Below, in pieces: positions 1 through 64,000 of a DNA stretch of 64,000 nucleotides. Under the pieces are notes generated by a model. It searched no databases. It had not been told where the DNA came from and saw nothing but the letters and a program-made list of their open reading frames with translations. The stretch covers positions 558,001 through 622,000 of the forward strand of contig NZ_FIZW01000002.1 of the NCBI RefSeq assembly GCF_900059565.1. The letters are read 5' to 3'. Position 1 is the first letter of the stretch. Every line of letters begins with the position of its first letter. The stretch comes from Murdochiella massiliensis (GTDB lineage Bacteria > Bacillota > Clostridia > Tissierellales > Peptoniphilaceae). A program made the position numbers and the translations under genes.

Positions 1-182
1 TCAGCCTTCGCTTTCTCCATGGCACGGTTAACACGTTCCTGCACTATGGCATTAAGCTCGTCCTGTGTGAATGTCTTTTCTCCAGCTACAGGTTTCGCTC
101 TTCCTTTCTTTTCCTCGGTTTCTTCATTCTGTTCGATTTGCTCAGTCGTCTGCTCTTGCACTGCATTCTTGTCATCAGTCAT
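1..182 (-). CDS. Phage scaffolding protein (DUF4355-like), N-terminal part only
   Basis: Only the first 60 codons are in the window; the gene runs off the left edge. The start ATG at 182 follows a GGAGG ribosome-binding site. The visible protein is acidic and rich in Glu/Gln/Lys, followed by a short segment (FTQDELNAIVQERVNRAMEK) typical of phage scaffolding proteins that help the major capsid protein assemble. Position supports this: it lies downstream of terminase, portal and MuF genes, where scaffold and capsid genes follow in Siphovirus head modules. The family call rests on the short helical segment plus context. Confidence 0.7.
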   Translation of the reverse strand, partial: MTDDKNAVQEQTTEQIEQNEETEEKKGRAKPVAGEKTFTQDELNAIVQERVNRAMEKAKA

Positions 183-217
183 TATTAACCTCCATTTTTA
201 CGCCCGTCGGCTCACTC

Positions 218-284
218 CGTAGTTTTTACCGTCTTCCACGTCTAGACATCGCCGTAGCTTTTAACGCCTTCCACGTCTAGGCAA
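218..284. repeat. Two imperfect direct repeats of about 31 bp
   Basis: Copies at about 218-249 and 253-284 share a CGTAG...TTCCACGTCTAG framework. They lie between the scaffold gene and the immunity-like gene. Function unknown; they may be the scar of a recombination that brought in the toxin/immunity cassette. Confidence 0.5.
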
Positions 285-316
285 TAAAAAAGCAGTTGGC
301 ATAATGCCTACTGCTT
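284..316 (-). terminator. Rho-independent terminator after the immunity-like gene
   Basis: An 11-bp stem (AGCAGTAGGCA paired with TGCCAACTGCT on the minus strand, one mismatch) is followed by a run of six T on the minus strand. It sits 26 bp downstream of the 342-599 gene and would partly separate toxin/immunity transcription from the scaffold gene. Confidence 0.6.
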
Positions 317-341
317 ATGAAAGAGTTAATCAAAAAACATT

Positions 342-599
342 CTATTTACTTCTAGAAATAAAACATCCAATAAGACTGTCTTTATGCCTTATTAGAATCT
401 TTTTCACCCACTTTATTTCCTTGAATATTTGTTGCAAACCTGCTTCATAATTATCTATATCTTGAGCATCAACAAATATATTTTCTATTCCTCCATCGCA
501 ATATTTTAGAATCTTATATAGTGAGTGAAACGATTCTACTTTTCTAATCGTCCATTCTTCACCTTCCCATTTAAAATCTGGCACCATAATCTGAATCAT
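342..599 (-). CDS. Probable immunity protein for the MuF toxin (85 aa)
   Basis: A small protein of 85 residues with no family I recognise. The ATG at 599 is chosen because AAGGAGG lies just upstream; the frame opens further (to 629) without a better site. It is the first gene downstream of the MuF gene whose C-terminus looks like a polymorphic nuclease toxin, which is where immunity genes sit in MuF-toxin and contact-dependent inhibition loci. The protein is small and has no signal peptide or membrane segment, as expected for a cytoplasmic inhibitor. Its DNA looks AT-richer than the structural genes, like the toxin tail. Immunity function is inferred from position and size only. Confidence 0.55.
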   Translation of the reverse strand: MIQIMVPDFKWEGEEWTIRKVESFHSLYKILKYCDGGIENIFVDAQDIDNYEAGLQQIFKEIKWVKKILIRHKDSLIGCFISRSK

Positions 600-728
600 T
601 ATCGGCCCCTCCTTACCTTGACCAAACAAATAAATTCATAGTATACTTGTGCTGAGAAATGGGAGTACCTCTTCCCACCAAAGGCATTAGAGAGTAATCT
701 TTGATAGTCTGAGGGGGCCACTCCCATT

Positions 729-759
729 AAAGAGGTCTTAATCTTAGACCTCTTTTTTT
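729..759 (+). terminator. Terminator-like hairpin at the toxin gene end, oriented on the plus strand
   Basis: A perfect 10-bp stem (AAAGAGGTCT / AGACCTCTTT) with a 7-nt loop is followed by T-rich sequence on the plus strand. The minus-strand MuF-toxin stop codon (744-746) lies in the loop. No plus-strand gene is upstream, so it could block antisense transcription or be a remnant. Confidence 0.5.
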
Positions 760-2210
760 CTTTTGAATATCCCGTACAACCTACCATCTCTTATGATCAG
801 GGTTTTGTCGAGGTATCTGTACCTTTTGTTCCCGTAAACTCTCTCTAACTCTGATGTTAAATCATCATCTGAATAAGAGTCATCTATTAAATTAAGGATG
901 ATATTCGTTGACTGTCCTTTCATATTTTTTACCGCAGTAGAAATTGTATTTTTTGAATGCCTATTCACCGTCTTAAGATCCCAAGCTTCTTCTTCCCAAA
1001 TGTAGTCAGGGGTTCGTATACCCTGAGGGAATAGAACTCTTGGATGGAATTGAACGGTACCTCCCAGTTCATCCACGATCCACTGCCCTATAGATCTTTC
1101 ATATTCTGTTGGGTCTAATACCACATTTCTATTATTTACAGTGTAAGTTTCCCCATCTATTACTACCTCATCTAAATCAGAAAGAACCCTTTCACTATCA
1201 AGCAACATGGCTTTAATATTCTCTGTGTCATCAATGTATGGTTTTTCATCATCGACAGCAGCAGCAATACTACAACGACAAAGAGGATGTAGGGGTGGCA
1301 GGTTCCCTCCAATAGCACTTTTTTCGACATCAAAGATTTGACCATCCATCGCTTCACAAATGGGACACGTCCTATGGTCGATCTCCGCGATCCATTCGTA
1401 CTTGCTATATCCTCCCATACGAAAGGAATCCAGCTGAACTTCCGTCATCACTCTCGAAGACTCCGTAATCGCCAGTCGATGGGCCTTAAAAAGCGCTCCT
1501 CCACCTTTTGCTCCCATTTCCTTATCTACCAGATCGGCTAAGCGATTTGCCCACTGATAAGGATGCTCTCCCAAGAGTAGAGATCGTTCCAAGCCAACCT
1601 GCAAGCGGCTCACGAGTTCTTCTTTGTTTGCCCATATCCGAGATGAAAATGGAGCTCCTTGGAAGTCACCTAGGATAATTTTGTCCACGTTCCGAAGGAG
1701 TGCTTTCCGAGTAGGCTCACTCAATCCCAAAATCCCGGCTTGCCGTTCAATCTCCTTTATCGAGTCCTGTGATAGCCGGGTAGCGAGTAGCTTGTATTCT
1801 TCATCGTATAGTTTAAGTCCGTGAAGCTCAATCTCCCGCTTCATCAGTTCGATCCGGCTTGTGCGCATCTTCAGGTTATAAAGCCTGAGTTCTGCATTCG
1901 CCTTATCGCTAAAATCCCTATTCTCCACATACTGCTTTGCTTTTTCCGCGAAAGCTTTAACATCCATCTTGCTGGCCTTCTCATAAGCAGTGTTAATATC
2001 TAGGCCCTCCTTACCGGCATAGCGAAGGTATTGATTCTTGATATCAGCCTGAAGGTTTATGCTAAGTCTCTTGTAGAGATCCTTTAACTTGTCCAAGTAT
2101 AGCCCATCAGCGATGATATTATCTCGTATAAACGACAGTTCACGTTTCCTGGTGTAGCTTACTTCTTTATCAATCGCCTGGTTATATCTCTTCGTTAGTA
2201 GCTTCTTCAT
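744..2210 (-). CDS. Phage head morphogenesis (MuF/SPP1 gp7-like) protein with C-terminal nuclease-like toxin domain
   Basis: A 488-aa minor head protein. The N-terminal half is helical; the MuF domain occupies about residues 170-320, with the usual Cys/His cluster (CPICEAMDGQ, then HPLCRCS). In capsids, MuF proteins are injected or sit at the portal. After residue 325 there is a separate C-terminal domain containing TPDYIWEEEAWDLKT, which has the spacing of a D...DxK nuclease core and resembles toxin domains on CdiA C-termini. It overlaps the portal gene by 29 bp. The coding sequence of the tail is AT-richer than the MuF part, consistent with cassette swapping. The MuF call is firm; nuclease activity of the tail is inferred. 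Confidence 0.85.
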   Translation of the reverse strand: MKKLLTKRYNQAIDKEVSYTRKRELSFIRDNIIADGLYLDKLKDLYKRLSINLQADIKNQYLRYAGKEGLDINTAYEKASKMDVKAFAEKAKQYVENRDFSDKANAELRLYNLKMRTSRIELMKREIELHGLKLYDEEYKLLATRLSQDSIKEIERQAGILGLSEPTRKALLRNVDKIILGDFQGAPFSSRIWANKEELVSRLQVGLERSLLLGEHPYQWANRLADLVDKEMGAKGGGALFKAHRLAITESSRVMTEVQLDSFRMGGYSKYEWIAEIDHRTCPICEAMDGQIFDVEKSAIGGNLPPLHPLCRCSIAAAVDDEKPYIDDTENIKAMLLDSERVLSDLDEVVIDGETYTVNNRNVVLDPTEYERSIGQWIVDELGGTVQFHPRVLFPQGIRTPDYIWEEEAWDLKTVNRHSKNTISTAVKNMKGQSTNIILNLIDDSYSDDDLTSELERVYGNKRYRYLDKTLIIRDGRLYGIFKRKKEV

Positions 2211-3528
2211 CTTCCATCACCGCCCCGTGATTATGCATCTCGATCATCGGTGTCAATTGCTCTTCATCTTCCCTGCGTTCAAGCTCTTTTTTGACGTCTC
2301 CAACAATGGAAAGATTTTCGAGAATCGTCTCATCCGACACAATGCCCTGTAGGCTGCGTGCTGTCTCCGCCTCATCCCGAACATTGGCTGGAATGTTGCG
2401 TGTAAATTTATAGTCGATGCCGACAAGGTCGTCGCTTCGAATTGCCGAGTTCGGCAAGTCGGCAATGAGGCTATAGCGCGCATTAAACCCGCGCGCGAAT
2501 TTACGCTCCTTGGTTTTAGCAAGATTGCTCATACTCTGGAGCTTGTATTGCAGAGCAATGCCTGATGCTGTGCCGAATTTCTCATCGTTGATGTTCGGCA
2601 CCATGGAAAGATTAAAAATTAACTTTTCGATGCGCTCAAGCAGGTGTTCCTGCGTCGCATCTGCATTCGGTTTTTGCATAAAATCGACGACCAGCTGCCC
2701 GTCACCTCCTGTCTTTTCCAGGTTGATGATGCGGTAGTCTCGAATCTGCGAAAGCACACTCTCATCCAACTTAGCACCTAAAATCTTCATGTAGGCGTCT
2801 GCAAAATAGTCGACGTCGTTTGCCTTCTCGCTGATTGCCTTGTTGTAGGCGTTGATTAAGTGCTCGACCCACTCAAACGCTCCGATGCGTTCTTCGTTCT
2901 CGACGTATTCAATAATCGGGACCGCGCCGAAGTAGTTCGGCTTTTCGTCGGTGATGGTGAATTCCGCTCCCTTAATCTCAAAATAACGGATAACGCTCGC
3001 GTCAGATATCGTGCCAACCGTCCTACCATCGCTTGTAACCGTGTAGCGTATGCCGTAAAGCGGTGTCTCGCGGATGCTCGTCGAACGAACAAGGATGCAC
3101 TCTGTTGGCGCAATCTGCGTGATACCGACCTGTGCCATCTCATCAAGATAAAGGAGCTCAAAGGCGTGCCCGTAAATGTCACACTTCTTTGACAGATCTG
3201 CATTAAGGTCGTCGATGTTGTTGTAGCGCTCAATAAATTGGATATAGTCGCTCACAGCCTCGTTGTCGGAGACTGTTTTTACCGGAATCCCCATAAAATA
3301 GCCGTTGAAGGTATCAACAATGTAGCGCGCAAAGTTAGCCACGAGGCGATTGTCTGGTTTTGCCGTCGGCTTCGGCGGAAGATAAAGGATGTCCTGGTCA
3401 CCAACATATAGGTTCTTCAGCTCGTTATAACGATTTACAAGCGCTCGATGCTTTGCGATGTACTCGCATAGCTTTTCTCCAGTCATTTCTTCATCTGGTT
3501 CGATATAGAATGCCTTCTCATAGTACAT
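2182..3528 (-). CDS. Phage portal protein (SPP1 gp6-like)
   Basis: A 448-aa protein with the SPP1-type portal pattern: an N-terminal region ending in LVANFARYIVDTFNGYFMG, a central domain, and an acidic C-terminal tail rich in Glu. Portals form a dodecameric ring at one capsid vertex through which DNA is packaged and ejected, docking with the large terminase. It lies between the large terminase and MuF genes, the standard order, and overlaps the MuF start. The length is typical of this family. Confidence 0.9.
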   Translation of the reverse strand: MYYEKAFYIEPDEEMTGEKLCEYIAKHRALVNRYNELKNLYVGDQDILYLPPKPTAKPDNRLVANFARYIVDTFNGYFMGIPVKTVSDNEAVSDYIQFIERYNNIDDLNADLSKKCDIYGHAFELLYLDEMAQVGITQIAPTECILVRSTSIRETPLYGIRYTVTSDGRTVGTISDASVIRYFEIKGAEFTITDEKPNYFGAVPIIEYVENEERIGAFEWVEHLINAYNKAISEKANDVDYFADAYMKILGAKLDESVLSQIRDYRIINLEKTGGDGQLVVDFMQKPNADATQEHLLERIEKLIFNLSMVPNINDEKFGTASGIALQYKLQSMSNLAKTKERKFARGFNARYSLIADLPNSAIRSDDLVGIDYKFTRNIPANVRDEAETARSLQGIVSDETILENLSIVGDVKKELERREDEEQLTPMIEMHNHGAVMEDEEATNEEI

Positions 3529-3537
3529 TTCTGCCTC

Positions 3538-4785
3538 CTAGAGTGAGTGCGGTAATAAGTTAACGCTCACGCCGATTTCTTTGCGCCATCCCTCAACGCC
3601 GTAGCGCAGTGCCGCCATGGCATCATCAAAAAAGGCGACTGGCTCGTCTAGATACTCGCCGGTCACCTCGTCTTTTTTCCATTTCCACTGTGATATTTCC
3701 TTCAGCGTGTTCGTGCAGGTATGGTCGATGTATATCGCCCTGCCCTTTAACCAGTCGGCTTGTGTCGCCTGATATTTCTTCATCGTCGTTTTTTCCTTGC
3801 TTACTGACTGCGCTCTGTACCCTGCTTTTCGCCACATCTGTATACGGTCAGGCTCTGCGCTATCGCACCACATGTCAATGTCTTTCGGCAGTCCTGCCAC
3901 ATCGGCCTCTTCGATTATCTCGCTCGTATCTTTCCCGTACTCGTATATCTCTCGAAGCACATACACATCTCCATCTTTCCAGCCGAGCAATAATATTGCG
4001 TTGGCGTGGTTGTAGCCGAAGTCTTGCCCGATTGCCACGTCGTCATAATCTGCAAAGTCCTGTGAGCACTCCGCGGCCTCCCAGTTCTGCAGGATCAGGC
4101 CTCCAATTTCTCCCCACTCTCCAAGTCCATAGATTCGATATCCATCCGGGTCAACAACCTTACGACGATCCATCCTCGCTTTGTAGGCATCATCGATGAA
4201 GCGATTGTCCAGGTACGTAGAGTGATGCGTAAAAACATTCGGATCCGGCATGTCAAAAAAATCCCGTTTAATCCAGTGATTTTTTGATACCGGATTAAAG
4301 GTCCCTTTTATCTGGTAGAATTGTCCCTTCGGAAGCTCACCACGGAGACGATCGTCTATGATTTCGAAGTCTTGTTTTGTCAGCTCCGTCATCTCCTCGA
4401 GCCATACGTCGGTCAGCTTGCCTTGCGCAAACGTGATGGACTTGAGCTTCTCCCGCTGTCTCTCGTCATTCATCCCTCGGAAGATGATGGAGTTACCGTT
4501 GATGCAGCGAAGTTGAAGAGGAGACATCGTTGCTTGCCAATATTGGTCTAATCCGCAACGGTACACGGCCCCAAGAAGCTCTGCGAATGTGCTATCTCGG
4601 TTTGTGACCTCTGACTTACGAACGCATAGAAGGTTACGCCCTTGATCTCTCATCAAGCGAAGCAGATATTGTTGCGCCGTGTCGACACTCTTTCCGCTCC
4701 CTGCAGAACCTTTCATGATGATGTAGCGCGCCTTGCACAGATGGACCGGCCTAAAAACTTCATTCGCTTGTATCGTTATCTGCAT
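3538..4785 (-). CDS. Phage terminase large subunit (PBSX family)
   Basis: A 415-aa packaging motor. The Walker A motif GSAGSGKS is at about residues 27-34 and the Walker B/catalytic pair VWLEEMTE at about 127-134. A C-terminal RNase H-like nuclease half contains IGQDFGYNHANA at about 248. The enzyme pumps DNA into the procapsid using ATP and cuts concatemers. Its start overlaps the end of the small terminase gene by 26 bp, indicating translational coupling. Confidence 0.95.
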   Translation of the reverse strand: MQITIQANEVFRPVHLCKARYIIMKGSAGSGKSVDTAQQYLLRLMRDQGRNLLCVRKSEVTNRDSTFAELLGAVYRCGLDQYWQATMSPLQLRCINGNSIIFRGMNDERQREKLKSITFAQGKLTDVWLEEMTELTKQDFEIIDDRLRGELPKGQFYQIKGTFNPVSKNHWIKRDFFDMPDPNVFTHHSTYLDNRFIDDAYKARMDRRKVVDPDGYRIYGLGEWGEIGGLILQNWEAAECSQDFADYDDVAIGQDFGYNHANAILLLGWKDGDVYVLREIYEYGKDTSEIIEEADVAGLPKDIDMWCDSAEPDRIQMWRKAGYRAQSVSKEKTTMKKYQATQADWLKGRAIYIDHTCTNTLKEISQWKWKKDEVTGEYLDEPVAFFDDAMAALRYGVEGWRKEIGVSVNLLPHSL

Positions 4786-5185
4786 ACTTCACCTCGATGG
4801 AAAGATTAGTGTCTGCCTCGACCTCCTTTTTGTCCGTGAAAAGAGCGTAGAACCTTCCCAGAAGCTCCGCTGCCTTTAGCCTGTCCTTCATGCTTATTTC
4901 GCCATCCGTCTTTTCCGCACCGTTGTCGCCGCTGTTTTTCGCGCGCATTACCCCTGTAATGAATTCGAGAACCTCTGTTTGGTCGGCGATAGTCTCGCTT
5001 TCCAGTTCTTTCATGCGCTCTGCCAAGTATGTTCTCACCGAGTGTTTTGCGAGTAGTTTTCGCGCATTTGCTTCTGCGGAGCGTCTGCTCTGCTTTGCAT
5101 AGGCTTGTAAGTATGCTTCCGTGGCATTCCCCGAGACGATATAGGCATCGACGAATTTTTTTTGCTTTATCGTTAGTTTGTCCAT
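4760..5185 (-). CDS. Phage terminase small subunit
   Basis: A 141-aa protein beginning MDKLTIKQKKFVDAYIVSGN, the helix-turn-helix opening of terminase small subunits of the Terminase_2 family (KQxxFxxxYxxxxNATxAY). It recognises phage DNA and loads the large subunit, whose gene follows with overlap. The C-terminal third is acidic and probably mediates oligomerisation or TerL contact. Confidence 0.92.
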   Translation of the reverse strand: MDKLTIKQKKFVDAYIVSGNATEAYLQAYAKQSRRSAEANARKLLAKHSVRTYLAERMKELESETIADQTEVLEFITGVMRAKNSGDNGAEKTDGEISMKDRLKAAELLGRFYALFTDKKEVEADTNLSIEVKYADNDTSE

Positions 5186-5495
5186 ACCGTTCTCCCGTCA
5201 TTCTTCTAAGATTTGACTTGTTCCCCCTTCTACACATTTTCCATAAGCTTCGCAGCTTCGATATTGCATCTATTGCATCGGGCATACACCCGTCATAATC
5301 TTTTGCAGCGCACACCGTCAACCGCACAACGCTGCATCCCACCCATCACACGGAGGAGGCGGTACTGTGAAACCGGGCAATGTAGGATTGCCAAAGCGTG
5401 TGACGTCAACTCCAGATTATGCGCAAACAAAAAGACCGCCCCTCAAGGCGATCTTACCTACTTACAGTATACGATGTTTGCAATGTTCTTTTTGC
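5186..5495. other. 310-bp non-coding spacer between late regulator and terminase genes
   Basis: No convincing gene on either strand. Phages of this type often have a late promoter or packaging (cos/pac) site here. A GC-rich hairpin lies at its left-hand gene boundary, listed separately. No HNH endonuclease gene is present, although one is common at this position in related phages. Confidence 0.4.
5429..5455 (-). terminator. Terminator downstream of the ArpU-like regulator
   Basis: An 8-bp stem (AGATCGCC / GGCGGTCT, one G-T pair) is followed by TTTTTG on the minus strand, about 40 bp after the 5496-5927 gene. It would separate early transcription from late packaging genes and could be the point at which a late regulator acts. 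Confidence 0.55.
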
Positions 5496-5927
5496 TCATT
5501 TTTCGCGTACTAAAGATTTTATCGCCCTGTAGTAGATGCGTTGCACAGTTGATCGGCTGCGATGTATGTCTGCTGCAATTTCCTCAAAGGTCAGAGTTTC
5601 TTTACATCGAAGGTTTACAACCTCTTGTTCCAATGGATCATCAAGTGTAGAGATAAATTCATCAATAAGTGTCAGCATTTCGACCAAATACCGCTTGTTA
5701 TCATATAGTCGCCTTTCATATCGAGCCTTCGCGTCTATGTACTTAGCAAGAGCATCATCGATCCCTTTCGGAAAATTGGAGTGCGATGGATTATGCGAAA
5801 GCTTCATTGCTTGCAAATCGCAAGGTAGTTCTTCTTCCATAGCTTTAAGTTCTTCTTCATCTCTTGCGATTCTTCGGCGAATAGAAGCAACCGATTCGAG
5901 CTGTTTAATTGTTATTTCCCCTCGCAC
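5496..5927 (-). CDS. ArpU/RinA-type late transcriptional regulator (sigma-70 region 4-like)
   Basis: A 143-aa protein with an N-terminal coiled-coil-like segment (residues 8-35). Its C-terminal helix-turn-helix (EEIAADIHRSRSTVQRIYYR, about 113-132) resembles sigma region 4. Proteins of this type sit between replication genes and terminase and switch on late genes. The location immediately before the terminator and TerS is the expected one. DNA target unknown. Confidence 0.75.
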   Translation of the reverse strand: MRGEITIKQLESVASIRRRIARDEEELKAMEEELPCDLQAMKLSHNPSHSNFPKGIDDALAKYIDAKARYERRLYDNKRYLVEMLTLIDEFISTLDDPLEQEVVNLRCKETLTFEEIAADIHRSRSTVQRIYYRAIKSLVREK

Positions 5928-5995
5928 TCCTCACCTCCTACTCCTCCGGAACGAATAGTGCTCTGTCTGAGTTGTATGTTGCAGTCCTTTTCTTT

Positions 5996-6316
5996 TTATC
6001 TTTTCGCATTTTCAGCCTCTTCTTCCGCTTCACGGCATTCAGCCATAGCCTTTTGGTGCTCTTCTTCTCCACCCATGGTGTCCAAATAAACCTCCCAACA
6101 TCGCTTTCTCCAGTCTTTCTCGTCCATCACAAGGTTTGCGCACACGCTGGTCGCAATGTTTTTATAGCAAGTGTTTACTGCTTTCTTCGTGCATGGGCTT
6201 GGCTGACGCTTAAACCGTCTGACGGCGGCTCTAAAATCTTTTAACATGACTACTGTTACTGCACCTATCAGCCCCACTTCTCCCATTTTGCGTAAATTGT
6301 CGTTTTGCCAAGTCAT
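5996..6316 (-). CDS. Hypothetical phage protein (106 aa)
   Basis: I do not recognise this family. The N-terminus has a hydrophobic stretch around MGEVGLIGAVTVVMLKD (residues 11-27) that might be a membrane or hydrophobic helix. The middle is rich in basic residues and Cys, and the C-terminus is a Glu-rich helix. The start overlaps the RusA stop region, as in a coupled operon. Confidence 0.6.
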   Translation of the reverse strand: MTWQNDNLRKMGEVGLIGAVTVVMLKDFRAAVRRFKRQPSPCTKKAVNTCYKNIATSVCANLVMDEKDWRKRCWEVYLDTMGGEEEHQKAMAECREAEEEAENAKR

Positions 6317-6318
6317 CT

Positions 6319-6692
6319 CTATCTTTCTTTTTCCGCAGTAATCGTCACTTCGACACGCGGGGACTCCTTGTCGATGTAAAACTCATCGCGAAAGTCCCCG
6401 ATCTCCGCCCAGCCGTCATTTTTTAAGACCCCCGCTTTTATCAGCCCGTCAAAAATAAATTTTTTGGCACTCGCGATGTTGTCTTTGTCTTTGCGCCTGT
6501 TTTTGCAGTACCACCTAAAAACAAAGTCAGCGGACGCTACCGGCCGGATATGCTGAGCGGCTGCGGAGAGGCAAATTAGACGATCTGCCTCTTTTTTTGT
6601 TTTGCGCCTTGGAAACGGTTTGTGCGGTTAGCCCCGATGATCTCATTGAGTCCAGGTAGCTCGCCTGGGATTATAAGCACTTGCGGCTCCAT
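6319..6692 (-). CDS. RusA-like Holliday junction resolvase, split by a -1 frameshift at a slippery A7 run
   Basis: The ATG at 6692 overlaps the SSB stop codon (TGATG). Frame 1 gives 38 residues beginning MEPQVLIIPGELPGLNEI and ends at TAA soon after the sequence C-AAAAAAA-G. A -1 shift on the A-AAA-AAG heptamer enters the downstream frame, which encodes the remaining RusA core (FRWYCKNRRKDKDN, KKFIFDGLIKAGVLKNDGW) with the Asp residues that bind metal in RusA. RusA resolves Holliday junctions during phage recombination. Either programmed frameshifting, a one-base deletion, or a sequencing error in the homopolymer explains it. Confidence 0.75.
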
Positions 6693-7090
6693 CAAAACGG
6701 CACCCGATCATCATCAACAGGCATATAATCCTCCGTTGGCTCCGCCGCACGCTCTCTCCAGTCAAGAAGCTCAACGTTGTATGCGATAACTTGCGCATAG
6801 GTGCTTCTCTCTCCGTCCTCCCTTGTGTAGGCGTTTATCTCCATACGTCCCGCGATAATGACTCGTGCACCACGCGCCCCGTTCCGCACTAGAAATTCTG
6901 CGGTTTGCCCAAAAAGAACAACTTGGAAAAAATCTGCCGTTTGCTCTCCTGCGTCCTCTCTGCGCTTTTTCTCGTCTTTACTATATCCGCGATCTACTGC
7001 AACGCTTACCTTTGCATATGCTTTTCCGCCTTTGCTCTGTTGCAACTCCGGATCTTTTATAAGCCGTCCTGAAATAAAAACTTGGTTCAT
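6692..7090 (-). CDS. ssb: Single-stranded DNA-binding protein
   Basis: Phage SSB of about 132 aa with an OB-fold opening MNQVFISGRLIKDPEL, a central FFQVVLFGQTAEF strand, and the conserved acidic tip DDDRVPF that recruits partner proteins. GGAGG lies 7 nt upstream of the ATG at 7090; an adjacent in-frame ATG at 7093 is an alternative. It coats ssDNA during replication and RecT-mediated recombination. Its stop overlaps the RusA start. Confidence 0.95.
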   Translation of the reverse strand: MNQVFISGRLIKDPELQQSKGGKAYAKVSVAVDRGYSKDEKKRREDAGEQTADFFQVVLFGQTAEFLVRNGARGARVIIAGRMEINAYTREDGERSTYAQVIAYNVELLDWRERAAEPTEDYMPVDDDRVPF

Positions 7091-7189
7091 CATCTTTCCT
7101 CCCGATTTCTTCGGCACCACGCTTTACGCACCGCTCGTATCTTTTTGCGTCCTCTTTGCTAATGCGCCACCTGCCGTCTGTCTCATCTG

Positions 7190-8044
7190 CTACTCCCCTC
7201 GTAGGTTTGCCGTTTTGCTTGCTTCCAACTTTTTTTGCACCCATACCGCTTTTTCTTCCGCACTCATGCGTGTATCGCTTAGCACATGGGCACCAACCGG
7301 CTTCTTTACGCCCCCGTATCCTTTCGCTTTGGGGACGGCTTGCTCTTTATCTCGTTTATCCCAGTTTAGGATCGTCATGTAGTGCGACTTATACCGTTTG
7401 CCGCTTTGCCCGATGTATAGGTCTAAGCGCTCAATAAGGCGATCAACATCAACGCCTTTTTCTTTTAGCTTCTGGATTTCCACATCAGACAGTAAGACGT
7501 TTCCATATTCCCCGCGTTTCTGTTGGCGTTTTTCTGGCGCGCGCTCCTCTCCTTTACTTTCCTTTCCTTTACTCTCCTTTACTTTACTTTGTGGATTGTT
7601 GTATACATTTATCGGGTTATTGTCGACATAAACAGCGTTATTGCATACATTTACTCCATCGCATACAAAATCCCTATGGACTAACACCGCGGTTTTCCGC
7701 GATGCTGCGGCAAAATATCGCTCTTGAATGCCTCTTGAGGTCAATATTTTGTAGGTATTAAACTTGCCGGAATCAAATATGCCAACTTGGATTTGGATCG
7801 CCTTCTCGACAATCTTCTCAACTGCATCCTCGCTCACGCCGAATGTCTCAGCTATGAGGAATGTCACATCGCTGTTGATTTCCACGTAGTACCCCTCGTC
7901 TCGATAAGCAATACAGAAAATCGCGATGAGTATCGAAATGGCTTGATTCTCGCAGTCTTTTTTTAATCGCCGTATCTTTATATCCTCGAACAACCCGACA
8001 TCCAAGGGGAAATAATCCAGCCCCTGCTTTGTCGGACGTGCCAC
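7190..8044 (-). CDS. DUF4373 (Lin1244/Lin1753-like) phage replication protein
   Basis: A 284-aa protein starting at GTG 8044 with the characteristic opening ARPTKQGLDYFPLDVGLFED. This N-terminal winged-helix-type domain (residues 1-120) occurs in phage replication initiators, usually followed by a DnaD-like or variable C-terminal part. A Lys/Glu linker (about 165-190) separates the two halves. A poly-G run serves as or abuts the ribosome-binding site. Probably the origin-binding or helicase-loading protein of the phage; that role is inferred. Confidence 0.8.
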   Translation of the reverse strand: MARPTKQGLDYFPLDVGLFEDIKIRRLKKDCENQAISILIAIFCIAYRDEGYYVEINSDVTFLIAETFGVSEDAVEKIVEKAIQIQVGIFDSGKFNTYKILTSRGIQERYFAAASRKTAVLVHRDFVCDGVNVCNNAVYVDNNPINVYNNPQSKVKESKGKESKGEERAPEKRQQKRGEYGNVLLSDVEIQKLKEKGVDVDRLIERLDLYIGQSGKRYKSHYMTILNWDKRDKEQAVPKAKGYGGVKKPVGAHVLSDTRMSAEEKAVWVQKKLEASKTANLRGE

Positions 8045-8060
8045 GGCATCACCCCCCCCA

Positions 8061-8153
8061 TTAAAACGGAATGTGGTCGTCATCCATCGTTGCATTGTTG
8101 TACGTGAGTTCCGGATCGCGCGTAAGTCGACCGGATAGTGTCACTTGGTTCAT
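8061..8153 (-). CDS. 30-residue SSB remnant with only N-terminus and acidic tip
   Basis: An ATG with a strong AGGAGG site encodes 30 residues: 18 match the SSB N-terminus (MNQVTLSGRLTRDPEL...) and the last 8 give the SSB tail (MDDDHIPF). The entire OB-fold core is missing, as if removed by an internal deletion. It lies 16 bp upstream of the DUF4373 gene. Either a decayed duplicate of ssb or, less likely, a functional micropeptide that mimics the SSB tail. Confidence 0.7.
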   Translation of the reverse strand: MNQVTLSGRLTRDPELTYNNATMDDDHIPF

Positions 8154-8162
8154 TTCATCCTC

Positions 8163-8885
8163 CTAACAGATAATTATTTCAGGCTTTCTAAATTCCTCGC
8201 GAAGGCGGCGATAGATACGCTCTTCGTCAGAATTCAGATCGGATAGGTGCATGGCGTAGATAGCTCTGCTCCATTCCGCGCCACTGCTTTTCAAAAAATC
8301 GACCGCTGTCTCAAGGCTCATGTGACTTTCAACCGTCCGATTTCTGCGACCGACGTTCATTGACTCCTCCTCCGTGTTTTTATCGATGATCTCCTTGATG
8401 TAGTTCATCTCGACCATAAAGATGGTGGATCCGTTGAATCGGTATGGGCAGTAAACGCTATCCGTTAAAAAGGTCAACGTTTCTCTTGACGATGCGTCAA
8501 TGATCCGAAACCCGATCGGCTCTTTGGCGTCATGAATTGCCCGAAACGGCGCAACATGAAACGACCCGATGGTAAAAGGCTTATACCGAAGAGGCGCGGA
8601 CGTCTGAAACGCTTTGAATCGGTGCTCTTTTGCGTCAATCACCTCTTTTGTGCCAGCGCTCATGTAAATGTCCAATCCAAATTTCGCAAGGTGCTTTGCC
8701 GCCTTGGAATGGTCGCCATGCTCATGAGACACGAGACAAGCGTCAATGTCGGTGATCCGGTACTGCGTCGCGGCTTGTAGTGTCTTGATGGAAAGACCGC
8801 ACTCAAGAAGCAACGTGGTGTCCCCATTGGACACGATATAGGCATTGCCGGACGATCCGGATCCCAAAATGCGAACATCAATCAA
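8163..8885 (-). CDS. Metallo-beta-lactamase-fold hydrolase (YycJ-like, phage recombination module)
   Basis: A 240-aa protein with the MBL signature SHEHGDH at about residues 53-59 and further His/Asp ligands (IHDAKE, LTDSVY, AMHLSD). It resembles YycJ/WalJ-type exonuclease-like MBL proteins. It follows recT with a 4-bp overlap, so it probably supplies the exonuclease that makes single strands for RecT. That pairing is known from other phages; the nuclease activity is inferred. Confidence 0.82.
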   Translation of the reverse strand: MIDVRILGSGSSGNAYIVSNGDTTLLLECGLSIKTLQAATQYRITDIDACLVSHEHGDHSKAAKHLAKFGLDIYMSAGTKEVIDAKEHRFKAFQTSAPLRYKPFTIGSFHVAPFRAIHDAKEPIGFRIIDASSRETLTFLTDSVYCPYRFNGSTIFMVEMNYIKEIIDKNTEEESMNVGRRNRTVESHMSLETAVDFLKSSGAEWSRAIYAMHLSDLNSDEERIYRRLREEFRKPEIIIC

Positions 8886-9790
8886 AACGGCGCCTTTTCG
8901 TCGATCGGCTTAAAATCGGCGTCGAAGAAACCTTCCGGCGCACCACCGGAAATTTCTCCAGTGTCCGGATCAACGCTTTCCGGGATTGCCTCCGGGAAAG
9001 GATCATCCTGAAACTCTGCCGCATTAGCACGCTCTTTGATTTCGCTGTTTACGTTGGCGTCCGTTGATGAAATACTGATATCATCGGAACTCATATAATC
9101 GCTATCATCCGCTGTATTAACAAATGATTTGACGGCTCGATTTTTCACCGTTTTAATAGCCATCTGATCCGGAAAGTTTTTGTGTGCCGGAGAACCTCCG
9201 TGCGCACCTCCTTGATTCCATGACGCGCGTATTTGCTCCATATCCATATATTCCGTGTACTTGACGTGACCTTTTGAATCAATAACGACTGCAAACGCGC
9301 CTATTAGTGATTCTTTTTTTCTGTCTTCAATATTTGGCATGAACTCTTCAATGCGGATTGTCCCAGTTTCAATGTCATAGCCAAGTGAAAAGCCATCATC
9401 TTTGTACACGGCATAGGCGTGCACATCAGAAATATCACTCCCGCTTCGTTTTGCTAATGCGACGTTTCCTTGATAGCTAATGGATAATTTGCAAGTATTT
9501 CCATATGGAATGAAATAGCACTGTTTTTTGTCGATACTAAGCCCTTTTTCCGCCATCTCAATCACCGACTGCAAAATGCTACGCGGCGTGCATACATCCA
9601 TGATGGACTTTCCTTTGTTTTGTCCGGATTCAATCGGTGATGTAAGTGCAAATCTCGCTTGTTGGATGGCGTTGACAAAACTATATCCTCTCGGGATGTC
9701 CAAGCGATTCGATGAAACCATTCCTCCAATTTCGTCGATTGCCTGATTAACGAGCGTTCCAACATCTACTTTTTTTGAAATCTCTCCCAT
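8882..9790 (-). CDS. recT: RecT family single-strand annealing protein
   Basis: A 302-aa recombinase. Conserved RecT features include CTPRSILQSVIEMAEKGLSI (about residues 69-88), YGNTCKLSISYQGNVALAKR (about 97-116) and a WNQGG...HKNFPDQMAIKTVKNRAVK block (about 192-222). It anneals complementary ssDNA during phage recombination. The gene sits between a Rad50-like ATPase and the MBL gene, with overlapping or nearly abutting ends, forming one cassette. Confidence 0.93.
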   Translation of the reverse strand: MGEISKKVDVGTLVNQAIDEIGGMVSSNRLDIPRGYSFVNAIQQARFALTSPIESGQNKGKSIMDVCTPRSILQSVIEMAEKGLSIDKKQCYFIPYGNTCKLSISYQGNVALAKRSGSDISDVHAYAVYKDDGFSLGYDIETGTIRIEEFMPNIEDRKKESLIGAFAVVIDSKGHVKYTEYMDMEQIRASWNQGGAHGGSPAHKNFPDQMAIKTVKNRAVKSFVNTADDSDYMSSDDISISSTDANVNSEIKERANAAEFQDDPFPEAIPESVDPDTGEISGGAPEGFFDADFKPIDEKAPF

Positions 9791-9792
9791 TT

Positions 9793-11730
9793 CTACGCCT
9801 CCTTAATTTCAAGTGTTTTTTTGCTCTTCATGGCCGTTAGTCTTACCTGCTGTGATAAAAGCTCCTTGTCCAGTCCCTTATAATCCGTAACGGTCTCTGC
9901 GTTGTCGACAAACACGGGGATATAGATGTCTTTTTGCTTCGAAAACGTGTTGATGATATCCAACCCTACAAGGACTTTCGCGCCATCGTTCATCTGGTCA
10001 AGGTCGGAGCCCTTGTAGAGTGGACGGCATACATCACGGATGCCACCATTGATCTGTTCTTCAAATAGCTTCCATTGCGTCAATATAAATTTGTTATCCA
10101 CGTCAGACTTAATCATGCTCATCTTAGCGCGAGTAAAGGTCTCACATAGCGCAATCATCCGATCTGCCTTTTCGTACTCTTTACCAAGCACCTTTGCGGA
10201 TTCTTCCAGCTCTCTGATTCGCATGTCGGCGAATCGGTTCGTGTTTTCCTGTGCGATATCTTCATTTACTTTGTAGAGCTGTCGCTTTAACTCATCAATT
10301 TGCTCCTTGATCTGTGGGCTTTCGTCCGGCTCTTTTTGCGCTTCCAGCGCCTCTAATTGCGCCATGTACTTATCACGAGACAAAATGCACGTCTTGATGT
10401 AGGACGAATCTTCAACGTCCTTATCCTGAACAGATTCAATGAGTGCTTTTTTCTCTTCTACGTCGTCCTCCGCCTTTTTTACTGCCTCAGTAAAATGGCG
10501 CAATTCCTCGGTGATACGCGCGATTTGATCATCCGTCGCAGCAATCTTTGCCTTTGTCTCTTCGGCAAGCCTTTTAATTTTTTCGAGTTTCGCCTTTTTA
10601 TTTGCGTCGTATTCAGCAACAGCCTTTTCAAGCTGCTCTTTTGGGATGTTTTGACCGCAGGTCGGACAAGTCGTTGACCCTCTCCATCGTTCGCTGGCTT
10701 TATCCTGCCACTCTTCTCTAAAATCATGTAGCTGATTGACAAGCGCGCTCACTTCATCTTTTTTGCGATTTATCAAGGCTGCACCTTGATCTCTCTCCTC
10801 TTCGACTTTTCGAAGCGATCTTTCGCTGTCCCTAAAGGCACCCTCCGCTTCCATGATCTCTTTGGCACGTTTGTCCGACGCCTCGATTCTTGCTTTATTG
10901 ATTTCAAAGTTCATTTTTGCGATCTTAGCGCTGAGGTCATCGAATACTTCCGTGGACTTCTTTGCCGTCTTAAACATTCCGGAGAGTGTGTCAATCGTCT
11001 TTTCAAGATTCGCTTTCTCCTTTTTAAGTTCGTCAAAATCAAAGTCCTTTTTCATCGCATACACCTCGTCGATGCGCGGGCGAACCTCTAAAAGTTCTTT
11101 GTTGATCTTCGTTCTACACACCTTGTGCATAGACGTCACGTCTTCAATGGTTCTTCCATGCAGCTCTTGACGGAGTTCTTCGGTCTCGGGATAAGCTCCG
11201 AAAATCTTTTCATTGTCGATGTCATCACCGATTAATGTCATCAGCATCTTTCGACGCTCTTTTTCATCGACTTGATACAAAAAATAGCGCGTGTTGGACA
11301 GTAGCTTAAAAAGATCCTCGTCCACAATCTGGTACAGATTCTTTTGATAGTCTCCTTTGTTGATTGGCACGTCGTTCCAGTAATAATCCGTGGTATGACC
11401 CGTAAATTCCTCCGTGGCGGAGCCGCGCTTTTTTGTCCATTTTTCCGAAAATGTTTTTTGGAGCGTCAACTCCTTGTCGTCCAAAAGGAAAACTCCGGTT
11501 ACAGTCGTATCTAAATGGTGCAGGTCGTTTCCGTCATCATCGTGAGGTTTAATTCCCCCTGTTTTCCCGTGGCTATCTTTATCAAAAAGAAGCCATAGAA
11601 ATGCGTCGTAAATCGTCGTTTTACCGGCTTCATTAGCACCAGAAATATCTGTTCTCTGGTAGAATTTAATTTCTTTGTCCTTGATGCCCTTGAAATTCTT
11701 TAGCGATAATTGTTGTAATTCAAATTTCAT
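9793..11730 (-). CDS. Rad50/SbcC-like AAA ATPase of the recombination cassette
   Basis: A 645-aa SMC-like protein. Walker A is GANEAGKTT at about residues 31-39; long coiled coils flank a CxxC zinc hook (CPTCGQNIP, about 353). The C-terminal lobe has the Walker B-like segment IYIPVFVDNAE. Related proteins hold or process DNA ends with a nuclease partner. Here the partner is likely the MBL protein two genes downstream with RecT between. It is shorter than bacterial SbcC, as phage versions are. Confidence 0.87.
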   Translation of the reverse strand: MKFELQQLSLKNFKGIKDKEIKFYQRTDISGANEAGKTTIYDAFLWLLFDKDSHGKTGGIKPHDDDGNDLHHLDTTVTGVFLLDDKELTLQKTFSEKWTKKRGSATEEFTGHTTDYYWNDVPINKGDYQKNLYQIVDEDLFKLLSNTRYFLYQVDEKERRKMLMTLIGDDIDNEKIFGAYPETEELRQELHGRTIEDVTSMHKVCRTKINKELLEVRPRIDEVYAMKKDFDFDELKKEKANLEKTIDTLSGMFKTAKKSTEVFDDLSAKIAKMNFEINKARIEASDKRAKEIMEAEGAFRDSERSLRKVEEERDQGAALINRKKDEVSALVNQLHDFREEWQDKASERWRGSTTCPTCGQNIPKEQLEKAVAEYDANKKAKLEKIKRLAEETKAKIAATDDQIARITEELRHFTEAVKKAEDDVEEKKALIESVQDKDVEDSSYIKTCILSRDKYMAQLEALEAQKEPDESPQIKEQIDELKRQLYKVNEDIAQENTNRFADMRIRELEESAKVLGKEYEKADRMIALCETFTRAKMSMIKSDVDNKFILTQWKLFEEQINGGIRDVCRPLYKGSDLDQMNDGAKVLVGLDIINTFSKQKDIYIPVFVDNAETVTDYKGLDKELLSQQVRLTAMKSKKTLEIKEA

Positions 11731-11769
11731 TTTTTCTCCCTTTCGTGTTATACTGGAGACGCAAGAGGC

Positions 11770-11988
11770 TTAATCCTGCGCACTTTGGCCATCGTCCTGT
11801 CCGGCGGTGGTCATCTCTTTTTCTAACTCGCTCATAAAATTTAGGATTGCTTTTCCCATAAGTTCTCCACCTTCTGCTTGGAGGTGTTCAGCGTCGTTCA
11901 TGTCTTCGGATTCTGCAAAGCGAAAAGACGCCCAAGAAAGAATCCCTGTATACGTTTTCAGATTTTTCCATGCTTTTTCGTAATCCAT
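11770..11988 (-). CDS. Hypothetical phage protein (72 aa)
   Basis: Unknown family. The ATG at 11988 (MDYEKAWKNLKTYT...) is preceded by GAGGTGAG; the open frame extends to 12027 but overlaps the upstream gene more. It is a soluble acidic protein with a helical middle, resembling small phage proteins encoded before recombination genes. Confidence 0.6.
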   Translation of the reverse strand: MDYEKAWKNLKTYTGILSWASFRFAESEDMNDAEHLQAEGGELMGKAILNFMSELEKEMTTAGQDDGQSAQD

Positions 11989-11996
11989 GCCGCATC

Positions 11997-12149
11997 TCAC
12001 CTCGTCACCAAGATATAGAACAGCCAACTGCCGATAATCATGTATCCGGCTGTCGCAATTCCCAGCCCCACCGTTAGAATGAATTTCAACACTGGGTGCA
12101 TCCGTGCCGGGTTAAACGTCCAGCCGATTTTCTTTCTTCTTCGTCTCAT
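11997..12149 (-). CDS. Small basic single-span membrane protein (50 aa)
   Basis: ATG at 12149 with AGGAGG upstream. A very basic N-terminus (MRRRRKKIGW) is followed by one long hydrophobic segment, residues 21-48. The predicted topology is N-in. It overlaps the translation signal of the next gene. Function unknown. Confidence 0.6.
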   Translation of the reverse strand: MRRRRKKIGWTFNPARMHPVLKFILTVGLGIATAGYMIIGSWLFYILVTR

Positions 12150-12162
12150 GTTTCTCCTCCTT

Positions 12163-12456
12163 TCACACCGCCCGCAGGGCTTCTTTTAGACCGCTAAGTG
12201 CTTTCAGCGCTCGCTCCTCTGCCTCTGTTTTGAACAGCGACGGATCGTTCTTGAACGGTTTACCGAATGCAAACAGATAGGTTTCGGCATCCGTCCAGTT
12301 GTACTTATCACGCCATGTTTCAATGTATGAAATTGGGAATGGCTTCCCGTCTCCCTTTGTGTAGTAACTCAGGTTAGAAGCGTTCACATCTTTAGCGAGA
12401 TCTTTATAGTACAGATGATTCGCCCGTAGCCATTCGCCTAAGTCTTCATGCAGCAC
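12163..12456 (-). CDS. Hypothetical phage protein (97 aa)
   Basis: I do not recognise the family. A soluble protein with aromatic-rich N-terminal half (WLRANHLYYKD, YIETWRDKYNW) and a Lys/Glu-rich C-terminal helix. It starts 4 bp after the stop of the upstream helix-turn-helix gene, so it is probably co-translated with it. Confidence 0.6.
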   Translation of the reverse strand: MLHEDLGEWLRANHLYYKDLAKDVNASNLSYYTKGDGKPFPISYIETWRDKYNWTDAETYLFAFGKPFKNDPSLFKTEAEERALKALSGLKEALRAV

Positions 12457-12459
12457 TTT

Positions 12460-12657
12460 TCACTCCTCCTTTTCCTCGTACAATTTCCACCATTCGACGT
12501 TGAGGGCTTGTGCGATCTTCTTAGCTGTTCTTACTGGCATTTCTCGGTATCCTGTCTCATAGGAGCTGTATGTCGTTTGCGGAATGCCTACCGCTTTCCC
12601 TAAATCGCTTTGTCGTAGCCCCATTTCTTTTCTTCGTTCTTCCATAAAAATCAACAT
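12460..12657 (-). CDS. XRE-family HTH regulator
   Basis: A 65-aa single-domain DNA-binding protein: EMGLRQSDLGKAVGIPQTTY forms the HTH. The ATG at 12657 (MLIFMEER) or 12645 is the likely start; the upstream open frame to 12900 runs antisense through the DUF2188 gene and is not credible. Probably a second Cro/excisionase-like regulator of early genes. Target unknown. Confidence 0.75.
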   Translation of the reverse strand: MLIFMEERRKEMGLRQSDLGKAVGIPQTTYSSYETGYREMPVRTAKKIAQALNVEWWKLYEEKEE

Positions 12658-12693
12658 ATTGTATGCAAGCCCTTTCTTTAACACTTCATGTGG

Positions 12694-12699
12694 TATAAT
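12694..12699 (+). promoter_or_regulatory. Extended -10 promoter for the DUF2188 gene
   Basis: TGG-TATAAT fits an extended -10 element and lies 64 bp upstream of the plus-strand DUF2188 start. No good -35 is visible. It would fire against the leftward early operon. Confidence 0.5.
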
Positions 12700-12762
12700 T
12701 AGGTCATCAAGAACATGTGCCAGCATGCTCCTCTGAAATTCACCATGAAAGGAGGTATGCGT

Positions 12763-12993
12763 ATGGGAAAGAACCAACACGTCACCCCAAAGGGGTCTCA
12801 ATGGCAGGTTAAGGGTGCCGGAAACACCAGAGCCACAAAGATTTTTAGCACACAGCGTGAAGCTGAATTCTTTGCAAAAGGAATTGCTAAAAACCAACAC
12901 TCTGAGTTAATCGTCCACAATCGACAGGGACGAATCCGCTCAAAAGATTCTTTTGGGAATGACCCGTACCCTCCACAAGATAAGGAGCACTAA
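12763..12993 (+). CDS. DUF2188 domain protein
   Basis: A 76-aa protein with the DUF2188 pattern: HVTPKGSQWQVKGAGNTRAT, then a helix (QREAEFFAKGIAKNQHSEL), then IVHNRQGRI..KDSFGNDPYP. AAAGGAGG precedes the ATG at 12763. It is encoded on the opposite strand to its neighbours and has its own promoter, which suggests expression during lysogeny. Its role is not known; the fold resembles small two-strand/helix RNA- or DNA-binding domains. Confidence 0.85.
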   Translation: MGKNQHVTPKGSQWQVKGAGNTRATKIFSTQREAEFFAKGIAKNQHSELIVHNRQGRIRSKDSFGNDPYPPQDKEH

Positions 12994-13145
12994 TTCTCCT
13001 TGAACTGAATGCGAACCCGGTATCTTTCGTCCGTTTTGATTGGTGTTTCCGATCTGTCAATCGTTACGATTGGTGTCGGGTTCTCTTCGTCCGTCTCGAC
13101 AATGATTTTTTCCACATCATCCGCTAGAAATAGATCCTTAGCCAT
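12990..13145 (-). CDS. Hypothetical phage protein (51 aa)
   Basis: ATG at 13145 with AAGGAGG. A short acidic protein (MAKDLFLADDVEKIIVET...) with no recognisable domain. Its stop codon overlaps the convergent DUF2188 stop by 3 bp. Confidence 0.55.
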   Translation of the reverse strand: MAKDLFLADDVEKIIVETDEENPTPIVTIDRSETPIKTDERYRVRIQFKEN

Positions 13146-13231
13146 GACTTCCTCCTTTCTTTTTGGTACTACTCATTCTGTTTATTGCGCTCTATATCAC
13201 GTTTCTGCTCTGCTATAATTGGCCAAACAGT

Positions 13232-13384
13232 TCATGGGCGGTATTCATCCAGTAGGCTAAGAATCACGTACCGGAGATGCGAAATGTCCGGCCTTGTTTT
13301 TTCTGGGCGCATCAAGGTGAATAAGTTCCACAGTGTTATGGTGCTAAACACTACCGTCAGCACGCCTAAAATTATCGTCACCAT
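13232..13384 (-). CDS. Small membrane protein (50 aa)
   Basis: ATG at 13384 preceded by AAAGGAGG. Residues 2-25 are hydrophobic (MVTIILGVLTVVF...), followed by a basic cytoplasmic-looking tail. Function unknown. Its order in the early operon suggests a host-takeover or exclusion role, but nothing in the sequence proves it. Confidence 0.55.
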   Translation of the reverse strand: MVTIILGVLTVVFSTITLWNLFTLMRPEKTRPDISHLRYVILSLLDEYRP

Positions 13385-13402
13385 CCTTCCTCCTTTCACT
13401 CC

Positions 13403-13690
13403 TTAATCTGTTCCTTCGCCTTTGCCGATGGATAATTCAGCTTTTCGGATTGCCCAATATGGGCCTCCATGAATTTCAGGTGCTTCGATATAAGGCATAT
13501 TGTCCAGACTCGCTCTGTTATTCTTTGTACTTGCCGGCTCATCCTTCTCCTCTTGAAAGATGGAAAGCTGTTTCATCTCTGTCAGTAGGTGGGACAGCTT
13601 TTCGATCTCTTTCTGGAACTCATCAATCGTCATTCCGTTAATCTTCAGCGCCAGCTTCACGCTGATGTTTGTGGCCGCTTCCTTCTCCAT
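13403..13690 (-). CDS. Hypothetical phage protein (95 aa)
   Basis: Starts at ATG 13690 after AAAGGAGC. The N-terminal half contains a helix-rich segment (IDEFQKEIEKLSHLLTEMKQ) likely to form a coiled coil. The C-terminal half is polar. No family recognised. Confidence 0.65.
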   Translation of the reverse strand: MEKEAATNISVKLALKINGMTIDEFQKEIEKLSHLLTEMKQLSIFQEEKDEPASTKNNRASLDNMPYIEAPEIHGGPYWAIRKAELSIGKGEGTD

Positions 13691-13708
13691 CGTTGCTCCT
13701 TTCCGTAT

Positions 13709-13723
13709 TACCGTTATACGGTA
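13709..13723. promoter_or_regulatory. Isolated operator-like palindrome
   Basis: TACCGTTATACGGTA is a perfect inverted repeat sharing TACCGTT...CGGTA with the operator between the divergent promoters. It overlaps the stop of the Cro-like gene, so it may be a distal operator or roadblock for the CI repressor. Confidence 0.45.
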
Positions 13724-13944
13724 GTTTCATCGTAAAAAAAACCATCTTTCACAACAGGAACGTCTATATAATCTGGATCCATTCCATAAATCTTGCACAA
13801 ATAGAAATAGTACTGTGCCGGTATAGCAGATATGCCGCGCTCCCAATTTGAGATGGTTTTTTCGGATTTATCAACCTTCTTAGCCACTTCGGCGATGGTC
13901 ATCTTTGCGTTTACTCTTGCACTTTCAAGTGAAATTCTCATCAT
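13714..13944 (-). CDS. Cro-like XRE regulator
   Basis: A 76-aa HTH_3 protein: NAKMTIAEVAKKVDKSEKTI and SNWERGISAIPA. It is the first gene of the leftward early transcript, divergent from the CI gene, which is the Cro position. It probably represses the CI promoter and tunes early expression. A start at ATG 13944 or 13941 follows GGGGGGTGAT. Confidence 0.85.
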   Translation of the reverse strand: MMRISLESARVNAKMTIAEVAKKVDKSEKTISNWERGISAIPAQYYFYLCKIYGMDPDYIDVPVVKDGFFYDETTV

Positions 13945-13973
13945 GGTTTTTCATCACCCCCCTCTCTGCTGAT

Positions 13974-14002
13974 ATGATACTACCGTTTTTCGGTATAGTC
14001 AA
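13974..14002 (-). promoter_or_regulatory. Leftward early promoter (PR-like)
   Basis: TTGACT (14002-13997), a 17-bp spacer, then TATCAT (13979-13974) on the minus strand. The spacer contains a palindromic operator (13981-13995), so a bound repressor would block RNA polymerase. Confidence 0.85.
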
Positions 14003-14075
14003 GCGGATGTTGAAAAAAACTTCCGTTTTCTTGTAGTTTTGTTTTTCTGATGCTATAATAGTCCCGAAAAACAGT
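13981..14075. promoter_or_regulatory. CI/Cro operator cluster
   Basis: Three related sites: TACCGTTTTTCGGTA at 13981-13995 (perfect palindrome), TTCCGTTTTCTTGTA at 14021-14035 (half-conserved, overlapping the -35 of the rightward promoter), and CCCGAAAAACAGT at 14063-14075 (inverted copy just after its -10). The spacing resembles a three-operator switch. Confidence 0.65.
14031..14059 (+). promoter_or_regulatory. Rightward lysogeny promoter (PRM-like)
   Basis: TTGTAG (14031-14036), a 17-bp spacer and a perfect TATAAT (14054-14059) lie 37 bp upstream of the CI start codon. Confidence 0.85.
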
Positions 14076-14095
14076 TGTAGATTGGAGGTGATTAT

Positions 14096-14752
14096 GTGGC
14101 GACTGAGAATCAAAAAAGGACGTTCGCAAAGAACTTTAGTCATTACTTGGAGTTAAAGGGGATTACAAGGGCAGATGTATCTCGTTTGCTCGGTTACCCT
14201 GAAACCACTCTTGCTAACTGGGCGAACGGAGTGAATTATCCTCGGATTGACAAAATACAGGAACTGGCTGACTTTTTCGGCATTAAAAAGTCCGATCTCA
14301 TCGAAGATAAGATTGACGCCATCATCAACCGCCAACCCGATCTGCACCCAATCCACAAAATCCGAAGCGTCCCAATCCTCGGCACCATTGCCTGCGGAAC
14401 GCCCATCTGGGCGGAAGAAAACTTTGAAGGCTACGTCGGTATCGACCCGATGCACATGGACGGCGAGTTTGCCTTAATCTGCAAGGGAGATAGCATGGTG
14501 GACGCAAATATTCACAACGGCGACATTGTGCTGATGAAGAAAACATCGGATGTAGAAGATGGCAAGATTGCTGCCGTTTTAATCGAGGACGAGACGACGT
14601 TAAAGAAGGTCTACAAAAAAGAAAACCTGCTTGTCCTACAGCCATGCAACAGCAGCTACAGCCCTATCGTCTATAGCTATGATGAGGCAGAAGATAAGGG
14701 CGTCCAAATACTCGGAGAGTGCGTTGGAATATATCACGCAGTAAAGGAGTAA
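14096..14752 (+). CDS. CI-like repressor with S24 peptidase domain
   Basis: A 218-aa repressor starting at GTG 14096 behind GGAGG. The N-terminal HTH is at about residues 20-55 (ITRADVSRLLGYPETTLANW). The C-terminal LexA/S24 domain has the cleavage-site-like Ala-Cys-Gly motif (TIACGTPIW, about 98-106), the catalytic Ser in GDSMVDANI (about 131) and a Lys near ETTLKKVYKK (about 167). It maintains lysogeny and self-cleaves with RecA during DNA damage. It transcribes away from the lytic operon and shares its operators. Confidence 0.92.
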   Translation: MATENQKRTFAKNFSHYLELKGITRADVSRLLGYPETTLANWANGVNYPRIDKIQELADFFGIKKSDLIEDKIDAIINRQPDLHPIHKIRSVPILGTIACGTPIWAEENFEGYVGIDPMHMDGEFALICKGDSMVDANIHNGDIVLMKKTSDVEDGKIAAVLIEDETTLKKVYKKENLLVLQPCNSSYSPIVYSYDEAEDKGVQILGECVGIYHAVKE

Positions 14753-14803
14753 AATAAACGGCTGGTCGCCGGGTGTCCGGCAGGAATTATTGAGGAGGAA
14801 ATT

Positions 14804-15325
14804 ATGAAAAAGAAATTGATCGCTTTAATGCTTTTGGCCGCGCTTTCTTTGACGGCGTGCGGAGGCGGAGAGCAGAAATCGTCCGAGGCGCCTGTTGCGC
14901 AAGAGTCGAGTTCAGAAGCGCCACAAGAGAAAGCATCATCCGAAGAATCAGCTGCTACTACAGAAACCACTGAGGCGCCGAAAGAATCTCAAACTGAGGC
15001 AACATCGTCTGAAGAGGTCCCGAGAGAGTACATCTCGGCATTAAATAAAGCGCAAACATACTCCGATATGATGCATATGTCAAAGCAGAAACTATATGAT
15101 CAGCTCACATCAGAATATGGAGAAAAGTTTCCAGCAGAAGCGGCACAATATGCCGTGGAGCACGTAAAAGCAGATTTCAAATTGAACGCATTAGAGCAAG
15201 CAAAAACTTATCAGAAGACAATGGATATGTCTTCGAGTGCAATTTATGACCAGCTCATTTCTGAATATGGGGAAAAATTCACTGAAGAAGAGGCGCAGTA
15301 CGCCGTAGACAACCTTCCAAAATAA
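14804..15325 (+). CDS. Ltp-family superinfection-exclusion lipoprotein
   Basis: A 173-aa lipoprotein: lipobox LTAC at residues 16-19, then a 55-residue Ser/Glu/Thr/Ala-rich linker, then two copies of the Ltp helix-turn-helix repeat (ALNKAQTYSDMMHMSKQKLY and ALEQAKTYQKTMDMSSSAIY). In Streptococcus thermophilus phage TP-J34, Ltp is expressed by the prophage and blocks DNA injection by incoming phages. Its place right after the CI gene in the lysogeny arm fits that function here. Confidence 0.85.
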   Translation: MKKKLIALMLLAALSLTACGGGEQKSSEAPVAQESSSEAPQEKASSEESAATTETTEAPKESQTEATSSEEVPREYISALNKAQTYSDMMHMSKQKLYDQLTSEYGEKFPAEAAQYAVEHVKADFKLNALEQAKTYQKTMDMSSSAIYDQLISEYGEKFTEEEAQYAVDNLPK

Positions 15326-15344
15326 ACTTTTACAAAGAAAAACT

Positions 15345-15372
15345 CCCCCGTTCTGCTGCAACAGAACGAGGG
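15345..15372. terminator. Hairpin after the Ltp gene
   Basis: A strong 11-bp stem (CCCCCGTTCTG / CAGAACGAGGG, one mismatch) about 20 bp after the Ltp stop. On the plus strand no T run follows; on the minus strand AGTTTTTCTTT follows. It may stabilise or attenuate the lysogeny transcript. Confidence 0.5.
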
Positions 15373-15378
15373 AACTGG

Positions 15379-15455
15379 AAGGCTATATGCCAACCAATGC
15401 ATTTTTAGTATATCATACCGCCTCCATGAAAGGAGGCTACCTTTATATCAAAAAT
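15379..15455 (+). repeat. Diverged copy of the integrase leader element
   Basis: The segment with CCAAC...TAGTATATCATA...GCCTCC-ATGAAA-GGAGGC matches the leader at 17192-17258 (CCAAC...TAGTGTATCACA...GCCTCC-GAAA-GGAGGC). Both end in a hairpin containing the GGAGG ribosome-binding site. The following bases (AAAAATCGCAT) also resemble the start of the integrase gene. It looks like a duplicated regulatory leader left after gene replacement. Confidence 0.5.
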
Positions 15456-15476
15456 CGCATCTGTAATCTAAAAGAT

Positions 15477-15539
15477 GATCGATATGCTTGCCAGATCATC
15501 GGTGAGTGCGTCGGCGTGTATCACCCGAAGAAGAGGTAA
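15477..15539 (+). pseudogene. 3' remnant of a second CI-like repressor
   Basis: In frame from about 15477, the residues QIIGECVGVYHPKKR-stop match the C-terminus of the intact repressor (QILGECVGIYHAVKE-stop). The rest of that gene is absent. It marks an old recombination junction in the lysogeny module; the next gene starts 12 bp later. Confidence 0.65.
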
Positions 15540-15550
15540 GGAGGGAGCGC

Positions 15551-15961
15551 ATGAGTTCTCGTAAAATTGTTAAAGGGTTTCGCATAAAAGAGATCATCAA
15601 TGAAACGAAATTAATCATTAATTACGGAATCGAAGATGGTGCCAGTGTCGGACAAAAAGTTATCATTTACGATGACATCTCAAAGAATAGCAACTCGAAC
15701 GTTGCCGATCCTCTTGAAACGCAAAAGGACACATTAGAGATAACACAGACATACATCAAGTCATCACTATGCGAAAAAATTCATCTTGGCCCTAGTCAGA
15801 TGGATATTATTGCCTCCAGTTTTAGTCCTCTTGTCCAATTATCTTCCCGATCAAAAAACGTTGTTGCTTTTAAGGCGGATGAAGAGGAAATGTCACATAG
15901 AGACATTGAATTTGATGCAACGATCCACAATAATGACCCAGTTATCATTTTATGTAACTAA
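15551..15961 (+). CDS. Unknown prophage accessory protein (136 aa), FlgT_C-like barrel
   Basis: Start ATG 15551 has GGAGGG upstream; the open frame begins earlier only through the CI remnant. The N-terminal half (RIKEIINETKLIINYGIEDG, then VGQKVIIYDD) resembles the small beta-barrel repeat found at FlgT C-termini and in many unannotated proteins. No signal peptide. It lies between an exclusion gene and an Abi gene, so a defence-related role is possible but unproven. Confidence 0.65.
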   Translation: MSSRKIVKGFRIKEIINETKLIINYGIEDGASVGQKVIIYDDISKNSNSNVADPLETQKDTLEITQTYIKSSLCEKIHLGPSQMDIIASSFSPLVQLSSRSKNVVAFKADEEEMSHRDIEFDATIHNNDPVIILCN

Positions 15962-15967
15962 TTCCTT

Positions 15968-15996
15968 TTGACGGTGTGACAAATCAATGCTACAAT
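15968..15996 (+). promoter_or_regulatory. Promoter for the AbiF-type RNA and gene
   Basis: TTGACG (15968-15973), a 17-bp spacer and TACAAT (15991-15996). Transcription should start near 16003, just before the structured RNA. Confidence 0.8.
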
Positions 15997-16002
15997 AAGA
16001 GC

Positions 16003-16077
16003 AGATAAGTTTGTCTAGGATTAAGTTCCAGACTATCGGGGAAATCCCTCCTGCTCTTGCAGGGGGGATTTCTTTTT
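16003..16077 (+). ncRNA. Structured RNA upstream of Abi_2 gene (abiF RNA motif candidate)
   Basis: About 75 nt between a good promoter and the Abi gene. Hairpin 1 pairs GATA/TATC (16004-16037) with an inner stem GTCT-GGA/TTCC-AGAC. A GGGG linker follows, then a second hairpin (AAATCCCTCCTGC / GCAGGGGGGATTT) ending in CTTTTT, a rho-independent terminator. A conserved RNA upstream of abiF genes is known (abiF motif, Rfam) and has been linked to RNA antitoxins for HEPN toxins. The match is by position and architecture; no covariance search was done. Confidence 0.65.
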
Positions 16078-16088
16078 AGGAGAAAGAA

Positions 16089-17090
16089 ATGGAATACGAT
16101 AAGCCGTTTAAGACATATGATGAGCTCTTAAATCATCTAGAAGAGCAATACGGACTAAATATTTCTAATCGCAAAACGGCAATTCATATTTTAGAAGCTG
16201 TCCCGTTTTATGACTTAATTAATGGTTATAAGGAATCCTTTTTAGACGCTAATGAAAAGTTTGCAGCACATCACAGTTTGGAACTTCTATATGCTTACCA
16301 TGAATTTGATCGCGGCTTTCAAAATATACTTTTTAAGTACTCCATTGACGTTGAGACCAAGTTTAAAAATATTATGGCATATCGGTTATCTGAACAATAC
16401 GGCGTTGAAGTCAGCGGATATTTAAATCCGGGAAATTTCAAAATACCGCACAATAAAAGACAAATGAATAAGCTAAAAACAACGCTTAGCGAAGCTTGGG
16501 ATAGGAATAGAGGAAAAGAAAATAATCCTACCAAATTCTATATAACAAATCACAACCATGTCCCAGCTTGGATTCTATTTAAAAATGTTCGCTGGAACAC
16601 TGTTTCCGACATATATCAGTTTCTAAAACCGGAAGATAAAAAGTATGTTTTAGATCGGATGCTAAAAGCCGATATTAAGCATGAACATATGAATCAGGTC
16701 TTTTCGAATGCGATGTATATCATCCGGAAAATGAGAAATCAAATCGCGCATAACGGGAAATTCACAACATACAGAGTCGACCATGCGCATGGATTGATTT
16801 TAAAACAAATCGAAGGTGAGTTTGGATCTACTTTACTATCAGGTGTCTATTCAACTGGTGATAATGTTTTTGCCATGATTTTGTCACTAATTCTTTTGCT
16901 TGGAGACAAGGGCAGGACTGCAAGAATGGCACTAGAAATTGAAAAATTGATCGAGTCTCAAATTTTTATTCCAGACTCAGTATCCAGGCAAAAATTCCAT
17001 GAGAATTCTATATGGCATCCGTATTCAAAGGTAACTGGGATACCAATAGATATTGTGCAGCGTTTTAAACTATATTTGACTAAAAAATAA
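16089..17090 (+). CDS. Abi_2 (AbiD/AbiF) family abortive-infection HEPN protein
   Basis: A 333-aa protein of the Abi_2 family (KPFKTYDELLNHLEEQYGL at the start, then YYDLINGY-like ILEAVPFYDLINGYKESFL). The HEPN RNase motif is present as RNQIAH at about residues 218-223. Family members cause phage-induced cell dormancy or death, probably by RNA cleavage; recent work places AbiF near the origin of Cas13. AGGAG lies 6 nt before ATG 16089. Translation needs read-through of the upstream RNA terminator, a built-in attenuator. Confidence 0.88.
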   Translation: MEYDKPFKTYDELLNHLEEQYGLNISNRKTAIHILEAVPFYDLINGYKESFLDANEKFAAHHSLELLYAYHEFDRGFQNILFKYSIDVETKFKNIMAYRLSEQYGVEVSGYLNPGNFKIPHNKRQMNKLKTTLSEAWDRNRGKENNPTKFYITNHNHVPAWILFKNVRWNTVSDIYQFLKPEDKKYVLDRMLKADIKHEHMNQVFSNAMYIIRKMRNQIAHNGKFTTYRVDHAHGLILKQIEGEFGSTLLSGVYSTGDNVFAMILSLILLLGDKGRTARMALEIEKLIESQIFIPDSVSRQKFHENSIWHPYSKVTGIPIDIVQRFKLYLTKK

Positions 17091-17191
17091 AGTCAGAGCC
17101 ATATGAACAAAATAATGCTCTATCGCTCGAGTGCACAAGGAAAAAGAAAACGATAAGAGAAACCGCCCAGCGGCAACTGGACGGAATCAAA

Positions 17192-17258
17192 TATGGAGGC
17201 TGTTACACCAACATATGCGCATATAGTGTATCACAGCCTCCGAAAGGAGGCACTTTTT
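17192..17258 (+). promoter_or_regulatory. Integrase leader with competing ribosome-binding-site hairpins
   Basis: GGAGGCTGT (near 17193) can pair with ACAGCCTCC (near 17234-17242), while the same CCTCC can pair with the ribosome-binding site in GCCTCC-GAAA-GGAGGC (6-bp stem, GNRA tetraloop). The two are mutually exclusive, so translation of the integrase may be controlled. An in-frame ATG at 17193 could encode a 22-residue leader or N-terminal extension. Confidence 0.5.
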
Positions 17259-18374
17259 ATGCCTAAAAATCGCATAACCAAAAAGGCCGATGGGCGTTAT
17301 TACTACCAAACTACCGACGCGCAAGGAAAGCGCATCACCATCGGATCTTGGAAGAAGGAGAGCAAGCGCGACTTTGCCGTACGTTGCAACGAATTGGACG
17401 CTACCGCACATGGCGAAGCGCGAACAGATACATTTGATGAGCTCTTTCGGGAATGGATGCAACTGCACGTATTGCCTAATCTTTCCGCCGGCACAATCCG
17501 TACAGCCAAGGATTATTATGGGCGCTATGTGAAGCCTTTTATAGGCTCTCGGCGCATCACGGATATCAAACGCAAAGATGTCTTCAGATTGTTATCTAAA
17601 GCAAAGCAGAAGGGTCTGGCACCAACTACCATGAAGAAAATTCGCTCGACCATTTCTTCCCCGTATTCTTTTGCCATCAATTCGCTTGGTTATGAGATAG
17701 TCTCCCCGACAGAAGGTCTTGTCTTTGATTATGGAGGTAAGGCTAAACCAGCGCGCAAGCGCGTCATAAACGACAAGGACATCAAGAGGATTCAGAAGGC
17801 GGCGGAAGAGAGCAAATACAAGAATCTGATATATATACTGCTCTATACCGGCATGCGCCCAAGTGAAGCACTGGGACTAAAAGCATCAGATGTGCACGAT
17901 GGAAAAATCTACATCTGAAGAGGAGTGACACGAGACGGAATATCTACACTGAAAACGGCTGCAGCGCGTCGTGAATTCCCACTGTTTAAAGGCCTGCGTA
18001 GCGTGTTGGACGAGCAAATCAATATCGTCGGGCATAGTAGCTGGCTTTTTGCCACATATAACGAAATGCCAAGCATGATCGCCCTCATCAAGTCCTTCCG
18101 AAGGATTCTCCGCCGCACGGAAGTATGGGAAAGAGGCGGAAGAAATCATTTGAAAAAAATTAAACTGATAACGGCAGCCGTTGAATGCAGTCTCTATGAC
18201 TTCCGGCACACTTTTGCAACACGACAAGCCGAAGCTGGTATGAACCCTACCGTACTGCAAACCATCATGGGCCACGAAGATATTAAGACTACTTTGGAGT
18301 ATTATGTGGAGATTACTGACACTATGATGGAACAGGCAATCGACGTCCTGGAAAAGACGGTAGAAAAAAATTGA
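17259..18374 (+). pseudogene. Phage tyrosine integrase interrupted by an in-frame TGA
   Basis: The ATG at 17259 follows AAGGAGG. Domains in order: N-terminal AP2-like DNA-binding (residues 1-45), SAM-like core-binding (55-150) and the catalytic domain. The first catalytic Arg is in TGMRPSEALGL. A TGA at 17916-17918 stops the frame after KIYI; the same frame continues with RGVTRDGIS and reaches the catalytic tail with RHTFATR, MGHEDIKTTLEYY (active Tyr) before the true stop at 18374. A GTG at 17925 could restart the C-terminal part. Likely a CGA to TGA nonsense mutation, which would lock the prophage unless suppressed or complemented. Confidence 0.85.
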
Positions 18375-18424
18375 GGACAAAATTGAGGACAAACTCATAA
18401 ACAAGCTGGCCTCTGCAAAAAGAG

Positions 18425-18458
18425 AAAGCCGCTGAAATCAAGTGATTCCAACGGCTTT
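18425..18458 (-). terminator. Bidirectional terminator between integrase and tRNA-Arg
   Basis: AAAGCCGTTGGAATCA / ATTTCAGCGGCTTT pair with a 4-nt loop (two mismatches), followed on the minus strand by TCTCTTTTT. It terminates the leftward tRNA transcript. Confidence 0.7.
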
Positions 18459-18465
18459 AAAGTTT

Positions 18466-18505
18466 CGTGCCATCGGGGATTCGAACCCCGGGCCTCCACT
18501 TCCGG
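18466..18505. other. Probable prophage attachment site in the tRNA 3' half
   Basis: Integrase genes next to the 3' end of a tRNA mark attachment sites; the phage restores the tRNA 3' end on integration. The core is inferred to lie in the T-arm/anticodon region. The matching copy should lie beyond the left edge of the window. Confidence 0.6.
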
Positions 18506-18537
18506 AGAGTGGCGCGCTTCCACTGCGCTAATGGCAC
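18466..18537 (-). tRNA. tRNA-Arg (anticodon CCG)
   Basis: A full cloverleaf on the minus strand: acceptor GTGCCAT/ATGGCAC, D-arm GCGC/GCGC, anticodon arm CCACT/AGTGG with loop CTCCGGA (anticodon CCG, reads CGG), T-arm with GGTTCGAAT, discriminator G. CCA is not encoded. The integrase gene lies at its 3' end. Confidence 0.95.
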
Positions 18538-18669
18538 ACGATGGCTTAAGAGCCGCGTTCAGTTCATGAACAGCCCACGACCGGCAAACAAAACGCCTGT
18601 GTTTACCTCATAAAAAGCACACGATACGCCCCAGCCTGTCGTTCCATTTTAAACGATGCAGGTTGATTT

Positions 18670-18921
18670 TGCAACGCAGGAAACATGCAACACAAGAGGC
18701 ATCTTTGCAACACATAAGATGTCTTTGCAACGCAGGAGGTATCTTTGCAACACAAGAGATGTCTTTGCGACGTAAGAGGCATCTTTGCAACACATAAGAT
18801 GTCTTTGCAACGCAGGAGGTATCTTTGCAACACAAGAGATGTCTTTGCGACGTAGGAGGCCTGCAACACAAGAGATGTCCTTGCAACGCAGAAAGCGTCT
18901 GTGCAATGCAGAAGGCGTTAA
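18670..18921. repeat. 20-bp tandem repeat array with 80-bp higher-order unit
   Basis: About twelve units of 20 bp share TGCAAC-CA-AGAG--TCTT. Four unit types follow each other as an 80-bp block (18706-18785) that is repeated almost exactly from 18786. Open frames crossing it are a by-product of the repeat. It lies between the tRNA and a small membrane-protein gene. Function unknown; it is probably unstable by slippage. Confidence 0.85.
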
Positions 18922-18924
18922 CTT

Positions 18925-19248
18925 CTATTTCCGAGCGTCCAGCTTCCAAGCTGCACGAACGATCGTGGCGGCGCCCGGCGCAAGCATAAGGAGGCAAGAA
19001 CGTGCAAAGGAATCGGGATTGCGGAAATACGTAAAAAGCAGAAAGGCAACCACAATGCCAAAATAGATGAAAAAGCCTTTTTTCGCTTCGGTCGGATCTT
19101 CTTCTATAACAAAGTATGAAGCATACGTGGCGACAAGGGTAATGCTCAGCAAGATACAGGCGAGGACAGGCGGAACCGGCTGTGAAAAACAAACAAACAC
19201 TAAAACAGCACAAAAGGCGACTGCCATTATTTTACTCCAATGTTTCAT
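18925..19248 (-). CDS. Small three-span membrane protein (107 aa)
   Basis: The ATG at 19248 (MKHWSKIMAVAF) follows AAAGGA; the open frame extends 16 codons upstream without a better site. Hydrophobic segments at about residues 6-24, 28-46 and 57-75, with a fourth weaker one near 85-100. No family recognised. Its 3' end abuts the 20-bp repeat array. Confidence 0.6.
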   Translation of the reverse strand: MKHWSKIMAVAFCAVLVFVCFSQPVPPVLACILLSITLVATYASYFVIEEDPTEAKKGFFIYFGIVVAFLLFTYFRNPDSFARSCLLMLAPGAATIVRAAWKLDARK

Positions 19249-19426
19249 TTCAACGTCCTTTCCGAAGAGAAAGTCCTCAACAACACAGCCTTCCAAAGGA
19301 AGATGCCCTCATTAACCTGAGGAAGATACCTTCAGTCCCTGCACCCTCTTTCCGAAGAGAGCGCCTCTTTCCTTCAAACCGATTGCCCTTATTTCTCATC
19401 CAACACCACATCAACATCGATCGGCC

Positions 19427-19915
19427 TTATGCCTCATCCAATACTACATGCTCCACTTTCGGTTCTTTCCCCTTTGTCAGCGTAAGAACGGCACAGCTTG
19501 GTGCGCCATCATAGGGACGGCTCGGTGAACCGGGATTGATCGCCCAAATGTTGTTGATTTTTTCCACAGCAAAGCGATGCGTGTGTCCGTAAAGGACAAT
19601 GTCAGCAAGCTGTTTTCGCGCATGATGAACCAGCGGCAGGCGATCAAAATGTACGCCGTAACGGTGACCGTGCGTAAGGAGAAGCGAAAAGCCTTCCACA
19701 AAAAGCGTATACTCCCACGGTGCCGGCGAACCCCAATCATTGTTGCCGCGAACGCCGAGAACAACGCGTCCGAGCATCTGCTGCATCTCTTCGGCATCCC
19801 AGGCATGGTCACCCATATGAAGAATACGGTCAATGCCGGGCGTATTGCGGATATAGGAGAGAATGGCCTGCAAGTCGCCATGTGTATCCGAGACCAACAA
19901 AAGACGTTCCGTCAT
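19427..19915 (-). CDS. Metallophosphoesterase (YfcE/MJ0936 family phosphodiesterase)
   Basis: A 162-aa calcineurin-like enzyme. Metal-binding motifs: SDTHGD (residues 9-14), MGDHAWD (35-41), GNND (57-60), THGH (80-83) and GHTH (114-117). Family members hydrolyse phosphodiesters with Mn/Ni. It overlaps the rdgB gene by 4 bp, a common pair in Bacillota. Its last codons (VVLDEA) are partly duplicated just downstream at about 19390-19415. Confidence 0.9.
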   Translation of the reverse strand: MTERLLLVSDTHGDLQAILSYIRNTPGIDRILHMGDHAWDAEEMQQMLGRVVLGVRGNNDWGSPAPWEYTLFVEGFSLLLTHGHRYGVHFDRLPLVHHARKQLADIVLYGHTHRFAVEKINNIWAINPGSPSRPYDGAPSCAVLTLTKGKEPKVEHVVLDEA

Positions 19916-20550
19916 AGCGAATCCCCCGGCTCTTCCTTTGCCAGCCGGTCAAGCAGCGCACGATATGCACGCGAACGATGGGAAAGATGGTTCTTTTCCT
20001 CGTCCGACATTTCCGCCAAGGTTCGCCCCTCCTCCGGAACATAGAATACCGGATCATAACCGAAGCCGTTGGTTCCGCGCGGCACGTCCAGAATTCGTCC
20101 GTCCAGAACCCCCTCCACGGTCTCGGTAATGCCGTTTCGGCAAAGCGCAATCACCGTCTTAAAATGTGCGCTGCGATTGGCCCATGCTACGCCCTGCATC
20201 TCGCCAAGCAACTTGTCTACATTATCCTGATACGTAGCATGCGGACCGGCGTATCGTGCCGCATAAATGCCCGGCCGCCCCTCCAGAGCATCCACAAAAA
20301 GCCCCGTGTCATCGGCTAAAATCCAGTGTGCATCCGGATCTTTCCCTGCCAAAAGCAGTGCATGATACAGCCCACTCACCTTAAGAGACGCATTTTCCGC
20401 CAAGGTATTTCCCGTTTCCTCAATATCCAGATCCGAAAATCCCGCATCCGTCTTGGTTTGCACCAAAAAGCGCTCCCCCAGAAGCGCACGAAGTTCCTTC
20501 GCCTTATCCGGATTTCCGGTGGAAAGAAGAATCGTTATTTTATCATTCAT
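19912..20550 (-). CDS. rdgB: RdgB/HAM1 inosine/xanthosine triphosphate pyrophosphatase
   Basis: A 212-aa house-cleaning enzyme that hydrolyses dITP, ITP and XTP to monophosphates. Signature STGNPDKAKEL at the N-terminus, LADDTGLFVDAL (about 72-83), YAARYAG, and NGFGYDPVFYVPE (about 153-165). The ATG at 20550 has AAGGAG; the open frame to 20709 includes repeat-derived sequence and is not coding. Confidence 0.92.
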   Translation of the reverse strand: MNDKITILLSTGNPDKAKELRALLGERFLVQTKTDAGFSDLDIEETGNTLAENASLKVSGLYHALLLAGKDPDAHWILADDTGLFVDALEGRPGIYAARYAGPHATYQDNVDKLLGEMQGVAWANRSAHFKTVIALCRNGITETVEGVLDGRILDVPRGTNGFGYDPVFYVPEEGRTLAEMSDEEKNHLSHRSRAYRALLDRLAKEEPGDSL

Positions 20551-20555
20551 CGCTG

Positions 20556-20710
20556 CTCCTTTTCCCTGCGCCGGCGATCCCGCCTCCCAAGCATGGATCG
20601 ATGCGGAAATGGGAACGTCCTTTTCCCTGCGCCGGCGATCCCTCCGTAAGCACTCCGCCCGGGGAGTACGCACGCAAGTCCTTTTCCTTGCATAGGCGTG
20701 CCCGCCCACG
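20556..20710. repeat. Three tandem copies of the rdgB ribosome-binding-site region
   Basis: TCCTTTTCCCTGCGCCGGCG occurs at about 20557 and 20621, and a diverged form at about 20690. On the coding strand each carries the GGAAAAGGA that serves rdgB. The copies are about 65 bp apart and fill the ligA-rdgB gap. Confidence 0.7.
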
Positions 20711-20712
20711 TC

Positions 20713-22854
20713 TTATTCCTGTGAAGGTGCCAATTGCTTCAACCACTCCGCCAGCTCCTCGCCTTCCAGAAGAGGAATCGAAAGATCCAACGCCCTCTGT
20801 CGTTTTGAACCGGCCGCCTCACCCGCCAGCACCAGATCCGTTTTTTTCGAAACCGAGCCCTGCGCGCGCCCACCAGCTTCCTGAATGGTTTTCTCTATTG
20901 CGCCGCGCGTCCAGCCGGGAATCGTCCCGGTAACAACAATCTTCTTGTTTGCAAGCCAAAGCGAGTTATCCGCTTTTTTCTCAGGATAGCGCAGGACAAT
21001 TCCCTGCGCAAGCAGCGCATCAATGGCTTTGGCAATGTGCTCATCATGGAAAAATTCCACAATATTGGCCGCCGTCGTCTCCCCGATGTCCGGAATGGTC
21101 ATGAGCTCCTCCGCCGAGGCATGGCGCAAGGCGTCAAACGAAGCGAAATGTGCGGCCAAATCTGAGGCCGTGCGCTCACCAACTTCGGGAATGCCGAGGG
21201 CAAACAGGAAGGCGGAAAAATGTGGCTGTTTCGAAGCTTCAATGGCCGAAAGCAAATTCTTCGTTTTCTTTTCTTTGAAGTTTTCCAGTTGCAAAAGATC
21301 GTCCGCCGTAATGCGATACAAATCCGCCATCTCATGAAAGCCGAAATCCAACAACTTTTCCAGCGTTTTCTCAGAAAGTCCCTCGATATCCATCGCATTG
21401 CGGGAAGCAAAATGCACCAGGCGCGAGATGAGCTGCGGACGACAGGAAAGCGAGTTTGGACAGTAAATATGCACGCGGTCGTAAATCAGCTCCGCCCCGC
21501 ATGCCGGACAGTGCGTCGGCTTGGCAATAGCTTCGGTCTTGATTTCCGGCATCTCCAACGTTTCCAGAATTTCCGGAATCACCTCGTTGGAACGACGAAT
21601 CTTGACGCGTGCATTCAAGCGTACGCCTTTACGTAAAATATCATCATAGTTGTTAAGCGTCGCCCGCGAGACCTGCGCACCACCGATGTCCACAGGATCG
21701 AGCACAGCCGTGGGCGTCACCTTTCCCGTGCGTCCGACATTCCACTCCACCGCCTTCAGCGTGGTCACCACTTCCTGCGGCGGAAACTTAAACGCTATCG
21801 CCCAGCGCGGAAATTTCGCCGTAAAACCGAGCAAAGTCCGCGTACGCAGATCATTCACCTTGATCACGACGCCGTCTGTTTCCACGTCAATTTCCTCGCG
21901 CAACGTTTTGACCTCACGAATTGCGGAAAGCACTTCATCTGCATTATGGCAACGACGCAAAAAGGGATGCACCTGAAAATGGTTAGAACGCAAAAAACGG
22001 AACATTTCCTCTTCGGTGGAAAACGGCGCTCCCGCAGGCGGATCGTCCGCGCCGGATGGATCGCGTTCTGCAACGACACCCGTTCCCTTCGCACGTTCAC
22101 CTTTTTCCGCATCCGCGACAAGCGCACCGTGAACAAGCTCACCGTGTTCCGTATTTTCCAAATAGCCAACCTGATAAAAAAAGGCATCCAAACGGCGAGA
22201 GGCCGCCACGGCAGGATCCAACGAGCGCAGCGCACCGGCTGCCGCATTGCGTTCGTTTTTCAACGGCTCCTCCGCTGTTTCATTATAGCGGCGCAGAGCC
22301 GAACGCGGCATAATACCTTCGCCCTGAACCTCCATCGTACCCTGAAACGGAATCTGAAGCGGCACTGTCGGAATGGTGCGCACCTGCGAAAGAATTTCTT
22401 CCCCGATCGTCCCGTTTCCACGGGAAGAGGCCATCACGAGAACCCCCTCGCGATACGTCAGATTTACCGTCAGTCCATCGAATTTGAGCTCCGCAAAATA
22501 TTCCGGCTTCGGAAGCGGCGATTCAGGATGCTCCACATTATAGCGCTTTACCGCCGTTTCTACGTCGCTCATCCATTTTCGGACCTCTTCCTCGGTCTTT
22601 GTCTTTCCCAAGGAATACAAAGGAGCAAGATGACGATGCTTCGTAAATTTTTGCAAAACTTCCCCGCCGACACGCTGCGTCGGTGAGGCGGGAAGCACAA
22701 CCCCGGTCTCTTTTTCCAGCGCGACAAGTTCATCATAAAGGACATCATATTCTGCGTCGCTTACCAGCGGATCATCGAGGGTGTAATAATGCACGTTCAG
22801 CTGATTGAGACGTTCCACCAGCTCCTGCATCCGTTCGGCCATCTTGGAATCCAT
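20713..22854 (-). CDS. ligA: NAD-dependent DNA ligase LigA
   Basis: A 713-aa ligase that seals nicks in replication and repair. Domain Ia/adenylation: the active Lys is in ELKFDGL (about residue 125), with a GEVVIKVND-like segment (VETDGVVIKVND). The OB fold, Cys4 zinc finger (CPAC...CPN..C), HhH repeats and C-terminal BRCT (KKIVVTGTIPGWTR) follow in order. It is about 40 residues longer than usual because of an Ala/Asp/Gly/Pro-rich insertion at about 245-285 in the adenylation domain. It lies downstream of pcrA, the usual Bacillota order. Confidence 0.95.
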   Translation of the reverse strand: MDSKMAERMQELVERLNQLNVHYYTLDDPLVSDAEYDVLYDELVALEKETGVVLPASPTQRVGGEVLQKFTKHRHLAPLYSLGKTKTEEEVRKWMSDVETAVKRYNVEHPESPLPKPEYFAELKFDGLTVNLTYREGVLVMASSRGNGTIGEEILSQVRTIPTVPLQIPFQGTMEVQGEGIMPRSALRRYNETAEEPLKNERNAAAGALRSLDPAVAASRRLDAFFYQVGYLENTEHGELVHGALVADAEKGERAKGTGVVAERDPSGADDPPAGAPFSTEEEMFRFLRSNHFQVHPFLRRCHNADEVLSAIREVKTLREEIDVETDGVVIKVNDLRTRTLLGFTAKFPRWAIAFKFPPQEVVTTLKAVEWNVGRTGKVTPTAVLDPVDIGGAQVSRATLNNYDDILRKGVRLNARVKIRRSNEVIPEILETLEMPEIKTEAIAKPTHCPACGAELIYDRVHIYCPNSLSCRPQLISRLVHFASRNAMDIEGLSEKTLEKLLDFGFHEMADLYRITADDLLQLENFKEKKTKNLLSAIEASKQPHFSAFLFALGIPEVGERTASDLAAHFASFDALRHASAEELMTIPDIGETTAANIVEFFHDEHIAKAIDALLAQGIVLRYPEKKADNSLWLANKKIVVTGTIPGWTRGAIEKTIQEAGGRAQGSVSKKTDLVLAGEAAGSKRQRALDLSIPLLEGEELAEWLKQLAPSQE

Positions 22855-22863
22855 GGCTTCCTC

Positions 22864-25089
22864 CTACTGTTTTTGCATGGGCGCAAGCGCCGCATTCAAC
22901 CGTTTGATACCTTTTCCTTCAAAAGCAACCGTCACTTCATCGCCGTTCGGCTGCGGAACCACCGAAACCACCGTGCCGTGACCGAACTTTTTGTGCTGTA
23001 CCGCATCCCCCACGCGATACACGCCGGTCAACTCCTTATCCCTGAGCTTCTGCTTCTCCCGAATCTTCTCGCGAAATGCCTGCCGTTTGCGATCGTATTC
23101 TTGTCGCAGCTTCGGATCCGCCATATTGCTTCGTCGGGCGTAATTGCGATCATAGACATTTGCCCGATCCAATACCGAAGGCATATCCTCCGTCTCAATC
23201 TTTCCCTCCAATTCCTTCAAGAAAGAAGACGGCATGGCCGCCATGGGTGTGCCGAAAACACGTCGGCTCTGCGCCTGCGATAAATAAAGGCGGCGCATTG
23301 CGCGCGTCATCGCCACATAAAGCAGACGGCGTTCCTCCTCCAGATTTCCTTCTTCCATAGAACGACGGCTGGGAAACAGTCCTTCCTCAAGGCCGACAAC
23401 GAAGACCACTTCATACTCCAACCCCTTTGCAGAGTGAATGGTCAACAGATTCACGCCTTTCTCCTTTTCCTCGGTCTTATCCAGATCGGAAAGAAGCGAC
23501 AGACTTTGCAAATACGCTACCAAGGACGGTTCATCTTCTTCCTCTTCATAAAGCGAAACCGCATCCAGAAATGCACCCACATTTTCCATGCGTGTCCGAT
23601 CTTCAACCGTTCCGCCGGATTCCAACATGGCACGATAGCCCGTTTTTTCATAAAGATATTCCGTCCATTTGGTGAGCGGCAACTCCTCACGCATAGCATT
23701 CAAATCGGAAAGAAGATCGGAAAAAGACAACAGCTTATTCCGCTGTGCAGGAGTGAGAGAACTGAGCGCCTCTTCCTCCTGTATCGTCTGTAAAAGGGAC
23801 ATGCCCAGGTCAAGCGCCTCTTCACGCAGCTTTTGCAACGTCGCCTCACCGATGCCGCGCTTGGGCTGATTGACGACGCGCGCAAAAGACACATCGTCCA
23901 GCGGATTGATCAGAAGATTCATATAGGCGACCAGATCCTTAATTTCGGCACGATCATAGAATTTAAGGCCGCCAATGACACGATAAGGAATGCCTTCACG
24001 CAACAGCGCATCTTCAAAGGGACGGGATTGCGCATTCGTGCGATACAAAATGGCCATATTCTCCCAATCCACGCCGCGTTGCCGTTCCTCACGCATTTTT
24101 GCGGCAACCAGTGCTGCTTCCTCGTTTTCGCTTTGTACACAACGAAAATGAACCGCTTCCCCTTCACCGTTGGCTGTCCAGAGATTTTTAGCCTTACGCT
24201 CCTTATTATGGGCTATCAACTGGTTTGCCGCGTCCAGGATGTGCGAAGTCGAACGATAATTTTGTTCCAGCAGAATGGTGCGTGCGCCCGGAAAATCGCG
24301 TTCAAACGACAAGATATTGCGAATGTCTGCACCGCGCCAGCCATAAATGGATTGATCGGCATCGCCCACAACACAAATGGACGCCTCTTCTCCGGTCAAC
24401 AGACGAATCAGCTCATATTGCGGATGATTGGTGTCTTGATATTCATCCACAAAGATATGCGTGAACGTTTTCTGATACCGTTGGCGTACTTCTTCATTCT
24501 GCAATACCGCAATGGCCTTCAGGATCAGGTCGTCAAAATCGAGCGCGTTGTTTTTCTTTTTCTCCGCTTCATAGCGCTGAAAGACGCGTGCAATCACCTT
24601 TTCGCGATCCATCGTAGCATTTTCCAGCACCTCATCCACACCGACGCCGCGATTTTTATAATCCGAAATGCGTGCCAGCACCATCTGCGGACGATAATCC
24701 TGATTGACCCGTTGCTCTTTTAAGAGCTGTTTCACCAGAGTGCGCTGATCCGCCGTATCGTAAATCGTAAAATCCGAGCCGTAGCCGAGAATGGCAATTT
24801 CCCGGCGCAATAAGCGCGCACAAATGGAGTGAAAGGTGCCCATCCACATGCCGCTCGTACTACGCCCCAAAGCGTGTTCTACACGATCACGCATCTCCTG
24901 TGCCGCTTTGTTCGTAAACGTGAAAGCAAGTACATTCCATGGCGCAACCGCCTTTTCTTCCAACAGGCGCACAATTTTTGTCGTCAGCACCCGCGTCTTG
25001 CCTGATCCGGCTCCGGCAAGTACCAGCAGTGCTCTATCTTCCGCCAACACCACTTCCCGTTGCGCACGGTTGAGGTTTTCGTATTCCAT
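22864..25089 (-). CDS. pcrA: ATP-dependent DNA helicase PcrA/UvrD
   Basis: A 741-aa superfamily 1 helicase. Q motif (LNRAQREVV), Walker A GAGSGKTRVL (about residues 26-35), motif II VDEYQDTN (about 217), motif III GDADQSIYGWRGA (about 244), motif V/VI TIHSAKGLEYE and YVAMTRA. The C-terminal Tudor-like tail (VGDAVQHKKFGHGTV) binds RNA polymerase in PcrA. It acts in repair and in removing RecA and stalled polymerase. Immediately upstream of ligA. Confidence 0.95.
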   Translation of the reverse strand: MEYENLNRAQREVVLAEDRALLVLAGAGSGKTRVLTTKIVRLLEEKAVAPWNVLAFTFTNKAAQEMRDRVEHALGRSTSGMWMGTFHSICARLLRREIAILGYGSDFTIYDTADQRTLVKQLLKEQRVNQDYRPQMVLARISDYKNRGVGVDEVLENATMDREKVIARVFQRYEAEKKKNNALDFDDLILKAIAVLQNEEVRQRYQKTFTHIFVDEYQDTNHPQYELIRLLTGEEASICVVGDADQSIYGWRGADIRNILSFERDFPGARTILLEQNYRSTSHILDAANQLIAHNKERKAKNLWTANGEGEAVHFRCVQSENEEAALVAAKMREERQRGVDWENMAILYRTNAQSRPFEDALLREGIPYRVIGGLKFYDRAEIKDLVAYMNLLINPLDDVSFARVVNQPKRGIGEATLQKLREEALDLGMSLLQTIQEEEALSSLTPAQRNKLLSFSDLLSDLNAMREELPLTKWTEYLYEKTGYRAMLESGGTVEDRTRMENVGAFLDAVSLYEEEEDEPSLVAYLQSLSLLSDLDKTEEKEKGVNLLTIHSAKGLEYEVVFVVGLEEGLFPSRRSMEEGNLEEERRLLYVAMTRAMRRLYLSQAQSRRVFGTPMAAMPSSFLKELEGKIETEDMPSVLDRANVYDRNYARRSNMADPKLRQEYDRKRQAFREKIREKQKLRDKELTGVYRVGDAVQHKKFGHGTVVSVVPQPNGDEVTVAFEGKGIKRLNAALAPMQKQ

Positions 25090-25097
25090 ACCTTCTC

Positions 25098-25823
25098 CTA
25101 AATGGCGAAGCCCAGGAGGCTTTCCAGTTTATCCCAGGACGTATTAATAATGAGTTCCTCAGGGAAATCCAACTCATCCAGCAGCGTCTCGGCCAACGAA
25201 AAATCGCCAACGCCGGTGCTCATGTGTGCATCGCTGTTGACAATGATGGGCACTTCATATTCCTTACAAAGGTCGAGATAGCGACGCTGGTTCTTTTCCG
25301 CATTCCGACGGTAATTATTTTCATCCAAAGAAGAGCAGTTGACTTCCATAGCCACGTGATGCGTTTTACAGGCTTTCACCAGTGCTTCATAATCAACAAT
25401 GGGATAGCGATCATCATCCGGATGACCAAGGATATTGATCTGTGGATACCGTTTCATGGCTTCCAAATACACCGGTGTAAAATCCGTCGCACGCTTTTCG
25501 CCGAAATCAAATATATTGCCATGCAACGACGCAATTACATAGTCTGTCGTTCCGAGAAGGTCTTCTTCAAAAAGATGCCCCTGCATATCGCAAAGATTCA
25601 TTTCGATACCGCGCAGAATGCGTACACCCTCAAGATAGGCCGGAATGACCGTTAAATTCATCCAATACTCGGGCAATGTCGTGTGCGGCATTCCGTAGCC
25701 GTGATCGGATACCCCCAATATTTCCAGACCGTTTTTCTTCGCCTCCCGAGCGTTTTCCGTCAACGTGGAATACGCATGAACGCTGGCCAGCGTATGCGTG
25801 TGCAAATCCATCAAGGCATGCAT
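25098..25823 (-). CDS. PHP-domain phosphatase (YcdX-like)
   Basis: A 241-aa PHP protein: DLHTHT (residues 6-11), SDHGYGMPHT (39-48), GIEMN, HPDDDRY, EVNCSS and NSDAH supply the trinuclear metal site seen in E. coli YcdX. The substrate is unknown; family members are phosphatases or phosphoesterases. It overlaps no gene but follows tsaD by 18 bp and precedes pcrA by 8 bp, so it is in the same operon. Confidence 0.87.
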   Translation of the reverse strand: MHALMDLHTHTLASVHAYSTLTENAREAKKNGLEILGVSDHGYGMPHTTLPEYWMNLTVIPAYLEGVRILRGIEMNLCDMQGHLFEEDLLGTTDYVIASLHGNIFDFGEKRATDFTPVYLEAMKRYPQINILGHPDDDRYPIVDYEALVKACKTHHVAMEVNCSSLDENNYRRNAEKNQRRYLDLCKEYEVPIIVNSDAHMSTGVGDFSLAETLLDELDFPEELIINTSWDKLESLLGFAI

Positions 25824-25841
25824 GACCTACTCCTCTCTTTT

Positions 25842-26849
25842 CTAAAGTCCTAAATCGGGGTCGGCGGCAAAGTCAAGCGATGACGCACCCCGTTCCTGAT
25901 ACTGGTAATAGCCGGCACAGCCGATCATGGCGGCGTTATCCGTACACAGAATAGCCGGCGGAACAAAAAATCGACAATCGTGCTTCGCGCACATGGCGGA
26001 AAGGGCTTCCTGCAGTGGACGATTTGCCGCTACGCCCCCCGCAAGGCAAAAGGTTCGCATCTCGGGCATGGCTTCCAGCAAATGTTCCGCTTTCTGTACC
26101 AGCACGTCAATCACCGCCTGTTGGAACGAAGCGGCAATATCCGCCACCGGAACAGGAAGATTTTGTTGCTCACGGTGATGCACTTCATTAATTACCGCGG
26201 TTTTCAGGCCGCTGAAGCTGAACGCATAGCCGTCTTCTTTGGAAGACATCGCGCGTGGAAAAGCAAAGGCCTGCGGATTCCCCTGCTCCGCCATACGCTG
26301 GATTTTCGGTCCGCCGGGATAGCCCAGCCCCAGAACGCGCGAGACCTTGTCAAAGCTCTCTCCGGCGGCATCGTCCACGGTGGAACCGACCACTTCATAG
26401 TGCGCATAATCCTTCACTACACAGAGATATGTGTGTCCGCCCGAGACGACCAGACCGAGAAAGGGCGGTTCCAATTCCGGGTGCGCCAGATAATTGGCGC
26501 AAAGGTGCCCTTCCATGTGGTTCACGCCCACAATGGGGATATTGCGTACATAGGCCATGGCTTTGGCTGCGGAAATACCGACCAAAAGCGCACCGACCAG
26601 TCCGGGGCCGCGCGTAACCGCAATGAGGTCCAAGTCTTCCGCTCGCACATTCGCTTCATTAAGCACCGCCTCCAAAAGCGGATTGATGGCTTCCAGATGC
26701 TTGCGTGAAGCAATTTCCGGCACAACACCCCCGAAAAGCGCATGATCTTTAATTTGGGAAGAAATGATCTGCCCGAGCAGCTCGCGCCCGTCGTGCAGGA
26801 CCGCTACACTCGTCTCATCACAGGAAGATTCAATGGCTAAAATGAACAT
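25842..26849 (-). CDS. tsaD: tRNA t6A37 threonylcarbamoyltransferase TsaD
   Basis: A 335-aa ASKHA-fold enzyme starting MFILAIESSCDETSVAVL. Metal/substrate motifs include HMEGH (about residues 111-115) and SGGHTYL (about 135). With TsaB and TsaE it transfers threonylcarbamoyl to A37 of ANN-decoding tRNAs. Its start overlaps the rimI end by 20 bp; the cluster order tsaE-tsaB-rimI-tsaD is typical of Bacillota. Confidence 0.96.
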   Translation of the reverse strand: MFILAIESSCDETSVAVLHDGRELLGQIISSQIKDHALFGGVVPEIASRKHLEAINPLLEAVLNEANVRAEDLDLIAVTRGPGLVGALLVGISAAKAMAYVRNIPIVGVNHMEGHLCANYLAHPELEPPFLGLVVSGGHTYLCVVKDYAHYEVVGSTVDDAAGESFDKVSRVLGLGYPGGPKIQRMAEQGNPQAFAFPRAMSSKEDGYAFSFSGLKTAVINEVHHREQQNLPVPVADIAASFQQAVIDVLVQKAEHLLEAMPEMRTFCLAGGVAANRPLQEALSAMCAKHDCRFFVPPAILCTDNAAMIGCAGYYQYQERGASSLDFAADPDLGL

Positions 26850-27339
26850 GACGTTCCTCCCGATGGCATTCGCTCTCTTTCGACAGCCGACAATGCATAA
26901 TCAGCGCATCGGCCATTTCTTCCGCGTAGTATTGATGCCTTTTTCCCACGACAACGAAGCCGAACGCCTGATAGAGCGCTTTTGCTGCGGTATTTCGCTC
27001 ATTAACCTCTAAAAACGCCTCTTCGGCACCGTCTCTTTGCCCATCGGCAAGAAAGCGTGCAACAAGCCTCTTGCCTATGCCTCCTTTTCGGCAGTCTTCC
27101 GCGACAGCAATACGGTTAAGACTTAATTCGCCGGCTACGTCGGAGGAAAAGAAATAGCCTAAAATGCGTGCATCCGTCTCCGCCACAACGGCGGTGTTAA
27201 AAGGGTGGGCAAGTTCATTTTTCAGTTGCTGCACCGTCCACGCCTTTTGAAACGCTTCGCGTTCCAGCTGATGGATCACCGGCACGTCCTCTTCGGTCAT
27301 CGGCCGAAGGTGTACCGTTTGTCTGTTTTTGACACGCAT
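26830..27339 (-). CDS. rimI: RimI-type ribosomal protein S18 N-acetyltransferase
   Basis: A 169-aa GNAT enzyme: LNRIAVAEDCRKGGIGKRLV gives the acetyl-CoA loop (R-x-x-G-x-G/A), followed by LEVNERNTAAKALYQAFGF. It probably acetylates protein N-termini such as S18. It is located between tsaB and tsaD as in many Bacillota. Confidence 0.9.
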   Translation of the reverse strand: MRVKNRQTVHLRPMTEEDVPVIHQLEREAFQKAWTVQQLKNELAHPFNTAVVAETDARILGYFFSSDVAGELSLNRIAVAEDCRKGGIGKRLVARFLADGQRDGAEEAFLEVNERNTAAKALYQAFGFVVVGKRHQYYAEEMADALIMHCRLSKESECHREERHVHFSH

Positions 27340-27351
27340 CTTTTCCTCCTT

Positions 27352-28119
27352 TCATTTCTTTTTTCTTTCTTCTTCCGTGAACGTCTCCCGGCGTTCACGA
27401 TCCAGTTCCGCTTGTGATTTTCGTTGGTAATTGGGAACGAGATGCAGGACGTCATCGCTTTCTCCCCGCGAAAACCGTTCCACCGCAATTTGCATCATCG
27501 CGGCAATGGGCGATAATGCCGCCGGAGAGGAGAGCTGCACGCTTTCCTCCGAAGAGAACGCCTCCATCAACGCCGGATGACGTGCGATGCCTGCACCAGC
27601 CCAGCACAAAAACGGTTGTGTTTCGTCTTTTTCCCCAACCGCATCCTTTTCAGAAAGCAAAAAGGTCTGCAATTGTTCTTCGGTGTACAGGCCTTCCTTT
27701 AGAATCAACACCGGTTCATCCGCATCCATACGATAGACCGACGCGAACAGGCGATTGGCTCGTGCGTCAATAACAGGAACAAGAAGATGCGCACGATGTT
27801 CCGCCTTCGCGGCATACGCGAGTGCTTTCAGCGATGATACGCCTAAAATCGGCCGATGCGTAAACTGCGCCATGGTCTTCATCATCGTGACACCGATGCG
27901 AAGGCCGGTAAACGATCCGGGTCCGATACCTACTACAAATGCATCCGCTTCAGCGGCGGCGAAGCCGCTTTCCCGGCAGAGAGTGTCCAAGACACTCAAA
28001 AGTTCTTCCGCACGCAGGCGATCCTGTTCTACAACCGCGGTGTGCAGCGGCTTTCCCGTTTCGGCAATGGCCACTCCCGTTGCTCGCGTGGAGGTGTCTG
28101 CTCCAATCAGTCTCGCCAT
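27352..28119 (-). CDS. tsaB: TsaB, scaffold of the t6A complex
   Basis: A 255-aa inactive paralogue of TsaD: GADTSTRATGVAI at the N-terminus, VGIGPGSFTGLRIG (about 65-78), then VSSLKALAYAA. It binds TsaD and TsaE. Its gene overlaps tsaE by 13 bp. The C-terminal 25 residues are unusually basic and Glu-rich (ERRETFTEEERKKK). Confidence 0.92.
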   Translation of the reverse strand: MARLIGADTSTRATGVAIAETGKPLHTAVVEQDRLRAEELLSVLDTLCRESGFAAAEADAFVVGIGPGSFTGLRIGVTMMKTMAQFTHRPILGVSSLKALAYAAKAEHRAHLLVPVIDARANRLFASVYRMDADEPVLILKEGLYTEEQLQTFLLSEKDAVGEKDETQPFLCWAGAGIARHPALMEAFSSEESVQLSSPAALSPIAAMMQIAVERFSRGESDDVLHLVPNYQRKSQAELDRERRETFTEEERKKK

Positions 28120-28520
28120 ACGCTAACCTCCCTCGCTTCCCCTTCTTTGACGACAATCTGCACATGCACCATGCCGTGCGGAAGGTAGTCCTTCGCCTTT
28201 TCCGCCCATTCCAAAAACGTGATGGCCTCCTCCGGGTAAAAATACGTTTCGTAGTCAATATCTTCCAATTCGTTCGGGCTTTCCAGCCGATACAGATCCA
28301 GATGGTAGAGGTCCCGATTCGGTGTACGATAGTGATTTACCAGCGAAAACGTAGGTGACGATGCCGGTCGGTCGGCGCCGAGCGCCTGCGCTATCCACTG
28401 CACCACCTGTGTTTTCCCCGCACCAAGCGTTCCCTCCAACGAAACGACGTCTCCCGAACGCAATGTATGCGCAAAGCGTTCGCTCCACTCTTGCATCGCT
28501 TGTTTTGAGGCGATATACAC
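28107..28520 (-). CDS. tsaE: TsaE, ATPase of the t6A complex
   Basis: A 137-aa P-loop protein. Walker A GTLGAGKT at about residues 29-36, ASSPTFSLVNHY, and DLYRLESPNELEDID. It drives turnover of the TsaB-TsaD complex. First gene of the t6A cluster, preceded by a terminator for ribU. Confidence 0.94.
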   Translation of the reverse strand: MYIASKQAMQEWSERFAHTLRSGDVVSLEGTLGAGKTQVVQWIAQALGADRPASSPTFSLVNHYRTPNRDLYHLDLYRLESPNELEDIDYETYFYPEEAITFLEWAEKAKDYLPHGMVHVQIVVKEGEAREVSVWRD

Positions 28521-28548
28521 GTATTCTCTCCTTCTTTCTTAAGCAATA

Positions 28549-28580
28549 AAAAGAAGGTGCCCCGCAGGGCAACCTCTTCT
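28549..28580 (-). terminator. Terminator between ribU and tsaE
   Basis: AGAAGAGGTTGCCC / GGGGCACCTTCTT pair with a short loop and TTTTTATT follows on the minus strand. Confidence 0.75.
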
Positions 28581-28684
28581 CTTGTACCTTTATTGTAATC
28601 GACTTACTTCGGCAGGTCTATTCTTTTTCCGAAGCGGATGCGTCGACAACGCAACCATCCCTGTACATCGTCCCCGTTTCTACC

Positions 28685-29356
28685 TTATGACCAGCGTTTG
28701 AGAATCGGCGAAATGCGTTTGTAGAGCAAGAACGTCACCACACTCTCCAGCAAGGTCTTGACCAGATTGAACGGAAAGACCGAAAAGAGCATCAGGGTCA
28801 TGTAGTTGGTCACCAGCCCGTTGGCCGCGCCGATCTGCGTAGCCAGCACATCCAAATCCAACTGAATCGCCGCTGCATAGGCCGGAAAGATGAAGAATGT
28901 GTTGGAGATCACCGCGATACAACTCATGGCTAATGAACCGGCAATCAAACTGATGATGGCTCCCTTTTTGGTATGAGAGCGACGATATATGATGGCGGAC
29001 ACCAGGACAAAGGTGCTTCCCACAATGAGATTGGATAATTCCCCGACACCGACGGTTTCGGACGTAAATAATTTCAAAATATTTTTAACAAGCTGAATGA
29101 GAAAGCCCGCTACCGGACCCATGGCGAAACCGCCGATCAATCCGGGAACATCGCCAAAATCCACTTTCATAAAAGCCGGAGCAAAGGGCATTGGAATCTG
29201 AAACAGTTCCATTATTACAAAGCCCAACGCGCCCAGTGCAGCAATTTTTACCATATTGCGGACGCGCGTCGCATCCTTAAGTTGCTGTAACACCGTTCTC
29301 GGTTCCGTCCATTCGTTCATTTGTTTTGCTATCGTATGTTGTGATTGCATAATCAT
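28685..29356 (-). CDS. ribU: ECF transporter S component, RibU-type (riboflavin)
   Basis: A 223-aa integral membrane protein with about six spans and the RibU-like segment PMPFAPAFMKVDFGDVPGLI followed by GGFAMGPVAGFLIQLVKN. It is the substrate-binding subunit that shares the EcfAAT energising module encoded elsewhere. The 264-bp upstream region shows no recognisable FMN riboswitch. Another vitamin substrate cannot be excluded. Confidence 0.8.
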   Translation of the reverse strand: MIMQSQHTIAKQMNEWTEPRTVLQQLKDATRVRNMVKIAALGALGFVIMELFQIPMPFAPAFMKVDFGDVPGLIGGFAMGPVAGFLIQLVKNILKLFTSETVGVGELSNLIVGSTFVLVSAIIYRRSHTKKGAIISLIAGSLAMSCIAVISNTFFIFPAYAAAIQLDLDVLATQIGAANGLVTNYMTLMLFSVFPFNLVKTLLESVVTFLLYKRISPILKRWS

Positions 29357-29620
29357 TCCTTTCTATATTAGGGACTATGTAATGGCTTCTGTCCGCGAAA
29401 AGAATGATATCGGTTTAACAACCTCTGCCATTATAAACGATTGGATGCTATCTGTACAGTCAAAAGCCGATAATTGTCAAAACTGTCCTTTTGAGCTCCG
29501 GAATACAGGCTTCACGGCGGAATAACGCTATGCACGGCAAGAAAATGCAATTCCTCAGCCAAGCTGCGTTTTAAAAGGAAAAAATATGGTAGACTGAATC
29601 CGATCAAGGGAGGAACAAGT

Positions 29621-31159
29621 ATGGGTTCGATCACCTTTCAACTGATGATCATCACGATCATCTCCAAATTTACCGGATTGATTCGCGAAGTGAGCTTCGC
29701 GAAATTTTTTGGTACCGGTATGGTAACGGACATTTATGTCGTTTCCGAAAGCATTACAGCCATGGCCTTCAGCTTTCTCTTTATGTCCATCCAGACTACC
29801 TTTATCCCGATGTACAATAAAGTGTTGACCAAAAGCGGCCGCCGGGAAGCCGATCGCTTCACCGCCAATTTAACGAATACTGTGGTCGTTCTTGCCGCCA
29901 TCATTGCCGGCATCGGTTTTCTGTTCATGCCGCAGATTATGCGCATCGTTGCCGCCGGCTTCGACGGCGAAAAGTTCGATCAGGCCGTTCTCTTTACGCG
30001 TATCGTCCTGTTTCGTATTCTTTTTTCGGCGCTCAACGGTGCATTCATCAGCTATTTGAACAATTACAACAACTTTTTAACCCCGGCGACGACGGGCATC
30101 ATCATGAATATCGTGATGATCTTCTTTTCGTACCTGACCGCCAAGACGGGCAATCTTCAACTTCTCGCCTTTGGCAGTATTTTCGCCGTGGCGATTCAAT
30201 ATGCCTTTTTCCCCGGCGCCCTTCGCCGTGCAGGCTATCGACACCAGTTCCTGTTAAAGCCCAATGCGCCCGCCATCCGTGAATCGTTGGCGATCGCCAT
30301 TCCGGCCATGTTTTCCATCCTGGTCAATGATCTTTCCATCATCGTGGATAAAGCCATCGCCACCTCCATTGTGCCCAACGGCGGCGCATCCGCTCTCAAT
30401 TATGCCAATATGATTTTCATGATGGTGGAAGGCGTGGTTATCGTTTCCATTGTAACCGCTTCCTATCCGGGAATGTCTCGTGCCGCACAAAAAGAGGATC
30501 TACATCCGTTCAAACGCGTCATTCATCATTCTCTTGTACACGGCATGGTCTTGATTATTCCCGCTGTCGTGGGTATGATGCTCTTCGCACAGCCCATCGT
30601 GCGTCTCTTCTACGAGCGCGATCAATTCACCGCCATCTCAACTCTGATGACGACCGGCGCATTGTTCTGGTATACGCCCGGTCTCATCGGATTATTGTGT
30701 TCGCAAATTTTTATTCGTGCCTTTTATGCCCTGCATGATACCAGAACACCGCTTCTCATTTCCGCGATACAAGTTGCCGTAGATATCACTCTGAACTTCC
30801 TTTTGTCCTATTTCTTCGGGTTAAACGGCCTTGCCGCCGCCACCATGATCGGTAACCTCGTCGGTGCAATCATTATGGGATGGTTTTTGCGCAAAAAATG
30901 CGGTCGTTTTGAATTTCGTTCACTTTTCCTGTCCATCGCTAAAGTGACTGCCGCCTCTGCGCTCATGGGTATGGTTGCCTTCCTGCTCTTTCACGGCCTT
31001 CCGGTGGCAAACGAAACGATTCGCCTTCTGCTCACCATTTTGGTTGCTGCTGTCGTCTACCTTATCGTCATTCTTTTCGCACAGATCCCCGAAGTTCGCC
31101 AATTGGTCAATCAGGTCTATCATCGTTTTCAGCGTCGCAAAGCGTTGCCACGCCGGTGA
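29621..31159 (+). CDS. murJ: Lipid II flippase MurJ (MOP superfamily)
   Basis: A 512-aa protein with about 14 transmembrane segments. FTGLIREVSFAKFFGTG at the N-terminus and ASALNYANMIFMMVEGVVIV mid-protein are MurJ/MviN-like. It moves lipid-linked cell-wall precursors across the membrane. The ATG at 29621 follows GGGAGG. It is the lone plus-strand gene in this region and is closed by a terminator shared with galE. Confidence 0.87.
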   Translation: MGSITFQLMIITIISKFTGLIREVSFAKFFGTGMVTDIYVVSESITAMAFSFLFMSIQTTFIPMYNKVLTKSGRREADRFTANLTNTVVVLAAIIAGIGFLFMPQIMRIVAAGFDGEKFDQAVLFTRIVLFRILFSALNGAFISYLNNYNNFLTPATTGIIMNIVMIFFSYLTAKTGNLQLLAFGSIFAVAIQYAFFPGALRRAGYRHQFLLKPNAPAIRESLAIAIPAMFSILVNDLSIIVDKAIATSIVPNGGASALNYANMIFMMVEGVVIVSIVTASYPGMSRAAQKEDLHPFKRVIHHSLVHGMVLIIPAVVGMMLFAQPIVRLFYERDQFTAISTLMTTGALFWYTPGLIGLLCSQIFIRAFYALHDTRTPLLISAIQVAVDITLNFLLSYFFGLNGLAAATMIGNLVGAIIMGWFLRKKCGRFEFRSLFLSIAKVTAASALMGMVAFLLFHGLPVANETIRLLLTILVAAVVYLIVILFAQIPEVRQLVNQVYHRFQRRKALPRR

Positions 31160-31187
31160 CCCTACCTTTAAATCTTAACTACAAAAC

Positions 31188-31228
31188 AAAAGAGGGATTC
31201 CGCAACGTCTGCGAAACCCCTCTTTTTT
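31188..31228. terminator. Bidirectional terminator between murJ and galE
   Basis: AAAGAGGGATTCCGCA / TGCGAAACCCCTCTTT forms a stem with T or A runs on each side, suitable for both convergent genes. Confidence 0.8.
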
Positions 31229-31257
31229 ACATTCTTCGCTGCTATGGTCCGGTTCCA

Positions 31258-32265
31258 TTAGAGACTGTCGTTCACGTGTTGTTGGAAATACCAGGACGAT
31301 GCGCACGCCTCTTTAATACTGTGCGTCGCTTTCCAGTCCAGTTCATGCTCCGCTTTGGCCGGATCTGCCACAACGGTATCAATATCTCCCGCACGCCGGC
31401 CTACAATGCTATAGGGAATGGTCAGATGATTGGCCTGCTCAAAAGCATGAACCAGTTCCAATACGCTTGTCCCCTTACCGGTGCCCAAATTGAACGCATG
31501 TGCTCCCGGACGATCGGCCATCTTTTCCAAGGCTGCCACATGCCCCAGTGCCAAATCGACGACATGCAGATAATCGCGTACACCGGTGCCGTCCGGCGTA
31601 TCGTAGTCATTGCCGAAAACGCTTAGTTTTTCACGCGTACCGTCCGCCACCTGGCAGATATAGGGCAAGAGGTTGTTGGGGATGCCTACAGGACGTTCGC
31701 CCAACAGCCCGGAATCGTGTGCGCCGATGGGGTTGAAATAACGCAGGAGAATGGCGGAAAAATCCGGATTCGCCGTCGCGACATCCATCAGAATGCGCTC
31801 AATCATCATCTTGGTCCACCCGTAGGGATTTGTGGCCGCAAGGGGCATTGCCTCCTGTAACGGACTACGGTTCTCCGGCGCATACACCGTTGCGGACGAA
31901 CTGAATACCATCTGCTTGACGTGATGCTTTTTCATCGCGTCCAAAATAACCATGGTGCTCAACAGATTATTATGATAATACATCAGCGGTTTAGCAACGG
32001 ATTCCCCCACCGCTTTATAGCCGGCAAAGTGAATCACACAATCGACATTATGAGAGGAAAAAATCTTTTCCATCGCTTCCGCATCGGTACAATCCGCGAT
32101 ATAGGTCGTCAGCTTCTTTCCCGTGATTTTTTCAATGCGTAACTGCACATCGGCATCGGCATTGTAAAGGTTATCGACCACCACCACTTTGTGCTGTCGC
32201 TTGATCAATTCCACGACCGTATGAGAGCCGATATATCCCAAACCGCCACTGACTAAGACGTTCAT
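31258..32265 (-). CDS. galE: UDP-glucose 4-epimerase
   Basis: A 335-aa short-chain dehydrogenase fold. NAD-binding GGLGYIGSHT at residues 7-16; catalytic Ser/Tyr in SSSATVYA and the YGWTK (YxxxK) motif at about 148-152. It interconverts UDP-glucose and UDP-galactose for glycan synthesis. AAGGAGG precedes the ATG at 32265. Confidence 0.95.
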   Translation of the reverse strand: MNVLVSGGLGYIGSHTVVELIKRQHKVVVVDNLYNADADVQLRIEKITGKKLTTYIADCTDAEAMEKIFSSHNVDCVIHFAGYKAVGESVAKPLMYYHNNLLSTMVILDAMKKHHVKQMVFSSSATVYAPENRSPLQEAMPLAATNPYGWTKMMIERILMDVATANPDFSAILLRYFNPIGAHDSGLLGERPVGIPNNLLPYICQVADGTREKLSVFGNDYDTPDGTGVRDYLHVVDLALGHVAALEKMADRPGAHAFNLGTGKGTSVLELVHAFEQANHLTIPYSIVGRRAGDIDTVVADPAKAEHELDWKATHSIKEACASSWYFQQHVNDSL

Positions 32266-32291
32266 TCTTCCTCCTTATTTTTTCTTTTTTC

Positions 32292-32330
32292 AAAAAAAGT
32301 CCGCCGGCAACGACGTTACCAGCGGACTTC
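32292..32330 (-). terminator. Terminator after the VanY-like gene
   Basis: GAAGTCCGCTGGTAACG / CGTTGCCGGCGGACTTTTTTT forms a GC-rich stem with a T run on the minus strand. Confidence 0.8.
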
Positions 32331-32343
32331 GATTAACCGGATT

Positions 32344-33381
32344 TTAATTGACACCGTAGAACACTTCCATGGTAAGGCCTTCATTGCTGATCAGAGAAGC
32401 ATCTTCCACACCCACATAGTAGAAAATGGTCGGATCGGCGCGATAACCGGTGATGGACTCACTTCCTTCCGGGTAGCGCAGAACAAAACCATATTCTTGC
32501 GCATGCGCTTTCAACCATTGGAACTGCTTCGTATTTTCAAAGTGATTTTCAATGCGCGGATCGGTGTTCGGCGCATTAAACTGCACACCGTAGCCGGTCT
32601 GAAATACCGTATGTCCCGGTTGCGGAACATTGGCAGGATTTCCACGAAGGACGAGCTCTTTCTTCTCCTCCTCCACGCCACGATAGGTAGTGGCCACCTC
32701 AACCTGTAAGCCATCACGCTGCATCGCCTCGAGCATGACCTTTAAGCCCGCTTCGGCATCCGGATGAAATACGGTTTCATAATCTTCCGGAAGGCGATAG
32801 GTCGCATTCACAATCACTTTTCCTTCAACGGTTTTGCATAACGTGGCATCGGTAATCATTGCCAGATCGACATTGCGCACATAACCCGTGCGCCCTTTAC
32901 TTGTAACCTTGGTCCATTCGCCGTTCGTGCCGTACGTTTCGACGGTCGTTCCCGCAGCAAGCGGAGCAACAACGTGAGACTTTGTCGAATCACGGGTGAA
33001 CAGTGTGGTATCGCGGCTAACCCGTAAAAAAGTATCCAGACGATCGGTATACCCATCATGCTGTTCTTTTTCCTGGGGACGCTCCTGCTTCTGTTCTTCA
33101 ATTTCGACACGCGTCTTGTACTCAACGGAAACGAATTCGTTCTCTTTCGTTACAGCCTGCGTATCCTGCACCAGCTGTGCGGAAGTCGCCAATGCGGCAT
33201 GCGTATCCACAGCGCTTGAGCTGTTCATAAAATGACGGAGAACAAAGCTGCCGGACAACAGCAGAAGCACGCCGGCGCAAACTCCAATAAGTACACTTTT
33301 CTTGTGGCGACGACGCTGAAGAGCTTCCCGCCGTTTACGGCGCGCTCTATAGCGTTTCTCAATTGACTGATCATTTCTCAT
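32344..33381 (-). CDS. VanY-fold (D-Ala-D-Ala carboxypeptidase-like) membrane protein lacking zinc ligands
   Basis: A 345-aa protein: a basic cytoplasmic N-terminus, one membrane anchor (about residues 30-50), an SH3b domain (about 115-175; RDTTLFTRDSTKSHVV...), and a C-terminal VanY-like domain. Family landmarks are recognisable (ATTYRGVEEE, PGHTVFQTGYGV, YGFVLRYPEGSESITGY, YYVG). However the usual zinc-binding SEHxTGxAxD reads TVFQTGYGVQF and PWHxRYVG reads PTIFYYVG, so His, Asp and His are all missing. It probably binds peptidoglycan without cutting it. ATG 33381 follows GAGGTG. Confidence 0.8.
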   Translation of the reverse strand: MRNDQSIEKRYRARRKRREALQRRRHKKSVLIGVCAGVLLLLSGSFVLRHFMNSSSAVDTHAALATSAQLVQDTQAVTKENEFVSVEYKTRVEIEEQKQERPQEKEQHDGYTDRLDTFLRVSRDTTLFTRDSTKSHVVAPLAAGTTVETYGTNGEWTKVTSKGRTGYVRNVDLAMITDATLCKTVEGKVIVNATYRLPEDYETVFHPDAEAGLKVMLEAMQRDGLQVEVATTYRGVEEEKKELVLRGNPANVPQPGHTVFQTGYGVQFNAPNTDPRIENHFENTKQFQWLKAHAQEYGFVLRYPEGSESITGYRADPTIFYYVGVEDASLISNEGLTMEVFYGVN

Positions 33382-33714
33382 CGACACACCTCTATATTCT
33401 TCCGCCATTCATCTACGATTCTCCTGTGTCTTTCAGGACGTATTCGTATGAAAACGGTATCCCATCAATATTCCTGTTACACTACAAGTATTATAACGAA
33501 CGCCGAGATGATGTTCAAGCCACTTTACGAAAAAAAACGGCCTAAATGGCGAAAATTTCTGCTAATGAATGTGTTTTCTTCAAATCGTTCCACCACATAT
33601 TGTGGAAGCTCATGAAGACGGTCGATAGTCGAATAGTCATTCATTTTGGATAATCTTCCGTTTGCAAACCTTTTCTTTTTCGATTATCGAATATGCATTC
33701 AGTTTTCGTCCATT
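33382..33714. other. 333-bp intergenic region before the VanY-like gene
   Basis: Mostly AT-rich with no strong gene. One 39-codon minus-strand frame (33525-33644, MNDYSTIDRLHELPQYVV...) starts with ATG but has only a weak ribosome-binding site; coding status uncertain. Promoter signals for the VanY-like gene should lie here, but none stands out. Confidence 0.4.
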
Positions 33715-34548
33715 TTACACGGTTCTGGTCAGCAGAACAAAGGGATATCGACCCTGAAAACGCGTATAAGCGTCCTCTGCCTGTTCCATGGTTTCATATA
33801 AGCCGAACATGGTTGGACCGCTGCCGCTCATGAGCGCCGCCAGCGCACCGGATTCCTCTAATTTTTCCTTTATTTCCGCCAGTTTAGGAATCGACTCAAA
33901 GGATACGCTCTCCATTTGATTTTTCATCATGGTATAAGCCTTGAGGTTGTCGTACTGCAGCAAATCAATCATTTTCGAGACCGGAATTTTACCATTCGCC
34001 TCCACGCGATCATACACATAGCGTGAGCTGATCGTGTCGCCCGTGTTGACCAGAAGCACCGGCTTCTGTGAATAATTCGGCAATGGCGTCAAAATATTTC
34101 CTCTTCCCTGCGCACGCTGCGTACCGCCGCGGATAAAGAAGGCGGTGTCCGAATCAATGCCGCCGGCAATTTCGATCAGTTCCTCCTCCGTCAGGTTCAA
34201 ATTCCATATGCGATTCAATCCCACCAATGTAGCAGCGGCATCTGCACTTCCTCCGCCAAGTCCTGCCGAAAGCGGAATTCGCTTCTCGAGTTCAATGATG
34301 ATTGAGTCGTCTTCTACGCGATCGCGAAGTGCGTCCCATGCCTTGTAAATTAAATTGTTTTCGTCCAGCTTAAGGTGCGGATGGTCGCAAAACAGAACGA
34401 ATCCACCGCGTCCATTTTCGATCGTCAACGTATCATGAAGCGCAATCTCCTGCATCACGCCGTCCAGGTCATGGTACCCGTCATCACGCACGCCGAGAAT
34501 ATCCAGCGTCAGGTTAATCTTCGCATTGGCCTGTACTTCCAATTCCAT
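33715..34548 (-). CDS. ispE: 4-diphosphocytidyl-2-C-methyl-D-erythritol kinase
   Basis: A 277-aa GHMP kinase of the non-mevalonate isoprenoid pathway. Substrate motif ANAKINLTLDI (residues 7-17), ATP-binding IPLSAGLGGGSADAAAT (about 91-107), and the C-terminal ALMSGSGPTMFGLY. It follows veg, an arrangement conserved in Bacillota. Confidence 0.95.
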   Translation of the reverse strand: MELEVQANAKINLTLDILGVRDDGYHDLDGVMQEIALHDTLTIENGRGGFVLFCDHPHLKLDENNLIYKAWDALRDRVEDDSIIIELEKRIPLSAGLGGGSADAAATLVGLNRIWNLNLTEEELIEIAGGIDSDTAFFIRGGTQRAQGRGNILTPLPNYSQKPVLLVNTGDTISSRYVYDRVEANGKIPVSKMIDLLQYDNLKAYTMMKNQMESVSFESIPKLAEIKEKLEESGALAALMSGSGPTMFGLYETMEQAEDAYTRFQGRYPFVLLTRTV

Positions 34549-34575
34549 GCCATCCTCCGTAGTTTTTGTCTCAAG

Positions 34576-34602
34576 AAAAAAGGACTCCGGAGAGTCCTTC
34601 TT
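34576..34602 (-). terminator. Terminator after veg
   Basis: AAGGACTC-TCC-GGAGTCCTT on the minus strand followed by TTTTCTTG, lying between veg and ispE. Confidence 0.75.
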
Positions 34603-34605
34603 CGA

Positions 34606-34845
34606 TCAATATACCGTCAGCTTTACGGTAGAGGTTAAAACATCCGTATACGTATACGATACGGTTCGTTCCATATCAAAGGCATTCGAAATACGAACGG
34701 TAAAAACGTCATCAAATGCATTCTCAATGATGCCCTCTTTTGTGACGATCCGCTTTCGTCCTTTGTCCGCACGCACAACCACAGTACGTCCGATATTTTG
34801 CTCGACTTCACTGCGGATGGCCTGAATTAAGCTGTTTTCCTGCAT
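34606..34845 (-). CDS. veg: Veg family protein
   Basis: A 79-aa protein with the Veg pattern: IGRTVVVRADKGRKRIVTKE and a C-terminal SYTYTDVLTSTVKLT. In Bacillus subtilis Veg is abundant and affects biofilm matrix genes. A strong sigma-A promoter lies upstream, as in B. subtilis. Confidence 0.92.
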   Translation of the reverse strand: MQENSLIQAIRSEVEQNIGRTVVVRADKGRKRIVTKEGIIENAFDDVFTVRISNAFDMERTVSYTYTDVLTSTVKLTVY

Positions 34846-34886
34846 ACCACACCCACCTTCCTACTTTGGGTACAAATAGCATTCAA

Positions 34887-34915
34887 ATTATACAGGAAAA
34901 ATATGATTTATGCAA
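34887..34915 (-). promoter_or_regulatory. veg promoter
   Basis: TTGCAT (34915-34910), a 17-bp spacer and TATAAT (34892-34887) on the minus strand, 42 bp before the veg start. Confidence 0.85.
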
Positions 34916-35036
34916 ATTCGGTTTCAGAGCCTCCACTTTCCGCGCAATAAAGGTTTATGTGTCTAATCTTTAAGATCCCTTAAGGAGACAAAACAGCCGC
35001 AAAACGGTATCCGAGATATCTGAAAAATTGTATGAA

Positions 35037-35621
35037 CTAAAAGTTCCTTCTCCGTGCAAAAAAAGCAACCCGCCCCATCGTATCTTGAATACGAACCGGT
35101 CCAAAAGCTCGACTGTCAAGAGCGTCCTCTCGCACATCTGCCAGAACAAATATCTCGTCTTCAGCCAGCACAACTTCTCCGGAAAAGCCATCTTTATAGA
35201 GGTCGGTTTCGCCTACCGCATAGGGTTCGCTTTGAATGATGCCATTGACCAAAACGCCCTGATCCGTAATCTGAACCCGGTCGCCGCCCACTGCAATCAC
35301 ACGCCGAATGATCGTCTGATCTTCCACTTGAAGGGCGACTAAGTCGCGAACCCGGCTCGTCTTGTTAAGCTTGTCCACCAAAAGCAAATCTCCGGGTTTT
35401 ACCGCCGGTGTCATTTTGATCTCTTCATAACGTACCCATTGAAAAGCAAAGGTAAAAATCAAAAAGAGAAGGAGTAAAAACCCGAAGATTTTGACCATGA
35501 TGGTTGAAATCAGCTTTCCCATTGCCCAAGGTTGATCAGATGTTGTTTTTTTCTCTTGGTGTTTGATGTGATCCGGGCGAAGTTTCTCCGCGCTCACTGT
35601 CCTCTCCTGATCAGTCGACAT
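35037..35621 (-). CDS. SipA-like pilus chaperone: signal peptidase I fold without Ser/Lys dyad
   Basis: A 194-aa protein with an N-terminal membrane anchor (about residues 37-62) and the S26 signal-peptidase fold. The box B motif that normally holds the nucleophile (SMxPTLxPGD) reads IKMTPAVKPGD, so Ser is Lys. The box D Lys (KRVIGxPGD) reads RRVIAVGGD, so Lys is Arg. In Streptococcus pyogenes FCT loci, SipA homologues that lack the dyad are still needed for pilus polymerisation. The gene overlaps the basal pilin gene, so it belongs to the pilus operon. A GTG at 35597 behind GGAGAGG is an alternative start. Confidence 0.82.
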   Translation of the reverse strand: MSTDQERTVSAEKLRPDHIKHQEKKTTSDQPWAMGKLISTIMVKIFGFLLLLFLIFTFAFQWVRYEEIKMTPAVKPGDLLLVDKLNKTSRVRDLVALQVEDQTIIRRVIAVGGDRVQITDQGVLVNGIIQSEPYAVGETDLYKDGFSGEVVLAEDEIFVLADVREDALDSRAFGPVRIQDTMGRVAFFARRRNF

Positions 35622-36423
35622 AGGCGTCTCGATGTCCTATCTTCTTGCCTTTTCCCCGGCAAACCGTCAGTAAGAAGAATCCGCTGGAAAGAACCAAAAG
35701 GCTAACAAAAGGTCGAATGGTGACTCCGGTCCGTGGTGATTCCACCGGCTTCACCGTTGGGGTCGTTGGATTCACCGGAGGCTTAGATGGATTCACCGGA
35801 GGTTTGGGCGGATTCACCGGAGGCTTTGGTGGGATCACCGGAGGTTTGGATGGATCCACAGGAGGTTTTGGTGGATTGATTGGCGGTTTTGACGGATTCT
35901 CTTTTTGTTCATGCTCAAAAACGATCTCCGCTTCCTTGGTGCCCGCTTCATTTTTGATGATCAAAATCACCGTCCATTTCCCATCGCCTTCACCCGTGTG
36001 ATAGACATTAGCCTCTAATCGATAGTGTCGTTCGTCCAGCTTCCACACGCCGGATTGGGCTTGTATACTTGTGGCATAGAGGTTATACCGGTAGAGCCCC
36101 GGCCGAGTAAAGAAAATTCGCCCCGCCGTGTGGATGCCCGTTCCCTCGACGGAAAAATCGTAGGTCCCGGATGCAGTCTCCGGCAATGGAGCTCCATCCA
36201 ATGCCTCTAAACGATACCGAACGACCGGTTTGCTGCTTCCATCTCCATGGATCAGTTCCTGACGCAGAGAAAGGTCATAAAAGACACCGTCCTCTCCACG
36301 GGCAAACACCCGCATGCCACAGGAAAGGAAAAAGAAATTGAAAAGGAGAAATGCCGATAATAGAAACGCCGATATGCGTCCCATTCCTTTCTTCTGCTTT
36401 CTTTTTTTCTCTTTCATCATCAT
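35611..36423 (-). CDS. FctB-like basal/anchor pilin with proline-rich tail
   Basis: A 270-aa surface protein. Signal peptide (about residues 14-42), one Ig/CnaB-like pilin domain (about 45-165), a repeated Pro-rich stretch (NPPKPPVDPSKPPV type, about 172-222), a sortase signal SPRTG (about 230), a hydrophobic segment and a basic tail ending at the membrane. FctB proteins form the pilus base and are anchored to the wall. The Pro-rich repeats are visible in the DNA as near-identical 18-30 bp units. It starts at the sortase stop (TAATGATG). Confidence 0.82.
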   Translation of the reverse strand: MMMKEKKRKQKKGMGRISAFLLSAFLLFNFFFLSCGMRVFARGEDGVFYDLSLRQELIHGDGSSKPVVRYRLEALDGAPLPETASGTYDFSVEGTGIHTAGRIFFTRPGLYRYNLYATSIQAQSGVWKLDERHYRLEANVYHTGEGDGKWTVILIIKNEAGTKEAEIVFEHEQKENPSKPPINPPKPPVDPSKPPVIPPKPPVNPPKPPVNPSKPPVNPTTPTVKPVESPRTGVTIRPFVSLLVLSSGFFLLTVCRGKGKKIGHRDAYVD

Positions 36424-37382
36424 TATCTCATTTCTTGTTTTTTCTTACGAAGTTGCCTCGAACACAGGATTCGCACGAACAAAGCCATTATCCATAAGCT
36501 AAGCAGAATAATAAAAACCTTATTTTTCGAGATGCTTTCCCCGGTTTGCAGGATCCGGCTAAACTTTGTATCGTTTTTATCTTGTTCAAAGGGATTTTCA
36601 AACGTTTCAGCCAACACCTGAGCAACCACGAGCTGACGCCCCTCCGTTTCTTCGGTGCATGTGCTGAGAATCACCAAGCCGGCTTGATCAAGTTCATCCG
36701 CTGTGACCTCATTGAACCGATTCGGAACAGAGCGCTTCTGCAAATAAGCCAGAAGGTTTCTCCACGCCTCTTGGGATTCGTCCGATATCTGATAAATGAG
36801 ACGATCATCCCCCAGAACGCGAAGATAAGCGAGAACCCTCAGGCCATGGTGACGGCCTGAAAAGTAAAGGTCTCCGTATGGATGGTCCGCAAAAAAATGC
36901 GCATCCGAAAAATCGTCCAAATCGCCAAACATGGCATGATGCGCCATGTGGTGCCCATGGATGACCAGTTTACGGTCCGAAAAATCGCTCTTGTTCGCGG
37001 CATCCAGAAAAATACTGCCCGACCCGGAATAACGTCCTAAAGCATCGGTTGTTAAATATTTATGGTTATCCGCCGCTTGCATGACCGGATAATCAATGGA
37101 TGTGCCATAGACTTCCAGCCAGCCGACCGTATCCGGATTTCTTTTTTTCAGCTCTTCAAAGCCCATCTGGAGATCTTTTTGCCCCGTCTCCGGTTTATAG
37201 GAAGCAAAGTGCTTTCCTTCCGCTTGATCGAAAACCGACTCGATATCCCAATATCCATAGAGACCGATCGCAAAAAGCCCCACAAAGAAGAGAATAAACA
37301 GAAAATCCAGCCCTCTTGATAGGGCGCTTAGGACTCGATAACCTGCGTTTTTCATCCCATCATCATTCCTGAACCGGATCAT
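36423..37382 (-). CDS. Class B pilus sortase
   Basis: A 319-aa sortase with two membrane segments (about residues 25-47 and 285-305). Catalytic His in VIHGHHMAHHAMF (about 140), Cys in LSTCTE (about 241), and Arg downstream near EGRQLVV. The HGHHM and STCT pattern fits class B, the type that polymerises pili in S. pyogenes FCT-3 loci. Neighbours are the major pilin (before) and basal pilin (after). The start ATG at 37382 lies in a stable hairpin; an internal ATG (37355) is possible. Confidence 0.87.
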   Translation of the reverse strand: MIRFRNDDGMKNAGYRVLSALSRGLDFLFILFFVGLFAIGLYGYWDIESVFDQAEGKHFASYKPETGQKDLQMGFEELKKRNPDTVGWLEVYGTSIDYPVMQAADNHKYLTTDALGRYSGSGSIFLDAANKSDFSDRKLVIHGHHMAHHAMFGDLDDFSDAHFFADHPYGDLYFSGRHHGLRVLAYLRVLGDDRLIYQISDESQEAWRNLLAYLQKRSVPNRFNEVTADELDQAGLVILSTCTEETEGRQLVVAQVLAETFENPFEQDKNDTKFSRILQTGESISKNKVFIILLSLWIMALFVRILCSRQLRKKKQEMR

Positions 37383-37423
37383 GCCGCTTCGTACTTCCTT
37401 GTTCCGGATGTTTGAAGCGGCAT
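37381..37423. promoter_or_regulatory. Hairpin covering the sortase start codon
   Basis: A perfect 10-bp inverted repeat (ATGCCGCTTC / GAAGCGGCAT) with a 23-nt loop lies between major pilin and sortase genes. The sortase ATG begins at its end and the AAGGAAG ribosome-binding region is in the loop. It could lower sortase translation or act as an mRNA processing/attenuation site. Confidence 0.5.
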
Positions 37424-37436
37424 ACCGGCTCTGCCA

Positions 37437-39136
37437 TTACTGCATTTCTGCTTTTTTCTTATTCTTTACGACGAAGAAAAGGACACCCGCAAGTCCAGCC
37501 CCTGCGATGAGCATCATTGCCATCGAAGAGGATTGATTGGTATAAAGACCGGTAGGAACGGTAGTTTGATCCTTATCATTAAAGGCTTCGACCTTGTTTA
37601 TTCCCTTGTCCGAGACCGTAATCGTATTGGCATCGGTAGCCGTTTGTCCGCCGCTGACCGACTGATACGTCAAGGTATGCGATTTTGCGTCCTTTTCGGT
37701 TGCTTCAAGCGTGCTTCCTACATACGCTTTTTCAAAAACAATCGCCTGACCATGTTTCAGATTCACGTTTAATGCCGTTCCATAAAGGACATCAAAATAG
37801 CCATTGGCATCCGCCGTGGTAATTCCATTGGCCGTCACGTCGGTTTCAAACTTCATGGTACGGCTATTAAAGATGCGCGCTCTTGTCTTGGGCGCGACAG
37901 GATCGCCCTGATTGTCCTTGCCTACCGTAAGGTCTGCCGGAGCCGTCAAGGTAACCGTGAAGGGGAAGTAGGCATTTTTATCGCCCAATTTACCCGTAAC
38001 CGTCTTCTTAACGAATAAACCTTGCTTTGTTAAGGGGTCTTTTCCCTTATTTTCTTTTACTTCTTTGCTGTATTCATTTTCAAAGCGAATATCGTTTTCG
38101 TCGCCTTCCTTATAATAGTTATCCTGCTTTGCGCCATTGGCATTCGTTCCGTCATCATTCGTTAACTTCTTAACCGCGACGGAAAGAACACGATAACCGG
38201 CACCTTTCGGATTGGATTCGACAGTAAACGTCACTTGATACTTCGCTTTCGAGGTGACCAGATTGTCGATATAATCGTCTCCGTCGTGCTGTGTATAGCT
38301 GGTACTGGTTTCGGTGAGCGTATACGTGTACTCTCCGCTGCTCGTAAACGGCTGTTTTTGTTCAATAAGAGAAATGATGTCTTCGCTTGTTTTAATGCCT
38401 TTTTCATCGGCAGTATACGAAAGCTTAACAGGATCCAGCCCTAAGTCCGGCGCACCGTTTTCCGCCTGAAATTCAAATTCAAAATCCATCGCCGGATGGT
38501 TTGCGCCGCCCACGGTCTTTAGATTCTTGGTAAGGAAAAACTTCGGTAAAATCTTAACCTGCATGGGCAGAATCATGTGACCGCCCTGTGCATAAGCAAC
38601 CGTAGCGGTAAAATCAACAATCGCCGGCTTGTTGGCCTGCCCTTTTACAGTGATGCCTAAAGTCTGCCCATTGTAATCGGCAAAATGGGATCCTTCCGGA
38701 TATTCGCCTTCAATGGTATAACCAAGGCTCTCTAACTCCGTTTTTCCTTCCGTCATCAGGAAAGAGAAATCCGTTCCCCCATTATTGAGAACGTGCTCAA
38801 CGGGAAGAACATTCGGACCCATAAGATCTTCACTGCCTAACCGAGTGGAATAGACGATTCGTCCGCCTTCAATATGGTCGGCCAAGTTGATGTCCCGATC
38901 GAGCGCGATGAGAATATAAAAAGTACTAGTATCACTATCAACAATTGCCGCACGGAGACGCGGGGCAGATTCATCCACAAATTGAATCCGTCCTTTGATA
39001 TTGTCCGGTTCCAATACAGTATATCCGGCATTTTCCTCCGGTGCAGCATAAGCAAAATTAGAACTGCCCGCTAAGACAATAATAAGCGCAAGCAAGAAGC
39101 TTATGATTCGGCTTGCCCCCCCTTTGTTTTTTTCAT
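37437..39136 (-). CDS. FctA-like major pilin; best start codon out of frame by one base at a poly-G tract
   Basis: About 565 aa: signal peptide (about residues 1-32 of the mature frame, ending FAYA), a domain with DxTATVAYAQGG, then pilin domains of the FctA/CnaB type carrying Lys/Asn pairs for isopeptide bonds, sortase motif VPTGL and a C-terminal anchor. The AAAGGAG site and ATG at 39136 give MKKTKGGQAES-stop in the sequence as given, because of G7 at 39116-39122 (A7 lies beside it). One extra G (or A) fuses MKKTKG to the signal peptide GASRIISFLLALI. The open frame itself runs to 39191 but without a convincing start. Confidence 0.82.
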
Positions 39137-39191
39137 TACCTACTCCTTTCGCCTTCTGTGCCTTCTGTAAGGCTTCCTGTTCGTACAACAA

Positions 39192-39439
39192 TTTTTTATC
39201 ATCCTATTGGTAAAAAATTAATGATATATATAATATACTAAAACTGTCCGATTTTTTCCACTCCCCCTATAGGACGAATTTTTACCCTTTTGTATCTGTG
39301 GGAATGCACAGTTGTTTTGTCCCTTTCCGCTGCCGTACAAATGGAATGAGAAACATCTCTTTGGTCAAAAAGCCCCGAGCTACGCTTTTCCACGTAGCTC
39401 GGGGCTTTCATCACATCACTTTCTTGTGAAGAATAGCGT
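39192..39439. other. Promoter and terminator region between adhesin and major pilin
   Basis: Contains an AT-rich stretch (39205-39245, TATATTATATATATC on the minus strand), probably the pilin promoter, and a long terminator for the adhesin gene (39367-39410). The major pilin-to-sipA unit is therefore a separate transcript from the adhesin. Confidence 0.5.
39367..39410 (-). terminator. Strong terminator after the adhesin gene
   Basis: AAAGCCCCGAGCTACG / CGTAGCTCGGGGCTTT is a perfect 16-bp stem followed by TT on the minus strand. Confidence 0.85.
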
Positions 39440-42400
39440 TTATTTTTTCTTCTTCATTCCAAGATATGCACCTGCGGATAGCAGTGTCATTGCAGTGCCC
39501 ATCACCAACTGAATTCCCTCTCCGGTTTTCGGCGCTTCCGGTTTTTTCGGAGGCGCTACCGGTTTTGGCTCCGGCTTCGGTTCCGGCTTTGGTGTCGGCG
39601 TCGGTTCCGGCGTTGGTTCCGGTTGCGGCGTCGGCTCCGGTTGCGGATTCGGATTCGGGTTGGGTTCCGGGGTCGGTTGCGGATCCGGCGTCGGATCTGG
39701 GTCTGGGTTCGGATCCGGGTTTGGATTCGGATTTGGGTTCGGGTTGGGTTCCGGGTCCGGATTCGGATCCGGCGTCTTAGGCGTATGGCTATTCTTAATG
39801 GTGAAGCCGGTCTTCGCATCACCGGCAATGTTTACGGTATAGCCATCCGGAACCTGAATCTCTTCGACGGTATAGACAATCTCGGTTCCCGCTGTAAGCT
39901 TCTCATCTAAGTTTTCAAATCGTGCCGTCCACTGATTATTTTCTGTCAGCTGCAGTGTTTTTCCTTCGACCGGCTGGCCGTCGGCAAGAAGCTGCACGGT
40001 AATTTCCGTCGGACGCTTTTTGTCTTGATCATCCTGATCATCCCAAACCTTATTTACCTGAATATCAATCTTTTTCGGTGTCGGCGGCGTCGGTGTTGTC
40101 TTGGTAAAGGTCCATGTTCCTACAAACTTAACGTCGGCACCATTTATCGTATCTTCCTTCTTATCCCAAGATACAAATTCCCATTTCCCGTCATTAACCT
40201 TATCGTTGTACTCTTTGTTCGCAAAATCTGACGGCGTTACTTTTGTTCCGTCGGCCTTATCCTTCTGATCCGCCGGCGTCCAATTTTTAATGTCCTGCGG
40301 TAAAGCAACTGTCAAGCCATCAGCCGCCTTAAACTCGTGAACAACCTTGTAGAGTTTGTCTTTCTTCGTATTCGTTACCGAGTAGTTCACCACAGAGCCA
40401 TCACCATCAGCTGTCTCCGTTATCGTTTTGGTATAACCGTCCGGAACGGAAGGTTCATCCACTGTATACGTGATTTCTGTTTTACCATCTTCGAGGTACT
40501 TGTCCAATTCATCGAATCGCTTCGTAAGATTCGTTCTATCTGCGGTAAAGCTTCCGTTCATACCTGCCGGAACAGGAGTAAGCGTTATTGTCGCCTCTTT
40601 CGCTTGTTCTTTTGCACCTTTATCATCCCAAACTTTTTCTAACTTGATTTCAAGCGGCTTCCAGCCGGCATATACGTGCAACGCATTGGGATCAAGAATT
40701 GTGGTGATTTTATTCTGTGTATTCACAAAATAGGCATCCGCAAAGTTCACCTTAGAAGAAGCGACATCATTCTTTTTCGTATTTTGGAAAGGTGTCGTGT
40801 TGGCATCCACCGGTGGCTGCTTTGGCGTATGGTTGTACCATCCGTCAAAAATCCACTTGGAAACCGGCTTCTCTTCCAATTCGGTCAGATAGGCAACGGC
40901 AACATCATTCACGGAAACTTTGGGCTCACCGTTTCCGGAACCAAAGAAGGTGTAAAGTTGCTCTTTTTCCTTCGAGCCATCCTCGAATTTTGCACTCTTC
41001 TCATTATAATTCGCATGATACGTCATCTTGGCGCGCTGCCCCAAAACAACGGTTTTCTCATTCGGATTGAATACATAGTCCCATGTACCAATTGATGTAT
41101 GATCATCGACATCCGCAATGGGCTGACTTGCATCTTTTGATACATAATAGAATTTTTTGGCGTCTGCAGCGGTTGGCGTGTAGCCTTCCGTTCCACCTGC
41201 TACCGTATAACCGATGTATCTTTCCTGTGTCTCGGAATAGCGATCTAAAATGCTATCTGGATTATTATGATTTTTCGGACTCTCACTAACCGAAACATTG
41301 ATTTGATTCGTTAATGCACCGGTCAAAAGGATCTTGGACTGGCCATCAAGGACACGAATATCCTTGTCGTCGAATTTTGCTTTCGGGGTTATAATAACGT
41401 CTTGATCCGCGTAGATGTTCATTCCGCCCATTTCATTTTTATTGAGTGCATGTCCATCCTCTGTCCTATATTTTGGATCGCTATGATCGTTATATTTTAC
41501 GTTCTTCTCAAAATTCGCATCATCAATCTTTAGATAGCCATCATTATAAATTCCGCCGACCATCTGGTAAGCCTCATTGCCGGCTATTTGAGCAGGCCCA
41601 TTATCGCTTCCCGTTATCGTTACTGAACCTTCATTAAAAATACCGCCGGCATTATTTGATTTCGTTTTCGATGAGATAGTACCGCCGTTAATCGTTACCG
41701 TATTGCCTTCTCCCACGAACATCGCGCCGCCATGTGCAGTGCCTTGCCACACATACGCAGAGGTGTTTACGATTGTGGTATCTGTCATCGTTAAGGTAAC
41801 GGCCGCCTTATGGCCGGCAGCCTTCGCGACCGATATTCCGGCCCCGGCACCGTCCACCATAAAGTTTTTAATCGTTGTATTTTCAATTTTCGCTGTAACC
41901 GTCGATCCATCGTAGAAGCAGATGGCTCCACCGGTATTAGCCGTATATCTGCTACCATTAAACCATGCGCCGGATCCTTCAAGTGTTGAGTTGGTTAGAT
42001 TAAATTCACCATCTTTATCAACTTGAATTAAGCCGCCCGCTTCAACTACTCGAGTACCCTCACCCGCTTTAAAAGTAGACCCGTTAATGGACAGGATAGA
42101 TCCTTCGGATGTAATTGCTCCACCGGCGACGCCAAATCCCCAATCACCTTGATTTGGCAGAATTGTAAAATCGCAATTCTCGATAATGGCATTATGGTTC
42201 CCCTTGCAGCGCTCAAATTTGATTGCACCGCCTGTATTAAAGGGGCCTTTTACTTCAAATGTAGCGCCGTAAATCGATACTGTTGATTCTGTTGCTTCGA
42301 TCGCGCCGCCCTGTCTACCACCGGCATCCCCGGAGCCGTCCAGATGGTTGCCGGTAAACTTTGTTGTCTTTTTTTCAGTAACACTTTCGTCATTGATGGT

Positions 42401-43084
42401 AAGCGTCGAGCCCGGATGCAATTTTATGGCTCCGCCTTCGCCGTTTGCACCGGGTTGTGGTGTAATGGCACCCGTATAGTTGTTAATGAATTGTCCACCT
42501 TTAACCGTGATGTTTGCCGAATAGGAAACAATGGCGCCGCCGTGTGGAGCACCGGGTTTCGGCACTTCGGCTTTAGTGTGGTTCTTTTCAAAAATGGTAT
42601 TTTCTACATTCAGCGTCGTATGGGCAGCATAAATTGCGCCGCCCTCATAGCGCTGGGTATCCTTGCCGTCAACCACTTTCTTGGCAAACGGCTCCGTTGT
42701 TGCGTTTTTAAGGGTTGAATTTTTTATCGTCACATTCGCTTCGCCGGCATCAATAATACGCCCATGTTCCTGTCCGTCAAAGACAATGTTGTCAAACGTT
42801 ACGTTTGCATTGTCAGCAATGACAAACATATTTTCAACGCCGGAAGCCAAACTTAGCGTTTTTCCGGAAGATTTAATTTCACCGCTGTAGGTGGCGGGAA
42901 TGTTTAACTCCTCCGTTACGGTGATGTCATTCAGTAGAGTAATCGAGTTACCCCCCCCTATTGCATTTTTAAGTTCTGTCAGGTTCGTAACCGTGACGTC
43001 GGCAGCAAAGGCCGGTTTTGCCCAAAGCATGGTCAAGAGCATCAATATGCCTGCGAGGACTATGGGTATCTTATGGCGTTTCAT
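39440..43084 (-). CDS. Large LPXTG-type adhesin with beta-helix and Cna-B domains (Cpa-like tip pilin)
   Basis: About 1,214 aa from ATG 43084 behind AAAGGGG. Domains in order: signal peptide (1-27), a long right-handed beta-helix (about 30-570; repeats of GGAI, TINGGT, NxxI), an InlB/listeria-type repeat region (about 620-790), two Cna-B domains (KVWDD at about 830 and 1030) able to form isopeptide bonds, a Pro/Asn/Asp/Glu-rich stalk (about 1115-1180) and a sorting signal APKTGEG with membrane anchor. It is the first gene of the pilus locus, like Cpa in streptococcal FCT regions. A G8 tract (42951-42958, codons for GGG) near codon 45 keeps the frame open here. Confidence 0.85.
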   Translation of the reverse strand: MKRHKIPIVLAGILMLLTMLWAKPAFAADVTVTNLTELKNAIGGGNSITLLNDITVTEELNIPATYSGEIKSSGKTLSLASGVENMFVIADNANVTFDNIVFDGQEHGRIIDAGEANVTIKNSTLKNATTEPFAKKVVDGKDTQRYEGGAIYAAHTTLNVENTIFEKNHTKAEVPKPGAPHGGAIVSYSANITVKGGQFINNYTGAITPQPGANGEGGAIKLHPGSTLTINDESVTEKKTTKFTGNHLDGSGDAGGRQGGAIEATESTVSIYGATFEVKGPFNTGGAIKFERCKGNHNAIIENCDFTILPNQGDWGFGVAGGAITSEGSILSINGSTFKAGEGTRVVEAGGLIQVDKDGEFNLTNSTLEGSGAWFNGSRYTANTGGAICFYDGSTVTAKIENTTIKNFMVDGAGAGISVAKAAGHKAAVTLTMTDTTIVNTSAYVWQGTAHGGAMFVGEGNTVTINGGTISSKTKSNNAGGIFNEGSVTITGSDNGPAQIAGNEAYQMVGGIYNDGYLKIDDANFEKNVKYNDHSDPKYRTEDGHALNKNEMGGMNIYADQDVIITPKAKFDDKDIRVLDGQSKILLTGALTNQINVSVSESPKNHNNPDSILDRYSETQERYIGYTVAGGTEGYTPTAADAKKFYYVSKDASQPIADVDDHTSIGTWDYVFNPNEKTVVLGQRAKMTYHANYNEKSAKFEDGSKEKEQLYTFFGSGNGEPKVSVNDVAVAYLTELEEKPVSKWIFDGWYNHTPKQPPVDANTTPFQNTKKNDVASSKVNFADAYFVNTQNKITTILDPNALHVYAGWKPLEIKLEKVWDDKGAKEQAKEATITLTPVPAGMNGSFTADRTNLTKRFDELDKYLEDGKTEITYTVDEPSVPDGYTKTITETADGDGSVVNYSVTNTKKDKLYKVVHEFKAADGLTVALPQDIKNWTPADQKDKADGTKVTPSDFANKEYNDKVNDGKWEFVSWDKKEDTINGADVKFVGTWTFTKTTPTPPTPKKIDIQVNKVWDDQDDQDKKRPTEITVQLLADGQPVEGKTLQLTENNQWTARFENLDEKLTAGTEIVYTVEEIQVPDGYTVNIAGDAKTGFTIKNSHTPKTPDPNPDPEPNPNPNPNPNPDPNPDPDPTPDPQPTPEPNPNPNPQPEPTPQPEPTPEPTPTPKPEPKPEPKPVAPPKKPEAPKTGEGIQLVMGTAMTLLSAGAYLGMKKKK

Positions 43085-43124
43085 TTGTTCTTCCCCTTTC
43101 ATGTGAACAGTTTTTCCTCGGTGT

Positions 43125-44510
43125 CTACTTCAAGAACGCGCGATAGGCGCGATAGGTTTCATAGGCGTCTGCCTTGGAGGCCAGTTCGATCGGCGCGTGC
43201 ATGGAGAGCATGGCCGTTCCGCAATCGACGACATCCGCACCGTATTCGGCAAGAATATAGGCGATCGTTCCGCCGCCACCGGCATCTACGGCACCGAGCT
43301 CAGCGGTTTGATAGATTACGCCGTCGGCCTTGAAAATCTGACGCACCTCATTTAAGAATTCGGCATTGGCATCGTTGGAACCGCCTTTTCCGCCGGATCC
43401 CGTGTACTTGGCGATGGCTACGCCGCAACCGAGGAGTGCCGTGTTCTGCTTTTCAAAGACTTGTGTGCCTTCATATTGCGGATCAAACGCGGCGGTGACA
43501 TCTGCGGAGAGCACGCGGGAATGGGCCATTGCGCGCTTGAGATAGAGCTCGCTATACTCGCCTTTAGCCGAGGCGATAATCTCCGCTACGGCATTGACGA
43601 AGAAATGAGACTTCATGCCGGTGTTGCCGATGGAGCCGACCTCTTCTTTGTCCACGAAAAGGCCGACTGCCGTGCGCTCAGGCTTTTCCGTTTCTAAAAT
43701 GGCTTTCAGGTTGGCAAAGGAGCAGATGCGATCGTCATGGCCATGCCCCGCGATGAGCGAGCGGTCAAAGCCTACCTCACGCGCCGGACCGGCGGGAACG
43801 GCTTCCAGTTCCGCCACCTGAAAATCTTCTTCTTCAATGCCATATTTTTCATGCAGAATGGACAGAACATTCGTCCGAATGGGATCCTTGTCGTCTTCCT
43901 GCTTGCCGCGACTGCTGTGGCCAATCACAATTTGAAGCCGCTCGCCGGTGATGTTTTCGGCAGAGGTTTTCTGGTTGGGATTATGGGACAGATGAATCAG
44001 CAAATCGTTGATGTAGAACACCGGATCGGTGGGTTCCTCGCCGATGTGCACCTCGACACGCTTGCCATCTTTCGTGAACAGCACGCCGTGCAATGCCAGC
44101 GGCGTATTCACCCAATGGTATTTTTTCACGCCGCCGTAATAGTGTGTGCGTAGATACGCCATATTGCCGTCTTCATGCAGCGGATTGGCTTTAATATCCA
44201 GTCTCGGTGCATCAATATGCGAGCCGACAATATCCATGCCATCGCATAAATCCTTGCCAACGACAAAGAGCGCGGCGCTTTTTCCGCGGTTGGAAGCAAC
44301 AATTTTATCGCCCGGCTTAACGCCCTTCTTGAGCGCCTCGTCAAGCATCAGAAAGCCCGCCTCTTTCGCGGCGTTCACAATGTAATCATGGGCTAAGCGT
44401 TCTGTTTTTGCCCGAGATAAAAAAGTGATGTATTCCCGGCTATAGGCTTCCATTTCCTTACATTCATCATCCGTGAGGGCTTCCCACACATTCGTTCTCT
44501 CGTATTTCAT
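43125..44510 (-). CDS. M18 family aminopeptidase
   Basis: A 461-aa metallopeptidase. Zinc ligands in IVGSHIDAPRLD (about residues 89-100), DKEEVGSIGNTG (about 300-311) and the C-terminal TAMLSMHAPIEL (about 432-443). It releases N-terminal residues from peptides in the cytoplasm and forms large tetrahedral complexes. The ATG at 44510 follows GAGAGG. Confidence 0.92.
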   Translation of the reverse strand: MKYERTNVWEALTDDECKEMEAYSREYITFLSRAKTERLAHDYIVNAAKEAGFLMLDEALKKGVKPGDKIVASNRGKSAALFVVGKDLCDGMDIVGSHIDAPRLDIKANPLHEDGNMAYLRTHYYGGVKKYHWVNTPLALHGVLFTKDGKRVEVHIGEEPTDPVFYINDLLIHLSHNPNQKTSAENITGERLQIVIGHSSRGKQEDDKDPIRTNVLSILHEKYGIEEEDFQVAELEAVPAGPAREVGFDRSLIAGHGHDDRICSFANLKAILETEKPERTAVGLFVDKEEVGSIGNTGMKSHFFVNAVAEIIASAKGEYSELYLKRAMAHSRVLSADVTAAFDPQYEGTQVFEKQNTALLGCGVAIAKYTGSGGKGGSNDANAEFLNEVRQIFKADGVIYQTAELGAVDAGGGGTIAYILAEYGADVVDCGTAMLSMHAPIELASKADAYETYRAYRAFLK

Positions 44511-44822
44511 ACTTTTCCTCTCCCGAATACCATTCCCTACAAATGTTGTCTTTAACATTCCAATAGCTAACCGACAGACGGGTGCGAATTGTCATTTGTT
44601 CCTCAGTCTGTCAAAACAATAAAACTCGGCTTTCGCCGTGGTTGTTTACTTCTTTATTATAGTAACATAACTCACCCGCCCATCGCATTGATTCTGTAGT
44701 CTCCTTTTGCTACACTGATGCTGTTCCGCAAAGAACCCCGACAAAATGAATCGTCTTTTGTTTCATTTTGTTTCTTTTGGATAAAAAGAGTGATAAGGTT
44801 GTATCCGAAGTAAGGAGGCACA
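44511..44822. other. Divergent promoter region between aminopeptidase and DUF1858 gene
   Basis: TATAAT on the minus strand at 44661-44656 is the likely aminopeptidase -10. A short hairpin (CTCGGCTTTCGCCGTGG, around 44626) and a T-rich stretch lie near it. No gene is seen. The DUF1858 gene has AAGGAGG at about 44813. Confidence 0.45.
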
Positions 44823-45113
44823 ATGAATCTGTTTCAACATCAATCGACCGCGGAGGACATCACCCCGCAGGATAAAGTAACCGCTTCGCCGGACAGCGAA
44901 AAGGAAAACAACGAAAAGAAAGAGGTGCTGATCACCAAGGATATGCTCATTTCGGAAGTGATTCAGCGTAAACCCCGCACCATCCAGACCTTAATGCTCA
45001 TCGGCATGGGCTGTATCGGTTGCCCCAGCTCGCTCATGGAAACCGTAGAGCAAGCCGCCTGGGTACACGGTATTGACCCGGATATGCTGGTGGAAAAGCT
45101 GAACGAGTGCTAA
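44823..45113 (+). CDS. DUF1858 domain redox protein
   Basis: A 96-aa protein. The C-terminal 60 residues match DUF1858 (ITKDMLISEVIQRKP..., GMGCIGCPSSLMETVEQAA), with the CxxC of the hybrid-cluster-protein-associated redox domain. The first 35 residues are a charged, probably disordered extension. It may bind a metal or act as a thiol redox partner in anaerobes; the role is inferred. Confidence 0.85.
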   Translation: MNLFQHQSTAEDITPQDKVTASPDSEKENNEKKEVLITKDMLISEVIQRKPRTIQTLMLIGMGCIGCPSSLMETVEQAAWVHGIDPDMLVEKLNEC

Positions 45114-45115
45114 TA

Positions 45116-45156
45116 AAAACGACGTAGGAGAGAAACTTCTCCTACGTCGTTTTTTC
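45116..45156. terminator. Bidirectional terminator
   Basis: AAAACGACGTAGGAGA / TCTCCTACGTCGTTTT, a perfect stem with poly-A/poly-T flanks, between convergent DUF1858 and glutaredoxin genes. Confidence 0.88.
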
Positions 45157-45164
45157 GTGTTTAT

Positions 45165-45395
45165 TTATTTCTTCAGCAATTCGCTAAGCTTCTTCTGATC
45201 AAAACCGATGATTTCTTCTCCATCCACAACGATAACGGGAACGCCGCGATAGCCGCGATCGAGCATCCATTTGCGCGCTTCGGCATCCGCCGCCACATCC
45301 TTTTCCGTGTACGCAATGTTATTATCCGCCATAAACGCCTTTGCCGCCTTGCAATGTACACAGGTCGGTGAGGTATAAATTGTTACTTCTGCCAT
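45165..45395 (-). CDS. Glutaredoxin-like protein
   Basis: A 76-aa thioredoxin-fold protein with active site SPTCVHCKA (residues 9-17), a cis-Pro loop RGVPVIVVDG and a GFDQKKL C-terminus. It resembles NrdH/YruB-type glutaredoxins and probably reduces disulfides. Partner unknown. Confidence 0.9.
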   Translation of the reverse strand: MAEVTIYTSPTCVHCKAAKAFMADNNIAYTEKDVAADAEARKWMLDRGYRGVPVIVVDGEEIIGFDQKKLSELLKK

Positions 45396-45421
45396 TGGAT
45401 TATCCTTTCTTTTTCGACGTT

Positions 45422-46297
45422 TTACTTTCGCTCGTCTTTATACCCAAATGTTTGCCAAAGCGCTACGAAATCCTCCGGTGAGAGGTTCTCCGCTCGTGCC
45501 GTCTTCGGCAAGCCACGTGAAACCAGGAACGACTCGATGGCTTGGGCATCCGCTCCGGTCGAATGCATGAGTGATTTTTTCACCATCTTTCGCCGTTCCA
45601 AAAATGCCTGCCGAACGATGGCATTCACGGCATCACGCTGCGTTGCGGTGAGATTGCCCAGAGGATCTTTTTTCAACTGTACCACTGCCGAGTCCACTTT
45701 GGGCGGTGGCAAAAATGACGTGCGCGGAACCATAAATGCTTTGGTTGCTTTGCCATAAAGTGCCAGTAAAAGCGAAAGCGCGCCATACGTTTTCGTTCCC
45801 GGCGCGGCCGTCATGCGATCCGCCACTTCGTTCTGCACCAGCACCGTAATGGTTTCGACCGGAAGCGCATCATCCAGAAAACGACGAAGAAGCGGCGTTG
45901 TAATGTAATAGGGAACGTTGGCGACCACGTGCACGGCAGCTCCTGTCGCCAGCCGTTCGAGTTCTTCTTCTAAGGGAAGTTTCAATGCATCCCCCTTCAG
46001 AAGCGAAAAACGCGGATTGTCGCCAAAGGCTTCTTCCAGTACGGGATAAAACGTGCGATCCAATTCTACGGTAATCACGTGTGCACCCGTTTCGAGAAGC
46101 GCTTGGGTCAGCGTTCCGATTCCCGGACCGACCTCAAGAACCGTATCTTCTGCGGTAATTCCTGCAGTCTCCACAATCTTGCGTACAGCATTGCCGTCAA
46201 TGAGAAAATTTTGACCCAGCGACTTCGTAAAGCGCAAATGATGACGCTTCATCACCGTACGAAGAACGGAAGGCATATATAGGCGTTCGTCGATCAT
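45422..46297 (-). CDS. rsmA: 16S rRNA dimethyladenosine transferase RsmA/KsgA
   Basis: A 291-aa methyltransferase modifying A1518/A1519 of 16S rRNA. SLGQNFL (about 25-31), SAM motif EVGPGIGTLTQ (about 54-64) and catalytic NVPYYITT (about 123-130). It lies downstream of rnmV and tatD, the conserved Bacillota cluster metG-tatD-rnmV-rsmA. Confidence 0.96.
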   Translation of the reverse strand: MIDERLYMPSVLRTVMKRHHLRFTKSLGQNFLIDGNAVRKIVETAGITAEDTVLEVGPGIGTLTQALLETGAHVITVELDRTFYPVLEEAFGDNPRFSLLKGDALKLPLEEELERLATGAAVHVVANVPYYITTPLLRRFLDDALPVETITVLVQNEVADRMTAAPGTKTYGALSLLLALYGKATKAFMVPRTSFLPPPKVDSAVVQLKKDPLGNLTATQRDAVNAIVRQAFLERRKMVKKSLMHSTGADAQAIESFLVSRGLPKTARAENLSPEDFVALWQTFGYKDERK

Positions 46298-46341
46298 TTG
46301 CTCCCCCCTGATCGCTACATGGCTGACTTTCCCTCGTTGTC

Positions 46342-46917
46342 TTAGGTGCCTTCCCGGTTATCCGAAACCTCTCGTCGTTCCTCATGAACGGCCTGCATAG
46401 CGGTTTCAAATTCCTCCCGGGTGACACCGAAATCGTTGAGGCGTGCCAACATCTGTTTGGCATTGCCGTAGCTGATTCCCAGTGCGGCAGCCAACGCGAT
46501 GCGCCGCTCCTTCGCTCCCGGAGCACCGTCCAAGCCGTGCGCAAAGAGATCCGCGGCATCAAATTCATGCCGTTCTTCACAAAGCGTCGCCCGCGCACGT
46601 TTGAGCGCTTCACGAATGGCTTCTGGGGAGGCATTTTCCACACCGATGTCATCGCCTTTCGTCGCTGACAAACGGGTGATATACGCATGTTTTGCCTGCG
46701 GGACATGCTCGGTAAGAATACGACGAATGCGCTTTCCGGCATAATCCGGATCCGTCAGGATGATGATGCCGCAACGTTCGGCCGCCTCTTCGATATCCTT
46801 CAGGAGGCGCGCATTCAAGCCGTGACCGTGTGTCGTCAGACACTGGGCATCCACCGCCGCTTTCACAGCGGCAACGTCATCCTTGCCTTCCACAACAATG
46901 ACTTCTTGAATGCGCAT
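46342..46917 (-). CDS. rnmV: Ribonuclease M5
   Basis: A 191-aa TOPRIM enzyme: VVEGKDDVAAV (residues 7-17), and ILTDPDYAGKRIRR (about 54-67) with the acidic metal site. It matures 5S rRNA. The gene overlaps tatD by 1 bp. Confidence 0.94.
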   Translation of the reverse strand: MRIQEVIVVEGKDDVAAVKAAVDAQCLTTHGHGLNARLLKDIEEAAERCGIIILTDPDYAGKRIRRILTEHVPQAKHAYITRLSATKGDDIGVENASPEAIREALKRARATLCEERHEFDAADLFAHGLDGAPGAKERRIALAAALGISYGNAKQMLARLNDFGVTREEFETAMQAVHEERREVSDNREGT

Positions 46918-47852
46918 CAGAATGTCTCCCCTCTTCGGATCGCGGACGAAGCGCCGTCTTTCTCGCTCTTTATCGAACTACAGGCGCTATCCCCAGCACT
47001 CGCTCCGAAAGGAAGAGCGAAGAAAGAGATGGTGTTTTGTCGCACCTGCTTTGCCAGCGTCGGCAACGATTCTTGCCGAAGTTCGGCAATGGTTTCCAGC
47101 GTCCTCGCGACATACCAGGGCAGGTTCAATCGCCCCCGATACGGCACCGGCGCAAGATACGGTCCGTCTGTCTCGATCAGCAAACGATCACCGGCTACGG
47201 TTTTGGCTAACTCCTTCGGCCAGCGAGCATTCTTGAACGTCACCATGCCACCGAGGGAAAGAAAATAGCCAAAATCCGCCAATTCTTTCCAGATTTTGGG
47301 ATCTTCATTGAAAGAATGCATTAAAGCGCGAATCGAGGAGCCAAAGTTTTTCAAGATAGCCAAGGTATCCTCGCACGCTTCGCGGCTGTGGATGACCACC
47401 GGCAAATCCAGTTCCTTCGCAAGCGACAACTGACGCTCAAACACGTCCCGCTGCGTTTCACGCGGCGAAAAATCGTAATGATAATCCAAGCCAATTTCAC
47501 CGATCGCAACGACTTTCTTTTCGCCGGCAAGCGTGCGCATCTGTTCTTCCCATTCAGATGTATAGCCCGAGGCTTCATGCGGATGCGTCCCGATGCAGGC
47601 AAACACGCGATCGTATCGGTGCGCCAACGCAAGTGCTTTTATGGAACTGGCTTCGTCGCAACCGGGATTGACCACCGCCTCAACGCCTTCGTTTTCCAAC
47701 GCGAAAAGAACGTCCTCGCGCTTTCCGTCATAGGCGTCATCATCGAGGTGACAATGCGCATCAATGAGCCACAGTTTATTCTCCGGCGCAATGTCCGGAC
47801 GGAAAGGTTCGGTGTTCGCCAGTGGCCGCTCGGTCGTTTCCGCTTGATCCAT
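46917..47852 (-). CDS. tatD: TatD family metal-dependent deoxyribonuclease
   Basis: A 311-aa TIM-barrel hydrolase. IDAHCHLDD is near residue 30, IGEIGLDYHYD (about 117-127), VVIHSREA, and LIETDGPYLAPV (about 232-243). ATG at 47852 directly follows the metG stop; the frame is open to 47909. The C-terminus has a roughly 30-residue Ala/Ser-rich extension beyond the usual family end. Confidence 0.92.
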   Translation of the reverse strand: MDQAETTERPLANTEPFRPDIAPENKLWLIDAHCHLDDDAYDGKREDVLFALENEGVEAVVNPGCDEASSIKALALAHRYDRVFACIGTHPHEASGYTSEWEEQMRTLAGEKKVVAIGEIGLDYHYDFSPRETQRDVFERQLSLAKELDLPVVIHSREACEDTLAILKNFGSSIRALMHSFNEDPKIWKELADFGYFLSLGGMVTFKNARWPKELAKTVAGDRLLIETDGPYLAPVPYRGRLNLPWYVARTLETIAELRQESLPTLAKQVRQNTISFFALPFGASAGDSACSSIKSEKDGASSAIRRGETF

Positions 47853-47856
47853 GCGC

Positions 47857-49515
47857 TCAGTCACGGTCCCCCGCCTTTTCGTGCTGACGGCGGAGCAGTT
47901 CTTCGACACTAATGCCCAAGCGGCTTGCCATTAAGCGGTTATTGGCATCGGCGATTTTTTCCATTGCCTCTTCAATCTTAAGGCGCGGAAAGAGGGGATC
48001 GCCTTTTTGCACGTGCGTCCCTGCGGGCAACTGATTGACTTCCCCGGCATGCAAAAAGCCTTTGCCGGCGTAGCCCAACTGCGCAAACATTTTTGGTGCG
48101 GTCTCCGGCATGAAGGGAATAAGGAGCGACGCCACCGTCGTTAAGCTGTCAAGCAGACGATACAACACAGTATTCAGGCGTTCCTTCTTTTCGGGATCCT
48201 TCGCCAATGCCCAAGGTTCGGTCTCATCAATGTATTTGTTGGTGCGACGTATGAGCGTCCAGATCGCTTCCAGACCGCGCTGAAAATCATAATGTTCCAT
48301 GGCCTGTTCCAGGGTCTTCGGTGTCTCTTCCTGTAGCGCCGTCAACTCCTCATCCGGTGACTGCGGAGCCGTCGGTTCCGGAACAATGCCGTCGTTATAT
48401 TTTTCGACCATGGCCACGCTGCGCGAAAGCAGGTTTCCTAAATCGTTGGCCAGATCGGCATTGAGACGTGTCAAGAATTTGCGCATTGCGAAATTGCCGT
48501 CCGCCCCGAAGTTAAATTCCCGAAGAACAAAGTATTTCAATGCATCACGACCGTATTCCGCAATCAACGGTTCGGGGTAGATCACATTGCCTTTGGACTT
48601 GGACATCTTGTCGTCATCAAAGAGAATCCAGCCATGCCCGAAAATGGTATCCGGAAGGGGCATATCAAGAGCCATCAATACCGCCGGCCAGATAATGGAA
48701 TGGAAGCGCATAATATCGCGCCCGACAAAGTGTACAGCTGCCGGCCAATAATGTTGAAATTTCTCCGGATTATCGCCGAAGCCGATGCCGGTCAGATAGC
48801 AAATGAGCGCATCCACCCAGACATAAATGACGTGCTCCGGATCAAAAGGTACCGGAACACCCCATTTCAGACGTTTACGAGATACAGAAAGATCTTCCAG
48901 GCCATCCTTGAAAAACGAGCCGATCATCTCTTTCTGGCGATTTTCCGGCTGCATGAATTCCGGATGGTCTTTGTAATACTGCAACAGACGATCCTGGTAG
49001 TCGGAGAGACGGAAGAAATAGCTCTCTTCTTCACGATGTTCCACAGTGCGTCCGCAGCTCGGACATTTTCCGTCCTCGAGCTGCGCTTCCGTCCAAAATT
49101 CCTCACACGGCGTGCAGTAGTATCCTGAATAGGTTCCTTTATAGATGGCGCCTTTGTCATAAAGGCGCTGGAAAAGTTCCTGTACGTCTTTTTCGTGTTG
49201 CGCGGACGACGAACGCACAAAAGTATCCGGCTCCACATCCAAAAGCGCCCACAGTTCTTTGATGGAATCGACGATGGGATCAATGTATTCCAACGGCGCA
49301 ACGTTTTTTTCTTCCGCAATACGTGCGAGTTTCTCGCCATGCTCATCGGAACCCGTTACATAATAGGCGTCATAGCCCTGTTCCTTTTTGTAGCGCTTGA
49401 CCGCATCGGCAATAATGGACGTATAGGTATTGCCCAAATGCAAATTTGCGCTGGGATAATAAATTGGTGCAGTAATATAGAACGGCTTTTTTCCGTTCTC
49501 GTGATGATCACACAT
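47857..49515 (-). CDS. metG: Methionyl-tRNA synthetase
   Basis: A 552-aa class I synthetase. [10 protein letters not shown] is the HIGH region (residues 23-32), a Cys4 zinc knuckle (CTPC...CPSC, about 128-148), and KMSKSKG (about 297-303). It lacks the C-terminal tRNA-binding (EMAP/Trbp111) domain often present in Bacillota. First gene of the metG-tatD-rnmV-rsmA operon, driven by an extended -10 promoter. Confidence 0.95.
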
Positions 49516-49547
49516 AGTGGCTCCTTTCGTTTGAAACGGCTGGACAC

Positions 49548-49596
49548 ATTATAGCATAGCCATTCCCACAGCCATATGCTCTATTCATGCTATAAT
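49548..49596. promoter_or_regulatory. Divergent extended -10 promoters for metG and the MFS gene
   Basis: ATGCTATAAT occurs on both strands: TATAAT at 49553-49548 (minus, metG) and 49591-49596 (plus, MFS). Both have TGC just upstream of the -10; -35 elements are poor. No T-box leader is visible for metG. Confidence 0.65.
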
Positions 49597-49635
49597 GAAA
49601 CGGTATTTTCCAAAACCGCCAAGAAAGGAGATGGC

Positions 49636-50862
49636 ATGCGTCAGCCGTCGCTGTTTTTCAAAAATGCCCTTTTGCAATTTACGTTTTTCATCAGCTTTTG
49701 CATGATGACGGTATTCACCGTGTTGTATATGCAATCGCTCGGTTTTACCACCCTTCATACGGGCATCATCTTTGGGCTGGCCAACTTCTTCGGTGCCTGG
49801 CTGCAAATGATCACCGGGCAAATGGCGGATTCTTCCAAGGTCGTTACGATTAAAGAAGTCTTGCTGGCGCACGCCGGCATCGCAGCGCTGGCCATGGTAC
49901 CCTTAGCGTTTTTCTCAGCGAGCGGATTTGTTGTCCTGGCGTCTTTTTTTGTATTTAGTCTTTTGGCACAGGCGATACAAGGTCCCATCAATGCCGTATC
50001 CGTCGCTTTTGAACAAGCGGGTTACCCCATTCAGTTCAGTGTGATTCGCGGCATCGGCTCAGCCAGCTACGGGCTGACGTCGCTTTTTGCCGGCATGTAT
50101 TTTGATCACTACCCGCTGACACAGCTTCCGCTCCTGCTTTTTGTCAGCATGACCCTCTTCGGTCTGGTGATTTTTCTTTTGCCGCCGGTACCGGTCGGCC
50201 AGCGTCGTCCCGGCGTGAAAGCCGTGGGCGTAGTGGATCCGCCGACGCAGCATTTTTATCGCAAGTATCCTCTTTTCATTCCTCTGGTGATCGGCTTTAC
50301 GCTTCTCTTTGCCGGACACATGGTCATTAATACCTATCTGGCGCTGCTTGTGAAAAATGTGGGCGGCGGAGCGACAGAAGCAGGCATCGCGGTCAGTTGT
50401 GCCATTGTGATGGAGGTCATTTCCCTCTTCAGTTACGGACATCTTCGTCGGCGCGTTTCAGATCGCTTTCTGATGGGCATTGCCGCGTTGGTCTTTACCA
50501 TTAAAGCCATTATTCTGTATTTTGCGACCAATGTTTTTCTGGTCTACATTTCGCAGTTGTTCCAGTTTGCCACCTTTCCCTTTTTCACTGCCGGCATCAG
50601 CTACTTCTCCGCCGCGATCGTCGAAAAAAAGGATCTCGTGAAGGGACAAAATGTGGTGACCATCATCATGTCTTTAGGTGGCGCGGTGGGATCGCTTCTT
50701 GGCGGTATCGTCCTCAATTTTTTGAGCGTCCCCTCGGCTCTGCTGGCTACCGTCGGCATTAGCCTTGCCGGCAGCGTGATCGCGCTTTCCGGCATCCGGC
50801 AGGCAGGTACATGGATCAAGGCGAAGCAAAATCCCGGCAAAAAGGAAACGCATGTTTCGTAA
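49636..50862 (+). CDS. MFS permease
   Basis: A 408-aa transporter with about 12 membrane segments. ATG at 49636 follows AAAGGAGATGG. The N-terminal MQSLGFTTLHTGIIFGLANF resembles the MFS_1-like/nucleoside-proton symporter (PPP-type) group. Substrate unknown. Its end overlaps the tyrS leader. Confidence 0.8.
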   Translation: MRQPSLFFKNALLQFTFFISFCMMTVFTVLYMQSLGFTTLHTGIIFGLANFFGAWLQMITGQMADSSKVVTIKEVLLAHAGIAALAMVPLAFFSASGFVVLASFFVFSLLAQAIQGPINAVSVAFEQAGYPIQFSVIRGIGSASYGLTSLFAGMYFDHYPLTQLPLLLFVSMTLFGLVIFLLPPVPVGQRRPGVKAVGVVDPPTQHFYRKYPLFIPLVIGFTLLFAGHMVINTYLALLVKNVGGGATEAGIAVSCAIVMEVISLFSYGHLRRRVSDRFLMGIAALVFTIKAIILYFATNVFLVYISQLFQFATFPFFTAGISYFSAAIVEKKDLVKGQNVVTIIMSLGGAVGSLLGGIVLNFLSVPSALLATVGISLAGSVIALSGIRQAGTWIKAKQNPGKKETHVS

Positions 50863-50921
50863 GAGAGGACAAATTGAATCTTCCGGCGTATGATAAGAAG
50901 AACAAGAAAAAGGAGACAGTC

Positions 50922-52169
50922 ATGATCGAGTACAAAAAGGAATACGATAACGTTTTAGATGAACTGAAAGACCGCGGCTACTTTGACAACGCTACGGATG
51001 AGGCATCCCTGCGCAAACTTCTGGAAGAAGGACCCGTCAAATTCTACATCGGCTTTGATGCTACGGCGGATTCCCTGACGGTTGGACATTTCATTCAGAT
51101 CATGGTGCTGATGCGTATGCAGGCCTACGGACACATTCCCATTGCCCTTCTCGGCGGCGGTACCACAATGATCGGTGACCCCTCCGGACGCAGCGATATG
51201 CGTACGGTTATGACGCCGGAAAGAATTAATCACAATGCGGAGTGCTTCTATAAACAGCTTTCGCGCTTCATCGATTTTCACGATGGCAACGCAATGGTGG
51301 TCAATAACCGCGACTGGCTGTTGGATCTGAATTTCCTCGGTTTTATGCGCGATGTTGGGGTCCACTTCAACGTCGGCGAAATGATAAAAAAAGATGCCTA
51401 TAAAAATCGCCTGGCCACCGGTGGTCTCACGTTCTTTGAGTTTGCCTATATGCTTTTGCAAAGCTATGACTTTTTGGAACTGTATCGCCGTGAGGGCTGC
51501 CGTCTACAATTCGGCGGTTCGGATCAATGGGCCAACATTATCGGCGGTGTCGATCTGGTACGAAAAGCAGAGAATGCCAACGTTTACGGCATGACCTTTA
51601 AACTCTTAACGACAGCGGATGGCGTAAAAATGGGCAAATCCATGAAGGGCGCCGTTTGGCTTGACGAGGAAAAAACCTCTCCCTATGAGCTTTTCCAATA
51701 TATGCGCAATGTGGATGATCGCGATGTGACGAAGTTCCTGTTGCAGCTGACTTTCCTGCCCAAGGCGGAATGCGTGGAGCTGGGCAGTTATTCGGATGAG
51801 CGCATCAATCAGGGCAAGGAACGCCTGGCCTACGAGGTGACGCGCATCGTACACGGCAAAGAAAAAGCGGATGAGGCGCTCGCCGCTTCCAAAGCGCTAT
51901 TCAGCGCCGGGGTGGATCATGAGCATATGCCCGAAAAGCGCATCGCGTTTGAGGGCGAATCCATCGGTCTTCTCAATCTCTTGACTCTTGCCGAGCTCAC
52001 CAAGTCCAACGGCGAAGCACGTCGCTTGGTGCAACAGGGCGGTATTGCGGTCGATGATGCCAAAGTGACCGATATCACGGCGGAGATCCCGCGCGCATCG
52101 TTGCGCGATGGCATTACCGTCAAAAAAGGCAAAAAAGTCTATCTGCGTGTTCTTGTGGATGAGGAATAA
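50922..52169 (+). CDS. tyrS: Tyrosyl-tRNA synthetase
   Basis: A 415-aa class I synthetase. The HIGH-like motif is TVGHF in FDATADSLTVGHF (about residues 40-52), the KMSKS motif is KMGKSMKG (about 235), and an S4 RNA-binding domain forms the C-terminus (LVQQGGIAVDDAKVTD). ATG 50922 has AAGGAG; the open frame to 50811 overlaps the MFS gene. No T-box riboswitch fits in the short gap. Confidence 0.95.
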   Translation: MIEYKKEYDNVLDELKDRGYFDNATDEASLRKLLEEGPVKFYIGFDATADSLTVGHFIQIMVLMRMQAYGHIPIALLGGGTTMIGDPSGRSDMRTVMTPERINHNAECFYKQLSRFIDFHDGNAMVVNNRDWLLDLNFLGFMRDVGVHFNVGEMIKKDAYKNRLATGGLTFFEFAYMLLQSYDFLELYRREGCRLQFGGSDQWANIIGGVDLVRKAENANVYGMTFKLLTTADGVKMGKSMKGAVWLDEEKTSPYELFQYMRNVDDRDVTKFLLQLTFLPKAECVELGSYSDERINQGKERLAYEVTRIVHGKEKADEALAASKALFSAGVDHEHMPEKRIAFEGESIGLLNLLTLAELTKSNGEARRLVQQGGIAVDDAKVTDITAEIPRASLRDGITVKKGKKVYLRVLVDEE

Positions 52170-52190
52170 CAAACGAATCGAAAAGAAAAA

Positions 52191-52222
52191 ACGGCGCGCG
52201 GAAATGACCTCCTGCGCGCCGT
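52191..52222. terminator. Hairpin after tyrS
   Basis: ACGGCGCGC / GCGCGCCGT perfect 9-bp stem. No T run follows on the plus strand; T-rich sequence flanks it on the minus strand. Transcription may continue into the next gene. Confidence 0.5.
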
Positions 52223-52256
52223 AAACGATACAGAGAAAAGAGAGAAAGAGCAAAAG

Positions 52257-53327
52257 ATGAAACGTCGTCTGCCCCTTGCTACATTGAGTTTGATTGCCGG
52301 TTTTGCCGTTCTCGGCGAATCGTTACAGGTTTACCGTCCCGAATTGCGCACACTTTGCGGAGCTATTGCCATGGTTGTCGGCATCGCCTTTATTATCCAG
52401 TCCTTTGCCGACTCCACACATCTGGCCAACGAGATGCAGGGCCCTGTCGGGTTTTCGCTTTTTGCCTATTTTCCGCTGGCGCTCCTTTATCTTTCGCCCT
52501 ATGCACGCGACTATTTCATCGGCGAAAGTGCGAAAAAGCTATTCTTGGTCGGTCTGGTCGCGCATCTGATCCTGACGCTCTACTATCTCTATCGTCTTAT
52601 TCGGAATCGTCGCGTAGAAGCTGTGCAGCCAACATCCCTGCTCTTTTTTGTCGGCATTGCCGTTATCGGCGAAACAGCAGCCTCCTTCAACCTGATTGCC
52701 TTCGGCCGCGTTTTCTTTTTTATCGGCCTGGCCACCGCTTTTCCTCTCTATGCCCTTCTTTTATGGTATCGTCTAAAAAGGCGGAAGCCGGCGAAGGCAT
52801 CGGTTGCGGATGCGGACGCTACGACGATCGGTGGTGCTTCCTCGGGCGCGAGCAATGCGACCAACACGAGCACCGACAAGAAGAAAAACACGGGCGTTAC
52901 GGCAAGCAATCGCTCGGGTCGGGAAAACTCGGCCTTCGCTTCCGCGCAGCTGGAGACCACACTTCTTGCGCCGGTGGGCATATTGCTTGCCGCGTATCCG
53001 CTTCTTTTTGAAGACGCCGGCCCACTGTTCTTTTTTTTACGGATTGCCACGATCGCACGCTGGGCAATTTCCCTCTGGCGTCTGATCGGCCTTTTCATCA
53101 AGCCGTTCTCCTCCGGTCTATTGCTCTCCGCCTTCCCGTTCGCGATTTCCGCGCTGGCTTTACAACGTGCGGACCTTTATCTTGAAAAGCTTTCTACAGT
53201 GGGCGGCGCGACCATGTCGTTGACCTTTGGCGTCTCGATGCAATGGCTCTATCTCCTGCCAACTCTTCTGGCAACATTGCTTTGTTATCTCCTGTTTCTG
53301 CGGCTGTTGTGGAATCTCGTAAAATAA
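52257..53327 (+). CDS. TDT (tellurite-resistance/dicarboxylate, SLAC1-like) family transporter
   Basis: A 356-aa protein with about ten hydrophobic segments. The N-terminal half follows TDT patterns (a GFAVLGESLQ membrane start, GPVGFSLFAYFPLALLYLS, TSLLFFVGIAVIGETA). A 55-residue Ala/Thr/Ser/Asn/Lys-rich segment (about 178-233) interrupts a loop after the sixth segment and is not part of the family. Substrate unknown. Confidence 0.6.
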   Translation: MKRRLPLATLSLIAGFAVLGESLQVYRPELRTLCGAIAMVVGIAFIIQSFADSTHLANEMQGPVGFSLFAYFPLALLYLSPYARDYFIGESAKKLFLVGLVAHLILTLYYLYRLIRNRRVEAVQPTSLLFFVGIAVIGETAASFNLIAFGRVFFFIGLATAFPLYALLLWYRLKRRKPAKASVADADATTIGGASSGASNATNTSTDKKKNTGVTASNRSGRENSAFASAQLETTLLAPVGILLAAYPLLFEDAGPLFFFLRIATIARWAISLWRLIGLFIKPFSSGLLLSAFPFAISALALQRADLYLEKLSTVGGATMSLTFGVSMQWLYLLPTLLATLLCYLLFLRLLWNLVK

Positions 53328-53352
53328 AAGTCCTGTATTCGCATGAAAGTGA

Positions 53353-54972
53353 ATGACTATGCTACGTTATATCGTAAACGAAAAGAAAGAGTTTTCTCTA
53401 TTTCTGATTTTAATGCCTTTGCGCGCTCTGAGCTCTGTAGCGGTCACGGCTATTATTGCCAGTATTATTGATTTCGCGATGAGCGGATCATTGCATCAAT
53501 TGCCGAAATATTTTTTGTATTTTTTCTGGTACATCGTCGTCGATTTCCTCATAAATATTTTTGATGCAAAAATACATTTTACGTTAATTCAAAAGAGTAT
53601 CTCCAGCGTAAGACAGCGCCTTTTTCAAAAAATGATGTGGCAAAATAAAGATTTATTTCTGAATAAAGCATCAACCTATCTATCCGTTATCGAAAATGAC
53701 GTGGAAATTCTGCGTGAAGTTCTCTATACGATTATGGATATGATGGAAGATTGTTTGCGCATGTTTTTCGCGATTCTTGTCGTGTTTTACTATAGCTGGC
53801 AGATAGGTCTGTTCATTCTGCTTACTTCCTTTTTACAGGCGTTTATTCCCGTTATTTTTGGAGAAAAATTAGAACGCGCCGGGTCATCCTATACGATGGG
53901 ACAGGAGAAACACATTGCAAGCCTAAAAGACTACCTTTCTGCCTATATGACAGCTAAAATTTTTCATATTGAACAAACGTTGACGAACCATTATGGAGAA
54001 ACCGTACATGAGGTGGAAACAAAATGGAAAGAGAAGGAGTTTTTAAGCTCTTTCGTTAATTCTTTTTCTTATGTTTTTAATAAAATTGCATATTTGGGAA
54101 TTTTCCTTGTCGGAGGCTATTTGCTGATTATTGGAAGCATTCGTTTGTCAATTATTGTTGCAATTACGAATGTCGTTTCGTATATCAGCGGTCCTTCTTT
54201 GTATTTGGTTGATGATTTAGCAAAGATCAAGGCCGCACAAGCCGCATTTTTTCGGATAGAAAAAATCCTGAATCAAGAAGTAGAGCAAAGTCCGGTTAAT
54301 GATCAGCCGCTATCATTGCAGACAATTCAATTGGTCAATGTTTCCTTTGCCTACGAGAAGAAGAGCATACTAAACACCGTCTCCTATCAGTTTGACCACA
54401 ACACAAAATACCTTATCGTCGGAAAAAACGGCGCAGGAAAAACGACTTTGCTCAATTTACTCTCCGGTTTAGAGGAAGAATATACAGGAAAAATTATGTA
54501 TAACAATATCGATCGACGACAAATCAGTCGTGAAAATATAGCAAAAAACATTTGTCTCATCGAACAGACTCCCTTCCTTTTTAACGATACGATTTTAAAC
54601 AATGTAACGTTATTTGAAACGTTCCGTATAGAAGAAGTCAAACAGGTCTTAGCCCAAGTCGGGCTGCTGGATTATGTTCATGGATTAAAAGACGGATTGC
54701 AAACCATTCTCTTCGAAAACGGTAGAAACCTATCGGGCGGTGAAAAGCAACGTTTAGCTCTTGCACGGGCCTTACTGCGTAAAACACCATTTATCCTCTT
54801 GGATGAATACACCTCTAATCTGGATAATCGTTCACTGGAAGAGATTGAACGTTGCATCTTTTCTCTAAAGAATGTGACCGTGATTGTCGTCTCCCATCGT
54901 ACCGAGGAAAAAGACGAGAATTACCAACACATCATCCGCATAGAAAATAATCAGATCCATGTGCTAAAATAA
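53353..54972 (+). CDS. ABC exporter (fused membrane and ATPase)
   Basis: A 539-aa half-transporter. Six membrane segments in the first 300 residues; Walker A GKNGAGKTT (about 357), Q-loop LIEQTPF, signature LSGGEKQR (about 457), Walker B FILLDEY, and switch His VSHR. It resembles bacteriocin/peptide or lipid exporters. DNA is visibly AT-richer than flanking genes, suggesting horizontal acquisition. The substrate cannot be read from the sequence; no peptide precursor gene is seen beside it. Confidence 0.85.
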   Translation: MTMLRYIVNEKKEFSLFLILMPLRALSSVAVTAIIASIIDFAMSGSLHQLPKYFLYFFWYIVVDFLINIFDAKIHFTLIQKSISSVRQRLFQKMMWQNKDLFLNKASTYLSVIENDVEILREVLYTIMDMMEDCLRMFFAILVVFYYSWQIGLFILLTSFLQAFIPVIFGEKLERAGSSYTMGQEKHIASLKDYLSAYMTAKIFHIEQTLTNHYGETVHEVETKWKEKEFLSSFVNSFSYVFNKIAYLGIFLVGGYLLIIGSIRLSIIVAITNVVSYISGPSLYLVDDLAKIKAAQAAFFRIEKILNQEVEQSPVNDQPLSLQTIQLVNVSFAYEKKSILNTVSYQFDHNTKYLIVGKNGAGKTTLLNLLSGLEEEYTGKIMYNNIDRRQISRENIAKNICLIEQTPFLFNDTILNNVTLFETFRIEEVKQVLAQVGLLDYVHGLKDGLQTILFENGRNLSGGEKQRLALARALLRKTPFILLDEYTSNLDNRSLEEIERCIFSLKNVTVIVVSHRTEEKDENYQHIIRIENNQIHVLK

Positions 54973-55017
54973 GATGGACCGTTTGCCAGTTTGCCGATAA
55001 TCGGCATATATTAAAAA

Positions 55018-55068
55018 AACACTTCGCCGCCTTGAGATAAAACCATCCTCAGGCGGCGGTGCTTTTTT
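55018..55068. terminator. Terminator between ABC exporter and metK
   Basis: CCGCCTTGAG / CTCAGGCGG stem followed by TGCTTTTTT on the plus strand; A-rich on the other side, so it may serve both convergent genes. Confidence 0.8.
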
Positions 55069-55079
55069 ACATTCTTACA

Positions 55080-56228
55080 CTACAGTTTGATCGCCAAATC
55101 TGTCTGTTCCCAGGGCATCTTGGCGGCATTACTGCCAAAGTGACCATAGCAGGATACCGATGAAAAGATGGGATTTGTCAGGCCAAAGCGTTGAATGATG
55201 GCCGCGGGGCGCATATCGACGCTGTTTCGGATTGCACGAGCGAGGATACTCTGCTTAACGTTTTCGGTTCCGAAGGTCTCGATACGTACCGACATGGGCT
55301 CCGCCAAGCCGATGGCATAACTGAGTTGCACTTCACACTGATCGGCTAAGCCTTGCGCCACGATGTTTTTCGCGATGTAACGAGCCATGTAGGCGCCGCT
55401 ACGATCCACTTTGGTGGCATCCTTTCCGGAGAACGAGCCTCCCCCATGACGAGCGTAACCGCCGTAGGTGTCTACGATGAGCTTGCGGCCGGTCAGGCCG
55501 GAATCTGCAGCGGGGCCTCCCTGCACAAAACGGCCTGTGGGATTGACATAATACTGCGTATCATCGTCCAGCATCGCTGCAGGAAGCACCTCATTGATGA
55601 CATGGCGACACACTTCGGCGCGCACCTCCTCAATGGAAACATCCGCCCGATGTTGCGTGGAAACCAATACTGACGCAATGCGCATAGGTCGATTGCCGTC
55701 ATATTCCACGGTGACTTGTGATTTGCCGTCTGGCAGGAGAAAGGGGAGCTTTCCGCTGCGTCGCATCGCTTCCAGACGCTTCGTCAAGGTATGCGCAAGT
55801 TCGATGGGTAGAGGCATCAGGCTTTTGGTTTGGTTACAAGCATAGCCGAACATCATCCCCTGATCGCCTGCACCGGCATCGAGTCGCTCGGCGTCCCGAC
55901 TGCGGGCAATCCCACGGGCAATATCGGGGGACTGGCGATGAATGTCCACCGTAATCTCACACGTTTGCGCGTCGAAGCCGTGTCCGGGTTGCGTATAGCC
56001 GATTTCCGAGATCACCTCGCGGGCAATGGCACGGTAATCGACCTCCGCTTCCGAAGAGATTTCCCCAAAAATATGCATTTTTTCTTCCGCACAGGTTACC
56101 TCACAGGCAACGTGGGAATCGGGATCTTGCGCCAACAGCGCATCCAAAATACGGTCGGCTACCTGATCACAGACTTTATCCGGATGACCACAGGTCACCG
56201 ATTCCGAAGTAAATAACATTTTGTCCAT
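55080..56228 (-). CDS. metK: S-adenosylmethionine synthetase
   Basis: A 382-aa enzyme making SAM from methionine and ATP. SVTCGHPDKVCDQ (about residues 9-21), GAGDQGMMFGYA (about 120-131), and GGSFSGKDATKVDRS (about 261-275). It starts 12 bp after the radical SAM gene stop, so both are probably one transcript. That pairing makes sense: metK supplies the cofactor used upstream. Confidence 0.95.
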   Translation of the reverse strand: MDKMLFTSESVTCGHPDKVCDQVADRILDALLAQDPDSHVACEVTCAEEKMHIFGEISSEAEVDYRAIAREVISEIGYTQPGHGFDAQTCEITVDIHRQSPDIARGIARSRDAERLDAGAGDQGMMFGYACNQTKSLMPLPIELAHTLTKRLEAMRRSGKLPFLLPDGKSQVTVEYDGNRPMRIASVLVSTQHRADVSIEEVRAEVCRHVINEVLPAAMLDDDTQYYVNPTGRFVQGGPAADSGLTGRKLIVDTYGGYARHGGGSFSGKDATKVDRSGAYMARYIAKNIVAQGLADQCEVQLSYAIGLAEPMSVRIETFGTENVKQSILARAIRNSVDMRPAAIIQRFGLTNPIFSSVSCYGHFGSNAAKMPWEQTDLAIKL

Positions 56229-56240
56229 GATTTTCTCCGA

Positions 56241-57626
56241 TCAATCTTTTTTCGCCATTTTTCCGGTACGCTGCACACCTTTTCGATTTGGCTTCGCCTC
56301 CCACAATTCTTTTGCCACCGGCGCCCATGCTTTTGCCGCCGGAACGCAGCGGTCACTATAAACCCGCGCTTCTTCCGGGCTTTGCAGGTCGGTCGAGTGC
56401 GCACCGGATTTGTCCACCATCTGCGTTAAACGGCCGGGATTATCCAAAACCGGGCAGGGCCGCAACATATTCTCATTGAACGGCTGATTATGGCGATAGG
56501 CCATGAAAAGCGGAGACTGATAGCACTCCAGAAGTGTCTTTTCTTTGATATTGGAATCGGAGTAATGAATGAATGCGCACGGCTCCATGTCGCCATTTGC
56601 ATTGATATGGCAATATCCGCGTCCACCGGCAACACAGCCGCCTACCGCATCGCCGTCATTCCAGAAGTCTATGGTAAAGAGCGGTTTGGTTTGACGGAAT
56701 TTATGGATCTGCTCATACATGAACTTGCGCTGTTCCGCCGTGGCAATGAGTTCCGGTACCGCACCGGCGCCAATGGGCATATAGGTAAAGAACCAGGCAA
56801 ATTTCGCGCCAAGTTCAATCATGGCGTCAAAGTATTCTTCGCTGCCGATTACCTCTGCGCTTTTACTGGTATAGCAGCAGGAAAGACCAAACAGCAGCTT
56901 GCGTTCTTTCAAGCGTTTGGTCGCTTCAATCACTTTCTGATACGTGCCCTGTCCGCGACGGAAGTCGGTAGCTTCCTCGAAGCCTTCAATGCTGATCGCC
57001 GGAACGAAGTTTTTTACGCGCAACATTTCATCGGCAAAGGCATCATCAATGAGTGTTGCATTGGTAAAAGAAAGAAAGGCACAATCGCTGTGTTTTTCGC
57101 ACAGGCGAATCAAATCCGCTTTGCGCACGAGCGGTTCACCGCCGGAATAGATGTACACGTAGGTGCCCAGTTCTTTTCCCTGTCGAATCACATCGTCCAG
57201 TTGCTCAAAGGTCAAATTCATCTTGTTGCCGTATTCCGCCGCCCAGCAACCGGTACATTGAAGATTGCATGCGGAAGTCGGATCCATAAGAATGGCCCAG
57301 GGAACATTACACTGATACATCTCTTGCATTTTCATGATCTGCGGCATACCGATCAACATGCTGTTGATCGCTACGGTTTCCACCAGCTTCTTTCGTTGGC
57401 CGTTGTCGATATCCGTCCAAAGGCTCTTGACCAGCTGTGACCAGTTGTTGTCCGGATCTGCCAGAGCTTTGCGAATGCCTTCAACCTGCGTGGTAATAGA
57501 CTGTCCGTTTTTGTCATATTTTTCCAGCAGGTCCAATAATTTGGGGATATTGGTCTCCGGGTCCTTGTCCAAATAGTCATAGACCTTCTTCATGGCAAAG
57601 CCTTTTACTGCTTCTGTCGCTTTCAT
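56241..57626 (-). CDS. Radical SAM enzyme with SPASM-like C-terminus
   Basis: A 461-aa enzyme. An N-terminal 100-residue helical region precedes the radical SAM cluster CNLQCTGC (about residues 119-126), IYSGGEP (about 157), and a C-terminal Cys-rich segment (GGCVAGGRGYCHINANGDMEPC, CPVLDNP) that likely binds auxiliary 4Fe-4S clusters. Similar proteins are common in Bacillota without assigned function. No RiPP precursor is visible nearby. It is preceded by a structured leader and followed by metK. Confidence 0.85.
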   Translation of the reverse strand: MKATEAVKGFAMKKVYDYLDKDPETNIPKLLDLLEKYDKNGQSITTQVEGIRKALADPDNNWSQLVKSLWTDIDNGQRKKLVETVAINSMLIGMPQIMKMQEMYQCNVPWAILMDPTSACNLQCTGCWAAEYGNKMNLTFEQLDDVIRQGKELGTYVYIYSGGEPLVRKADLIRLCEKHSDCAFLSFTNATLIDDAFADEMLRVKNFVPAISIEGFEEATDFRRGQGTYQKVIEATKRLKERKLLFGLSCCYTSKSAEVIGSEEYFDAMIELGAKFAWFFTYMPIGAGAVPELIATAEQRKFMYEQIHKFRQTKPLFTIDFWNDGDAVGGCVAGGRGYCHINANGDMEPCAFIHYSDSNIKEKTLLECYQSPLFMAYRHNQPFNENMLRPCPVLDNPGRLTQMVDKSGAHSTDLQSPEEARVYSDRCVPAAKAWAPVAKELWEAKPNRKGVQRTGKMAKKD

Positions 57627-57750
57627 TACGACGACTCCTTTCTGTTTCCATACCTCATTCCGGTTTTGCTGGCTGATTCAGGTTTCACGGTCATTCCGGC
57701 TTTCACTGCCTCATTCCATAGGATTTGCCTTTAGCCTATCGGAGTCGTCG
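57627..57750 (-). promoter_or_regulatory. Structured leader sequestering the radical SAM ribosome-binding site
   Basis: On the minus strand CGACGACTCC (57750-57741) is exactly complementary to GGAGTCGTCG (57638-57629), which contains the ribosome-binding site just before ATG 57626. Inside lie ATAGG/CCTAT, GGC/GCC and CCGG-containing arms. This gives a multibranch fold closed by a 10-bp stem. No known riboswitch motif (SAM-I, SAM-II) matches by eye. Confidence 0.55.
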
Positions 57751-57840
57751 AAAAAGAGCCATGGGTAAAAAATGTCGAATGTCCGAATTTTCAAAGAACG
57801 GAAAAATTGCGCAAATTTGCCTATTTTCTACGAATTACGC

Positions 57841-57866
57841 AAAAAAGTCGCCCAAGGGCGACTCAT
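57841..57866 (-). terminator. Terminator after the TetR gene
   Basis: GAGTCGCCC-TTG-GGGCGACT with TTTTTT on the minus strand; read-through would enter the radical SAM leader. Confidence 0.85.
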
Positions 57867-57879
57867 GGATACGGAATAG

Positions 57880-58017
57880 GGCGAAATAAATTCGATTTCG
57901 TCGTCGGCCTGTACCGCGAAGTACATTCGATTTAGTCATTGGCCTGTACCGCGAAGTACATTTGATTTAGTCGGCCTGTACCGCGAAGTAAATTCGATTT
58001 AGTCTTCAGCCTGTACT
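57880..58017. repeat. Four tandem copies (32-36 bp) including the 3' end of the TetR gene
   Basis: Units contain GCGAAGTA-ATTCGATTTAGTC and GGCCTGTACC. The last unit overlaps the TetR stop (57999) and its final codons (AVQAED). The copies therefore look like a duplication of the gene end spreading downstream. Unit length varies by a few bases. Confidence 0.8.
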
Positions 58018-58547
58018 GCGCTGATTAAAAAGCGCTCAAAAAGTATCCCCAGCCTCTCCACGCCTTCGTCGATATCATCTTCCATGTGGTTCCAAAAGAA
58101 TTGCATCACAAAACCGATGTAGGCATAGCGACAAAACGAGGCGATGCTGCGCAAATATTCCTCAGAAAGGGAGCGACCTTCAGCAACTTGACTTACAATC
58201 CGCGAAAACACATCATCCGTCAAGGAAAAAATATAGCGTTCCAACCGGTCTCGGGAAAGACCGTTAAACACATGGTAAACCATGCGAGAATGCGCCTTGC
58301 AGTGTCGCAACGCATCTTTTGTAACGCTCTTCCATTCTAACGACACATCCTTGGGCACAAACTCGTCGACTTTTTCCTGAAACCAGACGTCCAACAAAGC
58401 ATAAATATCCTGATAATGATAATAAAACGTATTGGGGCTGACCCCAGCACGTTTCACCAATGCGGACACCGTGATTTTATCAAAGGGTATTTCGTCCAGC
58501 ATCATCTGGAATGTATTTATGATGAGTGTTGTCGTATATTTTGCCAT
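57999..58547 (-). CDS. TetR/AcrR family regulator
   Basis: A 182-aa regulator starting at ATG 58547 (MAKYTTTLIINTFQMML) behind GAGAGGAAGG. HTH: ITVSALVKRAGVSPNTFYYHYQD (about 23-45). The C-terminal ligand domain resembles the TetR_C_7 type. It is upstream of and codirectional with the radical SAM operon but separated by a terminator, so it may regulate it. Ligand unknown. Confidence 0.87.
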   Translation of the reverse strand: MAKYTTTLIINTFQMMLDEIPFDKITVSALVKRAGVSPNTFYYHYQDIYALLDVWFQEKVDEFVPKDVSLEWKSVTKDALRHCKAHSRMVYHVFNGLSRDRLERYIFSLTDDVFSRIVSQVAEGRSLSEEYLRSIASFCRYAYIGFVMQFFWNHMEDDIDEGVERLGILFERFLISAVQAED

Positions 58548-58575
58548 GCCTTCCTCTCTTCTTCTGACTGAGGAT

Positions 58576-58743
58576 TTATTCTTCTTCCGGTTCAAGCAGA
58601 TCTAAATTTTCGATATACCCGTTGTCTTTCCACCAGGTGAGCAGCCATCCCCGATAATCCGTCTTCCACGTACGCAATTCAATAAACTTCGCACCAATGG
58701 CAATCATCGTGGCATAAAACGGTTGTATGCTTAACGCTTTCAT
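58576..58743 (-). pseudogene. Truncated ASCH-domain protein (55 aa)
   Basis: ATG 58743 follows AAAGGAG. The first 34 residues match the ASCH opening (MKALSIQPFYATMIAIGAKF, then IELRTWKTDYRGWLL), but the rest of the roughly 110-residue beta-barrel is missing. The frame ends TWWKDNGYIENLDLLEPEEE. An internal deletion probably joined the N-terminus to a C-terminal fragment. ASCH domains bind modified nucleosides/RNA; this remnant is unlikely to fold normally. Confidence 0.65.
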
Positions 58744-59152
58744 TCTCTGCTCCTTTCAATGCGCCGGCCTTGACATTCTGCCGGGGTCAGCTTCGGCGTT
58801 CTGTCGCGTCGGCTTTCCAGCGACGTCAGAAGGCTCATGTCCTCGACGTTCTGAAGAGAAATTAATGCCGTTGCAGTGCGAGTTCAACTCTCGGAATGCT
58901 GCTCTCTTTCTTCTTTCAACATAACACAAAACGCGAAGCATGACACGCGCACACAGGTAATAATAAGGAGCCGGCCTCCGGCCGGCGGTTTCAAAACGCC
59001 GCCGAAGGCGGCTCCATTTTCAGACGCGCCGCCGTTAATGGTTCGAGCGGCGCTCCGCCTTCAAATCGCACCGCCAACGGCAGTTCCAGCGGCGCTCCGC
59101 TTTTGTCAAATCTGGCTGAAGAAGGCATCGAGGATCGAACGCCAGTGCCTGA
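58744..59152. other. Intergenic segment with GC-rich palindromes
   Basis: From about 58970 to 59105 there are overlapping GC-rich inverted repeats (GCCGGCC, GCCGCC/GGCGGC, GAGCGGCGCTCCGC). Part of this segment (59060-59105) recurs as an imperfect direct repeat at 59529-59568, on the far side of the inverted-repeat array. No gene is seen. Confidence 0.6.
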
Positions 59153-59506
59153 CCCTGGCTGGTGCAAGCTATTATCCGTAGCCAGGGCTTGCGAGCAAAA
59201 AGAAACCCTGGCTATAGCTCTTTATTTCACTCAGCCAGGGTCGCATGTAGGAAAATTAATCCTGGCTGATAAACTTTTTTTCTGCCAGCCAGGGTTCTAC
59301 TGAGAAAATTAGCCCTGGCTACAGCATTTTGTTTTGCACAGCCAGGGTTTCACCGCAAAAATTGGCCCTGGCTACAGCGTTTTGTTTCACACAGCCAGGG
59401 CTCGGCAGAAAAAATTAACCCCGGCTACGACATTTTGTTTTGCACCGCCAGGGTTTCAACGCAAAAATCGGCCCTGGCTTTGGCACTCCATCTTGTTCAG
59501 CCAGGG
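59153..59506. repeat. Array of seven evenly spaced inverted repeats (CCCTGGCT-N19-AGCCAGGG)
   Basis: Arms occur at 59153/59180, 59206/59233, 59260/59287, 59313/59340, 59366/59393, 59419/59446 and 59472/59499 (left/right arm starts). Within every unit the gap is 19 nt; between units it is 18 nt (19 once), so the period is 53-54 bp. Internal gaps of the later units are similar but not identical (ACAGC-TTTTGTTT-CAC type). Each arm could also pair with its outer neighbour, giving alternate hairpins. No cas gene or coding frame is associated. Confidence 0.9.
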
Positions 59507-59572
59507 TCGCCTACATTTTTTGAGCCTTCAATCGCGCCGCCAACGGCGGTCCCGCGGCGCACCTTTTGAAAT

Positions 59573-59610
59573 AAAAAGGAAGGCGACGGAAAAAGCCGTC
59601 GCCTTCCTTC
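59573..59610 (-). terminator. Terminator after the ABC-2 exporter operon
   Basis: AAGGAAGGCGACGG / CCGTCGCCTTCCTT is a perfect 14-bp stem followed by TTTTATTT on the minus strand. Confidence 0.88.
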
Positions 59611-59723
59611 AAACAAATGATGATCCTGTAGAACACCCTGCGTTTTCAGCCTTCTTCGTGCTCCCCTTCCGTTGCACAGACCTTAACATTCCCAGAAGCG
59701 CTTGAAAGGAGACCGAGACGTTC

Positions 59724-64000: not shown

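What the first reader, a model, noticed from the sequence alone, without database searches (positions are those of the whole stretch)
15968..17090. AbiF-type Abi_2 HEPN protein preceded by a structured RNA that ends in a terminator
A clear promoter drives a 75-nt RNA with two hairpins, the second a terminator, directly before an Abi_2 protein with the RNQIAH HEPN motif. This matches the architecture of the abiF RNA motif, proposed to be an RNA antitoxin and linked to Cas13 ancestry. In a prophage it would act as anti-phage defence, and the terminator sets an RNA excess over protein.
Basis: partly seen in the sequence, partly recalled or inferred. Interest (0 to 1): 0.8.

Follow-up and report, generated by a model that had tools for sequence, protein, structure and literature searches.

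The report
Phage RNA–toxin switch with self-complementary terminator
A dormant virus in a bacterium carries a toxin gene headed by a tiny RNA that probably holds the toxin in check, and in this branch of the family the RNA's stop signal is complementary to its own start-up DNA, which suggests a switch that makes toxin only when transcription arrives from upstream.

Summary
A sigma-70-type promoter (15968-15996) precedes a ~75-nt RNA with a 5' hairpin and a strong terminator, then an SD and a 333-aa Abi_2 protein with R216NQIAH221. The protein is an AbiF (only PDB fold match PbAbiF-ncRNA 8VZ6), in a 34.7-kb prophage at tRNA-Arg. But the RNA is NOT the Rfam abiF motif: no RF03085 match even at E<=10, while a second Abi_2 in the same genome does have one. 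Related prophage AbiFs share the layout, usually right behind a conserved small FlgT_C-like gene. New finding: in this clade the terminator's 5' arm plus loop is complementary to the locus's own -10/discriminator region (34 loci: own 9.8 vs swapped 5.7, z=16); the matched segment lies upstream of the RNA's own start. Generic promoter-terminator units, ToxN loci and RF03085-type RNAs lack it. Most likely this is a type III-like RNA antitoxin/HEPN toxin module with an origin-sensing attenuator: self-initiated transcripts terminate and yield antitoxin, transcripts from upstream lysogeny genes can form an antiterminator and yield toxin mRNA. Toxin/antitoxin function is inferred from homology; the switch from co-variation and folding.

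The parts
15968..15996 (+). sigma-70-type promoter TTGACG-17-TACAAT driving the leader RNA
   Evidence: the same position relative to the RNA is kept in relatives
15997..16004 (+). segment X (AAGAGCAG), just after the -10 box and before/at the predicted start; complementary to the terminator apex
16003..16077 (+). predicted ~75-nt non-coding RNA (putative RNA antitoxin)
   Evidence: ends predicted, not measured
16013..16033 (+). hairpin 1, core UAGGAUUAAGUUCCAG (16016-16031) conserved in L003 with stem change GUC/GAC to GGC/GCC
16041..16077 (+). intrinsic terminator (stem-loop 16041-16072, U-tract to 16077)
16051..16058 (+). segment X' (CUGCUCUU), upper 5' arm and loop of the terminator, complementary to X
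16078..16082 (+). Shine-Dalgarno AGGAG directly behind the terminator U-tract
16089..17090 (+). AbiF/Abi_2 HEPN protein, 333 aa
   Evidence: Pfam Abi_2 3.2e-29, PADLOC AbiD 4.6e-39, AF2 pLDDT 90 with only PDB match 8VZ6
16734..16751 (+). HEPN active-site motif R216-N-Q-I-A-H221
   Evidence: invariant R, N, A, H in 48 relatives
15551..15961 (+). conserved upstream small gene (FlgT_C-like beta protein), stop codon 6 nt before the -35 box
14804..15325 (+). Ltp-type superinfection-exclusion lipoprotein in the same lysogeny gene block
   Evidence: Pfam PF07553 7.6e-48, phrog_4980
14096..14752 (+). LexA/cI-type prophage repressor (HTH + S24), same strand, upstream
17193..18374 (+). tyrosine integrase, split by an in-frame TGA at 17916-17918
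18465..18538 (-). tRNA-Arg(CCG), attachment site; second copy of its 20-nt 3' end lies 34.7 kb to the left, outside the window

Best explanation
A prophage-borne AbiF toxin / RNA-antitoxin module (type III-like) with an origin-sensing terminator. (1) Transcripts that start at the module's own promoter contain hairpin 1 and end at the terminator; they yield a short RNA that should bind the AbiF dimer and silence its HEPN RNase site [inferred from AbiF/AbiFr and AbiFCd/RCd22]. (2) The -10/discriminator sequence X lies upstream of this start, so it is absent from that RNA, but it is present in any transcript arriving from upstream, i.e. from the repressor-lipoprotein-small-gene block that ends 6 nt before the -35 box [complementarity and position are shown; the transcript is inferred]. 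(3) In such transcripts X pairs with X' (5' arm plus loop of the terminator) before the 3' arm is made, delaying terminator folding and letting polymerase read into abiF [pairing and barrier computed; effect inferred]. The antitoxin:toxin ratio would thus depend on where transcription begins: RNA alone from the own promoter, toxin mRNA when the lysogeny block is transcribed. Free AbiF would cut RNA and stop growth, for phage exclusion and/or prophage retention [inferred].
For: AbiF identity. Layout conserved across relatives. Co-varying complementarity: 41 loci with separate terminator, own 8.99 vs swapped 5.40, z=17, 0/20000; 10 further phage/plasmid loci, own 8.45 vs 5.81, 0/50000; protein clade of the window, 34 loci, z=16.2, own terminator best or tied for 23. 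Position: enrichment only in windows covering the -10 to start region; in an unrestricted scan 34 of 35 strong matches end before about start+3, and 5% of X nucleotides fall in the self-initiated RNA. X' lies in 5' arm (248 nt) and loop (110), hardly in the 3' arm (30). Nascent long RNA forms 8.3 X:X' pairs vs 2.9 with swapped X; barrier to the terminator fold median 10.4 vs 4.7 kcal/mol, window 14.3. Co-directional upstream gene within 150 nt: mean score 9.6 (39 loci) vs 6.7 (12). Specificity: RF03085-type leaders n=10 p=0.66, 14 generic promoter-terminator units p=0.62, 12 ToxN loci p=0.92.
Against: No experiment; start sites are predicted. At equilibrium the complete terminator beats X:X' in nearly all loci, so any antitermination must be kinetic, and in the window X' covers only the top of the 5' arm, leaving a long lower stem free. 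Some clade members lack a clear match (L009, L190; L003 and L129 weak). For the window alone the 8-nt match is not decisive (1.7% of random 30-mers score as high). A phylum-wide third sample gave only 5 usable loci, own 6.8 vs 5.9, p=0.16. Promoter and terminator positions of the 10-locus set were picked by eye. A first control set was contaminated by redundant Abi loci and by two other RNA units that also show the pattern.
Confidence: 0.55

Rival explanations
1. Plain AbiF/RNA-antitoxin module: the terminator only sets a constant RNA excess; the terminator/-10 complementarity has no regulatory role in this locus.
For: Protein family, layout and known biology suffice; terminator thermodynamically dominant; window match alone modest.
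Against: Does not explain co-varying complementarity in 34 clade members, its sharp position, and its absence from three kinds of control.
Confidence: 0.2
2. Trans or DNA-level feedback: X' of the released RNA (or of an AbiF-RNA particle) pairs with the non-template -10 strand in the open complex, or with X in long transcripts, and represses the promoter or destroys the transcript.
For: X' is antisense to the promoter strand exposed in the open complex and lies partly in the loop, where antisense pairing would start.
Against: 38% of X nucleotides lie upstream of the -10 hexamer, outside the melted region by general knowledge; most of X' is locked in the stem of a stable hairpin; no HEPN-RNA particle known to me acts on DNA.
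Confidence: 0.12
3. The leader is a cis attenuator only (riboswitch-like, sensing a phage or stress signal through hairpin 1) and not an antitoxin.
For: Terminator directly before the SD; Saunier et al. propose riboswitch-like read-through for RCd22 as well (PMC12373285).
Against: In both studied AbiF systems the leader RNA binds and neutralises the protein; hairpin 1 core is kept at 16/16 nt between proteins 39-41% identical, as expected of a protein-bound RNA.
Confidence: 0.08
4. Degenerate remnant: the prophage is decaying (integrase with an in-frame stop) and the module is no longer functional here.
For: In-frame TGA in the integrase.
Against: Promoter, RNA, SD, ORF and active site are intact and conserved in this locus.
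Confidence: 0.05

Closest known systems
AbiFCd / RCd22 of C. difficile phi027 and phiC2 (Saunier et al. 2025, PMC12373285)
   Same: Abi_2 HEPN protein, SigA-type promoter, leader RNA ending in an intrinsic terminator before abiF, prophage location; RNA shown there to neutralise the toxin in cis and trans; conserved R and H needed for toxicity. The phiC2 leader also shows a moderate -10/terminator complementarity (score 8.0).
   Different: RCd22 carries two RF03085 motifs (37.6 and 19.5 bits), sits between holin and endolysin, and its protein is in another clade. The window has no RF03085, one non-Rfam hairpin, and sits between repressor genes and integrase.
PbAbiF / AbiFr (PDB 8VZ6; described in PMC12737573)
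   Same: Same protein fold (TM 0.69/0.77) and family by profile (E=4e-9).
   Different: RNA of another type; no data held here on its promoter-terminator relation. The primary paper (Zilberzwige-Tal et al.) could not be read.
RF03085 abiF RNA (Rfam)
   Same: Short RNA before an Abi_2 gene; second Abi_2 of this genome has one (41.1 bits).
   Different: RF03085 is a single hairpin, in these genomes itself followed by the U-tract; the window RNA does not match at any usable threshold nor do 20 relatives.
Type III toxin-antitoxin systems of the ToxIN kind
   Same: RNA antitoxin, terminator, RNase toxin in one transcription unit.
   Different: ToxN is not HEPN; its RNA is a repeat array; 12 ToxN loci show no -10/terminator complementarity.
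Staphylococcus phage phi575 lysogeny region (KY389063)
   Same: cI/LexA repressor - small gene - abi - integrase order as in the window; 8-nt exact -10/terminator complementarity (TAATGCCA).
   Different: No Ltp gene between; different hairpin 1.

Membership tests
AbiF/AbiD (Abi_2) HEPN protein family | Abi_2 profile match over cut-off | tested here: met
   103 bits vs cut-off 25.6; PADLOC AbiD
AbiF/AbiD (Abi_2) HEPN protein family | R-x4-H HEPN motif with conserved R and H | tested here: met
   R216NQIAH221, R/N/A/H invariant in 48 rows
AbiF/AbiD (Abi_2) HEPN protein family | AbiF fold | tested here: met
   AF2 pLDDT 90.2; 8VZ6 the only PDB match below E 0.001
AbiF/AbiD (Abi_2) HEPN protein family | RNase activity and toxicity | not testable with these tools
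   known for AbiFCd (toxicity) and PbAbiF (RNase) from papers
RF03085 abiF RNA | covariance-model match at gathering score | tested here: not met
   no hit at gathering or E<=10; positive controls L040 and L182 are found
Type III (RNA-protein) toxin-antitoxin system | RNA gene directly upstream of toxin, terminator between them, shared promoter | tested here: met
   (promoter and ends predicted)
Type III (RNA-protein) toxin-antitoxin system | RNA binds and neutralises the toxin | not testable with these tools
   inferred from RCd22 and AbiFr
Terminator/antiterminator attenuator | alternative pairing of the terminator 5' arm, kept by compensatory change | tested here: met
   complementarity kept across loci of unlike sequence
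Terminator/antiterminator attenuator | antiterminator can outlast terminator folding | tested here: inconclusive
   barrier about 10 kcal/mol, but the terminator wins at equilibrium
Prophage | integrase, repressor, att repeats at a tRNA, phage genes | tested here: met
   viral-contig record identical to this part of the window

The most novel reading that the evidence does not exclude
The 3' segment of the leader RNA (X') is a proto-guide: a hairpin followed by a segment antisense to transcripts that run through the module's own promoter, so that an AbiF-RNA particle recognises and cuts, or is triggered by, upstream-initiated transcripts. That would be a self-targeting, guide-like use of an AbiF RNA before Cas13.
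Probability: 0.07. Interest if true: 0.93.

Novelty: new variant of a known kind. Interest (0 to 1): 0.7.

Why it matters
AbiF is the proposed ancestor of Cas13, and its RNA partner is known so far mainly through RF03085 and two studied systems. This locus belongs to a widespread prophage clade whose leader RNAs are not in Rfam, and in which promoter and terminator co-vary. If the origin-sensing reading is right, it answers how a toxin with a terminated antitoxin leader is switched on, a point the C. difficile study left as speculation, and shows a simple regulatory logic (start-site-dependent termination) that I did not find described for toxin-antitoxin modules in the papers I could search. 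If a guide-like reading were right it would bear on the origin of crRNAs. Both are testable with standard reporters.

Tried and rejected
RF03085 membership: rejected. Weak Rfam hits (PyrR 31.5 bits vs cut-off 54, others) rest on the terminator hairpin and are rejected. DNA search for the 15/16-nt hairpin core: outside the window's own prophage and L003 no hit lies next to an Abi_2 gene, so the core is specific to the window/L003 pair. Second promoter on the opposite strand inside the terminator: no -35 seen, dropped. Direct repeat instead of complement: lower (6.8 vs 9.5). General property of promoter-terminator pairs: rejected; of RNA-antitoxin systems at large: rejected for ToxN. A partner-gene scan of viral contigs could not be run.

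Full report
WHAT IS THERE. The window is part of a 1.64-Mb genome; a same-genus genome is a Peptoniphilaceae MAG. Bases 16089-17090 encode a 333-aa Abi_2 protein. Before it lie a promoter TTGACG-17-TACAAT (15968-15996), a predicted 75-nt RNA (about 16003-16077) with a small hairpin (16013-16033) and a strong terminator (16041-16077), and an SD. The fold of the whole is far better than shuffles (z=-5.0) because of the terminator; hairpin 1 alone is not (z=-1.1). Its support is comparative: the nearest relative, L003 (39-41% protein identity), keeps TAGGATTAAGTTCCAG without a change, has a different but paired outer stem, and a terminator of unrelated sequence in the same place.

SETTING. The genes around it are a LexA/cI-type repressor (14096-14752), an Ltp-type superinfection-exclusion lipoprotein (14804-15325), a small gene (15551-15961), the RNA and abiF, and a tyrosine integrase (17193-18374), all on the + strand. 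The integrase abuts tRNA-Arg; a second copy of the tRNA 3' end lies 34.7 kb away, which fixes the prophage ends. A viral-contig record is identical over this part. Staphylococcus phage phi575 has the same order repressor - small gene - abi - integrase.

PROTEIN. A profile of seven relatives finds PbAbiF (8VZ6) as its only PDB match (E=4e-9). The AF2 model (pLDDT 90) matches 8VZ6 and nothing else with E below 0.001. R216, N217, A220 and H221 are invariant in 48 Abi_2 proteins. In a tree of these 48, the window falls in a 14-row set (support 100/99) within a large group of 34 mainly prophage proteins; proteins whose leaders carry RF03085 (phiC2, the second Abi_2 of this very genome and, judged by eye, Listeria phage LMC) form a separate supported group (RF03085 tested, LMC leader read).

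THE RNA IS NOT RF03085. No match at the gathering score in the window nor with E up to 10 in the region; none in 20 relatives. The test works: the genome's other Abi_2 leader scores 41.1 bits and phiC2 37.6. RF03085 leaders in these genomes have the conserved hairpin directly followed by the U-tract; the window type has a separate hairpin and terminator. Hairpin 1 differs between subclades; in a set of 11 relatives of the phage type it shows 8 pairs, 3 with changes on both sides.

NEW OBSERVATION: THE TERMINATOR IS COMPLEMENTARY TO ITS OWN PROMOTER. Reading the leaders side by side showed that the 5' arm and loop of the terminator repeat, as reverse complement, the -10 region of the same locus, although sequences differ between loci: window AAGAGCAG/CTGCTCTT, L010 TAAGTATAATG/CATTATACTTA, L116 AAAGCAGTAA/TTACTGCTTT, L126 CAAATGGTAAGA/TCTTACCATTTG. 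Swapping terminators among loci is the natural test. With 24 loci: 10.5 vs 6.1, 0 of 20000 permutations. With 41 non-redundant loci with separate terminators: 8.99 vs 5.40, z=17. With 10 phage and plasmid loci taken afterwards: 8.45 vs 5.81, 0 of 50000 (promoter and terminator set by eye there). By protein group: 34-row group z=16.2; the window's own 14-row set z=8.1; the other group with separate terminators, 11 loci, z=5.6; RF03085 and similar leaders, 10 loci, z=-0.3. A further 5 loci from a phylum-wide draw gave 6.8 vs 5.9, p=0.16. For the window alone the match is only suggestive (1.7% of random 30-mers do as well).

POSITION AND SPECIFICITY. Only windows that cover the -10 box to the start are enriched; windows farther up or anywhere in the RNA are at zero. 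In an unrestricted scan from -45 to the terminator, 34 of 35 strong matches end by about start+3; 38% of matched bases lie before the -10 box, 28% in it, 28% in the discriminator, 5% in the RNA. X' is in the 5' arm (248 nt) and loop (110 nt), hardly in the 3' arm (30 nt). Fourteen generic promoter-terminator units from 1.2 Mb of related genomes show nothing (5.57 vs 5.67), nor do 12 ToxN loci (4.83 vs 5.26). An earlier control set was unclean: it contained redundant Abi leaders and two other RNA units beside Abi genes that also show the pattern.

THE UPSTREAM GENE. In most loci of the group the promoter begins at the stop codon of a small gene; in several the stop TGA lies inside TTGACA. These proteins form one family, weakly like FlgT_C (12 of 26 members, best 2.2e-5; top Foldseek match FlgT, E 0.03, pLDDT 78). 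In 199 genomes of the order it occurs at 7 places, 6 of them directly before abiF. Loci with a co-directional gene close upstream have stronger complementarity (9.6 vs 6.7). So a transcript of the lysogeny block would run straight through X into the RNA.

MECHANISM. Shown: the complementarity, its position outside the (predicted) self-initiated RNA, its strand and place in the terminator. Computed: in a nascent upstream-started RNA that ends at the terminator loop, X pairs with X' (8.3 pairs vs 2.9 for swapped X); going from there to the terminator fold costs a median 10.4 kcal/mol vs 4.7, window 14.3; at equilibrium the terminator wins except in two loci. Inferred: antitermination of upstream-started transcripts, hence toxin mRNA; termination of self-started ones, hence antitoxin RNA. 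The sharp edge at the start site is what such a switch requires and is not explained by promoter-strand pairing alone, since over a third of X lies upstream of the melted region. Neutralisation of AbiF by the RNA is inferred from RCd22/AbiFCd and AbiFr/PbAbiF. Anti-phage action or prophage retention is inferred.

KNOWN OR NEW. The kind of system is known (AbiF with RNA antitoxin). Not found in the library searched: any mention of an antiterminator or of promoter-terminator complementarity in AbiF systems (the Saunier paper has no such term and offers a signal-sensing riboswitch-like read-through as speculation). The structural paper on PbAbiF was not available. I therefore call it a new variant of a known kind: non-RF03085 leader, linked small gene, and a co-varying promoter-terminator pair.

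Noticed in passing
window 17916-17918: The prophage integrase is interrupted by an in-frame TGA (the catalytic half to 18374 stays open in the same frame); the viral-contig copy is identical, so the prophage may be unable to excise by itself.
   Followed up: partly
window 14804-15325: Ltp-type superinfection-exclusion lipoprotein in the same gene block as AbiF: two anti-phage genes side by side in a lysogeny region.
   Followed up: partly
L002/L040 (G000:C2:366254-366968): A second Abi_2 gene in the same genome with a canonical RF03085 RNA: one cell carries both leader types.
   Followed up: yes
L021 1240-1110 (- strand); L157 1337-1460: Further promoter / two-hairpin / terminator units near Abi genes that are not Abi_2 leaders themselves but also show terminator/-10 complementarity (score 10.5 each); possibly other RNA-antitoxin systems.
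   Followed up: no
many genomes: RF03085 hits at exactly 38.1 bits recur in about 25 genomes, four times in G109; most were not checked for a neighbouring Abi_2 gene.
   Followed up: no
L008 (G041:C1:912402 and 949115): Two copies of the small gene plus abiF module 36.7 kb apart with equal scores, perhaps tandem prophages.
   Followed up: no
window 18686-18906: Tandem array of a 20/40-bp unit (TGCAACGCAGGAGGCATCTT...) just outside the prophage end, next to tRNA-Arg.
   Followed up: no
window 15428-15454 and 17242-17268: Similar 27-nt stretches (GAAAGGAGGC...) in front of the small gene and the integrase, the latter with a GGAGGC/GCCTCC inverted repeat.
   Followed up: no
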